From Pilaira anomala (lineage: Eukaryota; Mucoromycota; Mucoromycetes; Mucorales; Mucoraceae): a stretch of DNA of 64,000 nucleotides. Under the pieces are notes generated by a model, which saw only the letters and a program-made list of their open reading frames with translations, was not told the DNA's origin and did no database searches. The position numbers and the translations under genes are program-made. Positions 1-64,000 of the stretch are shown one piece after another (positions within the stretch are counted from its first letter, which is position 1; each line of letters opens with the position of its first letter). The DNA is taken from positions 206,001 to 270,000 of the forward strand of contig JAIXMQ010000019.1 of the NCBI GenBank assembly GCA_025716855.1, written 5' to 3'.

Positions 1-342
1 TCAACTCAAAACTTCGTATTTTAGAGGGCTTTTCATTCTGAAGGGCTACATGAAAAATTCGCTATTTTTTATTTAACCCTCCAAATTAAAATTTATTTCA
101 TTTCGAAGAGTTCGCTGAAGAATCTCTTACAATTTATTAATAAAATCATATATATGTCTATAAGAAGATCTAATAATTGGCACTGTTGTAAAAAACTAAA
201 AATTAAACATGTGTTTTTATTGTTTATTAAATATTTATGTGAAAGGGAGGGAAAAAAATTAAAAGTGATAATGGTTTAAATAAATAATATATAGGTGATT
301 AAAAGAATTATAGTAGTAGCAATACAATATTAGATGAGTGTT
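1..342. other. Gene-free left edge
   Basis: No coding sequence is seen here. It is AT-rich and lies just beyond the stop codon of the minus-strand phosphate transporter, so it probably holds that gene's 3' UTR and end-processing signals. No repeat or RNA gene was recognised. Confidence 0.5.
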
Positions 343-1997
343 TTAAATCATTGCAGGAGCATAAGCTGCGAAAGAAAACAATAAACCAGCTATTGTTCCT
401 GCAACAGGCAAGGTAAAAATCCAACTAGAGAAACACCAACCAAGCATCTTCCAGTTGACAGCACTTAACTTTCCGTTACATAAACCAATAGCAGCAGTAG
501 CACCAGTGATACAATGAGTGGTAGAAACGGGAAGACCAAGTTTAGTACAAGTCAAGACGGTCAAAGCTGCGCCTAATTCGGCAGAGAAACCACGAGTAGG
601 AGTGAACAAAGTGATGTTGTTACCAAGGACACGAATAATCTTGTAACCAAAAGTAGCAAGACCGATATCGATGGCTACACCACCGTATGCAAGAATCCAA
701 AGAGGGACAGGAACCTTATTGGTAAGATCAACTTGAGCAGTTTTCCAAATCTCAAAAACGGCTGACAATGGACCAACTGCGTTGGAAACATCGTTAGAAC
801 TGTAACAAAAATAAAGTATTAGTATAATGGCTGATGAATTTCAGTATTTAAGTTTTATTACCCATGAGCGAATGAAGCCATACAGGCAGTAATAACTTGA
901 AGAAAGGAAAACATGTATTCGACATCGCTATCATAAATTTCGGCAGCAGCATGAACAGACTGAACCTGTGCGTTTCCTAAATTACGTACATCCTTTCTAA
1001 TACCATGGAGAAGAACCTTAAGGATTTTATCTTTAATTGTAAGTTCTTTTGGCTCGTTGTTAATATCTTCGTTGGTTTGGACAGCACCACCTTCAGTTTC
1101 CTTGGTATCGTTAGGAAATTCTTTATTTTCAGAAGACCCGGAACTAATAGTTTCAGCGTGAATAGCATCATTATTTTCGGGCATAACATTTTTAGGCGCA
1201 CGGTAACCAATGAATGGGATGACAAAAATGTGATACCATTTAAGTTCTTCACGACCAACAACACGTCTCTTTAACCAAGGACAAAAGAAGAAAATGGCAA
1301 ACAAAGCAAAGAAAGCACCAATACCAAAAGCAATACCTACAATTACGCCAACACTCATCTTGGCAGCTGATGTACCAGGAGCACCCTTATAAATTAAATA
1401 AAAGGCTTCAATAGCAGTAGTGAAGAAGAAATATGCAGGAATAATACGAAGAGCCCACTTAACACTATCCTTTCGACGAAGAATACCATATTTGGTAATA
1501 GAATATATAATGGCTGAAACAAAACCAGCTAAAATAGGGGACAAAAACCAAGAACATATAATTTGGCCAACGCCTTTCCATCCCCAGTTGATAGAGTTAC
1601 CACCGAAAGCAGCAATACCAACACCAATAACAGCACCGACAATGGAATGAGTAGTAGAAACAGGCCATCCTTTGTGAGTAGCAAAAAGAACCCAGGCAGC
1701 AGAACCACAAATAGCACATGTCATACCCAACATAAGAAGTTCAGGAGTTTCTTCAAATCTGGCAACGGATAAAATACCACCTTTAATGGTGTCGGCAGTG
1801 TTGGCACCAAGCAAGAAGGCGCCTAAGAATTCGGTAAAACAAGCAACAATACAAGCTTGAGCAAGCGTTAAAGAACCGGAAGCAACAGATGTTGCAAATG
1901 AGTTAGCAACATCATTAGCACCAATACCGTAAGCATCCATGAATGCGACGACCATTGTCAGGCCAAACATCCACGTGTAATCATAAGGAAGCATCAT
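343..1997 (-). CDS. PHO89: Sodium/phosphate symporter, PHO-4/Pho89 family
   Basis: Predicted 530-residue plasma-membrane inorganic phosphate transporter. Two exons: 1997-862 and 799-343, with the intron (861-800) starting GTAATA and ending ACAG. The N-terminal half has the family signature GANDVANSF and the second half has the matching HGSNDVSNAVGP, which is read across the splice junction. These two inverted halves are the hallmark of the PiT/PHO-4 family, along with the repeated GWPVSTTHS and GLPVSTTHC motifs. Many hydrophobic segments flank a hydrophilic central loop (about residues 245-330) rich in Glu and Asn. Length is close to yeast Pho89 (about 570). The start is the first ATG after an A-rich leader. 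The family normally couples phosphate uptake to sodium and is induced by low phosphate; no regulatory site for that is recognised here. Assignment is secure; cation preference is inferred from family. Confidence 0.95.
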
Positions 1998-3751
1998 TTT
2001 ACTTTATATCAATATTTAAGTAAAAGTGTGAAGATATTAATTGATTGATATTATGTATAGAAGAAGAAAAAAATATTTAGTTTTTTTTTTCTTTATTTAT
2101 ATGGATCTTTTAATTGCATGAAGTTATTGTGATTGTGAAGCAAATGTCTGTGCTACTTGGAAAGTTCGCCAATGAAAGAGGACGATCAATCCACGCTGAA
2201 TTCAAAACTCAGTCAAGGTAGTGATTTTTGTAGAATATCTAGATTGTACCTCTGCTTTTAGGTATTCTTCCTTTTGTAGTTTGAAATGAGTATCATTTCT
2301 GGTGTTCATTTATAGATGTTTTAATAATGCATGATTGCGTTCTACGTTATGGTTCGCTGAATTTATTTCGAATTTCCGATCTGTCACGAAAAAAATATAA
2401 TGTTCTGCTATAATATATATAATAAATTTTATACTCTATTGATTGACTAGATTATCGTAACAACATACTTTTGATCTTTTAGTTAAGAAAAATGATATAT
2501 AAGTTTATACACATTATACATTTGTATAAGATACGTGTAATGCATAGATAATCTACCTTAAATATTGATTCTCTGGTATGATGTTACACGATCAAAACAA
2601 TATAGTGTGATATTTCGTTTGACTATCATCCCAAAAAAATAAAGTTATTACCATGTGCCTCATCATTTTTGAGTCTTCAACTATGATTTTTATGCATCTC
2701 CATTAATATATTGAAGATCGTACTTTATATACCGAATATCAATTGCTTGATTTTGATGTGTACTGGCGTGTTTATTTCTGTACAATTTTTTTTTATGATA
2801 CAACACTTCCAGAAAAAATATTTGGAATATTAAATAACTAACTATAACTAATGTTTAAGAAATTGAATTTTAAAGCAAAACAACATAGAATATGATGTTC
2901 ATGTAGCATGCCTAGATCAAAAGTTGTTATTTGCAAAAGAGCTAGTACGATTTCTGCTAAGAAAACAGTATGTATAATAAATCATGATCTGATTTTCTTC
3001 GTCTTCATTTAGTGACAGACTTCGATAAGTCAAACAAAAAAACTTAAAAATTCAAACTTATCCACACGTGTGATCTTAAAGTAACTACTATTGATCCGAT
3101 CATTCAAAAGGTTAATTTTGATCTATGAACGGGGGATTTTGGAGCAAATATCTTGCATGTTTAGTTTAGTATTATACATACGATGTGTAAGATTTTTTAT
3201 ATAGCTCAAGATATTCTTTGAGTTTAGCTTATGAGTAGATACATATACAGCACAGTATAATCTTTAACATGACATAAAATAAGTTACATAACTGATCGAA
3301 TGGGTCCAAAAACATGTATCTAATTGTGAGGAACCAGCAACTGATTTTTGTTTGTCTGAACTGGCTCCATGAAACTTTCTTCGCAAAATAGTGTAGTCTT
3401 TAAAGACGAATATTGTACTATCATTATTTTATCTACAAAAAAGGTGATACTATATCAAGTCTGATACCACACAGAACCATTCGTAGATTGAAAATCTATT
3501 TAATACCTAGTAACGTCAAGATTCACAGTATGTTAAATATACGTATCGTGATTGGAAGAAACATTTGCATAATATTTATTTAGTAATTCAGGTCGCAGTA
3601 ACAGGAACTGTAGTACAAAAATATCAACATTTTTTAGCTTTATTGAGTAGAGTATAAAGACAAGCCTTGTTTTATTTATACAAGAAAAGAATAACTGATA
3701 ATAATTACGATAGTTGTGAATTTATTTAAAAAACTAGATATAACACATTTG
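1998..3751. other. Long intergenic region, no clear gene
   Basis: About 1.75 kb between two minus-strand genes. A TATAAATA-like box on the minus strand near 2092-2102 is a candidate core promoter for the phosphate transporter. A tiny possible spliced ORF lies at 2144-2289 (see findings). The rest shows no long ORF, tRNA or clear repeat. Confidence 0.5.
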
Positions 3752-6700
3752 TTAAGCAACAGGACTGTAAAATCCAACAGAGCTCCAATGACTTAAAAAT
3801 TTGTTAAATAACTTAGCATCAAGGACAGGAGACTTTGAAATAAGAGGTGTCAGAGCACTTGTCTTTTTTGTTTCCCAGGTAGGCATTTTGAACGATCCTT
3901 TAAAGCTATCCTCATAGAAACTCATAAGTTTGAAGGCTGGATTGGTATCATTTTTAGATAGTGTGTCGACCCATTCTGAGGAAGAGACAACGTCAAATGT
4001 CATGCCTGTGTCTTTCATAGCTTGGAGTACATCTCTCCAATTGATTATATGAGGATTAACAATGTTATAAACAGATTGATCTACATCAGCAGGCAAGTAG
4101 GCAGTACGGATCATAATATCAGCAATTGACTTGGCGGCATAATCAAGTGTAATCCAATCAATAGTTGTATCTAAGTCAGGCATTTTATGCATAGTGGCTC
4201 CACCACCTATAAACATCAAAGGATACTGCTCGTGAACATTCCACACACCATTGATTGAATCACCACAAACTTGTCCGAGACGTTCAATATAACAGGGAAA
4301 GTTCTTTTGAGTTGTCAAATAATTGAATAAGATTTCGACAATAAACTTGGAATGAGCATAGCCCATAGGCATAGCAATATGGGAATCAAGAGGTAATGGC
4401 TCTTCTGAAACTGTCTCTCCATAAGCGGCACTAGCAGAAACACTTGAGATGAAATGAACATGCATAGGATTGACCTTACGATATGCAAACTTTAACAAGT
4501 TATAGAATGGCGCAATACATTCTTTGTCATAATGATCCACCGGCATATTAAAGTCTAATAACCAAGCACAATGTTGAACAATAGTAATTTCATTTTTGAG
4601 CTCGAAATACTTTTCATCATTGAATCCAAGAAAAGGTTCATTAAAACGCATGGGTAATACTTCAACGCGGCCATCTTTTAAAAGAGAGGTATCAAGAAAT
4701 CGTGATTCAAAAGCATTAATCAAGCGATTCATCAATTGATCAGGATCACCACGAATCATTGCATATACCTTCTTGACAGAGGAATCTAGCAATAAGTCAC
4801 GTAACATGAAGGAACCCAAGGAACCGGTTACACCCGTCAACATAATAACTTTATCTTGTTCTTTATTATACATGTTGGTAGCTTCAGCAAAGTCATTTTC
4901 GGCTTTAATAACATACTCCAAGGCTAATTGTTGAGTTTCTTGATATCTTCTTTCAATTATTTTTTCAGAATCTTCTTCTTTCTTACCCATAAGGACCTTG
5001 CACATTGAAGAGATACTAGGGTTCTGAAAAATAAAGTTTTGAGGGACCTTTTCAAAATGCTCGGCTATATAGTTACGAAGTTGAATTGAAGTAACTGAAG
5101 TAAGGCCATGATCAAATAAAGATTGCGAACGATTGTTAAAAGTAGATTCGGAAAGATGAAGAACTTTGGAAGCACAGGTTACCAAAAAATCTTCTGTTTT
5201 CTTTTCGGTCCAGTTACCATTATTGTCTTGATTCGACTTTTCATTTTTAGGTCCTTCCAAGAAATCCTTGTAAAGTTTTTCAACTACATCTTTATAGAGA
5301 AGTTCAGCCTTCTTTCGCATGACGGTACCTTTATCAGTTGAAGGTAAGCTTTGGTTCAATGGCAATACCTTAACCATCTCAGAAAGAAGAATACTATGAC
5401 TAGGGCATTCTTCGTTTGCACTAGCAACGGCCTTATTGACTTCTAAAATAATTTCTTCTGGAGTAAAACGTATAGCTGATTCCATATCAATTTCGATAAG
5501 AGCAGAGGTACATTGACGATCTTGACCAAGCACAGCAGCTTGTTTGACAACAGGGCTCATACGAAGAGTAGATTCCATTGGAACAGGGTTTGTTTTCTCA
5601 CCATTCAACATCACAAGAGTATCATCACGACGACCAACATAAGTATAATAACCAGGATGTTCGGGATTTACTTTGAACAAGTCATTGGTATCATAACCTC
5701 CATCTGCACGATTGCAAACACCGGCGGCTAATGTAGGAGAATCACCACGAATATATAAATGTACAATTTCAGGATTCTTTTCATCATCTACTTCAAAGAT
5801 ACAATAAGGGTTTCCGGAAAGATCGTGATGACAAGGCGAAAGCGAATGGTAATTGCGACTATTTAAGCTAAGATCGGAGACCATACCAACACCTATTTCA
5901 GTGGTACCGTATATATTTTTAACGTTAAGGCCATGATCAAGAAGCCATTCACCTGCTTCCTTCTTAAGAGAGGCGCCACCATACAATGCAAATTTGAGAC
6001 GTTTTACAGTAGAATAATCATTCTTTTCTTTAATATGAGGGATCATTTGTTCATAAACATATGGAGAAGAAACCATGGCAGTACATTTATTGTACTCTAA
6101 TGCTTGATAGATTTCGTTTTGAGAAGCTGGAAGCTTTTCCAAAAAGACAGATGAAGCACCGATAGAGATGATACTAAGAACAGTAAATACACCAAGGAGA
6201 TGGAAACTATTATAAAAAATATAGATGACAATTAACAAATTATTATTATTATTACTTTTTTTTGAAAAAAAAAGTACTTACAGTGGACCACCACTAAGGA
6301 ATATATCACTATCATCAATTTTAATTGAACCTTCTTTTGCATTATTGATATGAAAGGTATTAACTAAATTAAAAATGTATCTGTTACTGAGATAGATGGG
6401 CTTGGGAAAAGCAGTAGAGCCAGATGAATGAATAATCAAAGCATTTTTTTCAATATCTTGATCCGAAACACTAGTATCGAGCAAGACTTCGTGGTCAAGA
6501 TTGAGAGGATCTGATAAAAGAGTATCGATATCAAGCTCTGGTTCAATTAGGATTATATTTACATTGGGCACTTGGGAAGCAGATGCCTTGGCAATGTCTT
6601 CATACTTTTTACTAGCAATTAGGAGTTCAGATTGAGTTTTTTGCAGTAAGCTAATACAAGCAGCCTCGGAGTTGCGGGGAGAAATAGCCATCATAGTGAC

Positions 6701-7000
6701 GCGTAACTTCATCAAGGCCAACATGACAATAAGGTAATATCCATTGTGATCACCAATAAAAGAAACAACACCAAAATTCTTGGCTTCTTTGGACCACTTA
6801 CAAGCAAGATTGGTAGAAAGAAGATCAATTTGGGCATATGTTAAGCTCTTGAAGCCATCTTGAGTGTGGTAATGAATGCAATTTTTATCAGCGTTTACTT
6901 TGCATTGATAATTAATAAAGTTTATAAATGATTTAAAGCGGTTGATAACGGATACCGTATTGGTAAAGTCAATATCTTTAGAGAAAGTGAATAAATCCAT
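3752..7000 (-). CDS. NRPS-like adenylation-thiolation-reductase (carboxylic acid reductase type)
   Basis: Predicted 1,057-residue enzyme from two exons (7000-6282, 6206-3752); the intron begins GTAAGTAC and the join reads SGGPL-FHLLG. Domain order: an ANL adenylation domain (about 1-560) with the A3 loop HSSGSTAFPKP near 191-201 and YGTTEIG near 339-345; an acyl-carrier domain with the phosphopantetheine Ser in DHGLTS (about residue 610); and a C-terminal short-chain-dehydrogenase-like thioester reductase with the NAD(P)H loop TGVTGSLGS (about 697-705) and the catalytic pair YAHSK (about 856-860). Such A-T-R enzymes activate a carboxylic acid with ATP, tether it and release it as an aldehyde. 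There is no condensation domain. The adenylation domain lacks the residues expected of the aminoadipate enzyme Lys2 as far as I can judge, so the substrate is unknown. No biosynthetic partners are adjacent. Confidence 0.9.
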
Positions 7001-7070
7001 ATTTAAAAAAAAATGATAAAATGTGTGAAGATGAAGTAATGATAGAAATTGTCTGTCATTTTGTTTGCGT

Positions 7071-7080
7071 ATTTATACAA
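7071..7080 (-). promoter_or_regulatory. TATA box of the A-T-R enzyme
   Basis: The minus strand reads TTGTATAAAT, about 70 bases before the start codon at 7000. Position and sequence fit a TATA element; no experimental support. Confidence 0.4.
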
Positions 7081-8040
7081 TTTTTTATTCTCCTGAAAAA
7101 GCTAATATAACATCTTCAGTTTAATTTCCAACCTTGTTAAAATGGATAAATATATTATCAATTTGAGTTCATGCAGTGGATCTTCTACTTCTTTTGTATG
7201 CATACTATATTGTTTATTTCTTCTTAATTATTAGCCGGCAAATCAGTTTATTACATGCAGGCCGTCATAAGATTAGTAAATATTTTCTGCGATTCTGGTG
7301 ATAATTCTACCGTAAATAATGATGGTACGGAGAAAGTTTTGATTTTGTTATAGACTAGTTTTTTTAAAAGATGGATAAAAATTATACTGCTATATCAATA
7401 TATCAAACACATTCTACTTTATCTTGACTAATAAATTTATGATGATAAAATACACTTTCTATAATGGATGACACAGTTGGGCTGTGTAGTTTATCATTAA
7501 TTGATATGTCTGTCTTAAGTCAAAAGAATTGAATTCGAATTTTCAAAGTGTTTAACTATACATTCATATGAGATATAGTTTTTCCTTCGAGCCGAAGTCT
7601 ATATTAATTTGTGTTACTGTGATGAGTATAGAATCGATTGATGAGTTTGAAGTCAAGCACGTATAGCAAAGAGAATGTAAACATATCTGAGATAAAGTTA
7701 GATATCCCAATAGGAAGATAATAGTCATATTGATGATGTGGAGAGATCTGACATAAGTATTTGCTACTGAGGTTAAATAATAAATTAAATTTACTGTTTT
7801 AGTATATTTAACACTAAAAGAGTATAGACACTAAAACACAGATATGATGTAAACGCATTTGAATTTAATTTTAAAAATGATCAAATACTGCATTCTTGGT
7901 ATTATATGTATTAGATATAAAACACAATCATTAGAATAGAGATAGTCTTTTCAGATCTTTTATAATGTACTTTTTGCACTTGCAAACAGTCAAAGTATTT
8001 TATTGCTTCTTACATATCTTTATTTAATTTTTTTTAAATA
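7081..8040. other. Gene-free AT-rich stretch
   Basis: No ORF of note, RNA gene or clear repeat is seen. It marks the start of a repeat-rich desert that runs to 13.9 kb. Confidence 0.4.
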
Positions 8041-8230
8041 GAAGCGAAGAAGCGAAGAAGCGAAGAAGCAATTTATATCCTTGATAATAATAATAAATGA
8101 CATACAAATTTATATGATTAAGCAGTTGCTGTTTCTTTAGTGCTTTTATTCCAGATTTATTATGAAAAAGAGAAAAGAACGAAATAACTAATGCACGAGA
8201 GAAAGGGAGAGAAAAGTGTACGGTAAAAAT
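8041..8230 (+). repeat. Segmental copy of the flank at 13,665-13,870
   Basis: Begins with three tandem copies of a 9-base unit (AAGCGAAGA, 8041-8069). It then matches the sequence just downstream of the four-CBS gene in the same orientation: shared stretches include GAAAAAGAGAAAAGAA, TTTATTAT and AGAGAAAAGTGTA. The match stops close to where the CBS stop codon would be. It looks like an old partial duplication; neither copy carries CBS coding sequence on this side. Confidence 0.5.
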
Positions 8231-8239
8231 TAAACATCA

Positions 8240-10030
8240 TACATCTATTTTTTACATCATATCCCCCAGTTTTTTTTCTTTTTTAAAGAAAGAGCTCTTT
8301 CGATACTGATATTGCATTACCGTAGCAAATTTCTAAGCTTCGTTACGTGTTTACTGATCTTGGTTAGTCGTTTTGATAAAAAAAAAAAGGATGTATTATC
8401 GCCAAAGTTGTTGCTACAGCGGGAAAAGTTTTGGCCAATCAAATCATCGGAAAAGGGAGGAAAAGTGTATTTTTAGGCAAAAATCAGCAGGTCCCGACCT
8501 TTGGATTTTTTCAAGATTCAGAAATATCCATACATCTTTACATTAAAAAGGTTTTAAAGCTTGGCTTTTTATCAATATATGTAAAATTTGACGCTCTTTT
8601 TAATGATGTAAAAAGCAAAGTAAAATAGTAACAAATATTTATAGGTATTATGAAAAAACAATATACAGTTTTTGTTAGGGCAAGTATATTTTCTACATAA
8701 AAAATAATAATTCTAAATCAATAGAAAGATGAGCCTTTAAATTTTGCATCGATTGTATATTATACTGTATAATAGAATAGGTGAAATAAAAGACTTTAAT
8801 TTGAAAAGAAAGAAATTTGGACCCAAATCTCAATTTTTAGGTCCAAAAACAGGAAAAAAACCAAATCAGGATACAGACGTATTTTGTTAGACAATGTTAT
8901 ATTCCAAAGATGTAGAATTTAAAAACTAAGATTTCTATGCATTTAGATTTATTATCTTGTATATAAAAAATATACATGTCCTAATAGAAGCTGTGCTTTC
9001 TCGCAATAACTATTAAACTTTATAATTATACTACTTTGATTTTTACATCAAGCAAAAGAGCGTCAAATTCTACCTTAGACATCAATAAAAAGTTAAACTT
9101 TAAAACCATTTAAATACAAAGATATATCTGCATTTCTAATTTTTAATTTTTTTTAAGCTGTGAAAAAATTCCATTTTTTAGAAAAATTTGCTAGTCCCCC
9201 CCTATGGATTTTTTCAAAAATCAGAAAGGTAGATATATCTTTACATTAAAATGGGTTTAACGCTTGTTCTTTTAACGGTAAATACAGAATTTTGCACTCT
9301 TTCTAATGATGTAAAAATCAAAGCTAAGTAATAATAATAATTTATGTTTATTGTCAGAAAACGAAATAAAGTTTTTATTAGGACAAGTATATTTTCTGTT
9401 TCCAATAATATAAATCAAATCATATAGAAAAATGCGCCTTTAAATTCTGCACTTTTTGTATATCATATTGTTTAATAAAATAATTGATATAGAGAGACCT
9501 TACTTTGACAAAAAGATATTTTTTGTCAAAATTTTGATTTCTGGGACTGAAAAACGAGGTGTATGTAGACCATGCTACATGCACTCTCCATCTGTAGTGC
9601 ATGTAAGGAAAACAGTTTTTGTTAAAAAAAGTATATTTTTTACATATAAAAAAAAATATCTTTATATACAATCATTTGCCCATATAAATTTAGAATTTTT
9701 TGGATATAGTATTGTATAATAAAATAGTTAATATTGAAGGACTTTACTTTGACATGAAAGGTTTTCTGGGCTTAAATATGTGGTGTGTATAGGTTTTATG
9801 AGGCGCGCTTATTAGCTTATTTTTGCCTAAAAATATATTTTCCTCCCCTTTTCCGATGATTTGATTGGCTCAAAAATTTTCTCGCTACAACAAAAAAATC
9901 ATGTCTACAATGCCTCGTTATTCTTTAATTAAGGTTAGTAAACACACATAGTGTAGCGTAGGGATTTACTATCGTAATAGAATGGTAGTATCAAAAGGTC
10001 TCTTCCTTTAAATTTTTTTTTTTACCATAA
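8240..10030. mobile_element. DNA element A with long terminal inverted repeats
   Basis: The ends are imperfect inverted repeats of roughly 200 bp. The left arm (about 8270-8510) contains GCCAATCAAATCATCGGAAA at about 8433; the right arm (about 9830-10025) carries its complement, TTTCCGATGATTTGATTGGC. Outer parts also match as inverted copies, for example TGTTTACT near 8350 and AGTAAACA near 9937. Inside, a block of about 200 bases is repeated in direct order (about 8515-8840 and 9205-9560; shared text GGACAAGTATATTTTCT). No transposase gene is visible. It is best read as a non-autonomous DNA transposon or MITE related to element B and to the palindrome at 30 kb. Exact ends and target duplications could not be fixed. 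Confidence 0.6.
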
Positions 10031-10256
10031 ATTAAAAGTGAGAGAGGCAGATTTAATTATCAAGAATTATATTACTTTGGCATTGACCGCCAAAAGTTTT
10101 AATGCAATTGCATAGTTATTTAAACTGATATGGCTGCTTTATTTTTGCTTAAGCAAAATGGCATATCCTCAAGGATAAAGAAAATTAACAATTATAGCAA
10201 TGTACATAACTAGTGAATGGTGTTTATAAAATCTAGTGAATGATATTGAAAGATTT

Positions 10257-10281
10257 ATATGTATATATATATATATATATA
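10257..10281. repeat. (AT)n microsatellite
   Basis: A run of alternating AT of about 25 bases in gene-free DNA. Confidence 0.8.
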
Positions 10282-10708
10282 TTACAAATGAACTCGAGAA
10301 ACACTCTGAAATAAAATGGCAAAATGTGGTTTATTTTACATTTTTTTTAGGAACTAATGATAACTAACGATATTGGAAGAAAATTCCGTTCAAAGACAAA
10401 ACAAATGATTTATGATTATACACAGAATAAAAATACAGAATAAAAAAATGAAATCTAGTAACATAAATAGTTTGAATAAAAGAACCAACTTGCATTTAAT
10501 TGAAAATACTAGAAAAGAAAAAGAGTGATATTAATACACAAAGGATTAAATTAACAATTTTTTTATAAATAAGCAAGTTATACTGTACAGTAAAATCACG
10601 GATGACTTTTATCCGGATTTATAAAAAGTATAACAAGGCACATTGTCACGTGAATAAGGTTTTTTATAACTTTTGCATGAAATACACCATTACATCAATT
10701 TTTTTTTT

Positions 10709-10798
10709 CACATGGCATACAGACAGGTTTTTTTCTCATACGCCAGACAAACAGGGGGTTTTTTTTTCTCATACGCCAGACAAACAGGGGGGGGGGGG
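10709..10798 (+). repeat. Short tandem duplication with long G run
   Basis: Two copies of a unit of about 31-40 bases, each a T tract followed by CTCATACGCCAGACAAACAG and a G run. A weaker third copy (CATACAGACAGG) precedes them. The second G run is about 13 long, rare in this AT-rich sequence. Confidence 0.7.
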
Positions 10799-11193
10799 TT
10801 TCATTATAAATAATCTTTTTTTTTATTTTGTTTTTTTCTTTCACTTTCTTCTTTTTATATATTCCAAAATGAATCTTCCTTCCTTACCGCTACAGTTTTT
10901 AATCTCTTCTTTTGCCACACTCCTTGCCTAGAGAAGATAATGTTCCAAGGGAAAAAAGACCTGCATAAAACATATTGTTATCAATAGTAAGTCTAATAAT
11001 TTTATCAAAAAATAAAAATGATTCATTTTGTCTAATAAATCTCAAATAGAAAATGATCCTTTTTTCTTATGATGCCTTTTTTTTTAACAACATAAGTTGT
11101 TCAGCAACTATATTTACAAGCAATAAGGTATGCAAATAAGATCAGAGCACAAAATGTCAGTACTATAACTAATCAGTTTTGTTTAGAAGTACT
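10799..11193. other. Gene-free stretch with a 20-codon mini-ORF
   Basis: An ATG at 10869 opens a 20-codon reading frame (starts MNLPSLPLQF, ends TLLA) after a T-rich, promoter-like stretch and a TATATA run. It is too short to call a gene and could be the remains of one. Nothing else is recognised up to the satellite. Confidence 0.3.
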
Positions 11194-11960
11194 CTGAATA
11201 CCTTGAGAGAATCTGTCGGGATTGCATCGCACCTTGATAGTAAGATTCCTGGAATCTGTCCCAAGTGAAAGTGCTGGAAAGTACGAGTTGCATTGCACTC
11301 GTATGGACCTTCATTATTAGCGCTGGTTTTTCATCAAGATTATGATGCTCTACTACTTGTTTGAAATCTGAATACCTTGAGGGATTCTATTGGGATTGCA
11401 TCGCGTCTTGATAGTAAGATTCTTAGAATCTGTCCCAAGTGAAAGTGCTGGAAAGTATGAGTTGCATTGCACTCGTATGGACCTTCATTATTAGCGCTGG
11501 TTTTTCATCAAGATTATGATGCTCTACTACTTGTTTGAAATCTGAATACCTTGAGGGATTATATTGGGATTGCATCGCACCTTGATAGTAAGATTCCTAG
11601 AATCTGTCCCAAGTGAAAGTGCTGGAAAGTATGAGTTGCATTGCACTCGTATGGACCTTCATTATTAGCGCTGGTTTTTCATCAAGATTATGATGCTCTA
11701 TTACTTGTTTGAAATCTGAATACCTTGAGGGATTCTATTGGGATTGCATCGCACCTTGATAGTAAGATTCCTAGAATCTGTCCCAAGTGAAAGTGCTGGA
11801 AAGTATGAGTTGCATTGCACTCGTATGGACCTTCATTATTAGCGCTGGTTTTTCATCAAGATTATATGATGCTCTACTACTTGTTTGAAATCTGAATACC
11901 TTGAGGGATTCTATTGGGATTGCATCGCACCTTGATAGTAATATTCTTGGAATTAGCCCC
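11194..11960 (+). repeat. 174-bp tandem satellite, about 4.4 copies
   Basis: Units begin with CTGAATACCTTGAG at 11194, 11368, 11542, 11716 and 11892, giving a period of 174, 174, 174 and 176; the last unit is cut short near 11955. Copies are nearly identical. Each unit contains a small hairpin, ACGAGT-TGCATTGC-ACTCGT (or its variant with ATGAGT). Period and uniformity suggest recent expansion. No coding sense is seen; a 63-codon antisense frame is incidental. Confidence 0.93.
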
Positions 11961-12509
11961 AAGTCCTGGTTTTACCCGCAAAATCTGTACTTTATCGGCC
12001 CTAGTTTTACCTGCAAATTAGATATTTCATGACATTATTTTACCTGCAAATCTGCTAGATCTCAGTAGCTATTGGCTTTTCAATTGTATATTGCTTCATA
12101 TCATTGGTCTTTATCTTATTTCAAAATGACGTTCATAATAAAGGCGCTATTGCTATTGGTATAATATACCACTTTAAATAGCTTTTTATATATTGATTTT
12201 GTTTAAAAATCGATCTTTATTCATTGATTTTTTTTTAAAAAAAAAAGCTATTGGCATACTGCCATATTATTACTTAAAACAGATACATCATCTGAAATTC
12301 TTTCCTAAAAGAGATAAAAAGTCTTTGGGTGTGATAGCCTAAACACTCCCTGTCGGGGGAAGAAATCAGTGATAACTGTTCGGGAAGGTTTATTGTTATT
12401 GTTACTGATATTGCTGTTGAAAAGCTATAGACTTAACAGAGCCAATTGTTAGGGAAGAGCAAATGTCATGAGAGCTAAAGCCTTGTAAACTTTCAATCAA
12501 TCCCAAAAA
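11961..12509. other. Gene-free stretch with degenerate short repeats
   Basis: Immediately after the satellite are three spaced copies of TTTTACC(C/T)GCAAA at about 11969, 12004 and 12041. The remainder to 12509 is AT-rich without a recognisable gene. Confidence 0.5.
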
Positions 12510-13640
12510 AAAAAGTTTTTTTTTTCTTTGTTACAGCGAAAAAACATTTGAGCCAATCAAATCATCGGAAAAGGGGGGGAAAAGTGAATTTTTAGGTAAA
12601 AATCAGCAGGTCCCGACCTTTAGATTTTTTCAAGTGTTTTAAATGTGGATATATCTCGGAATTATAAGAATTTTAGAGCAAAGATATTGAATGGTTTCTA
12701 ATATAAAATTTGACGCTCTTTCGAATGGTGTAAAAATCAAAGTAGAGTAATTATAAATATTAATGTTTATTGTGAAAAAGTCAAATTACGGTTTTTGTTA
12801 GGGCAGGTATATTTTTCATATCTAAAGTTACGAATCCAAATACACGAAAAAATGCGTCTTTAAATTTTGCATCGATTGTATATCATATTGTATATTAAAA
12901 TAATTGATTTAGGATGACTTTAATTTGACAAGAAAGAAAATTTTGTCCATATCTCGATTTTTTTTTCCATTTTAGGGGTAAAAAACGGGGCGTCCATAGG
13001 GGATTGTAGTGTATCTAGTCTACTTTCATAGTGTGTGTAACGTTTCACACTGCTTAAAGTCCTATGGACACCCCGTTTTTTCTTAGGCCTACAGAAATAT
13101 TGACAAAAATTTCATTCGTATCAAATTAAAGTCATTCTATATACCAGCTATTCTACTATGTGGTATGATATACAATCGATGCAAAATTTAAAGGCGCATC
13201 TTTAAATTTATTTAAATTTCTATGTTTAGTTGCGCAAAATATACCCACCTTAACAAAAACTGTCATTTGAGCTTCTCGTAACAACCATTAATCTTTATAA
13301 TTACTTCACTTTAATTATTTAAATCGTTAGAAAGAGCGTCAAATTCAACATTAACGAGCATTCAAAAACTAAGGTTCAAAGCGTTTGTGATGCAAAGATA
13401 TATCCACATTTGTAATTCTTGAATAAATCCAAAGGTCGCGGGATTAGGCTTATTTTTGCTTAAAAATATACATTTTCGACTTTTTTAGATGCGCAATTAG
13501 AAAAAAACACCTTGGCTAAATACATAACACCTTTTTCTTTATCAAAAAAAAACTAATTGAGGTCATTAAACACTAAGCGTAACTTAGAGGCATTACTAGC
13601 GTATCAAGAAATTGAGGTGGGTGACGTTTATTGGTACTCT
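12510..13640. mobile_element. DNA element B, long imperfect palindrome
   Basis: A left arm of about 450 bases (12545-12990) is followed by a spacer of about 70 bases and then its inverted copy (13058-13500). Paired landmarks are GGGGCGTCCATAGG (about 12977) with CCTATGGACACCCC (about 13061), and GCATCGATTGTATATCATA (about 12869) with TATGATATACAATCGATGC (about 13163). The left arm repeats parts of element A, including GCCAATCAAATCATCGGAAA. The right end (about 13545-13640) carries a diverged copy of the end found in the 30-kb MITE and finishes in GGTGGGTGACG. No transposase is seen. It is a foldback or MITE-type relative of element A. Confidence 0.65.
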
Positions 13641-13664
13641 TTATTTTGTTCTATTTTTCAATAA

Positions 13665-13762
13665 TAGATGCGAAGAAACAATCCATATCTTTGAAAATAT
13701 ACATATAAATATATATGAGCAGTTACTGTATTTTTAGTGTTATTATTCCAAATTTATTATAT

Positions 13763-13804
<42 letters not shown>

Positions 13805-13889
13805 TATTATATGGGTTTATGAAAAAGAGAAAAGAAAGAAATAATACATGAGAGAGAGAGAGAAGTGTAAAAATATTCAGGAATTATAT
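13665..13889 (+). repeat. Partner copy of the 8,041-8,230 segment, with (AT)n
   Basis: This downstream flank of the four-CBS gene is the counterpart of 8041-8230, interrupted by an (AT)n run at about 13752-13801. It probably includes the gene's 3' UTR. Confidence 0.5.
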
Positions 13890-15234
13890 TCAGACTTTAA
13901 AAACAGCCATGCTTGCACGACGTTCATGAACTTCAACTCCAACCAGAGAAGCGAAAATACGAGTGATATCCGTTAAAGAAACAACACCAATAGCTTGATG
14001 ATTTTCATCTGTAACCCATACACGATGTGCTTTTGTTGCAAGTAATTTAGCAATAGTGAATCCCAATGAAGTTTTTTTATGAACATCGAATACAGGTAAA
14101 CGATCTTGTCCATCGATTATACCTTGTTGTGTTCTAATATGGCTTACAAATTGGAAGCAAGTTTTCCATAATAATCGATGACTATTGGCCTTCATGATAT
14201 GCTATAATACCGTTTAATATCTATATCACAACTAAATAAACTCCCCCCCCCCTTTTTTTTTTTTTTGTAAAAATTACCTTGACATCAGTCATACTAATAT
14301 TTCCCAATACAAATCTATCTGATCGAAGTACAGCAATAGATGATACACCTTGTGAACTCATTAATGATAAAGCATCCAGCACAGTTGCATCAGCATCAAT
14401 TCCTATTACTGGTTCATCACCAAGGTTTAATTGACCAATCTACATTGTATTGTTAATACTTTTTCCATGTAAAAACTAAGTAAAATGAAACTTACTGTCT
14501 TATTCATCACATCATCTAATGCAGGGAATTGTTTTCTATTTTCATAAAGATATCTTACAACGGTTGATTGTGACAAGATACCACTAATTTGACCATCAGG
14601 TTTTAAAATACTGACTGGAAGAATCACTAGAGTTAGAACCAATCAAATTAAAAATAGTAATACACATTACCTCGATGTGTTCCACAAGCAAATATTTCGA
14701 CTGCTGATATTAAGGTAGCTTCTTGTAAGATTGAATAAAATGGGTTTTTACGCGATAAATCTATATATGTAACAATTTTAGCTTTTTTTTTTCGGAGCAG
14801 CAACTGTTAATTAAAAACTTACCACTAGCTAATTCAACAGGTACTTTCTGACCTTCTAAAGCTCTACGTACAATATCCTTGATCTCAAGAGATTCTAAGT
14901 CGATTGAATCATTATCTTCCGTTTGTCCTGGGTTACGATGTAAAACCAAAAGGATATATGCAATCACATCTCCATAATCAAACATGCCAATATAATGTCC
15001 TTTTTCACCATTTGCATAGACTGGAGCAGATGAAATATTGCTGTCGACTAATATTTGACATGCTTCTTCTACGGATATACTTCCGTTACTATATAAAAGA
15101 GTATTTAGTTTAAAACAATAGATAAGATAATATATACATTACATTTCAATCACTTGTTGGTTTTGAACCAAGTCTGATGCTTTCACCATACTCCAATCTT
15201 TTGTTTCTGTTGTAATACCTTCTCTGTGTGCCAT
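13890..15234 (-). CDS. Four-CBS-domain protein (AMPK-gamma/SDS23-like)
   Basis: Predicted 350-residue protein in six exons: 15234-15143, 15088-14823, 14760-14671, 14626-14496, 14439-14278 and 14201-13890. All introns are GT-AG and the frame is continuous. Four CBS motifs follow one another; readable cores include SISVEEACQILVDSNISSAP (first), GTHRVILPV and DGQISGILSQS (second), ATVLDALSLMSSQGVSSIAV (third) and HRVWVTDENHQAIGVVSLTD (fourth). CBS pairs bind adenine nucleotides and usually regulate a partner. The size (Snf4 is 322) and the THRV motif resemble AMPK gamma, while the rest resembles the Sds23/PV42 relatives. Whether it belongs to the AMPK trimer is not decided by sequence alone. Very short internal exons explain why only fragments appear as open frames. 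Confidence 0.85.
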
Positions 15235-17292
15235 TTTTTTATTATTATTATTATTGAATAATAAAGTATAAAGAAGAAAGCTATAAAAAAAAAAAAGTAT
15301 TTATTTTTTATTCATCCCCGGCTCCATAAAACGCATTATAAATTTATTTGATTGGTTCATACCCAAGTGAGCCCATTTTTTTGTTACATATTTAATGTAA
15401 GCTCCGATTATTTTTAAAAAGGTTGTGTAAAGAGTCTCTTTGTCTTTTTCCAGAAACAGCCTTTTCAGATTATAATAAATTTAGCTGTTTAGATTGGTGA
15501 TACGAAGAATATATAAAAATAAAAAAGTGTAAAATTAAAGCCGTGAATCAAGAATTAAAGTGTTGCTGTACTAGAGTATAACACTGGTAAGCACTTTTTA
15601 ATTTTGAGTAAAGATAAAAAACAGACATTACCATAGGAATTGCAACACTCTTTGTTTTTTTTTTCCTATGGAAACGATACGAGTTTGTGTCTATTTGGCT
15701 ATTTTTGATAGTAAAAACTAAAACGTGTGTGCAACGTGAAATGTTTATGTCCCGTTACCTTTTGTCCTTTAATCCAGAAATAACCTGTATAAATATCATA
15801 TGATAATGTAGTATTTGATCTTAAATAAGAAGCCCTGTTATTATACTTTTACTACCTCAATGAACTATACTATTTTTATAATACCAAAATAGTTTCATTT
15901 AATGCTTACTCTGGTACAATAAGCCAGTATATGTATACAGATTGTTGCCAAAAATAAGGATGATAAATAAGAACCGGTTTATCTTTAATAGGAACTATGC
16001 ATGGTGTCTAATTTTTTTTTCTGCATAAGATATGTTGTCAGTAATAAGATACACTGTCTGTACTTTGCTGAAGAAACTTTCCCCATAATTGTTAATGAAT
16101 CTTTCCATTACTTGTGATTGGGACGCTTTCCAGGCGAAATTGAGATAATTAAAGAGTGATATTTCAGAAAATTATTTTTTTACCATCAAGTTTAAAGTTT
16201 GGCTGTATCTCGGCTGTTTCATGAACAAGTTTGGCTCGTGGGAAGCTATAAGAATAATCTAGAATTTGAAGAATAAAATGCTTCAAAAATAAAAAAAAAT
16301 CCGGTAATAATTGAATCGACAGTGCTCTTGTCCTTGGAGGAATTTTGTTGAATGAAATTAGCATATAGTATAAATGTCAAAGATATGTACATAAAAATGA
16401 AATAGAGCATATATAATATATTTTCAATAATAAAAACTTTAAATGGGTGCAACTACTGATTAAGAGGAAACCAAAATAAATTAAAAGTCCTAGCTTGAGT
16501 AGTAGTTAGGTAGCAGCAGTTAATCTTTGTAATTACGTAAAAGTGAGTATGTAAAGTATTCACAACTCTTGAGTTGAAGAAAGAAAAGCAGGATTATAAC
16601 ATGTTTATGTACATATATTTCTATTTGGTCACATTATTTTTAATCCTTAAAACCTAACTGTTTGTTATATATTTCGCGGTTATATTACTTTTTGTAAACC
16701 GCTTTATAGTGGGTCAATATTTGTGTTTCAAAAACAAATGAACTCCCATGTGCTTATTTTTAGAGAATAAAATTGTACAGTAGAAAATAACTACGTTCTA
16801 TAGGCACATAATGAGCAATTTTTTTTTTTATTTTATCAGTGTGTCATTAAAATAAAGATATGACATATAGTTTTTTAAAATGACGTATTGCGCGAGTTTA
16901 TAGTTTAAAGTTTATTGTTCTGACAAACTCAAATAAAAATGAGCGAATTTAGGAATTTCATGCAATACGCCACTCTTTTTTTTATTATTATTATTATTTG
17001 AAAAAAAAGCAAATTACCAATCTTAAAAAATAACTATTGACAGGTAATAAATAAAACCATATGAAAATGCTTTTTTTTTTTTTTTTGGGGACCTGACAAT
17101 ATCATTTGATCTATAAAGTTCGGAACACCAAAAGTTGTACTTAGTTTCTTTAAACAAACTAAATAAAATGGGTACTTAGCAGATAAAGTTTTCAAGATCA
17201 ACAACAACAACAACAATAAATATCTTTGTTGTTGCCTGAAATAGATAAATTATCTATAATATCGTTATTGTTTCATGTACATTTAACAGCAG

Positions 17293-17331
<39 letters not shown>

Positions 17332-17470
17332 GAATGAATGAATGGACCACGTGAGAGAAAGAGTTGTATTTTACTTGCTTTTTGTTATTTTTATTAAAAT
17401 AGATCTCCATGTAAACAACAAATAACCCACCTGTACTACTTTTTTTTTTTTTTTGGTTGTTATGGATACA
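15235..17470. other. Long intergenic region, no gene recognised
   Basis: About 2.2 kb between divergent genes. Minus-strand open frames near 16164-16452 lack family resemblance, splice context and coding-like composition. No tRNA or repeat family is clear. Confidence 0.4.
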
Positions 17471-17480
17471 TATATAAATG
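17471..17480 (+). promoter_or_regulatory. TATA box of the 75-residue protein gene
   Basis: TATATAAATG lies about 75 bases before the ATG at 17548, followed by a CT-rich leader. This is typical TATA spacing in this window. Confidence 0.45.
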
Positions 17481-17547
17481 GTGTTGTTGTTGTTTCGAAA
17501 AGAAAACATCTTTCTCTCTCTCTCTCTCATTTTAATATCTATATATC

Positions 17548-17904
17548 ATGAGCAAAAACGATCCTATTCCAGGTCGTTATTATACCCCTCAACATAAAAT
17601 GATAAATGACGAACATGCTAGAGGTAAAATAGAAATTAAAGCTTAGCCAAAGAGCCTAGTACTAAAACAACTTTTTTTTTTTAAAAAAAAAAGTATTTGA
17701 GCCTACACCAAGACCAGAATCAGTTTACATCAATGAAAATTCACGAGTACCAAGAGATGAATCATGTTGTTGCGCATGGTAAGTTTTGTCTCAGCCTAAT
17801 AGAAATTTAAAACTAAACACACACAAAAAAAAAAAAGTATATTGGCATGTCTATTATGTTTTGCATTAAAAGGTGAAGCGAATCAAAAGGCGACTTCATC
17901 ATGA
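17548..17904 (+). CDS. 75-residue protein with Cys-rich hydrophobic tail (CYSTM-like)
   Basis: Three short exons (17548-17623, 17694-17778, 17838-17904) give a continuous 75-residue frame. The N-terminal part is hydrophilic (starts MSKNDPIPGRYYTPQ; PTPRPESVYINENSRVPRDE). It ends in a Cys-rich hydrophobic segment, ESCCCACILACLLCFALKG, and a short tail. The layout (short polar, Pro/Tyr-containing head plus C-terminal Cys-rich membrane segment) resembles CYSTM-module proteins, which are tail-anchored stress-linked peptides of eukaryotes. That family link is by pattern only. The introns are 58-70 bases, GTAAAA/GTAAGT to AG, and the acceptors sit right after A tracts. A TATA box lies upstream, and the gene is convergent with the next, 51 bases away. 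No exon is long enough to stand out alone, so it is easily missed. Confidence 0.7.
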
Positions 17905-17955
17905 TTTAGATTTTATTTGATATAAATATGTACACATAAAGATTTTTTTTTTTTT

Positions 17956-18249
17956 TTATTGACAAAGATTCATTTTCTTTAATTCTTGAACTACTTTTTC
18001 TAGAGATTTCTTGTCTTCTGTTGTCTTCTTTTTATTAATACGACACGATAAGATAGGAATACGAGAGGGACGATTTTTCTTGCAACGCAGTAGTAACCCA
18101 TTTAATTTTCTAGCATGTAATTCTGCACCACCACTACTTAAATTACTATTCATCTTTGATGATAGCTTATTTGAGAACATATTTTCTAGAAATTCTTGTG
18201 GTGAAGAAGGAGGCGGGGCTGTCATGATCTCATCATAGTTATATTCCAT
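17956..18249 (-). CDS. Small protein of unknown function, 97 residues
   Basis: A single open frame starting at ATG 18249 (MEYNYDEIMTAPPPSS). It is acidic and Pro/Ser-rich at first, then strongly basic (LLLRCKKNRPSRIPILSCR; KKKTTEDKKSLEKVVQELKK), ending in a short helical, amphipathic tail. No family is recognised. A TCACGTGA box lies about 119 bases upstream of the start, as in several confirmed genes here, which favours a real gene. A TAG just before the ATG could be a splice acceptor, so a short upstream exon is possible. Confidence 0.5.
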   Translation of the reverse strand: MEYNYDEIMTAPPPSSPQEFLENMFSNKLSSKMNSNLSSGGAELHARKLNGLLLRCKKNRPSRIPILSCRINKKKTTEDKKSLEKVVQELKKMNLCQ

Positions 18250-18364
18250 CCTATCCAAAAAAAATAAAATAAAATAAAAGATACAAAAAAGAATGTTTAA
18301 AGGAAAATTTTTTGTTTATGTGTGTGCGAAATGCTTTATTTATTTATTTAATAAACTCAGCTAA

Positions 18365-18372
18365 TCACGTGA
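18365..18372 (-). promoter_or_regulatory. TCACGTGA box
   Basis: A palindromic E-box centred about 119 bases before the ATG at 18249. The same element at similar distance precedes three other genes in this window. Confidence 0.45.
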
Positions 18373-19812
18373 ACCTATCATTTTAACCAATTATGTATAA
18401 TTCGATTTTTTAGATGTGTTTGTACCGAATACGTGGAAAAAATAAAGTTAGAATAGGATTATATAAACTAAGTATGTCAGACAGATACACGCAATTTAAA
18501 ATAAGCAAAGAGAGAATTAAATAAAAGAACATCCTACTAATTGACTAAAAACATTAGTTTTCTGGTAACTAAAAAGGGGAGGACATTCGTTTTTCTAACA
18601 GACTTTTCAAGATCTTTAAAAAGTTTAAGACAGCCAATTGATTTCTGTTCCAAAGTCTATATCTTACTTTTCCTCCCGGTAATTGTTCAATACAGGCTGC
18701 GTCCTTGCATCTATATTACCGCATTATTAGTTATCAGGAATTTAATCTAAAATTTATCCTTTGAACTATCTGAGCAACCCATGACTCTCAATAGTTACCT
18801 CAGAGTTTTGTTGCCTTTGACAAGGAAGAAGGTTTTGTAAAAGCTTTAAAAGCTTTAGGCTCATCCACGCGAGAAACAGGTAAATACCACACAGCTTAAT
18901 ACTCGAAAACTTCATTTTCGAAAAAAAGAAAGATAATTGATTGTTTATTCAAAAAAAAATAATTGGAGTTTTTTTTTTATACATGTGTTGACAACGAAGT
19001 CTTTATCGTAGTTTTTTTACAAGGCTTTATGAATAAAACCGGATCCATACTCGCTTAGTATAAGTTTTAGTTACCTACTTGACTTGATATATATATATAT
19101 ATATCCTATAATTATTAAAAACACAAGTTAATACTTGATTGAGGGCTGATTGTCATTGGAGTTTGTTGTATTGATCACACATTTGATTGTTACATATTGA
19201 CTTCTTTTTATGTTCTTTCAATTAAAAAAAAATATATATATGTTTTAAGAAATAAATAACTTTGAAACCTTCATAATACATGTGTTGCCACCAAGTGGTA
19301 AGTCATACATATCAATAAATTTATTAGAATTGGTGGTGAAGTGGTCGTCAGCGAGTGAAAGCGCGTAGTAGTTACAACACGTCTCTATTTCTTTAATGTA
19401 TTTTATTACATTTTACTTATTCTGGTGACAACCACTTTCAAGTTTTCTTTTTTTAAAGTTCTTCACTCCTTTGTCCACAGGGCTATAACTTCTCATGACT
19501 TTTGCTCTTCTATAAACACACATACAATTTTTTCTAGAGCAGTTATGGCTGCTCGTCGTTAAAAAATGCATTAGTTTTTAGAATAATTAAATCGATAGAA
19601 AAGCTACAAAAGGATTATCAATAATTTCCAATAAAGATGTAAATGATGAAGAAAGCTTTTTATATCTTTTAACAAAAAAAAAAAAAAAGCTTGATTTCAC
19701 TGTGCACCCTCTTTTCAGATGTAACAAGTAGGTCATTTTATTACACTCTTTAAATCTCCTATATCTATTTTTTTTTTTTTTTTTTTTACACATGATTTTA
19801 TTTATTATTAAA
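18373..19812. other. Intergenic region with an orphan exon-like fragment
   Basis: A stretch at 18795-18879 reads like an exon (see findings) but has no partner exons. An (AT)n run lies near 19087-19104. Nothing else is recognised. Confidence 0.4.
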
Positions 19813-20643
19813 TTAAGAGTAATGTTCATTGACATGATGATTGACAGCCATATCATCACCCTCGATCATCTTTTGACAAACGGGACACTCTACACGACGT
19901 ACTTGAGTTCCTTTTAATAAAGTAGTTGCATCTACAGGTGCATGCTTTGGTTGAGATACTACATTATGTTGTTGTTGTTGTTGTTGAGTTGATTGACCAA
20001 AATTATCAGGAATAAAAAAATTATTAGTGGGTTGATTCATACCCATACCATATTGAGGTTGTTGATTCATACCATATATTGGTTGTTGTTGAAAAGTTGA
20101 TTGTTGTGTTGGATAAGGAGACTGTTGTTGTTGTTGTTGTTGTTGTTGATATGTGGATGGTTGGAAACTCATATTTGGTGTTGGCATAGAAGAGGCCTGA
20201 TAAGGTTGGTATGTGTTACCATTACCAAGAACACCGCTGGTAGGAGTATTATTCGATGACATCAATGATGTACTATTATAAGGAGATGTTGGTTGGAAAG
20301 AGGGAGTATATGTACTCGCACTTGTAAAAGATGCATTTTGAGCAGAATAAGGTGTAGAAAGAGGTGAGGCCAAAGAAGAATAAGGTGCGCTTTGAGAAAG
20401 AGGTGTGGTTTGAAGAGAACTATTATAATTTGTAGTACTTTGAGAGTAAGGTGTAGTAGTAGGATTATTATTATTATTATTATGCCAAGCTTGTTGTTGT
20501 TGTGGGTAAGTATTACCAAGGGGAGGAGAAGTATAACCAAAGTTATTGTTCACTGGCGGTAGTGGTGGTTGTTGGTTTGTAAAACCAGTATTACTTACAT
20601 TAGGTTGAGTTGGTTGATGGTTACGAAATGGGTTATTGTCCAT
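19813..20643 (-). CDS. Q/N-rich low-complexity protein with C-terminal zinc finger
   Basis: A single-exon 276-residue protein. Residues 1 to about 230 are Asn, Gln, Pro, Ser, Thr and Tyr-rich, with poly-Gln runs and repeated SxxTPYS-like text, so a prion-like disordered region. The last 35 residues hold a compact finger, VECPVCQKMIEGDD followed by NHHVNEHYS. The CPxC then two His spaced as H-x3-H resemble ubiquitin-binding zinc fingers of the UBZ type, so ubiquitin or RNA-granule roles are plausible but unproven. The start is the only upstream ATG (20643), preceded by an A-rich leader. It shares a 279-base divergent promoter region with the mitochondrial HMG-box gene. Confidence 0.8.
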   Translation of the reverse strand: MDNNPFRNHQPTQPNVSNTGFTNQQPPLPPVNNNFGYTSPPLGNTYPQQQQAWHNNNNNNPTTTPYSQSTTNYNSSLQTTPLSQSAPYSSLASPLSTPYSAQNASFTSASTYTPSFQPTSPYNSTSLMSSNNTPTSGVLGNGNTYQPYQASSMPTPNMSFQPSTYQQQQQQQQQSPYPTQQSTFQQQPIYGMNQQPQYGMGMNQPTNNFFIPDNFGQSTQQQQQQHNVVSQPKHAPVDATTLLKGTQVRRVECPVCQKMIEGDDMAVNHHVNEHYS

Positions 20644-20809
20644 TATTTTATATTATTTTCTTGAAATAAAAATAAAAGAAAAAAAAAAGAAAAAAGAGAA
20701 TGGTTTCACTTTTTTTACTTTAATTTCATTCATTTATCAAGTCACCTGCTGCTGGAAAAGACGTTGGTGAAACAGAAGATTAGAGCATTATTGTCATCGT
20801 CGCCTTTCT

Positions 20810-20822
20810 TCACGTGACGTCA
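20810..20822. promoter_or_regulatory. Overlapping E-box and CRE in a divergent promoter
   Basis: TCACGTGA (20810-20817) overlaps TGACGTCA (20815-20822), the palindromic sites of bHLH and ATF/CREB-type bZIP factors. They sit between two divergent genes, about 110 bases before the HMG-box start and 170 before the Q/N-rich gene. Confidence 0.5.
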
Positions 20823-20834
20823 TATTCATTCACA

Positions 20835-20843
20835 TATATATAG
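20835..20843 (+). promoter_or_regulatory. TATA box of the HMG-box gene
   Basis: TATATATAG about 85 bases before the ATG at 20923, downstream of the E-box/CRE pair. Confidence 0.4.
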
Positions 20844-20922
20844 TTCACATTCCACCTGTCACAAGTATTTCTTTTTCCTTTTTTTCAATTGATTATATTT
20901 AAAAAGATATACATAAAAAAAA

Positions 20923-21766
20923 ATGTCCTTTGTTAAATCCTTTTGTAACTTGACTATCAAGCGTTCTTATAATATAAAATCCTTGCATCCTAAAAAGTTT
21001 GTTAGTAGTAAGTATATTTCAGTTGGTTTTTATCTTTTAAAATTAGAATATATACTTAACACATAAATTTTTTTATCCATCAGTCTTGCACGAAGTGCCT
21101 GTCAAGCCACGTAACCCCTGGCAAATTTATTTGCGTGAAAACATGGATTCAGTTAAAGATTCCTATGGTGTTTTTCGTCTTAAGGAAGCTGCTGGAACCT
21201 TAGCTGCTCAATGGAAAGGTTTAAGTGATGCAGAAAAGAAGGTAAACTTTTAAAAAAAAAAAAGCGATTCAACTGAGGACAAGCCACTTATAAAAAAAAA
21301 AATATATATATAGAAATACCAAGAAATGTTTGCTAAAGAACTTGAAGAGCACAACACCAAAATGCAAGAAGTTTTATCAACAACTACACCCAAGCAATTC
21401 AGAGAAGAAAACTTGTTGAGACAGCAGTACAACTTGGAACCTGTAAGAGATCCTAATCAACCCAAGCGTCCTTTGAACCGCTTTTTGTTCTATGTTAAAC
21501 ATCTTCGTGCCACCAATGATCCAGCTCTTCGCGATTTGGATCCTAAAGAACAAGTATCTGTTGCTGCAAAGAAATTCAAGACTCTTGATGAAAATGAAGC
21601 CAAGGTAAATATTTCTTTTTCATTGTTATTTTTAACCACACTGATTAATATAATCAAATACAAATCCTAAATTAAAATAATCAATTAGGTCTTTACTGAT
21701 CAAGCAGAAGTTGCTCGTCAAGAATACGTTGAAGCCAAGAAAGCATACGATGCAACTGCCATTTAA
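20923..21766 (+). CDS. Mitochondrial HMG-box DNA-binding protein (Abf2/TFAM-like)
   Basis: Four exons (20923-21007, 21084-21241, 21314-21604, 21689-21766) encode 203 residues. The N-terminus is basic and Ser-rich with no acidic residues (MSFVKSFCNLTIKRSYNIKS), a typical mitochondrial presequence. Two HMG boxes follow: box A about 35-90 (KPRNPWQIYLREN, then LAAQWKGLSDAEKKKY) and box B about 128-195 (QPKRPLNRFLFYVKHLR, then VAAKKFKTLDENEAKVF). Two tandem boxes after a presequence and a length of about 200 match Abf2 and TFAM, which compact and help transcribe mitochondrial DNA. Splice joins keep both boxes intact. It could instead be a nuclear HMGB-like protein, but the presequence argues against that. 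Confidence 0.88.
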
Positions 21767-21853
21767 AATAATCATTTTAAATAAAAAAGTTGTTATTTTT
21801 TAAAAAGTTTCCTTTTTTTTTTTTTTTTTTTTCCTTCTTGATTAAAATATAAA

Positions 21854-22487
21854 ATGAAGTAAGGCTATTAGACGACTTCTTTATCTATTTTATTGTTAAA
21901 CTAAAACGTTTTCCTTTGAAAGTGTTGTAAAAGAAATTCAAAGAATTAACGAAAGAGAAATTACAAGTGGTACTTGGTCAGAAGCTTCTTCATGGCATGT
22001 ACAATATAAAGATACAGCTTGGATTTTCGCTGGTAACCTTCCTTTCGATTTAACCGAAGGTGATATTGTTTGTATCTTTTCTCAGTAAGTTTTCTTTATG
22101 ACAGACTTTTTGACTTTTTTTTTTTCCTAATGGTGACAACATTAGATATGGTGAAATTATTCACATTGAACTTATACGTGATCAAAAAACTGGTAAATCA
22201 AAAGGGTTTGCTTTCCTTCAATACGAGGATCAACGTAGTACTATTTTAGCTGTAGATAACTTGAATGGTGCTGATGTAAATATAACCTCTTTTTTTTTTT
22301 GTTATCATTCTCTCTTTACCAATATTTTTCATTTAGGTGTTGGGACGTACATTACGTGTTGATCATTCATATGGACCTAAAAAACATAAGAAGAAAGATG
22401 GAGAAGAAGAATCAGACGATGAAGGACCTTTAATGAACGTTGCACCTGAATTTGTAGAAGGTACATATTGTTTCATAAGTAGTTGAT

Positions 22488-22529
<42 letters not shown>

Positions 22530-23005
22530 AATTTTATTATTATTATTATTATTATTTAGTTGTCGAAAAAGAAGAACTTAAATCTAAACCTAAACCTAAA
22601 CCCGTAGATGTAGATGTAGAGGATCCAATGGCCGCTTATTTTAAAGATAAAGCAGAAAAGAAATCAAAAAAGAAGGAAAAGAGTAGTAGTAGTAGACATC
22701 ATAAACATCATAAGAGTAGTAAATCAAGTCGTTATGAAGATGATAAGTCGACTAGCGATAGACACCGCGGATCTTCTAGAAGAGATAGAAGCAGAAGCAG
22801 AAGCATATCCCCACGTAAAAGAAGAAATAGAAGCAGATCACCAGTTAGAGAAAGTAGAGATAGACCCTCACGCAGAAGAAGTAGAAGCGTATCTCCTCGT
22901 AGAAGAAATAGTAGATCTCCTCGTAGAAGCAGATCCCCTCGTAGAAGCAGATCCCCTCGTAGAAGTAGATCCCCTCGCAGAAGTAGATCCCCTCGCAGAA
23001 GTTGA
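21854..23005 (+). CDS. IST3: IST3/RBMX2 splicing factor (RES complex)
   Basis: Five exons: 21854-21858, 21923-22084, 22146-22275, 22337-22460 and 22560-23005, giving 288 residues. The first coding exon is only five bases (ATGAA), and joining it gives the family N-terminus [14 protein letters not shown], shared with human RBMX2 and yeast Ist3. One RRM spans about 33-110, with RNP2 WIFAGNL and RNP1 KGFAFLQY; the Ist3-type SQYGEI and RTLRVDHS are present. The C-terminal half is an RS domain made of SPRRSR-like repeats. Ist3 joins Bud13 and Pml1 in the RES complex of the activated spliceosome and aids pre-mRNA splicing and nuclear retention. Yeast Ist3 lacks such a long RS tail; RBMX2 has one. 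The repeats at the DNA level (22915-23000) are nearly identical. Confidence 0.93.
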
Positions 23006-23178
23006 GAAATCTATGATGAAAAAAGCGGATCTTTTAAACACTGAATAAACTAGAATTTAAATTCACATTTGCGAAAGAATACGCTGATTTATGCAATTTC
23101 AAAATTAAAAAACCAAAAAAAGAACCTTTTTTTTTTATCTACTTTATTAAAATATACATATACAAGAGCAAGATCATT

Positions 23179-24176
23179 CTAACGTTTAACCCAGGTATAT
23201 TTAGCTCTGGCACCCTTTTGACCTTCCTTCTTTCTTTCTACAACTCTAGGATCACGAGTGATACAACCGGCCTTACGTAAAGTAGGCTTGAATGCTTCGT
23301 TATGAATCAACAATGCCTTACCAAGACCATGTTTAATAGCTTGTGCTTGACCTGATAAAAAAAAAATGTCAACCTCACTTTTGTCTAAATCTAAAACCCG
23401 TTTGTATATATATATACATATATATAAGACTTACCAGTTGTTCCACCACCCTTTACAAGAATCCAAGCATTATAATTATCTTTAGTTTCTGTAACATCAA
23501 GTGGTAAAGTGACTTCATTTCTATCTACAGAACGTTGGAAATATTGATCCAACTCCATACCATTAACCAAGATTTTTCCTTCACCTTGCACAAGATAACA
23601 TCTGGCGCTTGATTCCTTTCTGCGACCAGCAGCATAGGCACGTCCAAATTCATCCAAACTATGTGATTTCACTTGCTTATGTTGTGCGTTATCGAAACGT
23701 TGATAAGGTTCCAAAATGCTGACTACGGAAGCAGGTAAAGGTTTAGGAAGAGAAGCAAGGGCAGTCAAATGACTTGTGATCTTTCTCCATTGAGAGGTAG
23801 TTAAAGGAATACTTAATAATTCAGACATTTTATCACGTAATTTCCAAGAATAGACTTTATCGTCAGTCGTATCTTCAGTCTCGGAAAATTCAGGAGACAT
23901 ACCGCTTTCTATTAAACCCTTTACTGGGTTCTGGTTGGAAAAACGTTTGTGAAGTGCGTCGAGTTCGATTAACAAGTCATTATACTTGAAGTTACCAGTG
24001 AAATAAGATAATGAATCGGGTTTTTCTCTGTATTGAAGAATATCTTCTTGAGGTGGAACGATAGGGTTGTGTTGGTGAAAGTTGGAAGCGAATCGCTTTG
24101 TGATGGAGATAGCAGGAATCTGACTACCAACTCTGGCAGCAGGTAATACACGTACAAGCTTTAATAAACTAGACAT
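23179..24176 (-). CDS. MRPS9: Mitochondrial small-subunit ribosomal protein uS9m
   Basis: Two exons (24176-23435, 23351-23179) encode 304 residues. The chosen start (24176) opens a basic presequence, MSSLLKLVRVLPAARVG; an in-frame extension upstream to 24323 is open but gives an acidic, non-mitochondrial start and is probably leader. The C-terminal 130 residues are the S9 fold: GRAYAAGRRKESSARCYLVQ, GKILVNGMELDQYF, then KGGGTTGQAQAIKHGLGKAL across the splice, and the tail GARAKYTWVKR, whose basic end reaches the decoding centre in known ribosomes. The N-terminal 170 residues are the mitochondrial extension. The gene is divergent from UTP23, with 217 bases between start codons. Confidence 0.93.
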
Positions 24177-24393
24177 TGCAGAAAAGAAGTTATCAAACAA
24201 AAAATATTTTTTTTTTTTTAGGTGCAGGCCCCTTGACAGTTTTTTTTTTTTCGTTAAAAAGTCGAATTGAGCGCCTCTTTCAAGTAAATCTTTTACACCC
24301 CCGCACTCATCAAAAGGAGTCACGAAGGAAAAGATTTTTTTAAAGAAGGTGGGAAAGGTACCGAAGGTTATAGTTGAAACAAGTTTCTTTTTT

Positions 24394-25237
24394 ATGAGTC
24401 CTAAATCCCATCGATCGAATAAGAAGACTGTACACGCTTATACAGTAGGCTTTGGTTTTAGACCACCTTATCAAATTTTATGTAAAAAAAAAAGTTTTAA
24501 ACCCTTTTTAATAATCGAAATATCAAACTAAAACCTTGTTATTATTGTAGTGGATGGTGATTTCTGTAAAGCAGCCTTAGAAAAACAAATTTATATTAAA
24601 GACGAACTTCCTGTCTTAATGACAGGTTTAACACGTTTAGGTAAACAACAACAAAACAAACTATAAAGTATACCAGAAATGTTAACACAAAACTGTCAAA
24701 ATTTGAACAATAGTTGTCACGGATTGTATTTTGCAGGATATTAAAGCAAGAGGACATGATTTCACAAGCGCTTATATTTTAGCTAAAAGATTCGAAAGCC
24801 GTCGTTGTCCACATAAAGAAACAGCAGTATCCAGTTATCAATGTATTCGTGATTTAGTAGGCAAGGAAAATAACCAACATTTCTGCGTTGCTACACAAAA
24901 CCCTAAATTAAAAGATCGCATGAGAAAGATACCTGGTGTCCCACTTATTTATGTTAATGTCAAAGGCAATGGTCTCGCTCTTGAAGCCATGACAGAAAGA
25001 TCAAAAGAAATGATGCGATTAAATGAGATTGAAAAGATTAAACCTTTAGATAAAGAAACTGCTAGATTGAAGAGAGCACTTTATGCAAGTGAAGATGAAA
25101 AAGAGCATGTTGAAGAAGTTAAACCTAAGCCAAAAAAGAGAAAAGTAAAGGGTGTTAATCCATTAGCTATGAAAAAGAAGAAGAAGAAGACACCTCCTCC
25201 ACCCAAAAAAAAGACTGTTGAAAATAAATCATCATAA
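24394..25237 (+). CDS. UTP23: rRNA-processing protein UTP23 (PIN domain)
   Basis: Three exons (24394-24481, 24551-24640, 24714-25237) encode 233 residues. The family signature is clear: GFGFRPPYQIL, then DGDFCKAALEKQ, the strand VVTDCILQD read across the second splice, AKRFESRRCPHKE, FCVATQNPKLKDRMRKIPGVPLIY. The C-terminus is Lys-rich (KKRKVKGVNPLAMKKKKKK), as in homologues. UTP23 is a PIN-domain relative that binds snR30 and acts in early 18S rRNA processing in the nucleolus. The acceptor at 24713 was chosen over a later CAG because it restores the conserved TDC motif. Start: the ATG at 24394; an in-frame upstream start at 24349 adds non-conserved residues. Confidence 0.93.
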
Positions 25238-25335
25238 AATGTGTTTAATAATTTTTATTTTATTTTTGGGAAATCATATAGTAGAGTTTTTTTTTTTTTT
25301 TCTTTTTTTTTTTACATACGGATATAGAATACTTT

Positions 25336-27593
25336 CTAATTTTTAGAGCTCACACGAGAAACAGCAAATACACCAATGATAACAACGCCCAAGAAAGCAA
25401 TAGCAGCAGGTAATATTAATTCTTGAGGAATACCAGCAACTGTAATAGGAGCATTAGGTTTTGATCTTTCGTTTTCTTCTTCATCGTCAGAAGAAATAAC
25501 GACTTCCTTCTTTACGCTACGCTTCTTTGGCTTTTCTACCTTGGCTTCAGTAACTTCAATAGCAGGAGGAGGAACAAGAACTGTTTCAGGCTCCATTTTC
25601 TTTTCTTCTATAATCACAGTAGGTTCTTCAATAAGAGTTACAATTTCCTCCTCTTGTTCTTTAAAGCTAGTATCATGAACGAATAATTTAACACGATCTT
25701 GGCCCATTTTACGAGCTAATTTGACAGCGTCCACTACATCAGCATCAGAAGTAATTAAAACTTGGTCTTCTTCATCGTCTAAATAAGAAATGCTTAACCA
25801 AGATTCAACAGGATCATCTGTTGAAGTACCTCTATGAGCTAAATGTTCACTAATTACTTTTTGACGTACAGACTCTAAAAGGGTAGGATAACTATCATGA
25901 GCGGAAGCAAGACGATGTGTTTTTCCACCAGCAGTTGTAAACTTGAAAGAGAACATATCTTCCTTTGTTTGAATATGTTGATTATGACTTCTATCTTCAG
26001 ACATGGAAGAACGATTTTCGTCATTATTAGCTACCATACTAGCAGATTCATTAGGAGTAATTTCAGAAAAGCCTTGTAATTGAGAGAAAGAAGCAGAAGG
26101 CTCAGGTGAGATAGCACGAGAGATACCATTCGAATGATTTTGAGAATGAGCGGATAATAATTGAGAAGATAATGGATCAGATAACTGGGATTCAGAATCA
26201 TGTTGGTCTTGAGCACCAAAGCTATCCCAAAATCTACCCCACATAGGGCCTTCACCATCATTTCCTTGAATACTATTGATTTGTTCCATTGTTGCATAAG
26301 TCAATTTCAAGACATCTACAATACCAACTACATCACCATTTTCTATAACAGGTAAATTAAGGTAATGTCCATCGTGCATCTTTTTTAAAGCATCCATAAT
26401 AGATAATTGAGGATGAGCTGTATCGGGATGAGGTGTCATGACACGTACAACTGAACAATTTTCAGGATTTAAGCCAGCTGCAATAACACGTAATACGACA
26501 TCTTTTGTAGTAAAAATACCAGCTAATCCATCTCTATCCATTACTAAAACTGCTGTTGTATGGTAATCTTTCATCATACGTGCTACATCACGTACATTTG
26601 TTTTTACACTGACTTCTGCAGGAGCCATTCCATCTAATACGGTGCTTAAATCGGGACATTCCATTTTATCACGTAATGCTTCCATATATTGTACTAATTG
26701 AATTGGACTATTACTCCATTCTTTTTCTACGCCTTCAAGTGCATCATATAATTTACGAGATGATCCAAATGCTCTTTCCATTTTATCAAGTGCTTCGTAT
26801 AAACATTTTGTGATATCTAATAATCCAAAAATATCTCCTTCTTCATTACAAACAGGCTTTTATAAAAAAAATAAAAATAAAAAAAAGGCACTTGTTAATT
26901 TATTATTATACATTAATACTTCCAATTTAGTTACCAAATGACGGAAACCACGGGACACCATTAAATTAAGAGCATCCGTTGCGCTGGTATCCGAAGTAAC
27001 ACACATGGGGCCTTTCGTCATAATCTTTGCCACTGTAGTATCTCTATATAAATAAAAACATGCCTCAGTAAGCCCTTCCCTACTCTTTCATTATTTTCAC
27101 TTTCTTACCTTGCATCTAAAGATTCTGCAACCACTCTATAAGCAAGATCTTTTGCTGTAAAAATACCACATAAATGATCCTCATCATCAACAACCAATAC
27201 ACAATCACTTCTCTTTGCTGCCATTAATTGTGAAGCTTCAATAACCAACATATTTTCTTTCACGGTCAAAGCTTGAGAAGGTCGAAGAGCAGATACGGTA
27301 CCAGCAATTTTACGGGTTTGGCGGACCCTTTTTGAACCGGTCTTTTTCTTTGAAAGTTCAGATTCTAACTTCTTTCTAATGGCCTAACTAAAAGTATTTA
27401 ACAAAACAAAGTAAAAAGGGGTAGGGGAAAGAGGCAAGAAAAAAAAAACTTCAGTATATATTCCTTTTACCTCATCTCTCTTTGATTGACGTTGTCTACT
27501 TCCAGTGTTAACACTAGACTCAACAGTGGAAGAATTATCGTTACGGAAAGAAGCAGCTGCAGGAATCCTTGAGCTTGGTCTTTTAGTCGACAT
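25336..27593 (-). CDS. CBS-PB1 protein with C-terminal membrane anchor
   Basis: Four exons (27593-27471, 27383-27109, 27043-26935, 26856-25336) encode 675 residues. Four CBS motifs (about 65-130, 135-190, 245-300, 309-365) precede a Ser-rich linker, a PB1 domain (about 469-564; KFTTAGGKTHRL, acidic loop YLDDEEDQVLITSD) and a single hydrophobic C-terminal segment (about 649-671, LILPAAIAFLGVVIIGVFAV). The same CBS-PB1 layout exists across fungi and plants; fission yeast Mug70 is, as I recall, such a protein. CBS domains suggest nucleotide sensing, PB1 suggests pairing with another PB1 or acidic partner, and the tail suggests anchoring to ER or mitochondria. The cellular role is not established. 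It lies 121 bases downstream of the TrpRS stop codon, same strand. Confidence 0.88.
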
Positions 27594-27714
27594 TTTTTTA
27601 TACAAAAATGATTGAGGAAACGAAGCAAGGAAAAAAAAAAACTTTTGTACCCTAGTTCTCTTATTTAACAAAAAAAAAATTGCAACAAGGTTACACGTAA
27701 ATATTTATTTTTAT

Positions 27715-29201
27715 TTAAATTTCGATCTTTCTATTCTTGTCCATGTAATAGGCAATAAGTTCATCTGTGATTTTACTCTTTCTTTCTTGGAAATCAAGGA
27801 CAAACTTTTGTAAGACTTCAATACAGATCTTCTTCAATTCACCTGTCATTAATTCACCAGATTTATAACTCTAAAAATAAAGGAATCATTTTCAGCATTA
27901 AGTATCTAAAGATTATATAATATTTAAATGTAACTTACATCATGAATCTTTTTTAATTCATCATCATCTTCCATAAAGAAAGAAAGATATTGATAGGCAA
28001 CATCAACCTCGGGTTTACCACCGTTAGCTCTATGTTCTTCTACGGTAGCTCCTCCACCAGAGAAAGCATGCTTATTGATCTTATTCTTGATTTGTTTAGC
28101 AGTATCGGTCATAAAGATAGCGGATGTATCGATAGAAGCACTCATCTTAGTTTGAGGACCTTGCAAAGCAGGGAAAAACTTGGCATGAATAAGACATGGC
28201 TTAGGGTATTTCAATCTCTTTGCAACATCACGAGTTAAACGGAAATAAGGATCTTGATCGATAGCACAAGGAATCAAACAAGGAATATCCTTTTTATCAC
28301 CAAAGATTTGAGGGAAAGAATTGGAGAATGAAGGTGCAGCTTGAACAGCAACAAAGTGTGCCTTACCAATATTATCACTATCATTGAAACCAAATGTTGC
28401 CTTGGATTGATTTAAAGTAATACAACGAGCGATACGTACAACGTTATGATAGAATGGGCCACTATATTACTTTGTTAGTTTTGAAAATAATCAGTTTCCA
28501 TATGCTACAATATACTTTACCCAACGAAATCAAGGTTAGAGAAGATAAATGTCTTTTCAGGCTTGAAACCGCAAGCAATGATATCTTTGGCATTATCAAA
28601 GGCAAATTGATGACACATTTCAACAGTCAAGGTAGGCTTGAATAAAAACTTTTCATCATCAGTCAATTGAATTACAATGGGGACGTCGAAAACGTCTTGA
28701 AGCCATCTATTTATGAATGAAGGTTAAGCACTGTTATGTTGTTTTAAAAAAAAAAAGAATGTGAATACTTTACTGGCAGAATACAAAAGGTACCATATGA
28801 CCTAAATGCATAGAGGCAGAAGAAGGACCACGACCAGTGTATAAAAAGAAGGGTTTCTTTTGCTCATAACGATCGAGGATAATACCAAGTTCTCTAAGAT
28901 ATTTTAACAATGTCAACGATTATGTCAAAAAAAAATAAGATAAAATAAAAACTAACCTATGAGAGAAGAAGGTACCTCTTCTTAAAAAGATATGAGGTTT
29001 ACGACCAGTTAAAGTTTCGAAGCGTTCTAATAAAGCAGCATCAATAGGTCTTGTACCGAATTGGTCCATCAACTTATTGTAGTCAATGGCTTGTTGAACA
29101 CCATCAACAACAGCGCCTTCAACTTCCCAAGGGGTGACATTTTGGGAAACAGCTGCTACTTCAATTTTCATGCCTTCCACTTTGTCTGTTATCTCGGCCA
29201 T
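27715..29201 (-). CDS. WRS1: Cytosolic tryptophanyl-tRNA synthetase
   Basis: Five exons (29201-28957, 28893-28774, 28706-28521, 28461-27939, 27870-27715) encode 409 residues. It charges tRNA-Trp for cytosolic translation. Class I signatures are present: the HIGH-type motif HLGH (about 111-114, in [13 protein letters not shown]) and KMSAS (about 289-293). Eukaryotic TrpRS features include [30 protein letters not shown] and the Trp-pocket region DQDPYFR. No mitochondrial presequence is visible and the family match is to the eukaryotic cytosolic type (yeast Wrs1 is 432), so this is the cytosolic enzyme. The N-terminal extension is short, without a WHEP domain. Confidence 0.95.
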
Positions 29202-30010
29202 ATTTTCTATCTAGATAAAAAAAGTTTTTCAATCACTGAATGGAAACAAACTTTTTTTTCTCTCTTATTACTTTACAATTCCACTTTTTGATCTCCGTGA
29301 AAGGGTGGGTTGGTGGTTGGGGGAAGTGAGGATTTACTCCCACAAGAAGAGGATTATCTCAAAGGGCATTTTTCTTTATGCATTCATGTTTGATAGTTGA
29401 GTAAGGAACGCATTATACTAAACGAAATAAGAGTAAAAAGCAAGTGAAAAAATACCTTTAAAATGATAATTTCGCTACATACATATGCCATCTCTTTCTA
29501 TAAAATATTATCTTAATGATGATCTCGCTCGCATTGAAAGTTCATACAATCATTATTTTAGACATACAACAGTCTATATGCACATACATTTGCTTGCTAT
29601 TTAGAGAAAAATAAGACATTTTCAACATATTTTTACTTGGTTTTTTACCTTTATTTATTTATTTATTTATTTGTATATTTTTGCTTCTCTTTTTAATCAC
29701 TCATATCAAACTTAATAATATAGATTTATAACATAATCCAAACACATAGTAGGTAATATATAGCTAACCTCAAAAGCGATCAATTTTCTTTTAATATACG
29801 GGTATAGGTTTATCACTCAATTTTATCCATTACCATTTGACAGTGGCTTATTTTCTTATTGTTTACAGTGCGTCCACTCTTAAATTGAACTTGATGTGGT
29901 ACATTTTTTGAAAATAAAATGGAGCATGTAACCAGTTAAATTCGAGCAAAGTGTTTACTTAATTTGAGCTTCCATTTTTTATCATTAGCTACTTCCCAAA
30001 GACCCTATTT
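29202..30010. other. Gene-free stretch
   Basis: Lies between divergent genes. It is AT-rich with short TTTA repeats near 29650-29670. No gene or RNA recognised. Confidence 0.45.
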
Positions 30011-30620
30011 TTATTTCCCATAATTCGCATTAACCACGGTACAAATTGAACATAACCCACTTAGATTTCCTACAACAGCAAATTCCATCACCCACTCATT
30101 TCTTTTCCCCAAATCATCCAGTTTTCTTTTAAGTCCTTTTGAAACTGCCATTGAATTACTGTAGTAAAGTTCCTATGCTACGTTAGGTGTTTACTGATCA
30201 TAATTAATTAGTTTTCTGATACAGAAAAAAGGCCAAGATTTTTTTTAATAGTGGGAAAAAAACCTTATTACTTCCTTTTTCTTTTTCAAAAAACTAATTA
30301 ATTATGATCAGTAAACACCTAACGTAGCATAGGAACTTTACTACAGTAATCCAATGGCAGTTTCAAAAGTACTTAAAAGAAAACTGGATGATTTGGGGAA
30401 AAGAAATGAGTGGGTGATGGAATTTTCTGTATCAGGAAATCTAAGTGGGTGATGTCTACTTATTTGGCCTTGCCCACCGTGTCCGTTTCTTTACCTCCTA
30501 CAATTATTAAAAACATTAGGTTTGCAGGCATACATTAGTTATTTTCTTATCCCAAAATAACCAGTGAAAGTGGGAGAGAAGACTGCTTGTTGCGCTTATT
30601 TCCATAATTCGCATTAACCA
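30011..30620. repeat. 25-bp direct repeats flanking the palindromic MITE
   Basis: TTATTTCCCATAATTCGCAT followed by TAACCA at 30011-30036 recurs with one base fewer at 30596-30620. The two copies bracket the palindrome at some distance (about 18 and 145 bases), so they are not a simple target duplication. Confidence 0.6.
30054..30450. mobile_element. Near-perfect palindromic MITE
   Basis: Arms of about 178 bases (30054-30232 and 30274-30450) are almost perfect inverted copies around a spacer of about 40 bases. Ends read AACCCACTTAGATTTCC and GGAAATCTAAGTGGGT. The inner arm motif TGTTTACTGATCATAATTAA faces TTAATTATGATCAGTAAACA. The arm segment ATTACTGTAGTAAAGTTCC is a diverged relative of the ends of elements A and B. 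There is no coding capacity. It is a miniature inverted-repeat element of the same family and, from the arm identity, the youngest here. Confidence 0.85.
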
Positions 30621-30752
30621 TTCATCTGTTGGATGACAAACATCTAAAAAGGATAAAGATATAACAGACTGAGTTTGATATGTGACTATCTCAAAAAAGT
30701 TTTGATTTTCTCATTTTGAATGCGGAACTTTGTATCTTTTTAGTCCTTAACC

Positions 30753-31587
30753 ATGTCTTCTACTTTACTTTCCTTTACCAGACAGGCTTCTTTCAAATGG
30801 ACTCGCACTTTACCTGCCAGTCAACGTTTTTATAAGTTAAGTGTAGGTTCTATTAAAAAGGGACAAGTAGTTCAGTTAAAAGACAAAGCTTGGAAAGTTT
30901 TGACAAGAGATCACGTTTCCACGGGCAGAGGTGGTGCTGTTGTTAAAGTAAATATCTATACCAATAAAGTACAGAAATTTGTAATTTTTGACAGAAAAAA
31001 ATGACAGATGGAATTGCAAGATATCTTATCCAGTAATAAAATTAATGAACGCTTCAAGTCAAGTGATACTTTAGAAAGTAAATAATTACAACGAAATATG
31101 CCAACATCCATGAAATTAATCTCCCTTCGTAGTTTTGAATTTGTCAGACAAACCTTATCAATATTTATACACAGAAGGCGATCAAGTTCATTTATTAGAC
31201 TTGGAAACTTTTGAAGAAATTGAAATGACTGTAAATCAGTGTGAAAGCTCCGTAAACATGTTGGAAGGTAGATACACATACTCAATCAAGGTGTATGTAG
31301 CTCACTCTAACGCCCCTTCTTTTTTTTAAGATTCTATGCCTGTTTCAGTAAATTTCCTCACAACGCCTGAACACGGTTCACAACCTTGTACCTTTAAACT
31401 GCCTTCTAACTACACATATACTGTTCAATCAGTTGTAAACCGTGCAGGTCAAGCTGCTAAAGGTACTGTTTACAAATCTGCTATTTTAACCAACGGAGCT
31501 AAGTTACAAGTTCCTGAATTTGTCAATGAAGGTGATAAAATTGTTGTGGATATTGATACCATGAAATATGTGAAACGCGAACTTTAA
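30753..31587 (+). CDS. Mitochondrial elongation factor P
   Basis: Four exons (30753-30947, 31008-31077, 31133-31267, 31331-31587) encode 218 residues. A presequence (MSSTLLSFTRQASFKWTRTL) is followed by the EF-P fold: domain I SIKKGQVVQLKDKAWKVL with the tip TGRGGAVVK, domain II DKPYQYLYTEGDQVHLLD and domain III with VPEFVNEGDKIVVD, close to the bacterial family signature. EF-P relieves ribosome stalling at proline stretches; here it would act on mitochondrial ribosomes. The tip residue that bacteria modify is Arg, not Lys, as in the Arg-type EF-P proteins of some bacteria. The short exons and phase all agree. eIF5A is excluded because that protein lacks domain III. Confidence 0.92.
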
Positions 31588-31850
31588 CGGTGACGTTGAC
31601 TTTTTTAACTTTTCTTATTGGGTCTATTCATGATATCTAAATTCACTTATTTTCTGTAATGTTTCTATCTTTCTTTCCCTCATACAAAACTTTTTGTTTC
31701 TATTAAATAAATCAATACTCTACTTTTTTTTTTGTCAAGCCAGGAATAATAACGAACGAAGAAAAGAAAGAAAATACTAGAAAAAAAAAGTGAAAAAAAA
31801 AACTAGTAAAACTATAAAGGGGAATAAATAAATATAATATAAGGATTGCC

Positions 31851-33042
31851 ATGGGCACAGCAGCTGTCAATTGGTGGAAAGAATTCGCGTAAGTTTATTT
31901 GTTCTGAATCGCTTTTTATAATGGATTAATTAAAGGCAATGATAGTCAAAATCATGAAAATTTAAAACATTCCATTGCGGGCGCTGGCGCTGGCATTGTT
32001 TCATCTATTGTTACTTGTCCATTAGATGTAGCCAAGACGAGGTTACAGAACCAAAGTGTTGCTTTACCAGGAGAGAAATTATATAAGGGTACAATTGGTA
32101 CTCTATCGAGAATTTGGACGGAAGAAGGTATTCGTGGATTATATAGAGGTTTAGGTCCAACCATATTAGGTTACTTACCTACTTGGGCTATTTATTTTAC
32201 TGTATATGATTATTGTAAAAGTCATTGGGCTGGCGAAATAGGTATTATCTTTTCTTTTTAATAATATAATTACATGTGACTAAAGTTGTACATATGTAGG
32301 TCATGATAAAGAATGGTTACTACACATATCTTCGGCGATGTCAGCTGGTGCTGCCTCTTCTATGTTGACAAATCCATTATGGGTAATCAAAACTAGACTA
32401 ATGGTAACTTATTTCACTCATATTCATACATGAATACGCACATATTAGCATAAAATACTCACACATATATATATATATATTTATGTATATTTACATATCA
32501 TCAAATTATATAGACTCAAAATGAAAGAACAACATATCGATACAAGAATACGTTAAATGCATTTATTACAATTGCAAAGGAAGAAGGATTTAGAGGTTTT
32601 TATAAAGGGTTGGGACCGTCACTTATTGGTATTAGTCACGTTGCAGTACAGTTCCCTTTATACGAGAAATTAAAAGTTGTATTTCGTAAGTGTTACCAGA
32701 CGTAAATTTAAAATAAAACTAATATGTTTTTTAGAGGTGGACCGAGAAAATGTTCCAGGATCTTCGTCTATTTTATTAGCTTCCTCACTTTCAAAAATGG
32801 CAGCGAGTCTTGCAACTTATCCTCATGAAGTGATTCGAACACGTTTACAGAATCAGACCAAAAAACCATATAAATATCAAGGTATTGTCCATGCGATTAA
32901 AGTCATATCGAAGGAAGAAGGTATACGTGGATTTTATAAAGGTTTATCCACAAACTTGGTTAGAACAGTACCATCTTCTGCCATGACTATTCTTACTTAC
33001 GAATTGGTTGTAAAGAAATTAGACGATTGGAAAAATATTTAA
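31851..33042 (+). CDS. Mitochondrial carrier, NAD/pyrimidine nucleotide type (Yia6-like)
   Basis: Five exons (31851-31888, 31946-32241, 32300-32403, 32514-32685, 32735-33042) encode 305 residues in three repeats, the SLC25 fold. Carrier signatures are [11 protein letters not shown] (first), [11 protein letters not shown] (second) and [11 protein letters not shown] (third), each followed by a GLYRGL/GFYKGL motif. The Trp in the second signature and the surrounding text ([13 protein letters not shown]) place it in the group of yeast Yia6/Yea6, Rim2 and Flx1, which move NAD, pyrimidine nucleotides or FAD/folate across the inner mitochondrial membrane. NAD is my best guess. The first acceptor is at 31945 (GATAG): the nearer AAAG would create a stop. 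Confidence 0.9.
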
Positions 33043-33217
33043 TCCTCTCCTCCCATTATACTATAGTTACTTTTTTGTTGTACATACCTTTCTTTTTTCT
33101 TATAAAAATACATTATTTATTAAACATAATTTATTTATTATAAAAAAAAATTAAAAAAAATAAGGGATATATACACGTTAAAATGATTATACTATGTTAA
33201 TTACAATCAAAAAAAAA

Positions 33218-35013
33218 TTACTGGTTTTTGGTAGCTTCATACTCTGCAATATTTTCTTCGTCGGTAACAGTTTCTTTACGTTCGGTATCACGAACGATAG
33301 CGTCTTCTTCCATATCGGTAATATCAGCCTTATGATGACAGATATAAAATAAAACGGTACAAAGAGCCATGAAACCACAGATACCAGTATACATCCAAAC
33401 TAACTTAGGATCAACCGTGACGGAAACCAAAGCAAAAGCAAGGATAGAAGCAAAACAATTGGTAAGCAAGAAAAGCGCCATAACAATTGATTTCATTGAT
33501 TGAGGTGCCTTCTTATAAGCATATTCCATACCAGTAATGGATGCAAAAATTTCGGAAATAGCAATCAACACATAGGAAGGAATTAAATAAGCAGCTGAAA
33601 TCCAATTTTGTCTTCCTTCAGGATGATCATAGTAAGGAGCAGTCTTATATACCATAGATTGAATACCGGCAGTATATCCCATAGCAGCAGCAGCAAAGAA
33701 GAAACCACAAGTAATACGTGCAATAGGACGCATAGGTAAACCGATACGATGCAAAAATGGGTAAACGATACTATCCATAAGTGGAATCAAGATAATCAAA
33801 GCAATAGGATCAATATTTTGCATGATATCATTAGGAACGTTACCAGTCAACATGGTTCCAGCCATAGAAACTAAATTGTTAGTCATTTGAGAATAACATA
33901 ACCAGTAAATAGGGAACCAGCAGAAAACAACACAAGCCTTCAGGGTACGCTTCAATTCATCAACAAAAATATCATCCCAAGTTACTCTTTCGAGTAATTC
34001 GGGTCGCTCACGAGCTAAATTAGAAGGTTTACAAGCATCCAAACCACCTTGTACCTTCCAACTAAGATAAAAGAGACGACCAGCTTCAACAAAGACAGAA
34101 CCACGTGGAGGATTAAGTACATATTGTTTGCGACCCATTACGACCACAATAATACAAGGAATAAACATGAGTGTGGGTAACAAATAAGCGGGCCAAAAGC
34201 CAACATTTTTTTCTAATTCAGTGGTTGCAATTGCTGAGAGAGAACCAATGTTGATGCCCCAGTAAAAGTAATTGAAAATCTTTTGATAAGTAGCTTGAGG
34301 GGTAATAATGACACGTTTTCCGTTATTCAAAGTTTTTATATAGGCGGATTTACTTTGGTACTGTTCGGCAACAAGTGGAGAAACATTGGCTTTAATACCA
34401 CCAGTAGCAAGACCGATAATAATAATAGCAACAATAAAACCGGGAAAGGCGGCTCCAGAATCAATAGCCATGGGAATCGAGGTAAGGGTGAGAATAATAA
34501 GACCAATAAAGTAGACGATAGAGAATATAAGAATTGTCTTATATTTACCTAAGAATTGATCAGCGATAATGGCACCAAAAATAGGTGTAATATAACACCA
34601 AAACTGAAAGAAGGTAGTTAATGAAGTAGCCACTTGTTGACCTCTACCCATAGCGCCAGGCTGTTCAGCAGGGTCTATAATTAGTTAAAAATATATAAAA
34701 TGAGTATGAATGTAAAATGTAAAATAAATTATAAGAACTTACAATAATCTGGGTTTTTATGTTGTATATAATTTTGGAATGGACCACTTAATCCATAATA
34801 CGTAAAACGCTCACAGAATTCAACAAGAATAACTAAAAACGCAGCCTTTGGAATTTTATCAGATACCTCAGGCAACTCTTTCCAATCTTGTTCTGTCGGT
34901 TCAGGTCCTTGTAAATTTTCGTCTTGTGCGTAAGAAGGTGGAAAGTTATCGTCTTCGTACGTCACCGGCACATTTGTAGTCTCTACAATATCAGCCTTTT
35001 TTTCTTCTTGCAT
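33218..35013 (-). CDS. PTR2: Proton-coupled di/tripeptide transporter, PTR2 family
   Basis: Two exons (35013-34743, 34674-33218) encode 575 residues. The N-terminal cytosolic tail (about 60 residues) is acidic. The first membrane segment carries the POT-family motif VEFCERFTYYGLSGPFQNYI, and exon 2 continues with the second family signature around FGAIIADQFLGKYKTI. About twelve hydrophobic segments follow, then an acidic tail. It would import small peptides at the plasma membrane using the proton gradient. The start at 35013 (MQEEKK) is preferred to an upstream in-frame start at 35082 that would add poly-Phe. A TATA box lies about 75-85 bases upstream. Confidence 0.94.
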
Positions 35014-35087
35014 GGCAATTATAGATTTCTGTAAACAAAAAAAAAAAAGAAAAAAAAAGAAATGACATCTAGGATAGATCATTAGGT

Positions 35088-35100
35088 CTTTTATATATAT
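35088..35100 (-). promoter_or_regulatory. TATA box of PTR2 gene
   Basis: The minus strand reads ATATATATAAAAGACC. A 14-base core, ATATATAAAAGACC, is identical to the box before the fasciclin gene. Confidence 0.5.
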
Positions 35101-36815
35101 CGTAGGCTAGTTCGTTTTGGTCTCCGTTGGAAAAACAAAAGAAACGGGTTAACTAATATAAAAAGAAACTTCATAATATTGCTTCAATTGATACCTAAGG
35201 AATATAATGTATAATTACACTTAAAAAATAATTTATATGCTTTCAATTTTCTAGCAGATAAGTTTGTATTTGTAAATAAGAATTTATCAGAATTCTAAAC
35301 ATTAGGTCATATCTTGGAACTCTATTTTAAATGAATTGGGTAAATAATTTTTATTTTACCTTAATATAGTAATAACTTATTAAAATGTTTCTCACGGCAC
35401 TTCTGTCACTTATAATATTTGTGCAACTTGAAAATGAGTCTGACATAAAAAGCGCCATATAAGGAAGTATTATTTTATCCTTTGCCGAGTAATTCAATAA
35501 ATAAGTGATAGTCTGTTATATTGATTGGACCATTGATAGTGAGGAGATTTTTTATAAAGTAGCCTTTCATTCGCTTTTTGAAAAAAAAGGGGCCAACCGA
35601 ATAAAATCTTGATATCGGGTATTCTTTGTCCAGTATCAATCAAACATATCGGGATTCATTTGATGCGATATATCCGTATCTGCCTTTTTTTTTTTCTGCC
35701 ATGTAATCTTAGCTTATGTAATTTAAAAGTTGAATTATTGTACCATAAAGCGAGTACGTACCATAGAAAAGAGAAAAAAAAGGTCGCTGATATTGGATTA
35801 GTCAGTTCCTTTTGTTACCATTTATTAAAAGAATAATAACTTTGTACTAGCGCATCTTTCCCTGCTCCGATGAAAAGCCAAACTCTATCATTAAATGAGC
35901 GTGTGATAAAAAAAAAACTTTTTAAAGTTGAAAGCCATTTTATCTATTGTTATTACTTGGCATTTTCCTACTTTTGTATCAAGGCGGTAAAAAGTAAATG
36001 CACGGAATTAAGTTAAAACTCTAAAATGACTTTTACTTTGGTATGTGAGACGTGTATACAACATTCTGATTATATAATCTATAAAAAACTTAATAGGAAA
36101 ATGTTTTATTTAGACCTTTTCTCAAAACACATTCTACATTTGAATCGCTGTACTCTTTCTTGGTTTTTGAGTATCTCCTTCCTATCAAATACAGTTATCA
36201 TGTTGCTATGGGAAAGGGTGTTCACAACAATTTTCTTTATATTGTTATTGTTGCTACTAAGCCTTGTTAGTAGTTACTTAATCAGTTTCATTGAAACACA
36301 TTTTTCGAGCTTACAAGATCGTCTACATTTTTTATGAGGCCTGCAAAAGTTAATGTTGCAGGATATATTTTTAGAGTAAAGACATATCTCAATATGTCTG
36401 GAGACTTTAACATTTAGTGGTGTATGTGTGTATTTTAGTATAAAGTAACAATTGATCATAAAATGAACAGGTTTCGCACAACGAAGCTCGAATTTATCGG
36501 GTGATAGGTGTTTCAAGACTTTTGCTTATAAATCTATGTTCTTCCAAACTAACACCCTTGTCATATAAAAATCTGAAAAACTAAAAAATTTCAACAAAAC
36601 AATCTTCATATTTTCGATCGTCACTTGCAACAAAAAATTAAAAATAATTTAAATTCTGAGATATTTATTATGAAGACAATGCATAATTGACTGTTAAACA
36701 TGCCTTCTTAAATACATCAGCTACTGCAAAAAGAGTAAATTGTGAAAGAAAAAAAAAACCTTTGATTTCACAAATATATATTAGTTTTTATTATGTAAAA
36801 AGTATTTGAATGAAA
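35101..36815. other. Long intergenic region
   Basis: About 1.7 kb. A 103-codon hydrophobic open frame on the plus strand (36026-36337) has no homology I recognise and looks incidental. No RNA gene or repeat is clear. Confidence 0.4.
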
Positions 36816-38045
36816 TTATTCAGCGGCATGAATGGTAGCATTTCCAATGATACTATCAATTATATGCATAACACCGTTGTTGAAGAAAATATTGGGTTCA
36901 ACGATACGAGCGGTATTGTTCAAAGTAATATTACCAGATGTGCTATTGAAGAAGGCAGGGAAAGTGATATTACTAAACGTAGTGAAGTTTGTATTGCCAT
37001 TGTTGGTAAGAGCATTTTCAGTAATATTAGTAGAATAGTAGACACCTTCAACGAGATGACCACGAACCAAAGCTTGAATAGTCTCGTTACTCAATCCGGT
37101 GAGATTGATCTTCTTTAGTGCTTCAGATTCTGGAGCGAAAAGTGTGAACTAAAATATATATATATATGTATGAGCTGTCAAGAAATCCAATAAAGTAAAA
37201 TCAAACTTACGTTTGTCGAGTTATTTAAGGTTTGACCAATGATAGGATACTTTTTGAGTAAATCTTCAAAGGCGTCAAGATCATCAGCCTCTTTGATAAC
37301 AATAGTGGGTTGCATGGGTGGGATTAAAACTATAAGGGTGATAGGTGATAGGTAAGTACTTCGAATTATATCCAATACTATCAATTGAACGCTTACCTGA
37401 TGAAATAACATTTAAGAGGCCATTTGTAGCATTAAGATCCTTGACAAGCACATCAGCTTCTTCATTACCGTTACCAACTTCGTATTGAAGATAGGTACCA
37501 TTAGCTTCCATCCATGTTTCATTATAGAATTCAGTATAACTAGCATTAGTTTGAATGAGGATAGGCAAACCAGTACCGAGATGATCAACTTTACTATTAT
37601 TTAAGGCAGAATGTACAACGCTGACAGAAATGTTACTATCAGTCAAATTAGTCAGGTTAACTCTATCACCAATAACATGGTAGGTAATCAAGTCAGAAAC
37701 AGTATAGTTATCAATAGACATATTAGCAGGAGGATAATTGCCAGTCATGTTAAGCTTGTGTTGTTTGGCGTAAGCCTTCCAAACCATCAATACTTTCTCA
37801 ATACTTTCATCGTTGGGGATAAAACAGGTGAAATTACCAGGACCGCTCAAGAGATTGATAATAGGATTGTAACCAGTATCTGATTTAACTAGATCAACAA
37901 ATCTAGTGGTGTTCAAATTGTTATTAGGGGTGGTCAGCAATTCATAGATTGTACTGTTATCGTCAGTTTGTGGTTGAGTTTGAGCTTGAGCAGCAACAGC
38001 TGTAGCACCAAGAAGGGCGAAAGTCAGATATTTACCAATTTGCAT
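36816..38045 (-). CDS. Secreted fasciclin (FAS1) domain glycoprotein
   Basis: Three exons (38045-37397, 37329-37211, 37148-36816) encode 366 residues. A signal peptide (MQIGKYLTFALLGATAVAAQ) is followed by two FAS1 domains: the first about 28-215 (FTCFIPNDES, LITYHVIGDRVN) and the second about 228-365 (FTLFAPESEAL, GVMHIIDSIIG). Both show the FxxFxP H1-box and the YH or VxHxID end motifs. There are more than fifteen potential N-glycosylation sites (NxS/T). No GPI signal or transmembrane anchor is seen at the C-terminus, which ends HAAE. Fungal FAS1 proteins act in cell adhesion or wall and vacuolar functions. A strong TATA box lies about 75 bases upstream. Confidence 0.93.
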
Positions 38046-38114
38046 TAGATATTTTTATGTAGTTTGGAAATTGGAAAAAAAAAAGTGCATTTTTTACGAT
38101 CATCATTAAACGGT

Positions 38115-38126
38115 CTTTTATATATT
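38115..38126 (-). promoter_or_regulatory. TATA box of fasciclin gene
   Basis: The minus strand reads AATATATAAAAGACC, about 75 bases before the start codon, sharing its core with the PTR2 box. Confidence 0.5.
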
Positions 38127-39238
38127 TTTTTATTTCTTGTCTTTGTTTCACTTTGATAGAGAGCTCTAACTTGAATCTAATGCAATTAAATTCGCTCAAA
38201 ATGGCATTTATGAGGTTTTACTCATTTTACTTTTTGATTGAAATACCAGGTTTTACCCAAAGCCCTGTCGATGCACATTTTCTTGGCGAATGTTAAAAAC
38301 GAGGCCAATCCAAAAAAAAAAAAAATTACTAAATCTTCTTCAATACTAAACTATCAAATTATCGATATATTCGTCATTCGAAATAACGGAAGGCATATAT
38401 CATGTAAGACTAAAATTCTTCTATGAGTCCAGGATGGGTTTAACTCTGAAATAGGTATAATCAGAAAGAGAAAATTAATGTTTATGTGTGACAAAAAGTA
38501 GTGATACATGGTATATTTTTTTATAAAAAAAAAAAGGATTTCAGATATTAATATTGTACAAGCTTTTCAACAACGGTAGTAGCGTCCGAGGAGGCCACAC
38601 CATTCAGCCAGGGATAACGTCAATCATCATTAGAAATAACGATGGTTACATCGCTTTCCTTTTTTAGCACCAAATAGGTGACTCGAAAGCACAGACTTGT
38701 CGTTGCACAGTTGTGCGCGCGACAGAGCCAGCAATAAACTTTCTGCTGAGATTAAATTTTACTAGTAAGACAAAACCACATGATTTTAAGTAGAGCACGT
38801 GACTTTCACGTGACCGATGCTTACTTTAGTCTACACTACATAATATGTTAGTTTTTTCATTATTTATAAAAGACGTTATTATTGTAGTTTTGACATACGG
38901 TTAATTTATACTACGATTAGACAGACCATGCTGCTCAAAGTATTTACCAAGATTTATAGTTTAATTACCTCCAGTTTTTTTTATGAAAAAAAAAATACAC
39001 TTAATATAAAAAAAAAAAAACGACTTTTTTTTTTTTAAATGATGAAAGAAGGTAACATGTGTTGTAATATTCATGATTTGTTCATTATTAACTAAACAAT
39101 TTTGCAACACAAAGGCCTAGTATGATAAGTAAAATCGATTATTATCATTATGATAATCATCAAAAAAAATAAAAAAAAAATAAAAGAAAGTTTGATTTAT
39201 GCATGATGACAGGAATTTAATTTTATTTTTGTACAAGT
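38127..39238. other. Intergenic region with paired E-boxes
   Basis: Holds the 3' flank of the NOL11-like gene and the upstream region of the fasciclin gene. CACGTG boxes lie at 38796 and 38807. No gene recognised. Confidence 0.45.
38795..38813. promoter_or_regulatory. Paired CACGTG boxes, 11 bp apart
   Basis: GCACGTGA (38795) and TCACGTGA (38806) have starts 11 bases apart, about one helical turn. The same spacing recurs at 53907/53918. No gene start is close. Confidence 0.35.
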
Positions 39239-41891
39239 TTAGAATCTAAACACTTCAACTCTGTATACAGGTATACCTTGCTCACCACCAAATTTACCCT
39301 TGTTCTTCTTTCTGAATTTAGTTAATTCATCAACAGGAGCATCAGCAGCAAATCTTGTTTGTTTCTCCATCTTCTTAGCACGAGCATATTTATTCTTACG
39401 ATCATAGGCCCCTAAAATATTTCTCAACTGCTCAAGATCATCAATGACTTCAATTTCACTAGCAACAAGTTCACGTAATGTAAAGGCGACTTCTTGAAGT
39501 GTAGGTTCTAAAATGATTGTAGGGAAGAAGATATCTAAGATACTGTTTGCAAAATCGACAATCTATATCATGATAGTTTTTTTTTTTTTTTTAGTTACAA
39601 TGTATAAGATAGGATGATTTCGTTTTTTAAACTTACGTTACTACGTTTCGTTAAATTGGATGACTTGTCTTTTAACCAACTGACGATCGTATTCAAAATG
39701 ACAGGTAACTCAGAAGCATTGATACGTTTGAGAGATTGTTGTAAAAAGATATCATTTCTAGGAGCATCGACTACCATCTTTAAGTAAGTACTAAATCTAC
39801 CATTGTTCCAATCTTCATGATCGTGTAAAGCAACTAAAGCCTTGATCAAGGTAACAAGATCAGTTTCAGGAATATCTTGTACATACTCTAATGCAATAGG
39901 TACTAAAGCCCATTCGTTTCTTTCCAAGAGTGAACTGATGATACCCGATTCAGTATAGTTACTACGAATTAAGTACCTTGACATTAAGAAAAGAAGAACT
40001 TCGACTGGCCAGAAATTAGGATTAAAACATTTACTAACTACAGTCGAGATATAATATTGTGATAATTCCATTCTTTTTGGGGTTGACCATGTGTTCATCA
40101 TATGGCGGTATTCTTCAGTTTTAAGGACGACAGGATCTGAAGAATCGGATTTTTCTTTCATTTCAACATCGACTTCAGCCGATTTAACAGATGCATGTTC
40201 AAAGAAGACCTTGGTGAATTCTTCTTTTGTAATGTTTTCGTCCATTAATTTAGTTAAAGTGCTGGTTTCAGACTTTTGGGATTTATCTAATCTTGAAACC
40301 CATTTATCGTAAAGTTCTTCACATGATTCATCGGCACGGAAACCGAAATCGCGACTGACAGCTTCTTTACCACTACGAGAATACCCAATATTTTCTTCTG
40401 AGCTATAATCGTTATTGATACCCATAAATTCAACCGTTTGTTTCATTTTACCCATCGCTGCCATAAGAGAGATAGGTTCACTGTAATAAGGACAGAGCAT
40501 GACAACGGAGTTGGTATCTGTCATCTTTTTTGCAGATTTGATATTCTTGGTACTGGCCTTAGCAGTGATCGAGGAGACTGTGACAGCAAGATGAGAATTA
40601 GGCAAGACAGCAATATTATAAACACAATTGTTCTTGTTAAAAGTGTTCTTTTCGGATACTTTGATCAATTGTTCTGCTTGGAGTGTACCGTATTTAATAT
40701 CCCAAACACTGACAACATGTTCTACTTCAGATTTCTTTGTGGTACGAGGAGCGATCATGGCAACATAACTATCGGATAAAGGTGTGACAGCGGCAATGTT
40801 TCCTAAAGCTTGGTCTTGGAATCGATAACCGTTTAATTGGATTGATAATTGTTCAGTTAATAAACCTGTGATCTTCTTTGAAGAACTATGTTTTAATTGC
40901 ATACGCCAAACGATCCAAGTACCATTGGCACCTAAAATAGTAAATCTACCGTCGGTAGGATCCAAAGTGAATGCAACGGGCTTTTCTGTTAATTTGATAT
41001 CAATACTGGTAAGGATATCAATGCTTCTACGTTCAACGTTAATATAGTTGAGTTTAATTGTGTATGTATCGGAACCGGCGACGTTACTGATGGTGACGAC
41101 AATAGTAGACATAGAGGGAACCATCGAAGTAGGAATACAACAAGGACGTGTGTGTGTATTGGAAGTAACGAATACGGTGGACCAAACAACCTTACCGCTC
41201 TTTTGAGCCTTTTGCTTTGCTGTCACACGATCTAAATCTTTTGTTGCTAATTCGATTGATCCACTTTCGCTGACAATAATAACGTGAGAGTGTAATGATG
41301 GTGAAACGTGAATAGCACGAATATGTTCGTCAAACTACAGCAAAAAAAAATGAAAATGTTAGTTTTTTTTTTTTTTTTTTGACAGGTATATATATATATA
41401 TTTACAGCTTTCTTGGTTTTATCTAATTCTTCATTATCACCGCTCTTGGTGTTTTTCCATAACCAAACCATTTTACGTTCTTCGGCTTTGGTAACGTCGG
41501 GACCAGAGGCAACGACGGCATAAGTGTAATCAACAGCGTCTGAGTCTCTACCACCGTCAATATGAGTAGCAGGTCCAACAAAAGCAATACCTGGAGGTGT
41601 AGTCCAAGATTTTGTACATTTTTGGTCTGCAGTCTATTATATATATAAAAAGAGGGTTCTTAGTTTTTTTATAATTGTTGCGTTTTTAAAAGTATAATTT
41701 ACATTATAGATTTTAAAACCTTCACCCTGAACAGTAATAGCAACGAAATCGGCATCGTCACTGACAGCCTCGTTATTTAAAGTAGAATCTAAAGAGTTGA
41801 GACCTACAACAAAATGTTTACTATCGTTCTCACCCACAGTATTGTGGAAACGAGCAAGTGGAAAAGGTTCTTCTAAAACAAAACCAGGCAT
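39239..41891 (-). CDS. NOL11-like nucleolar protein (t-UTP/UTP-A type)
   Basis: Four exons (41891-41703, 41633-41406, 41334-39637, 39562-39239) encode 812 residues. The first 400 or so residues look like a beta-propeller built of short strands (HFVVGLN, YAVVASGPD, VIIVSESGSIELA, FTILGANGTWIVW). The rest is helical. The C-terminal region resembles human NOL11: a helical block (FANSILDIFFPTIILEPTLQ), RELVASEIEVIDDLEQL and the ending YRVEVFRF, comparable to the YSIEVL ending of NOL11. NOL11 is the metazoan equivalent of yeast Utp8, a subunit of the t-UTP complex that links rDNA transcription and pre-18S processing. The assignment rests mainly on the C-terminus and general layout. Confidence 0.75.
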
Positions 41892-42025
41892 TATGTAGAT
41901 CTATTTTAATAAAAAAAAAAATAAAAAAAAAAGGAAAGGCAAAATATGTATATCCCCAGATTGAATGAAAAAGTAAGAGGCTTAGAGGAAGTGACTGTAT
42001 ATTTATTTTGAGTAGGTAGTAAAAA

Positions 42026-43787
42026 TCATGCTTTCCATTTAATGCCAAGTTGAAGACTGACAGGTAATGCAGCATCGGTAACAGTAATATATTCACCTTC
42101 TTCAACAAGCTCACTAATTTTTTTGGTAAGATTTGGTCGAGTTGCTTCCTCTAAAACTTTAGGAGCTTGCATGTATATCGATTTAGTAGCTGTACGTAAA
42201 CTAGGTTTCTTTAACTGACTATAGAATAAAAAAAAAAAAAAAAGTTAATATTCTCTCTTTTCAATTCTTCCATTCTCTCTCTCTTACGCATCAGGTTTCT
42301 CTGCAAGCCAATCGATTAACTCGGTCACAGTCATATCTGGATTTAACTCAACAACAGAAGATTCAGAACCACACACAGGACAAGCAGGTTTCTTTTCCAA
42401 TTCGAATGTGTACGTATAGATACCCGAGTTACCAGTATACATCATATAATTGTTTAAGTAGGGAGCAATAAAGGTAGCTAATTTGTATGCTTCATTACAA
42501 CAAGAAGCAGCGATAACGGCATTGGTAGAAGCAATAGCCGGAATAATGTTTTTAACTACACCTTGAGTTAAAGAATAAGTAACACCGGTGATATTAAATT
42601 TTTCAGCTCTGGAAGCGGCTTGTTCATACATCCAAGTGATATCATTTGGGTTATCGGTATCGTACTTTTTATCAGCCCATACTCGTGGCCATTCGAGTAC
42701 GGAAGCCCATTCAATACAATGTTCAGGTAATCGAGGCGTATTTGCGATTGTACAGATAGGAAAAGTAGTAGGTTTATTGAATAATTCGAGAGAGCATTCG
42801 TAACAGGAAGACATGGTAGGAATAATGACACGGGCTTGTCCCTTAAAACCTTCTGTGCCACCATCCACTAGTACTTTCCATGTACTTTGATCTTCAGGGT
42901 CAAACATTTCAATTAATTTTGCATTGATCCATCTTCTGGCTTCCACTGAATCCAGTCCACAAATAATAATGTCAAATTGTTTATAATATTCCTCATCTTT
43001 TTCTTGAATTTTTCCAAAGTATCTATTACACATCATCTTTCTTTGGTTACTAAAAAAAAATATTTTCTCTTTCTTTTCTCGTGGATTCAAACTTACGGTA
43101 CAACGTTCACACCAGGAATTCGACTCATAACGAAATTAGCAGCAACATTTGCTTTTGATTTTCCAATATCTTTTTTTCTATATAGATATATATATATATA
43201 TATATGAGTAGAGTTGTTTAATATCTTTCAAATCTTGATTTTAATTTACCTAAATAAGAATTGGCGATTAAGGTTACTAAGGTCAATCGTATCCATATCA
43301 ATCACATGGAGTTGCTTAAAGCCAGTCAAAGCAAGGTTCTTGAGAATTTCACAACCTAAACCACCTGCACCGATAACTAGAATCTTCTTTTCCTCTAGTG
43401 CTTTTTTATTCTACAAAGAGAATGAGTTTTCAAACTAGGTAAATATACTTGAGAGAGTAAGAAAAAAAAAAAAGGGCATACTTTAGGTGAATCCATCGCG
43501 CCAATGATACCTTTCTCAAGATCTTCACCTTTAGAGTCGTCTACTTCGGCCATGTCAATATCAGATTGTGCCATTTCTACAAAGAGAGGGGGTTTTTTTT
43601 TTGTGAAAAGGGTGAAAATAATAATAATAAAAAAAAAGGGAAAAAAGAAAAAAAGAGAGAGAGAAAAAAGTTGATTTTTTTATTTTATTTTTTTACCTTC
43701 GTTACTAGAATAGGACGAGGTTCTTTGTCTCTTGGATTCAGGTATTGTCATGGGTTCTTCTGGTCTTTTTGTACAGTGTGATTCCAT
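42026..43787 (-). CDS. UBA3: NEDD8-activating enzyme E1 catalytic subunit UBA3
   Basis: Six exons (43787-43697, 43576-43482, 43410-43250, 43177-43097, 43049-42288, 42218-42026) encode 460 residues, nearly the same as human UBA3 (463). Visible motifs: the ATP loop [29 protein letters not shown], and the catalytic Cys in [19 protein letters not shown] at about residue 242. Paired CxxC motifs bind zinc (CYEC and CPVC). The C-terminus carries the ubiquitin-fold region that recruits the E2 Ubc12. With a partner (Ula1/APPBP1, not in this window) it activates NEDD8 for cullin modification. A second ATG lies at 43574 in exon 2, so a shorter isoform lacking the Arg/Ser-rich N-terminus is possible. Confidence 0.95.
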
Positions 43788-44517
43788 AAAAAAAAACGAA
43801 TAGAAAGGAGAGAGAGAGACCCGTCAATCAACACTCACTTTTTGAAATATGTTTATCATTGGTGGAGTTTAAAGTCTACTATAAAATGATGCAGTTTTTC
43901 ACCCCACTTTTGAATTCCGGAAGTATAGTAGATGTACTTAATATACTCTCTGTGCATTTATTACTGTTATAGTGCTCAGGTCGCTTTAAGAGAAGTTTAA
44001 AGGTACTTAATCCCAAAAAAGAAAAAAAAAAACTGACAGGACAACGATCATTCCGGCCAAAAAATATCTCTTAAAAAAAAGAAGCTTTGTTAAAGTACAA
44101 ACAAATATTTCCTTCCCCAATTGTGTATATACATTTTTACATTTTTTTTTTTTTTTCAATTGGACGATTATAGCTTTTTTTCTTTCATTCTTTTCTTTTA
44201 AATTTAAAAATGGTTTCAAAAACATTCATTTAAACATTATTTTGATATCCTGGGTACTTTTTTGTCGTGCTTTGCGGTTATTTTAGCATTTTTATTAACT
44301 TAACAAAAGACCAGAGTAATGCTTTAAAGTTTTTTTTTTTTTTTTTTTTTTTGCATAATCAGATCACATGACTTTAAATTATTTGTCGATACTGTCACGT
44401 GATTTTGTATTAAGCTTCAACCAATCATATGCTAGCATTAAAAGTAAAAAAAAAAAAAAAAAAGAAAAAAGAGCGATACCTGGTATCTTTTTTTTTTTTT
44501 TACTTGCAGTTTTATAA
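43788..44517. other. Divergent promoter region
   Basis: Contains several poly(T) tracts, TCACATGA at 44364 and TCACGTGA at 44395, and a CCAAT motif near 44409. It lies between UBA3 and the EF-hand gene. No gene recognised. Confidence 0.5.
44395..44402 (+). promoter_or_regulatory. TCACGTGA box before EF-hand gene
   Basis: Centred about 119 bases before the ATG at 44518; a near-copy (TCACATGA) lies 31 bases upstream. Confidence 0.45.
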
Positions 44518-45213
44518 ATGTCTGAACACTCTGAAAACGATCCTGTATATGACTTGATGGTAGACGATGCCACAGGTGATTTAAAACCTAAAGTTGATAA
44601 AGTAAGGCGCCACCTTTTCATTTTCCTCAAGTTTTATTAAAAAAAAAAGTATTTTAGATTTTAAAAGAAATTTTTGACAATTTCGATAAAGTAAGAATAA
44701 CCGACAAGTGGATAAAATAAAAAACAAAAATGGCTAAATAATTCTTTCAGGACAAGGACGGTAAATGGAATTTGAAAGAAATTCAAGATTTTGCTACAGC
44801 TACAAACGGGCGACCTGTAAGTTTTTTTTTTTTTTGATAATGAAAAAAATCTTTTTTTTTTTTTATACTGACTTGTTTTTAGTTTGAAGATTCTGTGATT
44901 GAGGTATTGTTATATTAGTGTAGCCTGGATTAAAAAAAAAGAGAGAGAGAGAGAATATTAAATAAAAATGGAAATAGGAAATTGTTGAATCATTTGAAGT
45001 GGATGAAGAAAACTCTTTATTATATACTGGATTTTATCAAATGTATTATATGCAAACTGTGTCAGAACCAGAGGAAACTTTAAAAGACTTTAAGAAACGT
45101 AAGTAGTAGTAAGATAATGAGAGATGAATAAAATAAGTCAATTAATGTATAAAATAGATGGATACGATGATAATTTGGATTTAGTTTCTTCTCGTAATCA
45201 AGATAAGGAATAA
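44518..45213 (+). CDS. Small EF-hand calcium-binding protein
   Basis: Six exons (44518-44601, 44658-44690, 44751-44816, 44883-44903, 44978-45098, 45158-45213), including ones of 33 and 21 bases, give a 126-residue acidic protein. One canonical EF-hand loop is formed across a splice, DKDKDGKWNLKE (about residues 38-49), flanked by helices ILKEIFDNF and IQDFATATNG. A second, degenerate hand may lie about 75-90 (SFEVDEENSLLYTGFYQ): Asp and Glu are present, but the loop lacks the central Gly. No other domain is seen. The role is likely calcium sensing or buffering; the partner is unknown. All exons are phase compatible, and none would be found by ORF length. Confidence 0.82.
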
Positions 45214-45347
45214 AATTTTGAATAGTAGTAGAATGTCAATATAGTAAACAGATCAATAAAAAAAAAAAAAAAAAAAAGATATATACGCACTGTATACTTG
45301 GATTATTTGGTATATATATAAAAAAAAAAAGCATTTATTTTTTTTTT

Positions 45348-47474
45348 TTAAGGTGGAATACCACCTAATTTTGCATAACAGGTATCACATACACGTTGAT
45401 GTTGTGAAGATAAAATTTCTAATGATTCAAGAGGACCATTAGGATCTTGTAATATTTGAGTGGTATCAAGGTAAGCACGCGACATGGAACATCTATCACA
45501 ATGAATTAAACCACAGCAACGACAATGATGTCTTCTAACCAAGAAACCAAATTTTCTTCTACAGCTTCTACATTCTTTTACATCCAGATCGTTTTCCCAA
45601 ACATATGTTTTTGGTAATCTTTCTTCGGTTTGTTGATGATGAAGATGATGAGGTGTATCCGCATGTAAATCCACTGGATTGAAATCGTTATCTACTTGCC
45701 AATCATCACGAGCAGCAGACCATGGATTGGTATCTAGATCAGTACTGGTATTAAATCCTAATTCGCGAGCAAGTTCTGGATTGTGTTGTAAGGGTTGTGC
45801 TGTAATGGGTGTTGAGACGGTAGGTGCAAGTTGTGCGATTTGTGAATTTAGTTCATCAATTTGAGAAGTATAAGAAGTGATTAAAGTATTCACTTGATGT
45901 ATTCTATATTGATTTCCGTCGTCTATTCATATTCAATATGTTAATAATCTCATAATATATATATATATATATATATATATAGCCATCAGTGACTCACCTT
46001 TAATACCAGCTCGAAGTAATTGAACTGCTTCTTCTAAAGCACGTAGTTCAATAGTGAATTGTTGAATAGTACTTGCAGGTTCCTCTAGTTTTGAATTTTG
46101 AACGATTTCTTCAGCCTGACATAAATAATCTTGCTGTTCTTGTTGACCACCCACATGATTTCCTTTTAATAAATCCATTCTTCTCTTCATCACACGTACC
46201 CAAATTCTACGTCTAACCCAACCATACCCACTTGTTGGCGTGACAGGCGTCCAAAGATGATCTGGATCCTCAAAAGACTTTGAATATTGCCAACCTGAAG
46301 TAGGATCAATTCTAGGATCGCTATAATCAATTTGCCAATCCGTTAACCAAAACCAATCGGAATGCTGTTGATGTTGGTTGGTTGGTAAGACGACATCTTC
46401 TTTTGTCGATCTTTTACCAGAAGGAGATAAAGACCAAGGTCCACGTAAATCGTTCTTTGTTAAATAAGCCGTACTGAATTGTGGTTTACTTAGACCTAAA
46501 AGAGAAGAAGATCTTTCGTTTTCATGAATCACGACCATGACTGTAACATGGAAATCTAATAAATTATAGGGCTGTGCTTGTGTTGAACTCGTGTTGTGTT
46601 GCATTTGCCACCATTGTTTACCTGCCTTTTGAAGCATTTCACAAATATATGATTCTCCTGCTGCTGCACTCACGTCGTAAGCTGCTTCTCCAAAATTGTT
46701 TTTGATTAATGGGTTGGCATGACATTCTGTTAATAAATATTCTACAATTGAAATATAACCTTTTGAAGCCGCATTAACTAATAAAAGAGTGAGTGAGTGA
46801 GTGTTTACTGAAAAAAAAAAAAAAAATGATATGTATTACTTACTTAGAGGTGTATGTCCCATTTTACTCTTAACATCTACTCTAACGCCTTGTTCAATTA
46901 ATAAACGAGCAATAGATAAATAACCTCTTGCACAGGCATTATGAAGAGCTGTCCAACCATCTTTATCTTTGGAATGAATATTTGCATTTTTTTCAACTAA
47001 ATATTTGACGATAGGAAAATGACCATTATAAGCAGCTTTTAACAAAGCAGTCTAAATAGAATAAAAGTTAATAATAATAAACTTTTTTCTTTTTTTTTTT
47101 TTTTTTTCTTTTTTTACCTCGCCTTCTCTGTCTTTCAGGTCAACTAAAGCCGAGTAATCGTCAATGAGATACTGTACAATGGACAAGTGTCCTCTTGAAG
47201 CAGCAAAGTGTAAAGGAGTTAAACCAGTAGACGGATGAGGTTCATTGACAGCTTTTTGAGGCGTAGGCAAAAAGGGCAAGATATTTTTTAATAAAGATAA
47301 ATTACCAGAAGTAGCGATGGAATGAAGTGAGTTGTTTGTTGTTACAGTTTTTTGAATAGTTGAGTGAGGTATAGCTACTGGTAACTTTATAAAATTATTA
47401 TGTGCGTTGCCATAGAATTCATGTCGTTGACCAGGTACAGGTGGTGTACAAAACTCGAGAATGTTTATCCCCAT
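45348..47474 (-). CDS. Ankyrin-repeat FYVE-domain protein
   Basis: Four exons (47474-47118, 47051-46844, 46777-45998, 45922-45348) encode 639 residues. About five ankyrin repeats fill residues 45-230 (TGLTPLHFAASRGHLSIVQY, TALLKAAYNGHFPIVKYLVE, GWTALHNACARGYLSIARLL, NAASKGYISIVEYLL). A middle region of about 200 residues is Trp-rich. A coiled segment precedes a C-terminal FYVE finger with the WENDLDVKECRSC start and the RRHHCRCCG ligand motif, which binds PI3P on endosomes. The protein probably acts in endosomal traffic. The second exon ends at A|GTAAGT and the (AT)n run at about 45955-45980 is intronic. Confidence 0.88.
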
Positions 47475-47595
47475 CTCATACGTTTATATATATATATATA
47501 TATATATGTTTTATGTTTGAAAGGAAAGAAAGAAGTTAAAGTTTTTTTTTTTTTCTTCTTCTTTTACAAAAACGTGTGCACAACCAATCATATTT

Positions 47596-47626
<31 letters not shown>

Positions 47627-48321
47627 ATTTCCGCAAAAAAAAAAAAAAGGGGTTATATTCTACTTCATTGTATGGAGCCTGATAAACTGTTTACACGTCT
47701 CAAATCAATAGAACCGTATAGCATGATTACAATTATTGATTCTTTAGAAAGAATAAAAAAAAAATGGGCTTCTTGATTTTGGTTGAAATGTAATATAGAA
47801 TATAAATTCCTACTTTGTATAAAGCAACTTTGTTGCTATCCTAATGAAAATAAAAAAGTTTTAAAGAAGAAACATATTGTTCCTGAGTTACGTAGCAACG
47901 AACCTGATTTACTGGGTAATTTATACACTGGTTACTAAAGTACTTTTTTTTTTTAAAAAAGAAAACCGAAATTCTGTGTCCTTGTGTTTCAAATAGGGTT
48001 TTGTGTTCTTTTGCATGAAACACAAAAAAAAAACATGAGTTTAAAAAAATATTTTGAGGCCCAAAAACAAGTGCATAAAAAATGGAAAAGATACTGCTTG
48101 ACCTCTTCACTATCTTAAAAAGAGATCAACGATAAATCAAATCGAGAAGAGAGAGACCTCAAGTTAGAAAAGACAGTGAGTGAATTGAGAGTTTTTTTTT
48201 TTTTTTTTAACCAAACTTTTTTTTAAAAAAAACAGGACTTAACAACTAAACTATGTTGATCTTCTCCTCCCTCTCTCTCTTTCATGAGCCCAGAAATTAA
48301 TAAGCTTGTTATAACAGACAG

Positions 48322-48322
<1 letters not shown>

Positions 48323-48361
<39 letters not shown>

Positions 48362-48376
48362 AGCGAGCGAGCGAGA
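48323..48376. repeat. (GA)n then (GAGC)n microsatellite
   Basis: A GA run of about 34 bases passes into GCGA repeats. Confidence 0.85.
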
Positions 48377-48883
48377 AGATTGAGGTCCGAAGGGGGCACT
48401 TGGTGGTATTCCCAAGAAAGTGGAGAGAGAGTCACGTTGGTATACTGAGTGAATTAAAGAGCCATCTGATGTTGATACGGCGTTCATCGACTTTTGGTCT
48501 AGTTTGCAACTCTCTCTCTCTCGTGAATTAACATTATAAAAGAAAACAAGAAGGTTCTCTCTCTGACTATTCAAGCAACAATTGGATATATACAGAATTG
48601 TTGGCATTTATTTTATTTTAACCATGACAGGTACTTAAAATCTTCGACGCCCCCCCTCCCCTTATTAATAAAATATGTAGTGGTTTAATTAAAATTAATA
48701 ATAATAATGTATTATGACAAACGTGCTAATAACAAAAAGAGATCTAAAATGTATATATACAATAAAAATGTCTTGGCTTTTACAGTGTGTCTTTATAATA
48801 CTTTTTTTTTTTTTTTTTTTTTTTACTTAAAAAGATATTACTGATATATGATTGGTAATTCGGAATTTTCGACCATTTACGTT

Positions 48884-48977
48884 TGAAATATACTATTTAA
48901 GACATGAGTCTTTTATGAAATATACTATTTAAGACATGAGTCTTTATGAAATATACTATCTTAAGACATGAGTCTTT
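48884..48977 (+). repeat. Tandem repeat, three copies of about 31 bases
   Basis: Units start with TGAAATATACTAT at 48884, 48916 and 48947, and each ends AAGACATGAGTCTTT. Confidence 0.9.
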
Positions 48978-49496
48978 GTCAGGGCAATACTACTACTTTT
49001 GAATAAAAGGAATAAGTATTTGGCCTATTTCATTGTGCTTAATGACAGGTTTGTTGTATAATACTTCCGGCGGTACCTTTGGAAATCATACGACGTTTTT
49101 TCTCTCTTTTTTTTTTTTTTTTTTTTTAATGGTTACACTGCTAAGTTGTATCTAAAACGGGCATTTGCCAAAACAGACACGTATAACTTTTACTCTTTGT
49201 AATTTATTTTATCATCAATCATAAAAACAATTGGATGAAATCATTTGATATATTTTATCAAACTAAAAAGAGATGTCATAACTTTGGTGCTGAGACTGCT
49301 GGATCTGGGTTAACTTCCATATTTGTGAGTAGTATGTAGTATAGAGTAGCTTTATTATCTATATCAGGTGGTGAATCTCTCAAGAAGCTAAAAATTGTAT
49401 TGAATTTGAATTTCACACTTATAAATTTTATTTTATTTTTAATTTTTCTTTTTCTTTTTCTTTCTTATTTATATATTTATAACAACAACAACAACA

Positions 49497-51766
49497 ATGA
49501 CGGACATTATTAGTATAACACAAACTGAACCCAACTTGTTGAAGAAAAAGTATGAAGAAATGTCTTTGGAAGAAATGTCTCAACATATGGAAGAAAGCAA
49601 TCGACAAATTTCAGAAATGTTGAGTTCCACTAGTTCCTCCGTCTCTACTACGGGTACTATTGAAACCACAACCGAAGTATTAGTTTCAGAGCAAGATGAT
49701 TCACCAACAGAGTATACAACACTTTTTACTCGTTTAGCTTCTAATGGAGACACAGAAAAATTAAGAAAGTTATTATCGGATCCAGATATTCGAGGTTTGA
49801 TAGATATGAATGCTAGAGACAATGAAGGTACACCACCATTGATTTATGCTGCGTGTTTTGGTAAGATAGAGGTAGCTCAAATTTTGATTGAATTTGGAGC
49901 GAATATTGATGCTCAAGATAGTTGTAAGTAACTTATTAAGATTTAAAAAAAGTGTTCCACAGGAATTAATTAAAATTTTCATAAATAGTTGGATGGACCG
50001 CTTTAATGTGGGCTACAAATAATAGTCATGAATCACTTGTAAAAATATTATTAGAAAATGGAGCTTCTGCAACAACTAAATCATCTAAAGGAAGAACCGT
50101 ATTTGATTTTGTCAATACAGAGAATCAAAAGATTGTTGAAATTTTGGCAACAAATCCTCGTGATAGTGTATCATCTACCTCTAGTTTATTTTATAAGACA
50201 ACCAGTAGTGTTTCTTCTAATAGTACAGAAAATGATTTTTATTATCAACAATCAAATGATGATAGTTTAGAAGAAGCTGAATTACGTAAAAAATTATTTG
50301 AAGATACAATGGCGCTTGTAAATGAATTTGAACAAGATAATAGTGAAGATGATGATGATGATGAAGAACAAGACGAACAACAAGACGAACAACTAGATAT
50401 TGATGAATTAATGAATGAATTTCAATGGGATAAATGTCGTCCTGATCAAATGTTTGTATTTAATTCAAATGATTTAGATTATATTTTGGATACTGTTATC
50501 AATGATATTCAATTACCTTTATCAAATCAACAAGATATTCATGTTGCTTCAAATGTTATCTTTTTAAGTGCAAGATTTGCTCATTATTTCTCAAGTGATG
50601 AATTAGTAAATCAAGTATTAAAAGGTGCTTTAGAAAGAATTAGTAAAACGATCAAGGTATAAATGTTTTATTTATATAGATTTATATAATATATATATTT
50701 ACTTTTTTTTTTTTTATAGATTCACTCTCGTAATATTCATTTATTGGCTTTTTGGATCAACAATTTAACAAGATTATTGTATTATCTTAAAAAAGATACA
50801 GGATTAGTTGTTGTTACAGCAGAACAACAATTAGAAATATCCGAACTTATTTCAGAAACTTATAATATGATTGTGAGTGATACCGAAAAGAGATTACATA
50901 AATTACTTGGTGCAATGACCGATTATGAAGAATTACAAGTAGATAATATTGATTTTACAGATGATTGGCATCGATTCTTTCGGTCATCTACGAGTAGTAA
51001 TAGAAAATCCACAGAACATAATAATCGATCAATCACTGTAGTTTCGCCTCAATCGATTACAAGTTTATTATCATCCACATTATTCGTATTACAATCTTAT
51101 AATGTTCACCCCATCATTTATATTCAAGCACTTGCTCAATTTTTTCACTATATTTCATGTGAATTATTCAATCGAATCTTGACAAACAAGAAATTATTAT
51201 GTAGATCAAAAGCAATGCAAATTCGAATGAATATCTCTCATTTAGAAGATTGGATCTCGACCAATAAGTTACCTAATCATCTCGTTACTTATTTAAATCC
51301 TTCTATTCAGTTACTTCAACTCTTGCAGTGTATCACACAATTAACTGATTTAGTGGATTTTATTAATACAGTCAAAACCTTTGATGTCCTGAATCCATCT
51401 CAAGTGAAAAGATGTGTTGTATCTTATCGATATGAAGTCAATGAAATTCGTATACCTGAAGAAGTTGAAAAATATGCATTACAATGTGTTGAAGATACTG
51501 TACGGCATAAACAACAAAGAGTTGCTTCTTCAAGATCAAATACAATCATTAACAATAAAGGTACAAGAAGTAGTACCATTGTGGATCCTTTACCTGTCTT
51601 ACATGATGAACCAGATGATGTGGACGATACAAAAGAAACAAAAGATACTAAATTTATGTTGCCATTTTCTGTACCTACTACTTATATGATTCATGAAAAT
51701 ATTGAAGCCATGGTTCCAACAATACCTGAAAAATGGTTGGAAAAATTAGATACTTCTCCAATCTAG
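49497..51766 (+). CDS. Ankyrin-repeat and dilute (DIL) domain protein
   Basis: Three exons (49497-49923, 49989-50656, 50720-51766) encode 713 residues. Ankyrin repeats occupy about 75-190 (TPPLIYAACFGKIEVAQILI, then GWTALMWATNNSHESLVKIL across the splice). A Ser-rich and acidic linker (poly-Asp, about 255-285) follows. The DIL domain covers about 310-600: HLLAFWINNLTRLLYYL, a Leu-rich helical block, and QALAQFFHYISCELFNRIL, as in the globular tail of class V myosins and afadin. Here it is not attached to a motor, so this is a cargo-tail-like adaptor, as in other fungal Ank-DIL proteins. A role in polarity or vesicle traffic is inferred. Confidence 0.85.
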
Positions 51767-51884
51767 TAAAAAAAAAAAAACTATTATCTAACTGGTATAT
51801 CTCTTTTTTTTTTTTACGTGTAAATAAACTATTTCTTAAAGTCAAATATGCCTTTACTTCTTCCAGAAAACTGAATAAAAACCG

Positions 51885-51894
51885 TCACGTGTGA
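51885..51894 (+). promoter_or_regulatory. TCACGTGTGA box before SURF6
   Basis: CACGTG centred about 115 bases before the ATG at 52004. Poly(T) tracts lie between it and the start. Confidence 0.45.
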
Positions 51895-52003
51895 CCTATT
51901 TTATAAAAAAACCGCCACAATTTTTTTTTTTTTTTTTTTTCTAAATAAACCCTATTTTAACTATATAGAAATATTTTTTTTTTTTTTCATTAATATACAA
52001 ACT

Positions 52004-53399
52004 ATGGTTCAGAATCAGCTTATAGATAGTTTATCAGATCGTTTGAGTCGGGATGTTCAAATATTTGACAGCTTATTAAAACTTATACCCGCAAAGTTTT
52101 ACGTTATGGATAAGAGTGAGGATCCTACCGGAAAGTTTCAACATAATAAGCGAAAGAAGGCACCCAAGCAAGCGATTAAAGATGCAACAAAGAAAGCAAA
52201 GAAAGCTAAACTTGATCCCAATAATATCAAATCCATTGCTGAAGTACAAGAAGAAAAGGCAAAACAATTGCTTGAAGAAGAGGAGGAGGAAGCAGAAGAA
52301 CAAGAATCCGAATCCGAATCCGAATCCGAGTCTGATAACGAAGAAGAAGAAGAAGAAAAGATGGAGATTGATAATGGTGCTTTCAGTGGCCTTGGCGATG
52401 AGGAAGTACCTACTGCTGAGACTATTGTTACAGAAGAAGGTAAAGAAAAAAAAAAGATCTATATATTTAAGAAAAAAATTTTTATACATGTATACTTACA
52501 ATTTTTTTTTTTTTTTTTTACTTGTAGTTATTAATGTCCAACCTATGGAAAAGAGTGATATTGACCAACTTCGTAATCGTCTTAACCAACGTATTACTCA
52601 ATTACGTGAAAAGCGTAATGCTCCTGGTGCTAAAACGGCTAACCCTAGAAGTCGTGAAGATATCTTGGCTGCTAGAAATAAAAAGAAGGAAGATAGAAAG
52701 AAGGCAATAAAGGCACAAAAGGAAAAGGGTGGTAAGGCAGCTTCTGAAGAACTTGTTAAATTTGATGATAGAAAGGTAAATATATATATATGCATAGTAT
52801 AAATTGTGAAGTGAAAAACTAAAAAAAAAAAACGACGTTACTTTTAGCCAACCTTTGATAAGACTCGTCCTTCTGCTGCGTCTATCAAGATGGATGGAGA
52901 TATCTACTTTGGTAAACTTGCTATTGGATCTAATACGGAAAAGAAAAAGAAGGGACCCACTGATGCCAAGACGCAATTAAAGATGCTTGAAGCCAAACAA
53001 GAGAAACTTGAAAAGTTGAAGTCAGAAGATAAGTCTAAAGCCGAAGAATTATTAGAAAAGGAAGAATGGAAGAAGGTCCTTAGTTTAGCAACTGGCGAGA
53101 AACTTAAAGATGACACTAAATTGTTAAAGAAGACAATTAAGAGACAAGAGAAATTAAAGAACAAGAGTAGTCAAGAGTGGAATAAGCGTATTGAAAAGGT
53201 GAAATATGATGAGAAGAAGGGTATCAAGAAGAGGGAAGAAAATATTAAAGCAAAGATTGAAGACAAGAAGAATAAAAAGAGAGGCATCAAGGTTAAACCT
53301 GCACCCAAAAAGGCTCGTCCTGGCTTCGAAGGTGGTAAACGTAGTCAAGGAGGAAAAGTATCAAAACCTACTCCTCCCACTAAGAAGGGAAAGAAATAA
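52004..53399 (+). CDS. RRP14: SURF6/Rrp14-like ribosome biogenesis protein
   Basis: Three exons (52004-52439, 52528-52775, 52848-53399) encode 411 residues. The N-terminal part has the RRP14 N-terminal pattern (SLLKLIPAKFYV), an acidic Glu/Ser block follows (about 90-125), then the SURF6 C-terminal domain. Readable marks are RNRLNQRITQLREKRNAPGA, DGDIYFGKLAIGS, EWKKVLSLATGEKLKDDTKL and QEWNKRIEKVKYDEKKGIKK, with a Lys-rich tail. SURF6/Rrp14 is a nucleolar protein needed for early 60S and 40S assembly. Strong Lys content and the coil-rich C-terminus are typical. Identification is confident. Confidence 0.93.
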
Positions 53400-53974
53400 A
53401 TCCAACTTGTAATCTTTTTTTCAGCATTTTTTCCACTTTCTCTCTTCTTTTTATTATATCAGATACTCGCTTTTTTTTTTTCCTTTTACAAAATAATATA
53501 TATGATGCATTTTTTTTTTCTCTCAATAAACAAGTATACAAACTCTATATCAGTAAAAAAAAAAACAAAAATATGTATCCAAATACATATATTAACAGAA
53601 AATAAGATTAGAAACTTCAAAATATCTACGATATGCGTCTCGCATTGTAACAAAAAAAAAAAAAAAGACCCCTAATGATGTAATATGATAATATACAGTG
53701 TACCTGAATCGAAACATCAAGCGAAATTTTGATTTAAAAATAATTGAATGAACTAAACGAATATTAGATTGACTTCAGCAGTTTTCTAGAAGAAAGCAGT
53801 ACAGCTTATCAGAAACAAATTATGACGTCAGAAAATTCAAGATTACCTAAGATACTTTAAAACGACTTTCAATTTTACCCAATCATATTTCTCTAAATCA
53901 TAATAGTCACGTGAATATCACGTGTTTTAGGGTCTGTACTGGTTATTAAAAATAAAAAACGGATAAATATAGAA
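53400..53974. other. Intergenic region upstream of the tRNA/LINE array
   Basis: Holds the SURF6 3' flank and two CACGTG boxes at 53908 and 53919, the second about 50 bases before the first tRNA-derived 15-mer. No gene recognised. Confidence 0.5.
53907..53924. promoter_or_regulatory. Paired CACGTG boxes, 11 bp apart
   Basis: TCACGTGA (53907) and TCACGTG (53918) have starts 11 bases apart, as at 38795/38806. They end 51 bases before the tRNA-derived sequence. Confidence 0.35.
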
Positions 53975-53989
53975 GCGCGGTTGGTTAAG
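53975..53989 (+). repeat. 15-bp target duplication, copy 1
   Basis: GCGCGGTTGGTTAAG, identical to nucleotides 1-15 of the tRNA-Gly-like gene at 59728. Its left neighbour (TATAGAA) differs from the element sequence that precedes the other copies, so this is the original left boundary of the target. Confidence 0.9.
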
Positions 53990-55642
53990 ATGAATATTAA
54001 TAGTTTATTTTGACAAGCAAGAAAAACTTGAATTCTGTAAAGACGATCCCAAAGAGGGCAATATAAAATAAACAGAAAACAGAGGTTGGTAGTGGGATAT
54101 TAAAATAGTAAAACCATATGGAATGGGAAAAAATAAAAAAGGTTGGTGGTTAAAATAGAAAAAGAGATATAATAAAAGAAGAAATAAAAAGTAAAGTATT
54201 AAGGTCTGATTTCAAGAAAGAGCAGTGCCTATTAAAGTTTTTTTTTTTTTGATTTATAGTGAGTTTTGATTTTTGATTGTTGTTGTGATTTTGTCGTTGT
54301 GATATTGGACAAAGGAATCAAGTTGATCCTTTGTAATCCAAGACTGTTCCTCAAAGAAGCGAGCAACTGCTTTTGCAATGTGATCCCTAATGTAAGGAAG
54401 AGCACGGACGAGACGGTGGTTATGTTTTTCAATTGCAAGTGATGATTTTTCTGTTGAAGAAAGATTCTTGAATTGAGGGTCGGAAATGGTGGTAGGGTGG
54501 GTTGGTGTGTAGTCTGGTAAGTTACTTACACCGTGAGTTTTAAGAATCATAATGAGTTCCTCTCGGTAATCATTATGTACTAATAGTGCAACAACTGTAC
54601 GGCTAGGATAATGAATATCCAAGATCCGATTGTTATTAACACCTAGTGAATTGAGGTTGCTGCGTTGTGTTTTACGGCTTATGCGTGATTTTGAAGGATA
54701 GTAGAGATAGGTGAATCCTTGATGAATGGTGGTAGGAGTTGAAAATGCTGAAAGTGCTTTGTTGATTTGAGTTGTTGTTACTACTTTTTTTTGTTGAGAG
54801 GTTGTAGTAGTTGTTGTAGTATGTATTTTATTTTTTTTGGTGTTTGTATGTTTTGATTTTTTTGTGTTTTGATTTTTATTTTTTGGTGGTGGTGGTTTAG
54901 CTGCAATCTCAGCCCACTTAGATGAAGCTGTTCCACCATTATTGTTGTTAAGTTGTTGTTGGTTGCTGGTATTTGTTGATAATGAATTAGTTGAAGATTC
55001 GCTGGTAATGCTGTCTTCAACTGGTGTCATTTCAATATCTTCTATGCTGGAAGATATTTGTTGTGGTTGTTGTTGTGGTTGTTGTTGTTGATGTTGTTGA
55101 TGTTGATGTTGTTCAATTTGTTGCTGTTGTTGTTCTAGCTGTTGTTGCTGTTGGTCAAGTTGTTGTTCTTGTAAATTTATTTTTTTTATAAGCTGAAGGT
55201 TTTGCTTTTGTAATGCAACACGTTTGGTGGTTGCTTCTTGCTGTTGGGTTTTGAGTTGTAAGATTTCAAGTTCTGCTTCATCAAGTTTTTTTTGAAGAGA
55301 CTTTAAATCCATGTTGTTGTTGTTGTTGTTGTTGGGTGTAGGTGTATGCTTGTTGGTGGGTACCGCAATTGGTGTTCCCCCAGAGAATTTTCCCATAGCT
55401 TGCTTAATTGCAATTTCAACTTGTGCCATAGTAGGTTTCACACTACAGTTGTCACACGTGAAAATAGGAGTAATTGGTGGTGTGGTAGTATTATTTACAT
55501 GACTAAGTGTTCCTTTTTCGAAACACTTTGGACATGCAATAGTAGAATGGATTATATGGAATGACTGAACTGTTGCTTGATTAAATGGATTTAGGTTTTT
55601 CCAAAGAGGATTGAGAGTAGGTGTAGTGTTTAACATTATTAT

Positions 55643-55682
<40 letters not shown>

Positions 55683-55900
55683 AGAAAAAGTGAGAAAAGT
55701 GTTTAAGAAGTAATATGAAGTGTGTTAACAAAAAGTAAACAAAGAAGTTACCAAAAGCACTTTTTCTTTGAAAAAGGATATGGAAAGTCTATGATACGTA
55801 TGTGTATGAGAGTTTTAGAAGTGTTGAAGAGTAAGAGATTTTTTTTTTCAAAAGTTGGTGTAACAATTTAAAAAAAGTTATGTTTAAGCGAAAGAAAAGT
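53990..55900 (-). mobile_element. ORF1-only LINE-like element 1 (most intact)
   Basis: A unit of 1,911 bp bounded by the 15-bp duplications. On the minus strand it runs: leader of about 225 bases (starts ACTTTTCTTTCGCTTAAAC), a T8/A30-type block, the 460-residue ORF, a 3' UTR of about 265 bases and the end ATAAACTATTAATATTCAT. There is no poly(A) tail, no reverse transcriptase and no endonuclease. The long, variable-type target duplication suits target-primed reverse transcription, so it is probably a non-autonomous LINE derivative mobilised in trans. Confidence 0.8.
54254..55636 (-). CDS. LINE ORF1-like nucleic-acid-binding protein
   Basis: An intact 460-residue frame. It begins just after a poly(A) block. 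Regions: an N-terminal four-Cys zinc ribbon (CPKC about 36-39, CDNC about 61-64); a helix (VEIAIKQAMGKF); a Gln-rich coiled coil (about 108-195) with heptad-like Leu; a conserved SSKWAEIAAKPPPP motif (about 235); a Lys/Thr-rich basic segment; and a conserved C-terminal domain (about 300-445: GFTYLYYPSKSRISRKTQRS, LDIHYPSRTVVALLVHNDYR, VARFFEEQSWITKDQL). From memory, proteins with this C-terminal pattern accompany LINE reverse transcriptases in Mucorales. By analogy with L1 ORF1p it may coat its RNA. It is not a chromosomal housekeeping gene as far as I can tell. Confidence 0.75.
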   Translation of the reverse strand: MLNTTPTLNPLWKNLNPFNQATVQSFHIIHSTIACPKCFEKGTLSHVNNTTTPPITPIFTCDNCSVKPTMAQVEIAIKQAMGKFSGGTPIAVPTNKHTPTPNNNNNNNMDLKSLQKKLDEAELEILQLKTQQQEATTKRVALQKQNLQLIKKINLQEQQLDQQQQQLEQQQQQIEQHQHQQHQQQQPQQQPQQISSSIEDIEMTPVEDSITSESSTNSLSTNTSNQQQLNNNNGGTASSKWAEIAAKPPPPKNKNQNTKKSKHTNTKKNKIHTTTTTTTSQQKKVVTTTQINKALSAFSTPTTIHQGFTYLYYPSKSRISRKTQRSNLNSLGVNNNRILDIHYPSRTVVALLVHNDYREELIMILKTHGVSNLPDYTPTHPTTISDPQFKNLSSTEKSSLAIEKHNHRLVRALPYIRDHIAKAVARFFEEQSWITKDQLDSFVQYHNDKITTTIKNQNSL

Positions 55901-55915
55901 GCGCGGTTGGTTAAG
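55901..55915 (+). repeat. 15-bp target duplication, copy 2
   Basis: GCGCGGTTGGTTAAG between elements 1 and 2; exact copy. Confidence 0.9.
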
Positions 55916-57552
55916 ATGAATATTAATAGTTTATTTTGACAAGCAAGAAAAACTTGATTTCTGTAAAGACGATCCCAAAGAGGGCAATATAAAATAAACA
56001 GAAAACAGAGGTTGGTGGTGGGATATTAAAATAGTAAAACCATATATAATGGGAAAAAATAAAAAAGGTTGGTGATTGAAAAGAAAAAGAGATATAAATA
56101 AATGTAGAATTAAAAAAAGTAAAGTAGTAAGACCTGGTTTGAAGAAAGAGCAGTGCCTGTTAAAGTTTTTTTTTTTTGATTTATAGTGATTTTTGGTTTG
56201 AAATTGTTGTTGTGATTTTGTTGTTGTGATATTGGACAAAGGAATCAAGTTGATCCTTTGTAATCCAAGACTGTTCCTCAAAAAATCGAGCAACTGCTTT
56301 GGCAATGTGATCCCTAATAAAAGGAAGAGCACGGACGAGACGGTTGTTGTGTTTTTCAATTGCAAGTGATGATTTTTCTGTGGTAGAAAGATTCTTGAAT
56401 TGTGGATCAGAAATAGTAGTATGGTTGGTTGGTGTGTAGTCTGGTAAGTTACTTACACCGTGTTTTTTGAGAACCATAATAATTTCCTCTCGGTAATCAT
56501 TATGCACTAATAGTGCAACAACTGTACGGCTAGGATAATGGATATCCAAGACCCGACTGTTATTAACACCAAGTGAAGTAAGGTTGCTGCGTTGTGTTTT
56601 ACGGCTTATGCGAGATTTTGATTGGTAGTAAAGGTATGTAAATCCTTGGTGAGTTGTTTTAGGTGCGGAAAGTGCTGAAAGTGCTTTATTAATTTGAATT
56701 GTTGTTACTACTTTTTTTTGTTGAGAGGATGTAGTAGTATTTGTTGTAGTGCGTATTTTATTTTTTTTGGTGTTTGTATTTTTTGATTTTTTTGTATTTT
56801 GTGTTTTATTTTTTGGTGGTGGTGGTGGTTTAGCTGCAATCTCAGCCCATTTAGATGAAGCTGTTCCACCATTATTGTTTTTAAGTTGTTGTTGTTGGTT
56901 GTTAGCATTTGCTGATAAAGAACAAGTTGAAGAATTGCTGGTAATGCTGTCTTCAACTGTTGGCATTTCAATATCTTCAATGCTGGAAGATATTTGTTGT
57001 TGCTGTTGTTGTTGCTGTTGTAGTTGTTGATGTTGTAGTTGTTGTTGATGTTGTTGTTGTTGTTGGTCCAGTTGTTGGTGTAACTCCAAGTTTTGTTTTT
57101 TTAATGCAGCATATTTGTTGGCTGCTTCTTGTTGTTGTAATTTGAGACTTGTAATTACAAGTTCTGCTTCCTTGACCTTGGAAAGTAGAGATTGTAAATC
57201 CAAGTTAAGTTTGTTGTTGTTGTTGTTGTTGTTGTTGGTTGTTGTGATAGTAGTAGTAGTAGTGTGCTTGCTGGGTACCGCAATTGGTGCTCCCCCAGTA
57301 AATTTCCCAGTGCTTGCTTAATTGCAATTTCAATTTGTGTCATGGTAGGTTTCACCCCACACTTGTCACACATGAAAACTGGTGTGATTGGTATTGTTGT
57401 AGTATTATTTACATGGAAAAGTGTTCCTTTTTGAAACACTTGGGACATGTAATGGAAGAATGTATTAAAACGAATGACTGAACTGTTGCTTGTTGAAATG
57501 GATTTAAGTCTTTCCAAAGTGGGTTTGAGTTGTGATTGTGTTTAACATTATA

Positions 57553-57595
<43 letters not shown>

Positions 57596-57803
57596 TAAGA
57601 AAAGTGTTTAAGAAGTAATAAGAAGTGTGTTAACAAAAAGTAAACAAAGAAGATACCAAAAGCACTTTTTCTTTGAAAAAGGATATGGAAAGTCTATGAT
57701 ACTTTGTGTATGAGAGTTTTAGAAGTGTTTAAGAGTAAGAGATTTTTTTTTCAAAAGTTGGTGTAACAATTTAAAAAAAGTGATGTTTAAGCGAAAGAAA
57801 AGT
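55916..57803 (-). mobile_element. ORF1-only LINE-like element 2
   Basis: A unit of 1,888 bp, collinear with element 1 over its whole length, including leader, T/A block and 3' end. The coding part is frameshifted near its start. Confidence 0.8.
56181..57548 (-). pseudogene. Frameshifted ORF1-like gene of element 2
   Basis: A start matching that of element 1 (ATG at 57548, MLNT) soon loses frame; the zinc-ribbon part then reads in another frame (NPLWKDLNPFQQATVQSF), and a second shift near 57200-57300 leads to an open 340-residue frame (57203-56181) from the coiled coil to the C-terminus. The C-terminal 160 residues are about 87% identical to element 1 by eye and have no stops. The breaks are small indels in short runs. 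A shorter protein without the zinc ribbon could still be made from 57203. Confidence 0.7.
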
Positions 57804-57818
57804 GCGCGGTTGGTTAAG
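57804..57818 (+). repeat. 15-bp target duplication, copy 3
   Basis: GCGCGGTTGGTTAAG between elements 2 and 3; exact copy. Confidence 0.9.
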
Positions 57819-58907
57819 ATGAATATTAATTGTTTATTTTGACAAGCAAGAAAAACAGAATTCTGTTAAGGACGATCCCGAAAGAGGGCAATATAAGTTA
57901 AACAGAAAACAGAGGTTGAAAGTGGGATATTAAAATAGTAAAACCATAAAGAATGGGAAAAAATAAAAAAGGTTGGTGGTTAAAATAGAAGAAGGGATAT
58001 ATATATAAAGTAGAAGTAAAAAAGAATAGTAGTAAGGTCTGATTTCAAGAAAGAGCAGTACCTGTTAGTTTTTTTTTTTTTGATTTATAGGGAGTTTTGG
58101 TTTGTGATTGTTGTTGCGATTTTTTCGTTGTGAGATTGTATAAAGGAATCAAGTTGATCCTTGGTAATCCAAGACTGTTCCTTAAAAAAGCGAGCAACTG
58201 CTTTTGCAATGTGATCCCTTATAAAAGGAAGAGCACGGACGAGACGGTGGTTGTTTTTTTCAATTGCTAAAGAAGATTTTTCTGTGACAGAAAGATTCTT
58301 GAATTGAGGGTCGGAAATGGTGGTGTGGTGTGTTGGTGTGTAGTCTGGTAAATTACTTACACCGTGTTTTTTGAGAATCATAATGATTTCCTCTCGGTAA
58401 TCATTATGCACTAGTAATGCGACGACTGTACGGCTAGGATAATGGATATCCAAGACCCGACTGTTGTTAACACCAAGTGAATGAAGGTTGCTGCGTTGTG
58501 ATTTACGGCTTATGCGAGATTTTGAGTGATAATAAAGATATGTAAATCCTTGATGAGTGGTTGTAGGTACTGAAAAAGATTTCAGTGCTTTATTGATTTG
58601 ATTTGTTGTAGCTACTTTTTTTTTTGAGAGGATGTAGTAGTTGTAGTTCGTATTTTATTTGATTTTTTTGTGTTTATGATTTTATTTTTAGGTGGTGATG
58701 GTGGTTTAGCTGCAATCTCAGCCCACTTAGATGAAGCTGTGCCACCATTATTGTTGTTTAGTTGTTGTTGGTTGTTGATTTTAGGAGATGTGGCAGAAGA
58801 AGAATCGCTGTCAAAGGTGTCTTCATCTACGGTTGTCATCTCAATATCTTCAATGGTAGAAGATACTACTGGTTGCTGTTGCTGATGTTGTTGTAATTGT
58901 TGTTGTA

Positions 58908-58946
<39 letters not shown>

Positions 58947-59474
58947 CAATTGTTGTGTTGTTGTTCTAGTTGTGTTGTTGTTGGACAAGTTGTTGTTCTT
59001 GTAAATTTGTTTTTTTGATAAGCTGAAGGTTCTGCTTTTGTAAGGCAACACGCTTGGTGGTTGCTTCTTGTTGTTGGTTATAAGTTTTATGATTTCAAGT
59101 TCTGCTTCCTCAAGTTTTTTTTGAAGTGACTTTAAATCCATGTTGTTGTTATTGTTGTTGATGTTGTTGTTGTTGGTGTAGGTGTAGATTGGTGGTGGGT
59201 ACCGCAATTGGTGTTCCCCCAGAGAATTTTCCCAGAGCTTGTTTTATTGCAATTTCAATTGTGCCATGTAGGTTTCACACTACATTGTCACACGTGAAAA
59301 TGGGAGTAATTGGTTGTTGGTGGTATTATTTACATGATAAGTGTTCCTTTTTTGAAACACTTTGGACATGCAATGGTCGAATGGTTATGTTGAATGACTG
59401 AACTGTTGCTTGGTTAAAAGGATTTAGGTCTTTCCAAAGTGGATTGATAATATTTTTGTGTTGAGCATTATTAT

Positions 59475-59507
<33 letters not shown>

Positions 59508-59727
59508 AGGAAAAAAGAAAAGTGTTTAAAGATAATAATATGTAGAGTGTTAATACAAAGTAAACAAAGAAGATACCAAAAGCGCTTTTTCTTTGAAAAA
59601 GGGTATGGGAAGTCTATGATACGATTGTATGTGAGAGATTTAGAGGTGTTTAAGAAGTAAGAGGTTTTTTTTTTTCAAAAATTGGTGTAACAATTTAAAA
59701 AAAGTGATGTTTAAGCGAAAGAAAAGT
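57819..59727 (-). mobile_element. ORF1-only LINE-like element 3 (most decayed)
   Basis: A unit of 1,909 bp, collinear with elements 1 and 2. The leader, T/A block and 3' end are kept; the coding part carries several small indels. Confidence 0.8.
58085..59468 (-). pseudogene. Multiply broken ORF1-like gene of element 3
   Basis: The equivalent start is at 59468. Frame is lost in the zinc-ribbon region, in the Gln-rich coil (59207-58866 reads partly out of frame) and at an A run near 58615. The C-terminal domain stays open to 58085 (LDIHYPSRTVVALLVHNDYR conserved). It is the least intact of the three copies. Confidence 0.7.
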
Positions 59728-59791
59728 GCGCGGTTGGTTAAGTGGTATAATCTGCTGCCACGCGGAGGCCGGGTTCGATTCCCGACGCGCA
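59728..59791 (+). tRNA. tRNA-Gly(GCC)-like gene, shortened, insertion target
   Basis: The sequence has a good A box (TGGTTAAGTGG), a perfect B box (GGTTCGATTCC), anticodon-loop text TGCCAC pointing to GCC, and a T5 terminator at 59795-59799. The start GCGCGG pairs with CGCGC near the end. It is only 64 bases long, against about 71 for tRNA-Gly. The anticodon loop is 6 rather than 7 and some stem pairs are missing (acceptor position 6, T-stem top). It is therefore probably a decayed tRNA-Gly gene, though promoter boxes survive. Its first 15 bases are the direct repeat found at every element junction. Confidence 0.6.
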
Positions 59792-59918
59792 TCCTTTTTC
59801 TTTTTAGTTGAAATACGTGAGACGTTTAGAGTTCTGTTGCTTTTTTCATAAGATCCTTCGGTTAATTTTAAAGTAGTTGGAAGATAATCTTTTGTTGTTT
59901 TCCTACTTCAACAGTAAG

Positions 59919-60132
59919 TACCGCTCTATTTGATGGAATTCATGAAAATTTTTTGGCTATATTTAATTTTCTCAAGTTAGAAATAAGGCCATGATAGGAT
60001 TTATGGCCACAAAGTTTAAATAGAGCGGGTACCGCTCTATTTAAGGCTGCAATTTCCTGAATACTATTTTAACTTTTTTCAAGGTATAAATGAAGCCATG
60101 ACACGATTTAAGGCCTTATATAGAGCGGGTAC
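59919..60132. repeat. Two tandem inverted-repeat units ending in TACCGCTCTATTT
   Basis: Unit 1 (about 59919-60031) and unit 2 (about 60029-60132) each start with TACCGCTCTATTT and end with its complement (AAATAGAGCGGGTA, TATAGAGCGGGTA). They share a palindromic junction GAGCGGGTACCGCTC. The interiors are similar (AAGGCCATGATAGGATTTA and AAGCCATGACACGATTTA). They look like two copies of a mini MITE of about 110 bp sharing one end. Confidence 0.75.
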
Positions 60133-60608
60133 TGTATGTCTCTTAACTTTTTTTTTTTTTTTTTAACCTTTCAAAAAAAAGTAAAAAAAAAAATATACAT
60201 ACAGATATACCTATAGATACTGTTTATGTGAAAATGAGCTTCCAACTTTTTAACAATTCTAACTTGAGAATATTATTGATTGAATATTCACCAGGTTGAG
60301 TATATATAATTTAAGTTTATAAGTAATTTAGTAGCAGGTCCTGTGTATGCGATAATTTTTTTTAAAATGCAATCTAGATCATTCAAAAGCGGTTTAACTA
60401 CGTATTTCTTAGTAAAAAAAAAAAAAAAAAAAAGGATTATTCTAGTATATAGTATTACTTTACAAATTTTATGATACAATTGAAAAGAAAAAGGCTAAAA
60501 GTGACAATAAAAAACTGTAGAAAATCTATTATAAAACAAAATAACAACTTATAATTACTTTTCGTTATTAGTTTCTGATTACGACACTATAATAAAAAAA
60601 AAAAATTG

Positions 60609-60636
60609 ACATGACAGTGACACTTCACTGTCATGT
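60609..60636. repeat. Perfect 12-bp hairpin
   Basis: ACATGACAGTGA, loop CACT, TCACTGTCATGT. It lies in gene-free DNA; function unknown. Confidence 0.8.
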
Positions 60637-62498
60637 AAATTAGGAATCAAGTTTTAATTCAATCTTTATATTCTAGCAAGCTTATTTCTGACAAGCTCGA
60701 TCGTATAATTCAGAGGTGATTGTCACTTTAGCAATAAATATATATGTATATATTTATAATTAAACTCAAATATATTACAACTTTAAAAAAGAATCAGTTT
60801 ATGCATGAAAACAATTACTGTTATGCAATTGAAGTGACATTTTAAAAAAAAAAAGATATAACTAGACTCACGCCATTTTTTTTTTTTTTTTTTTAAACAT
60901 TGTATTATTTCGGAAACAACTATTTTAGAAACGGATCAAGTGCACACGTCAAGTGTAACCTGCTTCAAATAAAAAAAAAAAAAAAAATAAACATTTTAAT
61001 GCAAAAAGATGTACATGTACTAACCTACCGTCGCCATTTTTTTTTTGAAATTAAAAAAAAAAAAAAAAGTAGATACACAATAGTGTGTGACATAAGATGG
61101 TCTTCCCGAGATGACCGATTACATTTGTGAAGTTAATAGAATGCACTTAAATTTTTGACGTAAACGTAAAAAAAAAAAAAAGAAAGATGTTAAAAGATAA
61201 ATTAAGTTACGTCAATTAAACAAAGAAAAAGTAATCCATAAATGTAAATAAAATTATGCAAATGTAGAAAACAAAAGAGACAATAAAATATAGGCGGACA
61301 ATGAGTCGCATTTATATAGCGTTGTCAAATTCCCTTTTTTTTTTTCTCTCTCTTTTTTCAGAATGAGATATTTAGTGTTGTTTTATATATATTTATACAT
61401 ATAACCAAGGTATACATACACAAAAGTATTTGTGTGGCAAATCAGAAATTTTTTTTTATAGATGTATACAGGTATTAGGCAGATATAGTTTAAGGATGAA
61501 AAAAAGTACCAATGGAACAAGTCTTACAGAAACATTGTCTATATTTGTCTTTTTGGTCATCTTCTGTACTGAATAAAAAGGAGTTTATGTGTGACAGACT
61601 AATTGTTGGACCTATCTCTTTTTAAAGAAAATTAAAAAATCTCGGAACAAAGATATGCACAATTTTTTTTTTTTTTTTTTTTACAAATTGTAAAGCTTTA
61701 AAAAAGAAAAAGAAATTTGATCTACCTATATATGCATATACAACATCACGCACCACGCGCATATACAAATAATCTACTGAGAAAGAGATCTTTGTTTGAA
61801 TCTGTTGTTTACCAGTAGATCCTTTTATCACAGATCAGGTACAATACGATGTAACGTACGAAATAGTTTTTGATTGTCCAAGTTTCAGATTGGAGAAGAG
61901 GAAGAGCGGCGATATACTTTATGGAAGTAAGGAGAATGTTTTGTTGATATGTGTGGAAGGGAGGCGGAATATAGAATGGCGATATTTCCTGTTCTTGTGT
62001 AATTCTTTTTATTCACAGATATAAATAAAGAGGGATGATGGTAAAAGATGAATTACTTTATAGTAAATATATAGAAATAAAAGAAACAATGCAGAATAGC
62101 GTAATAGCGTAAATGGTTTACGAGTTGTAATATAGTAAGGTGTGGTGGTGATGTAGTTGTTTATTTTTTTATGTTATGAAACACGTGGTGAGTATGTGTT
62201 CAAAAAAAAAATCAAGAATTACTAAGTTTGGATGCAATGAAAAACAACTCTTCTGTTTTCGACATGAAATTTTTCAGGCAAAAATGTTTGAATAATAACA
62301 ACTTTCAATTATTATTTATTTATAGCTTTCTCTCTCTTTCACTATTTTTCTCTTTATTTCCTTTTTTTTTTTTTTGTCTTTGTAAATAATTGTAATATTT
62401 TTTTTTTCCTACTCCTGTCAAAAAAAAAAAAAAAAAAATTGTATAGAACGTTTCAATATAAACTCATCCTCGAATATAAAATAGAAAAAAAAAAAAAC

Positions 62499-63360
62499 AT
62501 GTCACAACATAATTACAACCATAATTCATCTAATTACGGCATTCCTGTTGCACCTCCTTACAGTTTAGATGTTGAAATGACTGACTCTACTTCTCATCCA
62601 CAACCAGAGCCAAAACCGCTTTCCAAAAGAACTTCACACAAACCCTACAAGTCACGTTCTCCTGGAAAACGAGTAATGCATTATCAGAGTTTAGAACCAG
62701 AGCATGTATGGTCTATCTTACCACAACCAAAGAAAGGAATTGGTAAATAAAAAATTTAAAAAAAAATCAAGCATTTTTTTTTTTTTTTTTTTATCTGTAC
62801 TAACTAATCAATTTTAGATTTTACAACTCTATTACCAGCCGAATTATGTTCATATATCATTTCTTTTCTAGACTTTAAAACTTTAATGGCAATACCTAAA
62901 GTATCTAAAGTATGGGCCAGATTATTTTATATTGATGACATATGGCGACTTCAAACAATAGCACGTAATTGGAAACTCAAGATGCCAGAAGATGATTCAG
63001 ATTTAACTGATGAAGAAACGAGTTGGTATTATTGGTATAAACAACGATATCAATTAGAATCTCGATGGAACATGGGTCAAGTGGCTACACATTATTTAGT
63101 GGGACACTTAGATAGTGTCTATTGTCTTCAATTTGATGATCAAAAGATTATTACAGGCAGTAGAGATCGATCCATTAAAATTTGGGACTTGCAAAAGTAT
63201 CAATGCATACATACTTTAAATGGACATCAAGGGAGTGTGCTTTGTTTAAAGTATAATGATGAAGTCATTATTTCTGGTTCATCAGATCATACTGTGATTG
63301 TATGGGATATGAAAACAAAACGAATGAGAGGCAGACTTCATGTAAGTTCACTTAATTTGC

Positions 63361-63396
<36 letters not shown>

Positions 63397-63948
63397 CTTG
63401 TATCCAATTAAACATTTTTACATGTATTTATAGGGACATGCTGATGGTGTTTCTGATATCTCTTTTGATGATCGATATATTGTGAGTTCTTCAAAAGACA
63501 CATCGATTCGTATTTGGAGTAGTCGTACATTTCAACCAATTTTAATGATTGCTGGTCATCATGGTTCTGTGAACTCAATTCAGTTAAGAGGTGATTTCTT
63601 GGTCTCTGCTTCAAGTGATAAAACGATTAAATTATGGCAAGTTTCAACTGGTGCATTGGTACGTGAATTTGTAGGCCACCAACATGGTTTAGCTTGTGTT
63701 CAATATGACGGTAAAAGAATCATTAGTGGATCCAACGATCACACTATCCGAGTTTGGGACGTTGAGGTAAGAGAGAGAGAGAGAGAGATTCTTTTTTTTT
63801 GAAAAAGATTACTCATATCTATATTCTAGACTGGTGCTTGTACTATGGTATTAGAAGGTCACAGAGGATTAGTAAGAAATCTTCGATTTGACGGAAATAA
63901 AGTTGTAAGTGCGAGTTATGATCGAAGTATTCGTGTGTGGGATATCAA
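62499..63948 (+). CDS. F-box/WD40 protein, 3' end probably beyond the window
   Basis: Exons 62499-62742, 62818-63341, 63434-63766 and 63830-63948. The N-terminus is polar (SQHNYNHNSSNYGIPVAPP). An F-box covers about residues 83-122 (LLPAELCSYIISFLDFKTLM, VSKVWARLF). At least six WD40 repeats follow, each with GH and WD ends (GHLDSVYCLQFDDQ, GSRDRSIKIWDL; GHQGSVLCLKYND; and so on to SASYDRSIRVWDIK). It is a Cdc4/Met30/beta-TrCP-like substrate receptor of an SCF ubiquitin ligase. At 63947-63952 the text AAGTAAGA can be read as a stop or as a donor (AA|GTAAGA). Propellers usually need seven or eight blades, so a further exon outside the window is more likely. The start could also be upstream, but 62499 is the first ATG. 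Confidence 0.88.
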
Positions 63949-64000
63949 GTAAGATTATATAATAATGATTTTTCTTTTACACAATGACTTACTTTTTTTT

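Follow-up and report, generated by a model that had tools for sequence, protein, structure and literature searches.

Probable ORF1-only LINE derivatives stacked at a tRNA-Gly gene of Pilaira anomala, with relatives at other tRNA genes

The array and its tRNA-Gly gene

The window, a 64,000-nucleotide stretch of Pilaira anomala contig JAIXMQ010000019.1 (assembly GCA_025716855.1, positions 206,001 to 270,000), contains an array of three ~1.9-kb units, arranged head to tail and 84-89% alike, upstream of a tRNA-Gly(GCC) gene (Table 1). The 15-mer GCGCGGTTGGTTAAG is present at all four array boundaries, with exact copies at 53975, 55901, 57804 and 59728, the last of which is the start of the tRNA gene. 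When up to three mismatches are allowed, the window holds five matches, against a mean of 0.46 in shuffles. Between the 15-mers, units 1, 2 and 3 measure 1911, 1888 and 1909 nt, respectively, and pairwise identities among them are 88.6, 86.4 and 83.5%. These results bear out the earlier note, which had described three collinear units of 1.89-1.91 kb joined by one 15-mer per junction matching the tRNA-Gly start.

The unit ORFs lie on the minus strand, antisense to the tRNA. The same note took every unit to be protein-coding, which is true of unit 1 (460 aa), whereas the assembly shows frameshifts in the ORFs of units 2 and 3. Of the three, unit 1 is the best preserved, and an identical copy of it lies elsewhere in the genome. 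As also claimed, no reverse transcriptase ORF was seen in any of the three units in an ORF scan, and the ORF2 sequences of three relatives gave no match to the 270-nt tail of unit 1, the one tail compared. RNA folding at the unit 3' ends yielded z values of about -1.0 to -1.2 in all three, which is nothing notable.

Other tRNA-Gly copies are 71 nt long, and the shorter window gene was not called by ARAGORN. Because the element 5' end abuts tRNA nt 1, the gene is whole to the right of the array, and the part duplicated upstream is its 5' end. The units had been placed inside the tRNA gene; the gene is not split, being regenerated at each insertion. A CACGTG-N5-CACGTG-type element is located 55-61 nt upstream in 8 of the 17 tRNA genes compared. 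LINE 5'-end sequence lies directly upstream of all five tRNA-Gly(GCC) genes found in the assembly, replacing the native 5' flank. At one of them (C171), the LINE 5' end ahead of the gene amounts to only ~42 nt, and the stretch examined showed no LINE ORF.

Table 1. Features of the array and its surroundings in the window
Feature	Positions	Strand	Basis or remark
CACGTG-N5-CACGTG pair of the native tRNA-Gly upstream region	53908..53924		Sequence, C101:259908; now ~5.8 kb from the tRNA
Target-site duplication 1 (tRNA-Gly nt 1-14)	53975..53988	+	15-mer matches; G53989 assignable to either side
Unit 1, probable ORF1-only LINE derivative	53989..55900	-	5' end 55900, 3' end 53989; 100% identical to the C158 copy over 1443 nt
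AATAAA near the unit 1 3' end, no poly(A) tail at the junction	54004..54009	-	Sequence; 7/7 inspected units alike
ORF1 of unit 1, 460 aa, open	54254..55636	-	Zinc ribbon (read by eye), coiled coil, C-terminal domain
TTAAGCGAAAGAAAAG, variant of a LINE 5'-end motif, tRNA-strand reading	55884..55899	+	Motif comparison
Target-site duplication 2 (tRNA-Gly nt 1-14)	55901..55914	+	15-mer matches
Unit 2, probable ORF1-only LINE derivative	55915..57803	-	ORF pieces 57155-57517 and 56181-57203 as assembled
Target-site duplication 3 (tRNA-Gly nt 1-14)	57804..57817	+	15-mer matches
Unit 3, probable ORF1-only LINE derivative	57818..59727	-	ORF pieces 58866-59207 and 58085-58453 as assembled
tRNA-Gly(GCC) gene, 64 nt as assembled	59728..59791	+	7 deletions, 0 substitutions versus a 71-nt copy

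The ORF1 protein

A CPKC...CDNC zinc-ribbon pattern was read by eye in the unit 1 ORF1, and the structure model of this protein (mean pLDDT 66) shows residues 111-184 as a long helix and 306-457 as a C-terminal domain modelled with confidence. No Pfam family matched ORF1 above the cut-off; a match below it, Vps36-NZF-N (5.9e-4), fell on a piece of the unit 2 ORF1. An ORF1 profile compared with solved structures retrieved nothing better than E 0.013, mostly coiled-coil look-alikes, and a fold search with the ORF1 model returned 0 matches at E <= 0.001. Small ferredoxin/RRM-like fold matches to the model (DbpA, E 0.17) are a hint only.

Among the units, ORF1 dN/dS is 0.28-0.36, compared with 0.95-1.6 in shifted frames; in comparisons involving the C152 piece, one shifted frame was also below 1 (0.57-0.82). 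The low ratio could in part reflect selection predating ORF2 loss. ORF1 of units 2 and 3 contains 27 indels, 15 of which are 1-nt deletions and none a 1-nt insertion, while 11 of the remaining 12 have lengths divisible by three. Deletions of one nucleotide without any such insertion make the frameshifts look like consensus error, and the decay of these two units is confounded with probable errors of this kind.

Full-length and truncated relatives

A full-length 6.1-kb element at C144 (C144-B) carries the 15-mer on both sides. Its ORF2, frameshifted near its start, contains RVT_1 and part of an endonuclease. The ORF2 proteins of C158 and C193 match the Pfam families Exo_endo_phos, Exo_endo_phos_2 and RVT_1, and Pfam detected an endonuclease part at C16. 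These endonuclease matches belong to the apurinic-type Exo_endo_phos families, not to the restriction-like endonuclease, and, of the solved structures, the nearest to the C158 ORF2 is human LINE-1 ORF2 (E 1.3e-21). The reverse transcriptase-bearing relative that the earlier note proposed to look for, with the same ends as the window units, was thus found in part: C144-B uses the same 15-bp target, but the 40 of 268 candidates scored included no full-length element that carries the 3' UTR of the window family.

C144-A is ORF1-only. It shares the 5' part, ORF1 and the 3' 238 bp with C144-B and lacks ~4 kb, so the pair displays an ORF2-type loss directly. ORF1-only forms occur in at least three subfamilies. 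At a tRNA-Ala gene, C193 includes a 469-nt 5'-truncated unit whose 3' end is intact. All seven units inspected (unit 1, C144-A, C144-B, three from C193 and one from C90) end in AATAAA plus 14-17 nt with no A tail, and such 3' junctions without an A-rich tail are unlike those of classical L1.

Association with tRNA genes across the genome

In the 34.25-Mb assembly searched, GCGCGGTTGGTTAAG has 14 exact copies, against 0 for the reversed control pattern. Five are tRNA-Gly starts, eight are LINE 3' junctions and one is another site (C157), where no LINE is present. Two LINE 5'-end motifs occur 17 times. In every case the next feature, at most 22 nt away, is a tRNA gene (10 sites) or a duplication of the tRNA 5' end followed by a LINE 3' end (7 sites). 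Twelve of these sites are in loci used to choose the motifs, and the five new ones (C68, C112, C59, C84 and C97:11284) all fit the association. Among 61 tRNA genes chosen by score alone, six have an antisense ORF1 relative within 3 kb upstream (~0.14 expected), and none has one in any of the three other arrangements; around 61 LTR-type reverse transcriptase places, used as a control, the count within 3 kb was 0/61. ARAGORN called no tRNA gene at the ORF1-relative loci L010, L011, L013, L014, L015, L041, L043 and L047, several of which are fragments or near contig ends, although L014 contains GCGCGGTTGGTTAAG.

The targeted tRNA genes include Gly, Ala, Thr, Trp, His, Lys, Pro and Phe. In five isotypes (Gly, Thr, Trp, Ala and His), the duplicated target site corresponds to tRNA nt 1-14. 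It stops exactly at A14 in Ala and Trp genes, the only two isotypes with base resolution; the duplications at Gly, at His (14 or 15 nt) and at Thr (14 to 17 nt) genes agree with nt 1-14, their length being ambiguous by 1-3 nt because the next base is G in both tRNA and element. The elements therefore occupy a fixed position (A14|15 at Ala and Trp, compatible in Gly, His and Thr), not a loose distance from the tRNA gene. Two LINEs that are 99.9% identical over 1524 bp are found one in a tRNA-Thr array and the other at a tRNA-Trp gene.

Counts of window-family copies are lower bounds, as 40 of 268 candidates were scored. At least six copies keep the 3' end, five of which are at the tRNA-Gly 15-mer (the three window units, C158 and C164), contrary to the possibility, raised beforehand, that most copies lie away from tRNA-Gly genes. 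The sixth (C154) has lost its 5' part and lies away from any tRNA, with no clear duplication. C152 and C182 are internal pieces of the family, away from tRNA genes.

Interpretation and alternatives

Very probably, the window units are non-autonomous, ORF1-only members of a LINE lineage that encodes an endonuclease and a reverse transcriptase and inserts at a fixed point of tRNA genes; as ORF2 was not seen in them, only non-autonomous membership is possible. Points against this reading are the missing full-length element with the family's 3' UTR, the C154 copy away from tRNA genes, the loci at which ARAGORN called no tRNA gene, the short LINE stretch at C171, the C157 15-mer without a LINE, the absence of A-rich tails and the limits of the dN/dS values noted above. 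Relatives at the same position of many tRNA genes, with the genes left whole, suggest a lineage that exploits tRNA genes, accompanied by reduced forms of itself. The core of the earlier note, ORF1-only LINE-type elements inserting repeatedly at one tRNA-Gly position, is retained, but the target range is wider, extending to many isotypes.

Unequal crossing-over might instead have duplicated one insertion, or a host gene, with only the first copy arising by transposition. Such a process would likewise give units in head-to-tail order with a single 15-mer at each junction, and over the columns shared with C152 and C164 units 1 and 2 resemble each other more than either resembles those copies. However, unit 1 matches the C158 (100%) and C154 (97.4%) copies better than units 2 and 3 (88.6 and 86.4%), and in the tree it groups with the former pair (support 100/99), not with units 2 and 3. 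Because its closest copies are on other contigs, a simple recent tandem duplication, the contrary reading considered at the outset, is ruled out as the origin of unit 1; it may apply to units 2 and 3, which the tree does not separate from C152. At Ala, Thr and a further Gly locus, the stacked elements differ from one another, and each has a separate duplication. The C90 array looks recombinant, since it holds a tRNA-Gly gene together with an Ala duplication, so recombination also shapes arrays, but we consider crossing-over quite improbable as the source of this one. Integration by a site-specific DNA recombinase at an att-like 14-15-bp site is extremely improbable. Islands made by recombinases do look similar, with a single copy of the site at each junction and tandem arrays next to a tRNA gene, yet no recombinase ORF was seen in the window units, and the truncated C193 copy with its intact 3' end and the differences in duplication sequence between tRNAs both fit target-primed reverse transcription. 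The 5' truncation and the relatives carrying endonuclease and reverse transcriptase contradict such an island.

Targeting could also proceed through the Pol III machinery on the tRNA gene, as has been suggested for the TRE elements of Dictyostelium, with the cut site following from geometry and not from endonuclease sequence preference. Many isotypes are targeted, also by near-identical elements, and the five duplication types have little in common outside the A box, which makes this route possible. We nevertheless lean against it, because the cut is constant to the base at Ala and Trp and compatible in Gly, His and Thr, as in sequence-specific LINEs, whereas TRE5-A, in the excerpts of its description, inserts close to its target and not at a fixed position inside it (PMC3706591). 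A passive ORF1-only form, that is, internally deleted LINEs whose ORF1 has no role and whose dN/dS below 1 was inherited from full-length ancestors, appears rather unlikely. C144-A corresponds to a full-length element type with an internal deletion, and several copies have a frameshifted ORF1 as assembled. On the other hand, dN/dS is ~0.3 since the split of units 1-3, which share one ORF1-only structure that therefore probably predates this split, and the indel pattern described above attributes the frameshifts in units 2 and 3 to apparent consensus error.

Proposed mechanism and implications

For a LINE lineage with ORF1-only members inserting at tRNA genes, the duplication of tRNA nt 1-14 would place the first nick in the A box. 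The endonuclease would cut the sense strand of the tRNA gene after A14, just ahead of nt 15, the 3' end exposed there would prime reverse transcription of the element RNA, and the second strand would be cut at about tRNA nt 1. The insert would end up antisense and upstream, with the first 14 nt duplicated. Since the tRNA gene is whole after insertion and can be hit again, each insertion restoring its own target, arrays can grow without killing the gene. The window units, without ORF2, would have to borrow endonuclease and reverse transcriptase from full-length relatives sharing the target, and their ORF1 probably stayed under selection meanwhile.

A more speculative extension, which we hold to be unlikely, is that the A box of any tRNA gene is a landing site, that a putative antisense 14-nt address tag steers copies and that ORF1-only satellites ride along. 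The DNA past the element 3' end is antisense tRNA nt 1-14, so read-through transcripts would carry the tag. It would pair with the nicked target strand, directing new copies to matching tRNA genes, while satellites would supply their own ORF1 and borrow the enzymes. The lack of poly(A) tails, the precision of the 3' junctions and the tendency of Gly-type elements to cluster at Gly genes agree with this model. The model is strained by the near-identical elements at Thr and Trp genes; the first 14 nt of these two tRNAs share TTGGCTCA.

Most descriptions of targeted LINEs name a single target gene; here one lineage exploits a feature common to tRNA genes. It offers a precise LINE endonuclease target specificity for study, and the five LINE-flanked tRNA-Gly(GCC) genes are a natural test of how far a tRNA needs its upstream region. 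With ORF1-only satellites in several subfamilies, the cis requirement for ORF1 becomes testable.

Comparison with known systems

LINEs targeted to tRNA genes are known in general, but a limited literature search retrieved no account of an A-box, many-isotype LINE system with ORF1-only satellites. In mammals, HAL1 (half-L1) has kept ORF1 and lost ORF2, presumably uses endonuclease and reverse transcriptase in trans, is dispersed and is not known to be target-specific. The Pilaira forms share this retention and loss but occupy tRNA genes, and a single genome has them in three or more subfamilies; HAL1-like sharing of ends with a full-length element was seen for C144-A and C144-B only.

Dewa of zebrafish belongs to the Tx1 clade. 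Like the Pilaira lineage it is a LINE linked to tRNA genes, but the available excerpts place its insertions in the tRNA-Leu spacer and not inside the gene (PMC3706591). The same excerpts describe TRE5-A of Dictyostelium as a LINE seeking tRNA genes and inserting close by, with no fixed inside position (PMC3706591), whereas the Pilaira lineage has a constant cut site, A14|15, and duplicates 14 bp. NeSL-1_TV (tRNA-Pro), LIN15_SM (tRNA-Arg) and LIN25_SM (tRNA-Glu) are likewise tRNA-specific non-LTR retrotransposons; the part of the source consulted assigns each to one isotype and places them among NeSL relatives, in a restriction-like endonuclease clade (PMC4640811). The Pilaira lineage differs from this description in its Exo_endo_phos/Exo_endo_phos_2 endonuclease, its L1-nearest reverse transcriptase and its many isotypes hit at one structural position. 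Dada DNA transposons do insert inside tRNA genes, and some Perkinsus families duplicate TAGCTC in the A box; as excerpted, they have a DDE transposase and 6-7 bp duplications, and each Perkinsus family targets only its own tRNA genes (PMC3706591). By comparison with that account, the Pilaira relatives carry a reverse transcriptase and an endonuclease and make 14-bp duplications.

Insertion of LINEs at tRNA genes

The anatomy of the elements and their genome-wide pattern place LINEs directly at tRNA genes in this fungus. A genome search with the ORF1 protein gave 61 matches, many of them near RT matches and tRNA genes, and ARAGORN called adjoining tRNA-Gly, His, Thr, Trp, Lys and Ala genes at the loci around these relatives. 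ORF1 relatives with no ARAGORN tRNA gene in the fetched stretch were found at loci L010, L011, L013, L014, L015, L041, L043 and L047; at locus L042, two tRNA-Glu genes were called away from identifiable LINE junctions. Orientation was counted for 61 tRNA genes from an Rfam search (63 scored of 1882 first-look candidates), not chosen by neighbourhood, against 51 ORF1 places (10 of the 61 matches were dropped as second pieces of the same copy). Six of the 61 genes had an ORF1 relative upstream and antisense within 3 kb, against about 0.14 expected; each of the other three arrangements within 3 kb occurred at none, and the 6-10 kb range held one further relative, upstream in sense. As a control, 61 LTR-type RT places, an incomplete list selected by short RT-match span, gave 0 of 61 within 3 kb and one within 6-10 kb.

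At their 3' ends the LINEs are flanked by a second copy of the first tRNA bases (GCGCGGTTGGTTAA for Gly, GCCTTCTTGGCTCA for Thr, GGGAGATTGGCTCA for Trp, GGGGTTGTAGCTCA for Ala and GCTGGTATAGTATA for His), and the next base is G in all junctions read. Where tRNA nt 15 is A (Ala and Trp), this G must come from the element, which fixes the duplication at nt 1-14; for the other three the boundary is ambiguous, the possible lengths (14 or 15 nt at Gly and His, 14 to 17 nt at Thr) being compatible with nt 1-14. LINE 5' ends adjoin tRNA nt 1 or sit a few bases off and share a motif, two exact forms of which occur nine and eight times in the genome (reversed controls 0). All 17 occurrences have within 22 nt either a tRNA gene (ten: His, two Thr, Gly, Pro, three Lys, Trp, and Phe with its anticodon read by eye) or a tRNA 5'-end duplication plus a LINE 3' end (seven: His, three Ala, two Thr and one imperfect Phe-like). 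The motifs were chosen from loci holding 12 of the 17, and the five others, which form the independent test (C68, C112, C59, C84 and C97:11284), all fit the pattern.

The 15-mer that opens the window tRNA-Gly gene occurs 14 times genome-wide, at five tRNA-Gly starts, eight LINE 3' junctions and one C157 site without a LINE. Four homologues of this gene were found elsewhere (C90, C171, C156 and C144), all called tRNA-Gly by ARAGORN. LINE 5'-end sequence lies immediately upstream of all five tRNA-Gly(GCC) genes found, at C171 as just ~42 nt with no LINE ORF seen there, and the C28 tRNA-Gly gene, with a different anticodon, retains its native flank.

The genome has 150 sites of CACGTG-N5-CACGTG (reversed control 0). 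It stands 55-61 nt upstream of eight of 17 comparable tRNA genes (those of the 61 whose contigs the first 50 of the 150 listed sites cover in full), which suggests an upstream element shared among tRNA genes of this organism. It is not nearby at the four LINE-bearing genes among the 17 (C1, C84, C97 and C79:567828), and at the C1 gene it lies 5107 nt upstream. The LINEs therefore seem to have come in between the element and the tRNA, and this pattern independently supports the insertion mechanism.

The 3' junction puts the presumed first nick behind A14 of the sense strand of the tRNA gene, within the A box; the cDNA would begin there, and a second cut near tRNA nt 1 would produce the 14-bp duplication. 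The tRNA gene is whole again, with the LINE upstream of it in antisense, and the target is available once more. ORF1-only elements would use the endonuclease (EN) and RT in trans.

Features of the window array and of related loci
Feature	Position	Length	Remarks
15-mer GCGCGGTTGGTTAAG	window 53975, 55901, 57804, 59728		four exact copies
Units 1, 2, 3		1911, 1888, 1909 nt	delimited by 15-mers
tRNA-Gly(GCC) gene	window 59728..59791	64 nt	begins at last 15-mer
CACGTG-N5-CACGTG	window 53908-53924		50 nt left of first duplication
Deletion-rich stretch	window 57290-59791		1-nt deletions without 1-nt insertions, concentrated in units 2-3 and tRNA
Lone 15-mer	C157:143010-143024		in L057 (C157:142900-143130); neither tRNA nor LINE junction
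tRNA-Ala-duplication junction	L033 (C90:537000-546900), minus strand, near 5494		within tRNA-Gly-adjacent array
Extra 5'-region sequence of tRNA-Trp LINE	L042 (C158:130000-139900), ~697-2839	~2.1 kb	relative to tRNA-Thr-array LINE
C144-A	upstream of tRNA-Gly	2374 nt	ORF1-only; ORF1 in two overlapping pieces; 15-mer-bounded
C144-B	next after C144-A	6104 nt	ORF1 and ORF2; 15-mer-bounded
C156 element	directly at tRNA-Gly		ORF1 and ORF2 start; runs off contig
C70 element	adjoins a 15-mer		ORF1 and ORF2 start; divergent relative (DNA search with unit 1)
C16 element			ORF1, endonuclease and RT pieces; 15-mer absent from fetched stretch; divergent relative (DNA search with unit 1)
C193 element 1	tRNA-Ala array	469 nt	5'-truncated; 69 aa of ORF2 C-terminus at 71%
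C193 element 2	tRNA-Ala array	5559 nt	full-length
C193 element 3	tRNA-Ala array	1958 nt	ORF1-only
C158 copy			100% to unit 1 over 1443 nt (DNA search); contig end within unit
C164 copy			88% to unit 1 (DNA search); contig ends
C154 copy			93% to unit 1 (DNA search), 97.4% over ungapped columns; without 5' part
C152, C182 copies			internal pieces only (DNA search with unit 1)

Origin of the array

The earlier note described three units of 1.89-1.91 kb with one copy of the first 15 tRNA-Gly bases at every junction, and the measured lengths and the four 15-mers, the last opening the tRNA gene, agree with it. Its statement that each unit encodes a protein holds for unit 1 (a 460-aa ORF on the minus strand); the ORFs of units 2 and 3 are frameshifted as assembled. 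Pairwise identity among the units is 83.5-88.6%. With unit 1 as reference, a MAFFT alignment, on which the counts depend, gives 27 ORF1 indels (10 in unit 2, 17 in unit 3): 15 1-nt deletions, no 1-nt insertions, 11 multiples of three and one 22-nt insertion. The window tRNA-Gly differs from the 71-nt C156 copy by seven deletions, in or at G or C runs, and no substitutions. Taken together, these patterns look like local consensus error toward the right end of the array, although they may reflect decay.

It had been considered that other copies might lie mostly away from tRNA-Gly, or that the units were a tandem duplication. Searching with unit 1 DNA, from which many low-complexity matches were set aside, gave copy numbers that are lower bounds, 40 of 268 candidates having been scored; in this set five of the six copies keeping the 3' end lie at tRNA-Gly, the exception being C154 (3' end present, 15-mer absent), and a location mostly elsewhere was not borne out. 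The C158 and C164 copies carry the 15-mer at their 3' junction in surroundings other than those of the window, their flanks resembling the window flank over only ~166 nt and only up to the 15-mer, respectively. A simple recent tandem duplication probably does not account for unit 1, which joins C158 and C154 in the tree (support 100/99), apart from units 2 and 3; for those two the tree gives no branching order relative to C152. Resampling of the columns common with C154 and C158 placed unit 1 nearer to these copies than to the other two units in all 1000 replicates. The columns common with C152 and C164 gave no such result (0.178 and 0.013), units 1 and 2 being the closest pair there. Four contigs (C158, C164, C156 and C16) terminate within LINE units of this lineage, and LINE arrays at tRNA genes therefore probably break the assembly.

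Full-length relatives and selection on ORF1

The full-length C144-B has an ORF2 with RT and part of the endonuclease, frameshifted near its start; the ORF1-only C144-A aligns with its 5' part, its ORF1 and its 3'-terminal 238 bp, ~4 kb being missing from the shorter element. The ORF1-only C193 element is 97% identical to the C90 element adjoining tRNA-Gly, which has an Ala duplication on its 3' side, and arrays at different isotypes thus seem to have recombined. The three ORF1-only subfamilies (window type, C144-A and C193/C90) likely arose separately. The LINEs of the C192 Thr array and the C158 Trp gene are 99.93% identical over 1524 bp, which indicates that a single element type, active recently, inserted at genes of two isotypes. 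The C158 ORF2 matches Exo_endo_phos_2, Exo_endo_phos and RVT_1, and its closest solved structure is human LINE-1 ORF2 (E 1.3e-21), followed by the 'Reverse transcriptase-like protein' 8gh6 (9.1e-17) and chains named R2 (1.4e-11).

In-frame ORF1 dN/dS is 0.36 (units 1-2), 0.29 (1-3) and 0.28 (2-3), against 0.95-1.6 when the frame is shifted. The in-frame values against C154 are 0.18-0.25 and those against C152 0.33-0.38, one shifted frame of the C152 comparisons also being low (0.57-0.82). Because units 1-3 have one common ORF1-only layout, at least part of the selection appears to have acted on ORF1-only elements, barring an independent loss of ORF2 in each unit.

Comparison with known systems

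HAL1 is a known system, and Dewa is placed in Tx1. An APE-type, A-box-specific fungal LINE of many isotypes, and ORF1-only derivatives of such a tRNA-targeting LINE, may be previously undescribed, a limited open-access literature search having found no description of either. In PMC3747384, term matches fell in reference entries only. The tRNA-gene-specific LINEs NeSL-1_TV, LIN15_SM and LIN25_SM are reported in two other sources, which also describe Dewa in a tRNA-Leu spacer and insertion of TRE5-A close to tRNA genes and of Dada DNA transposons within them (PMC3706591, PMC4640811).
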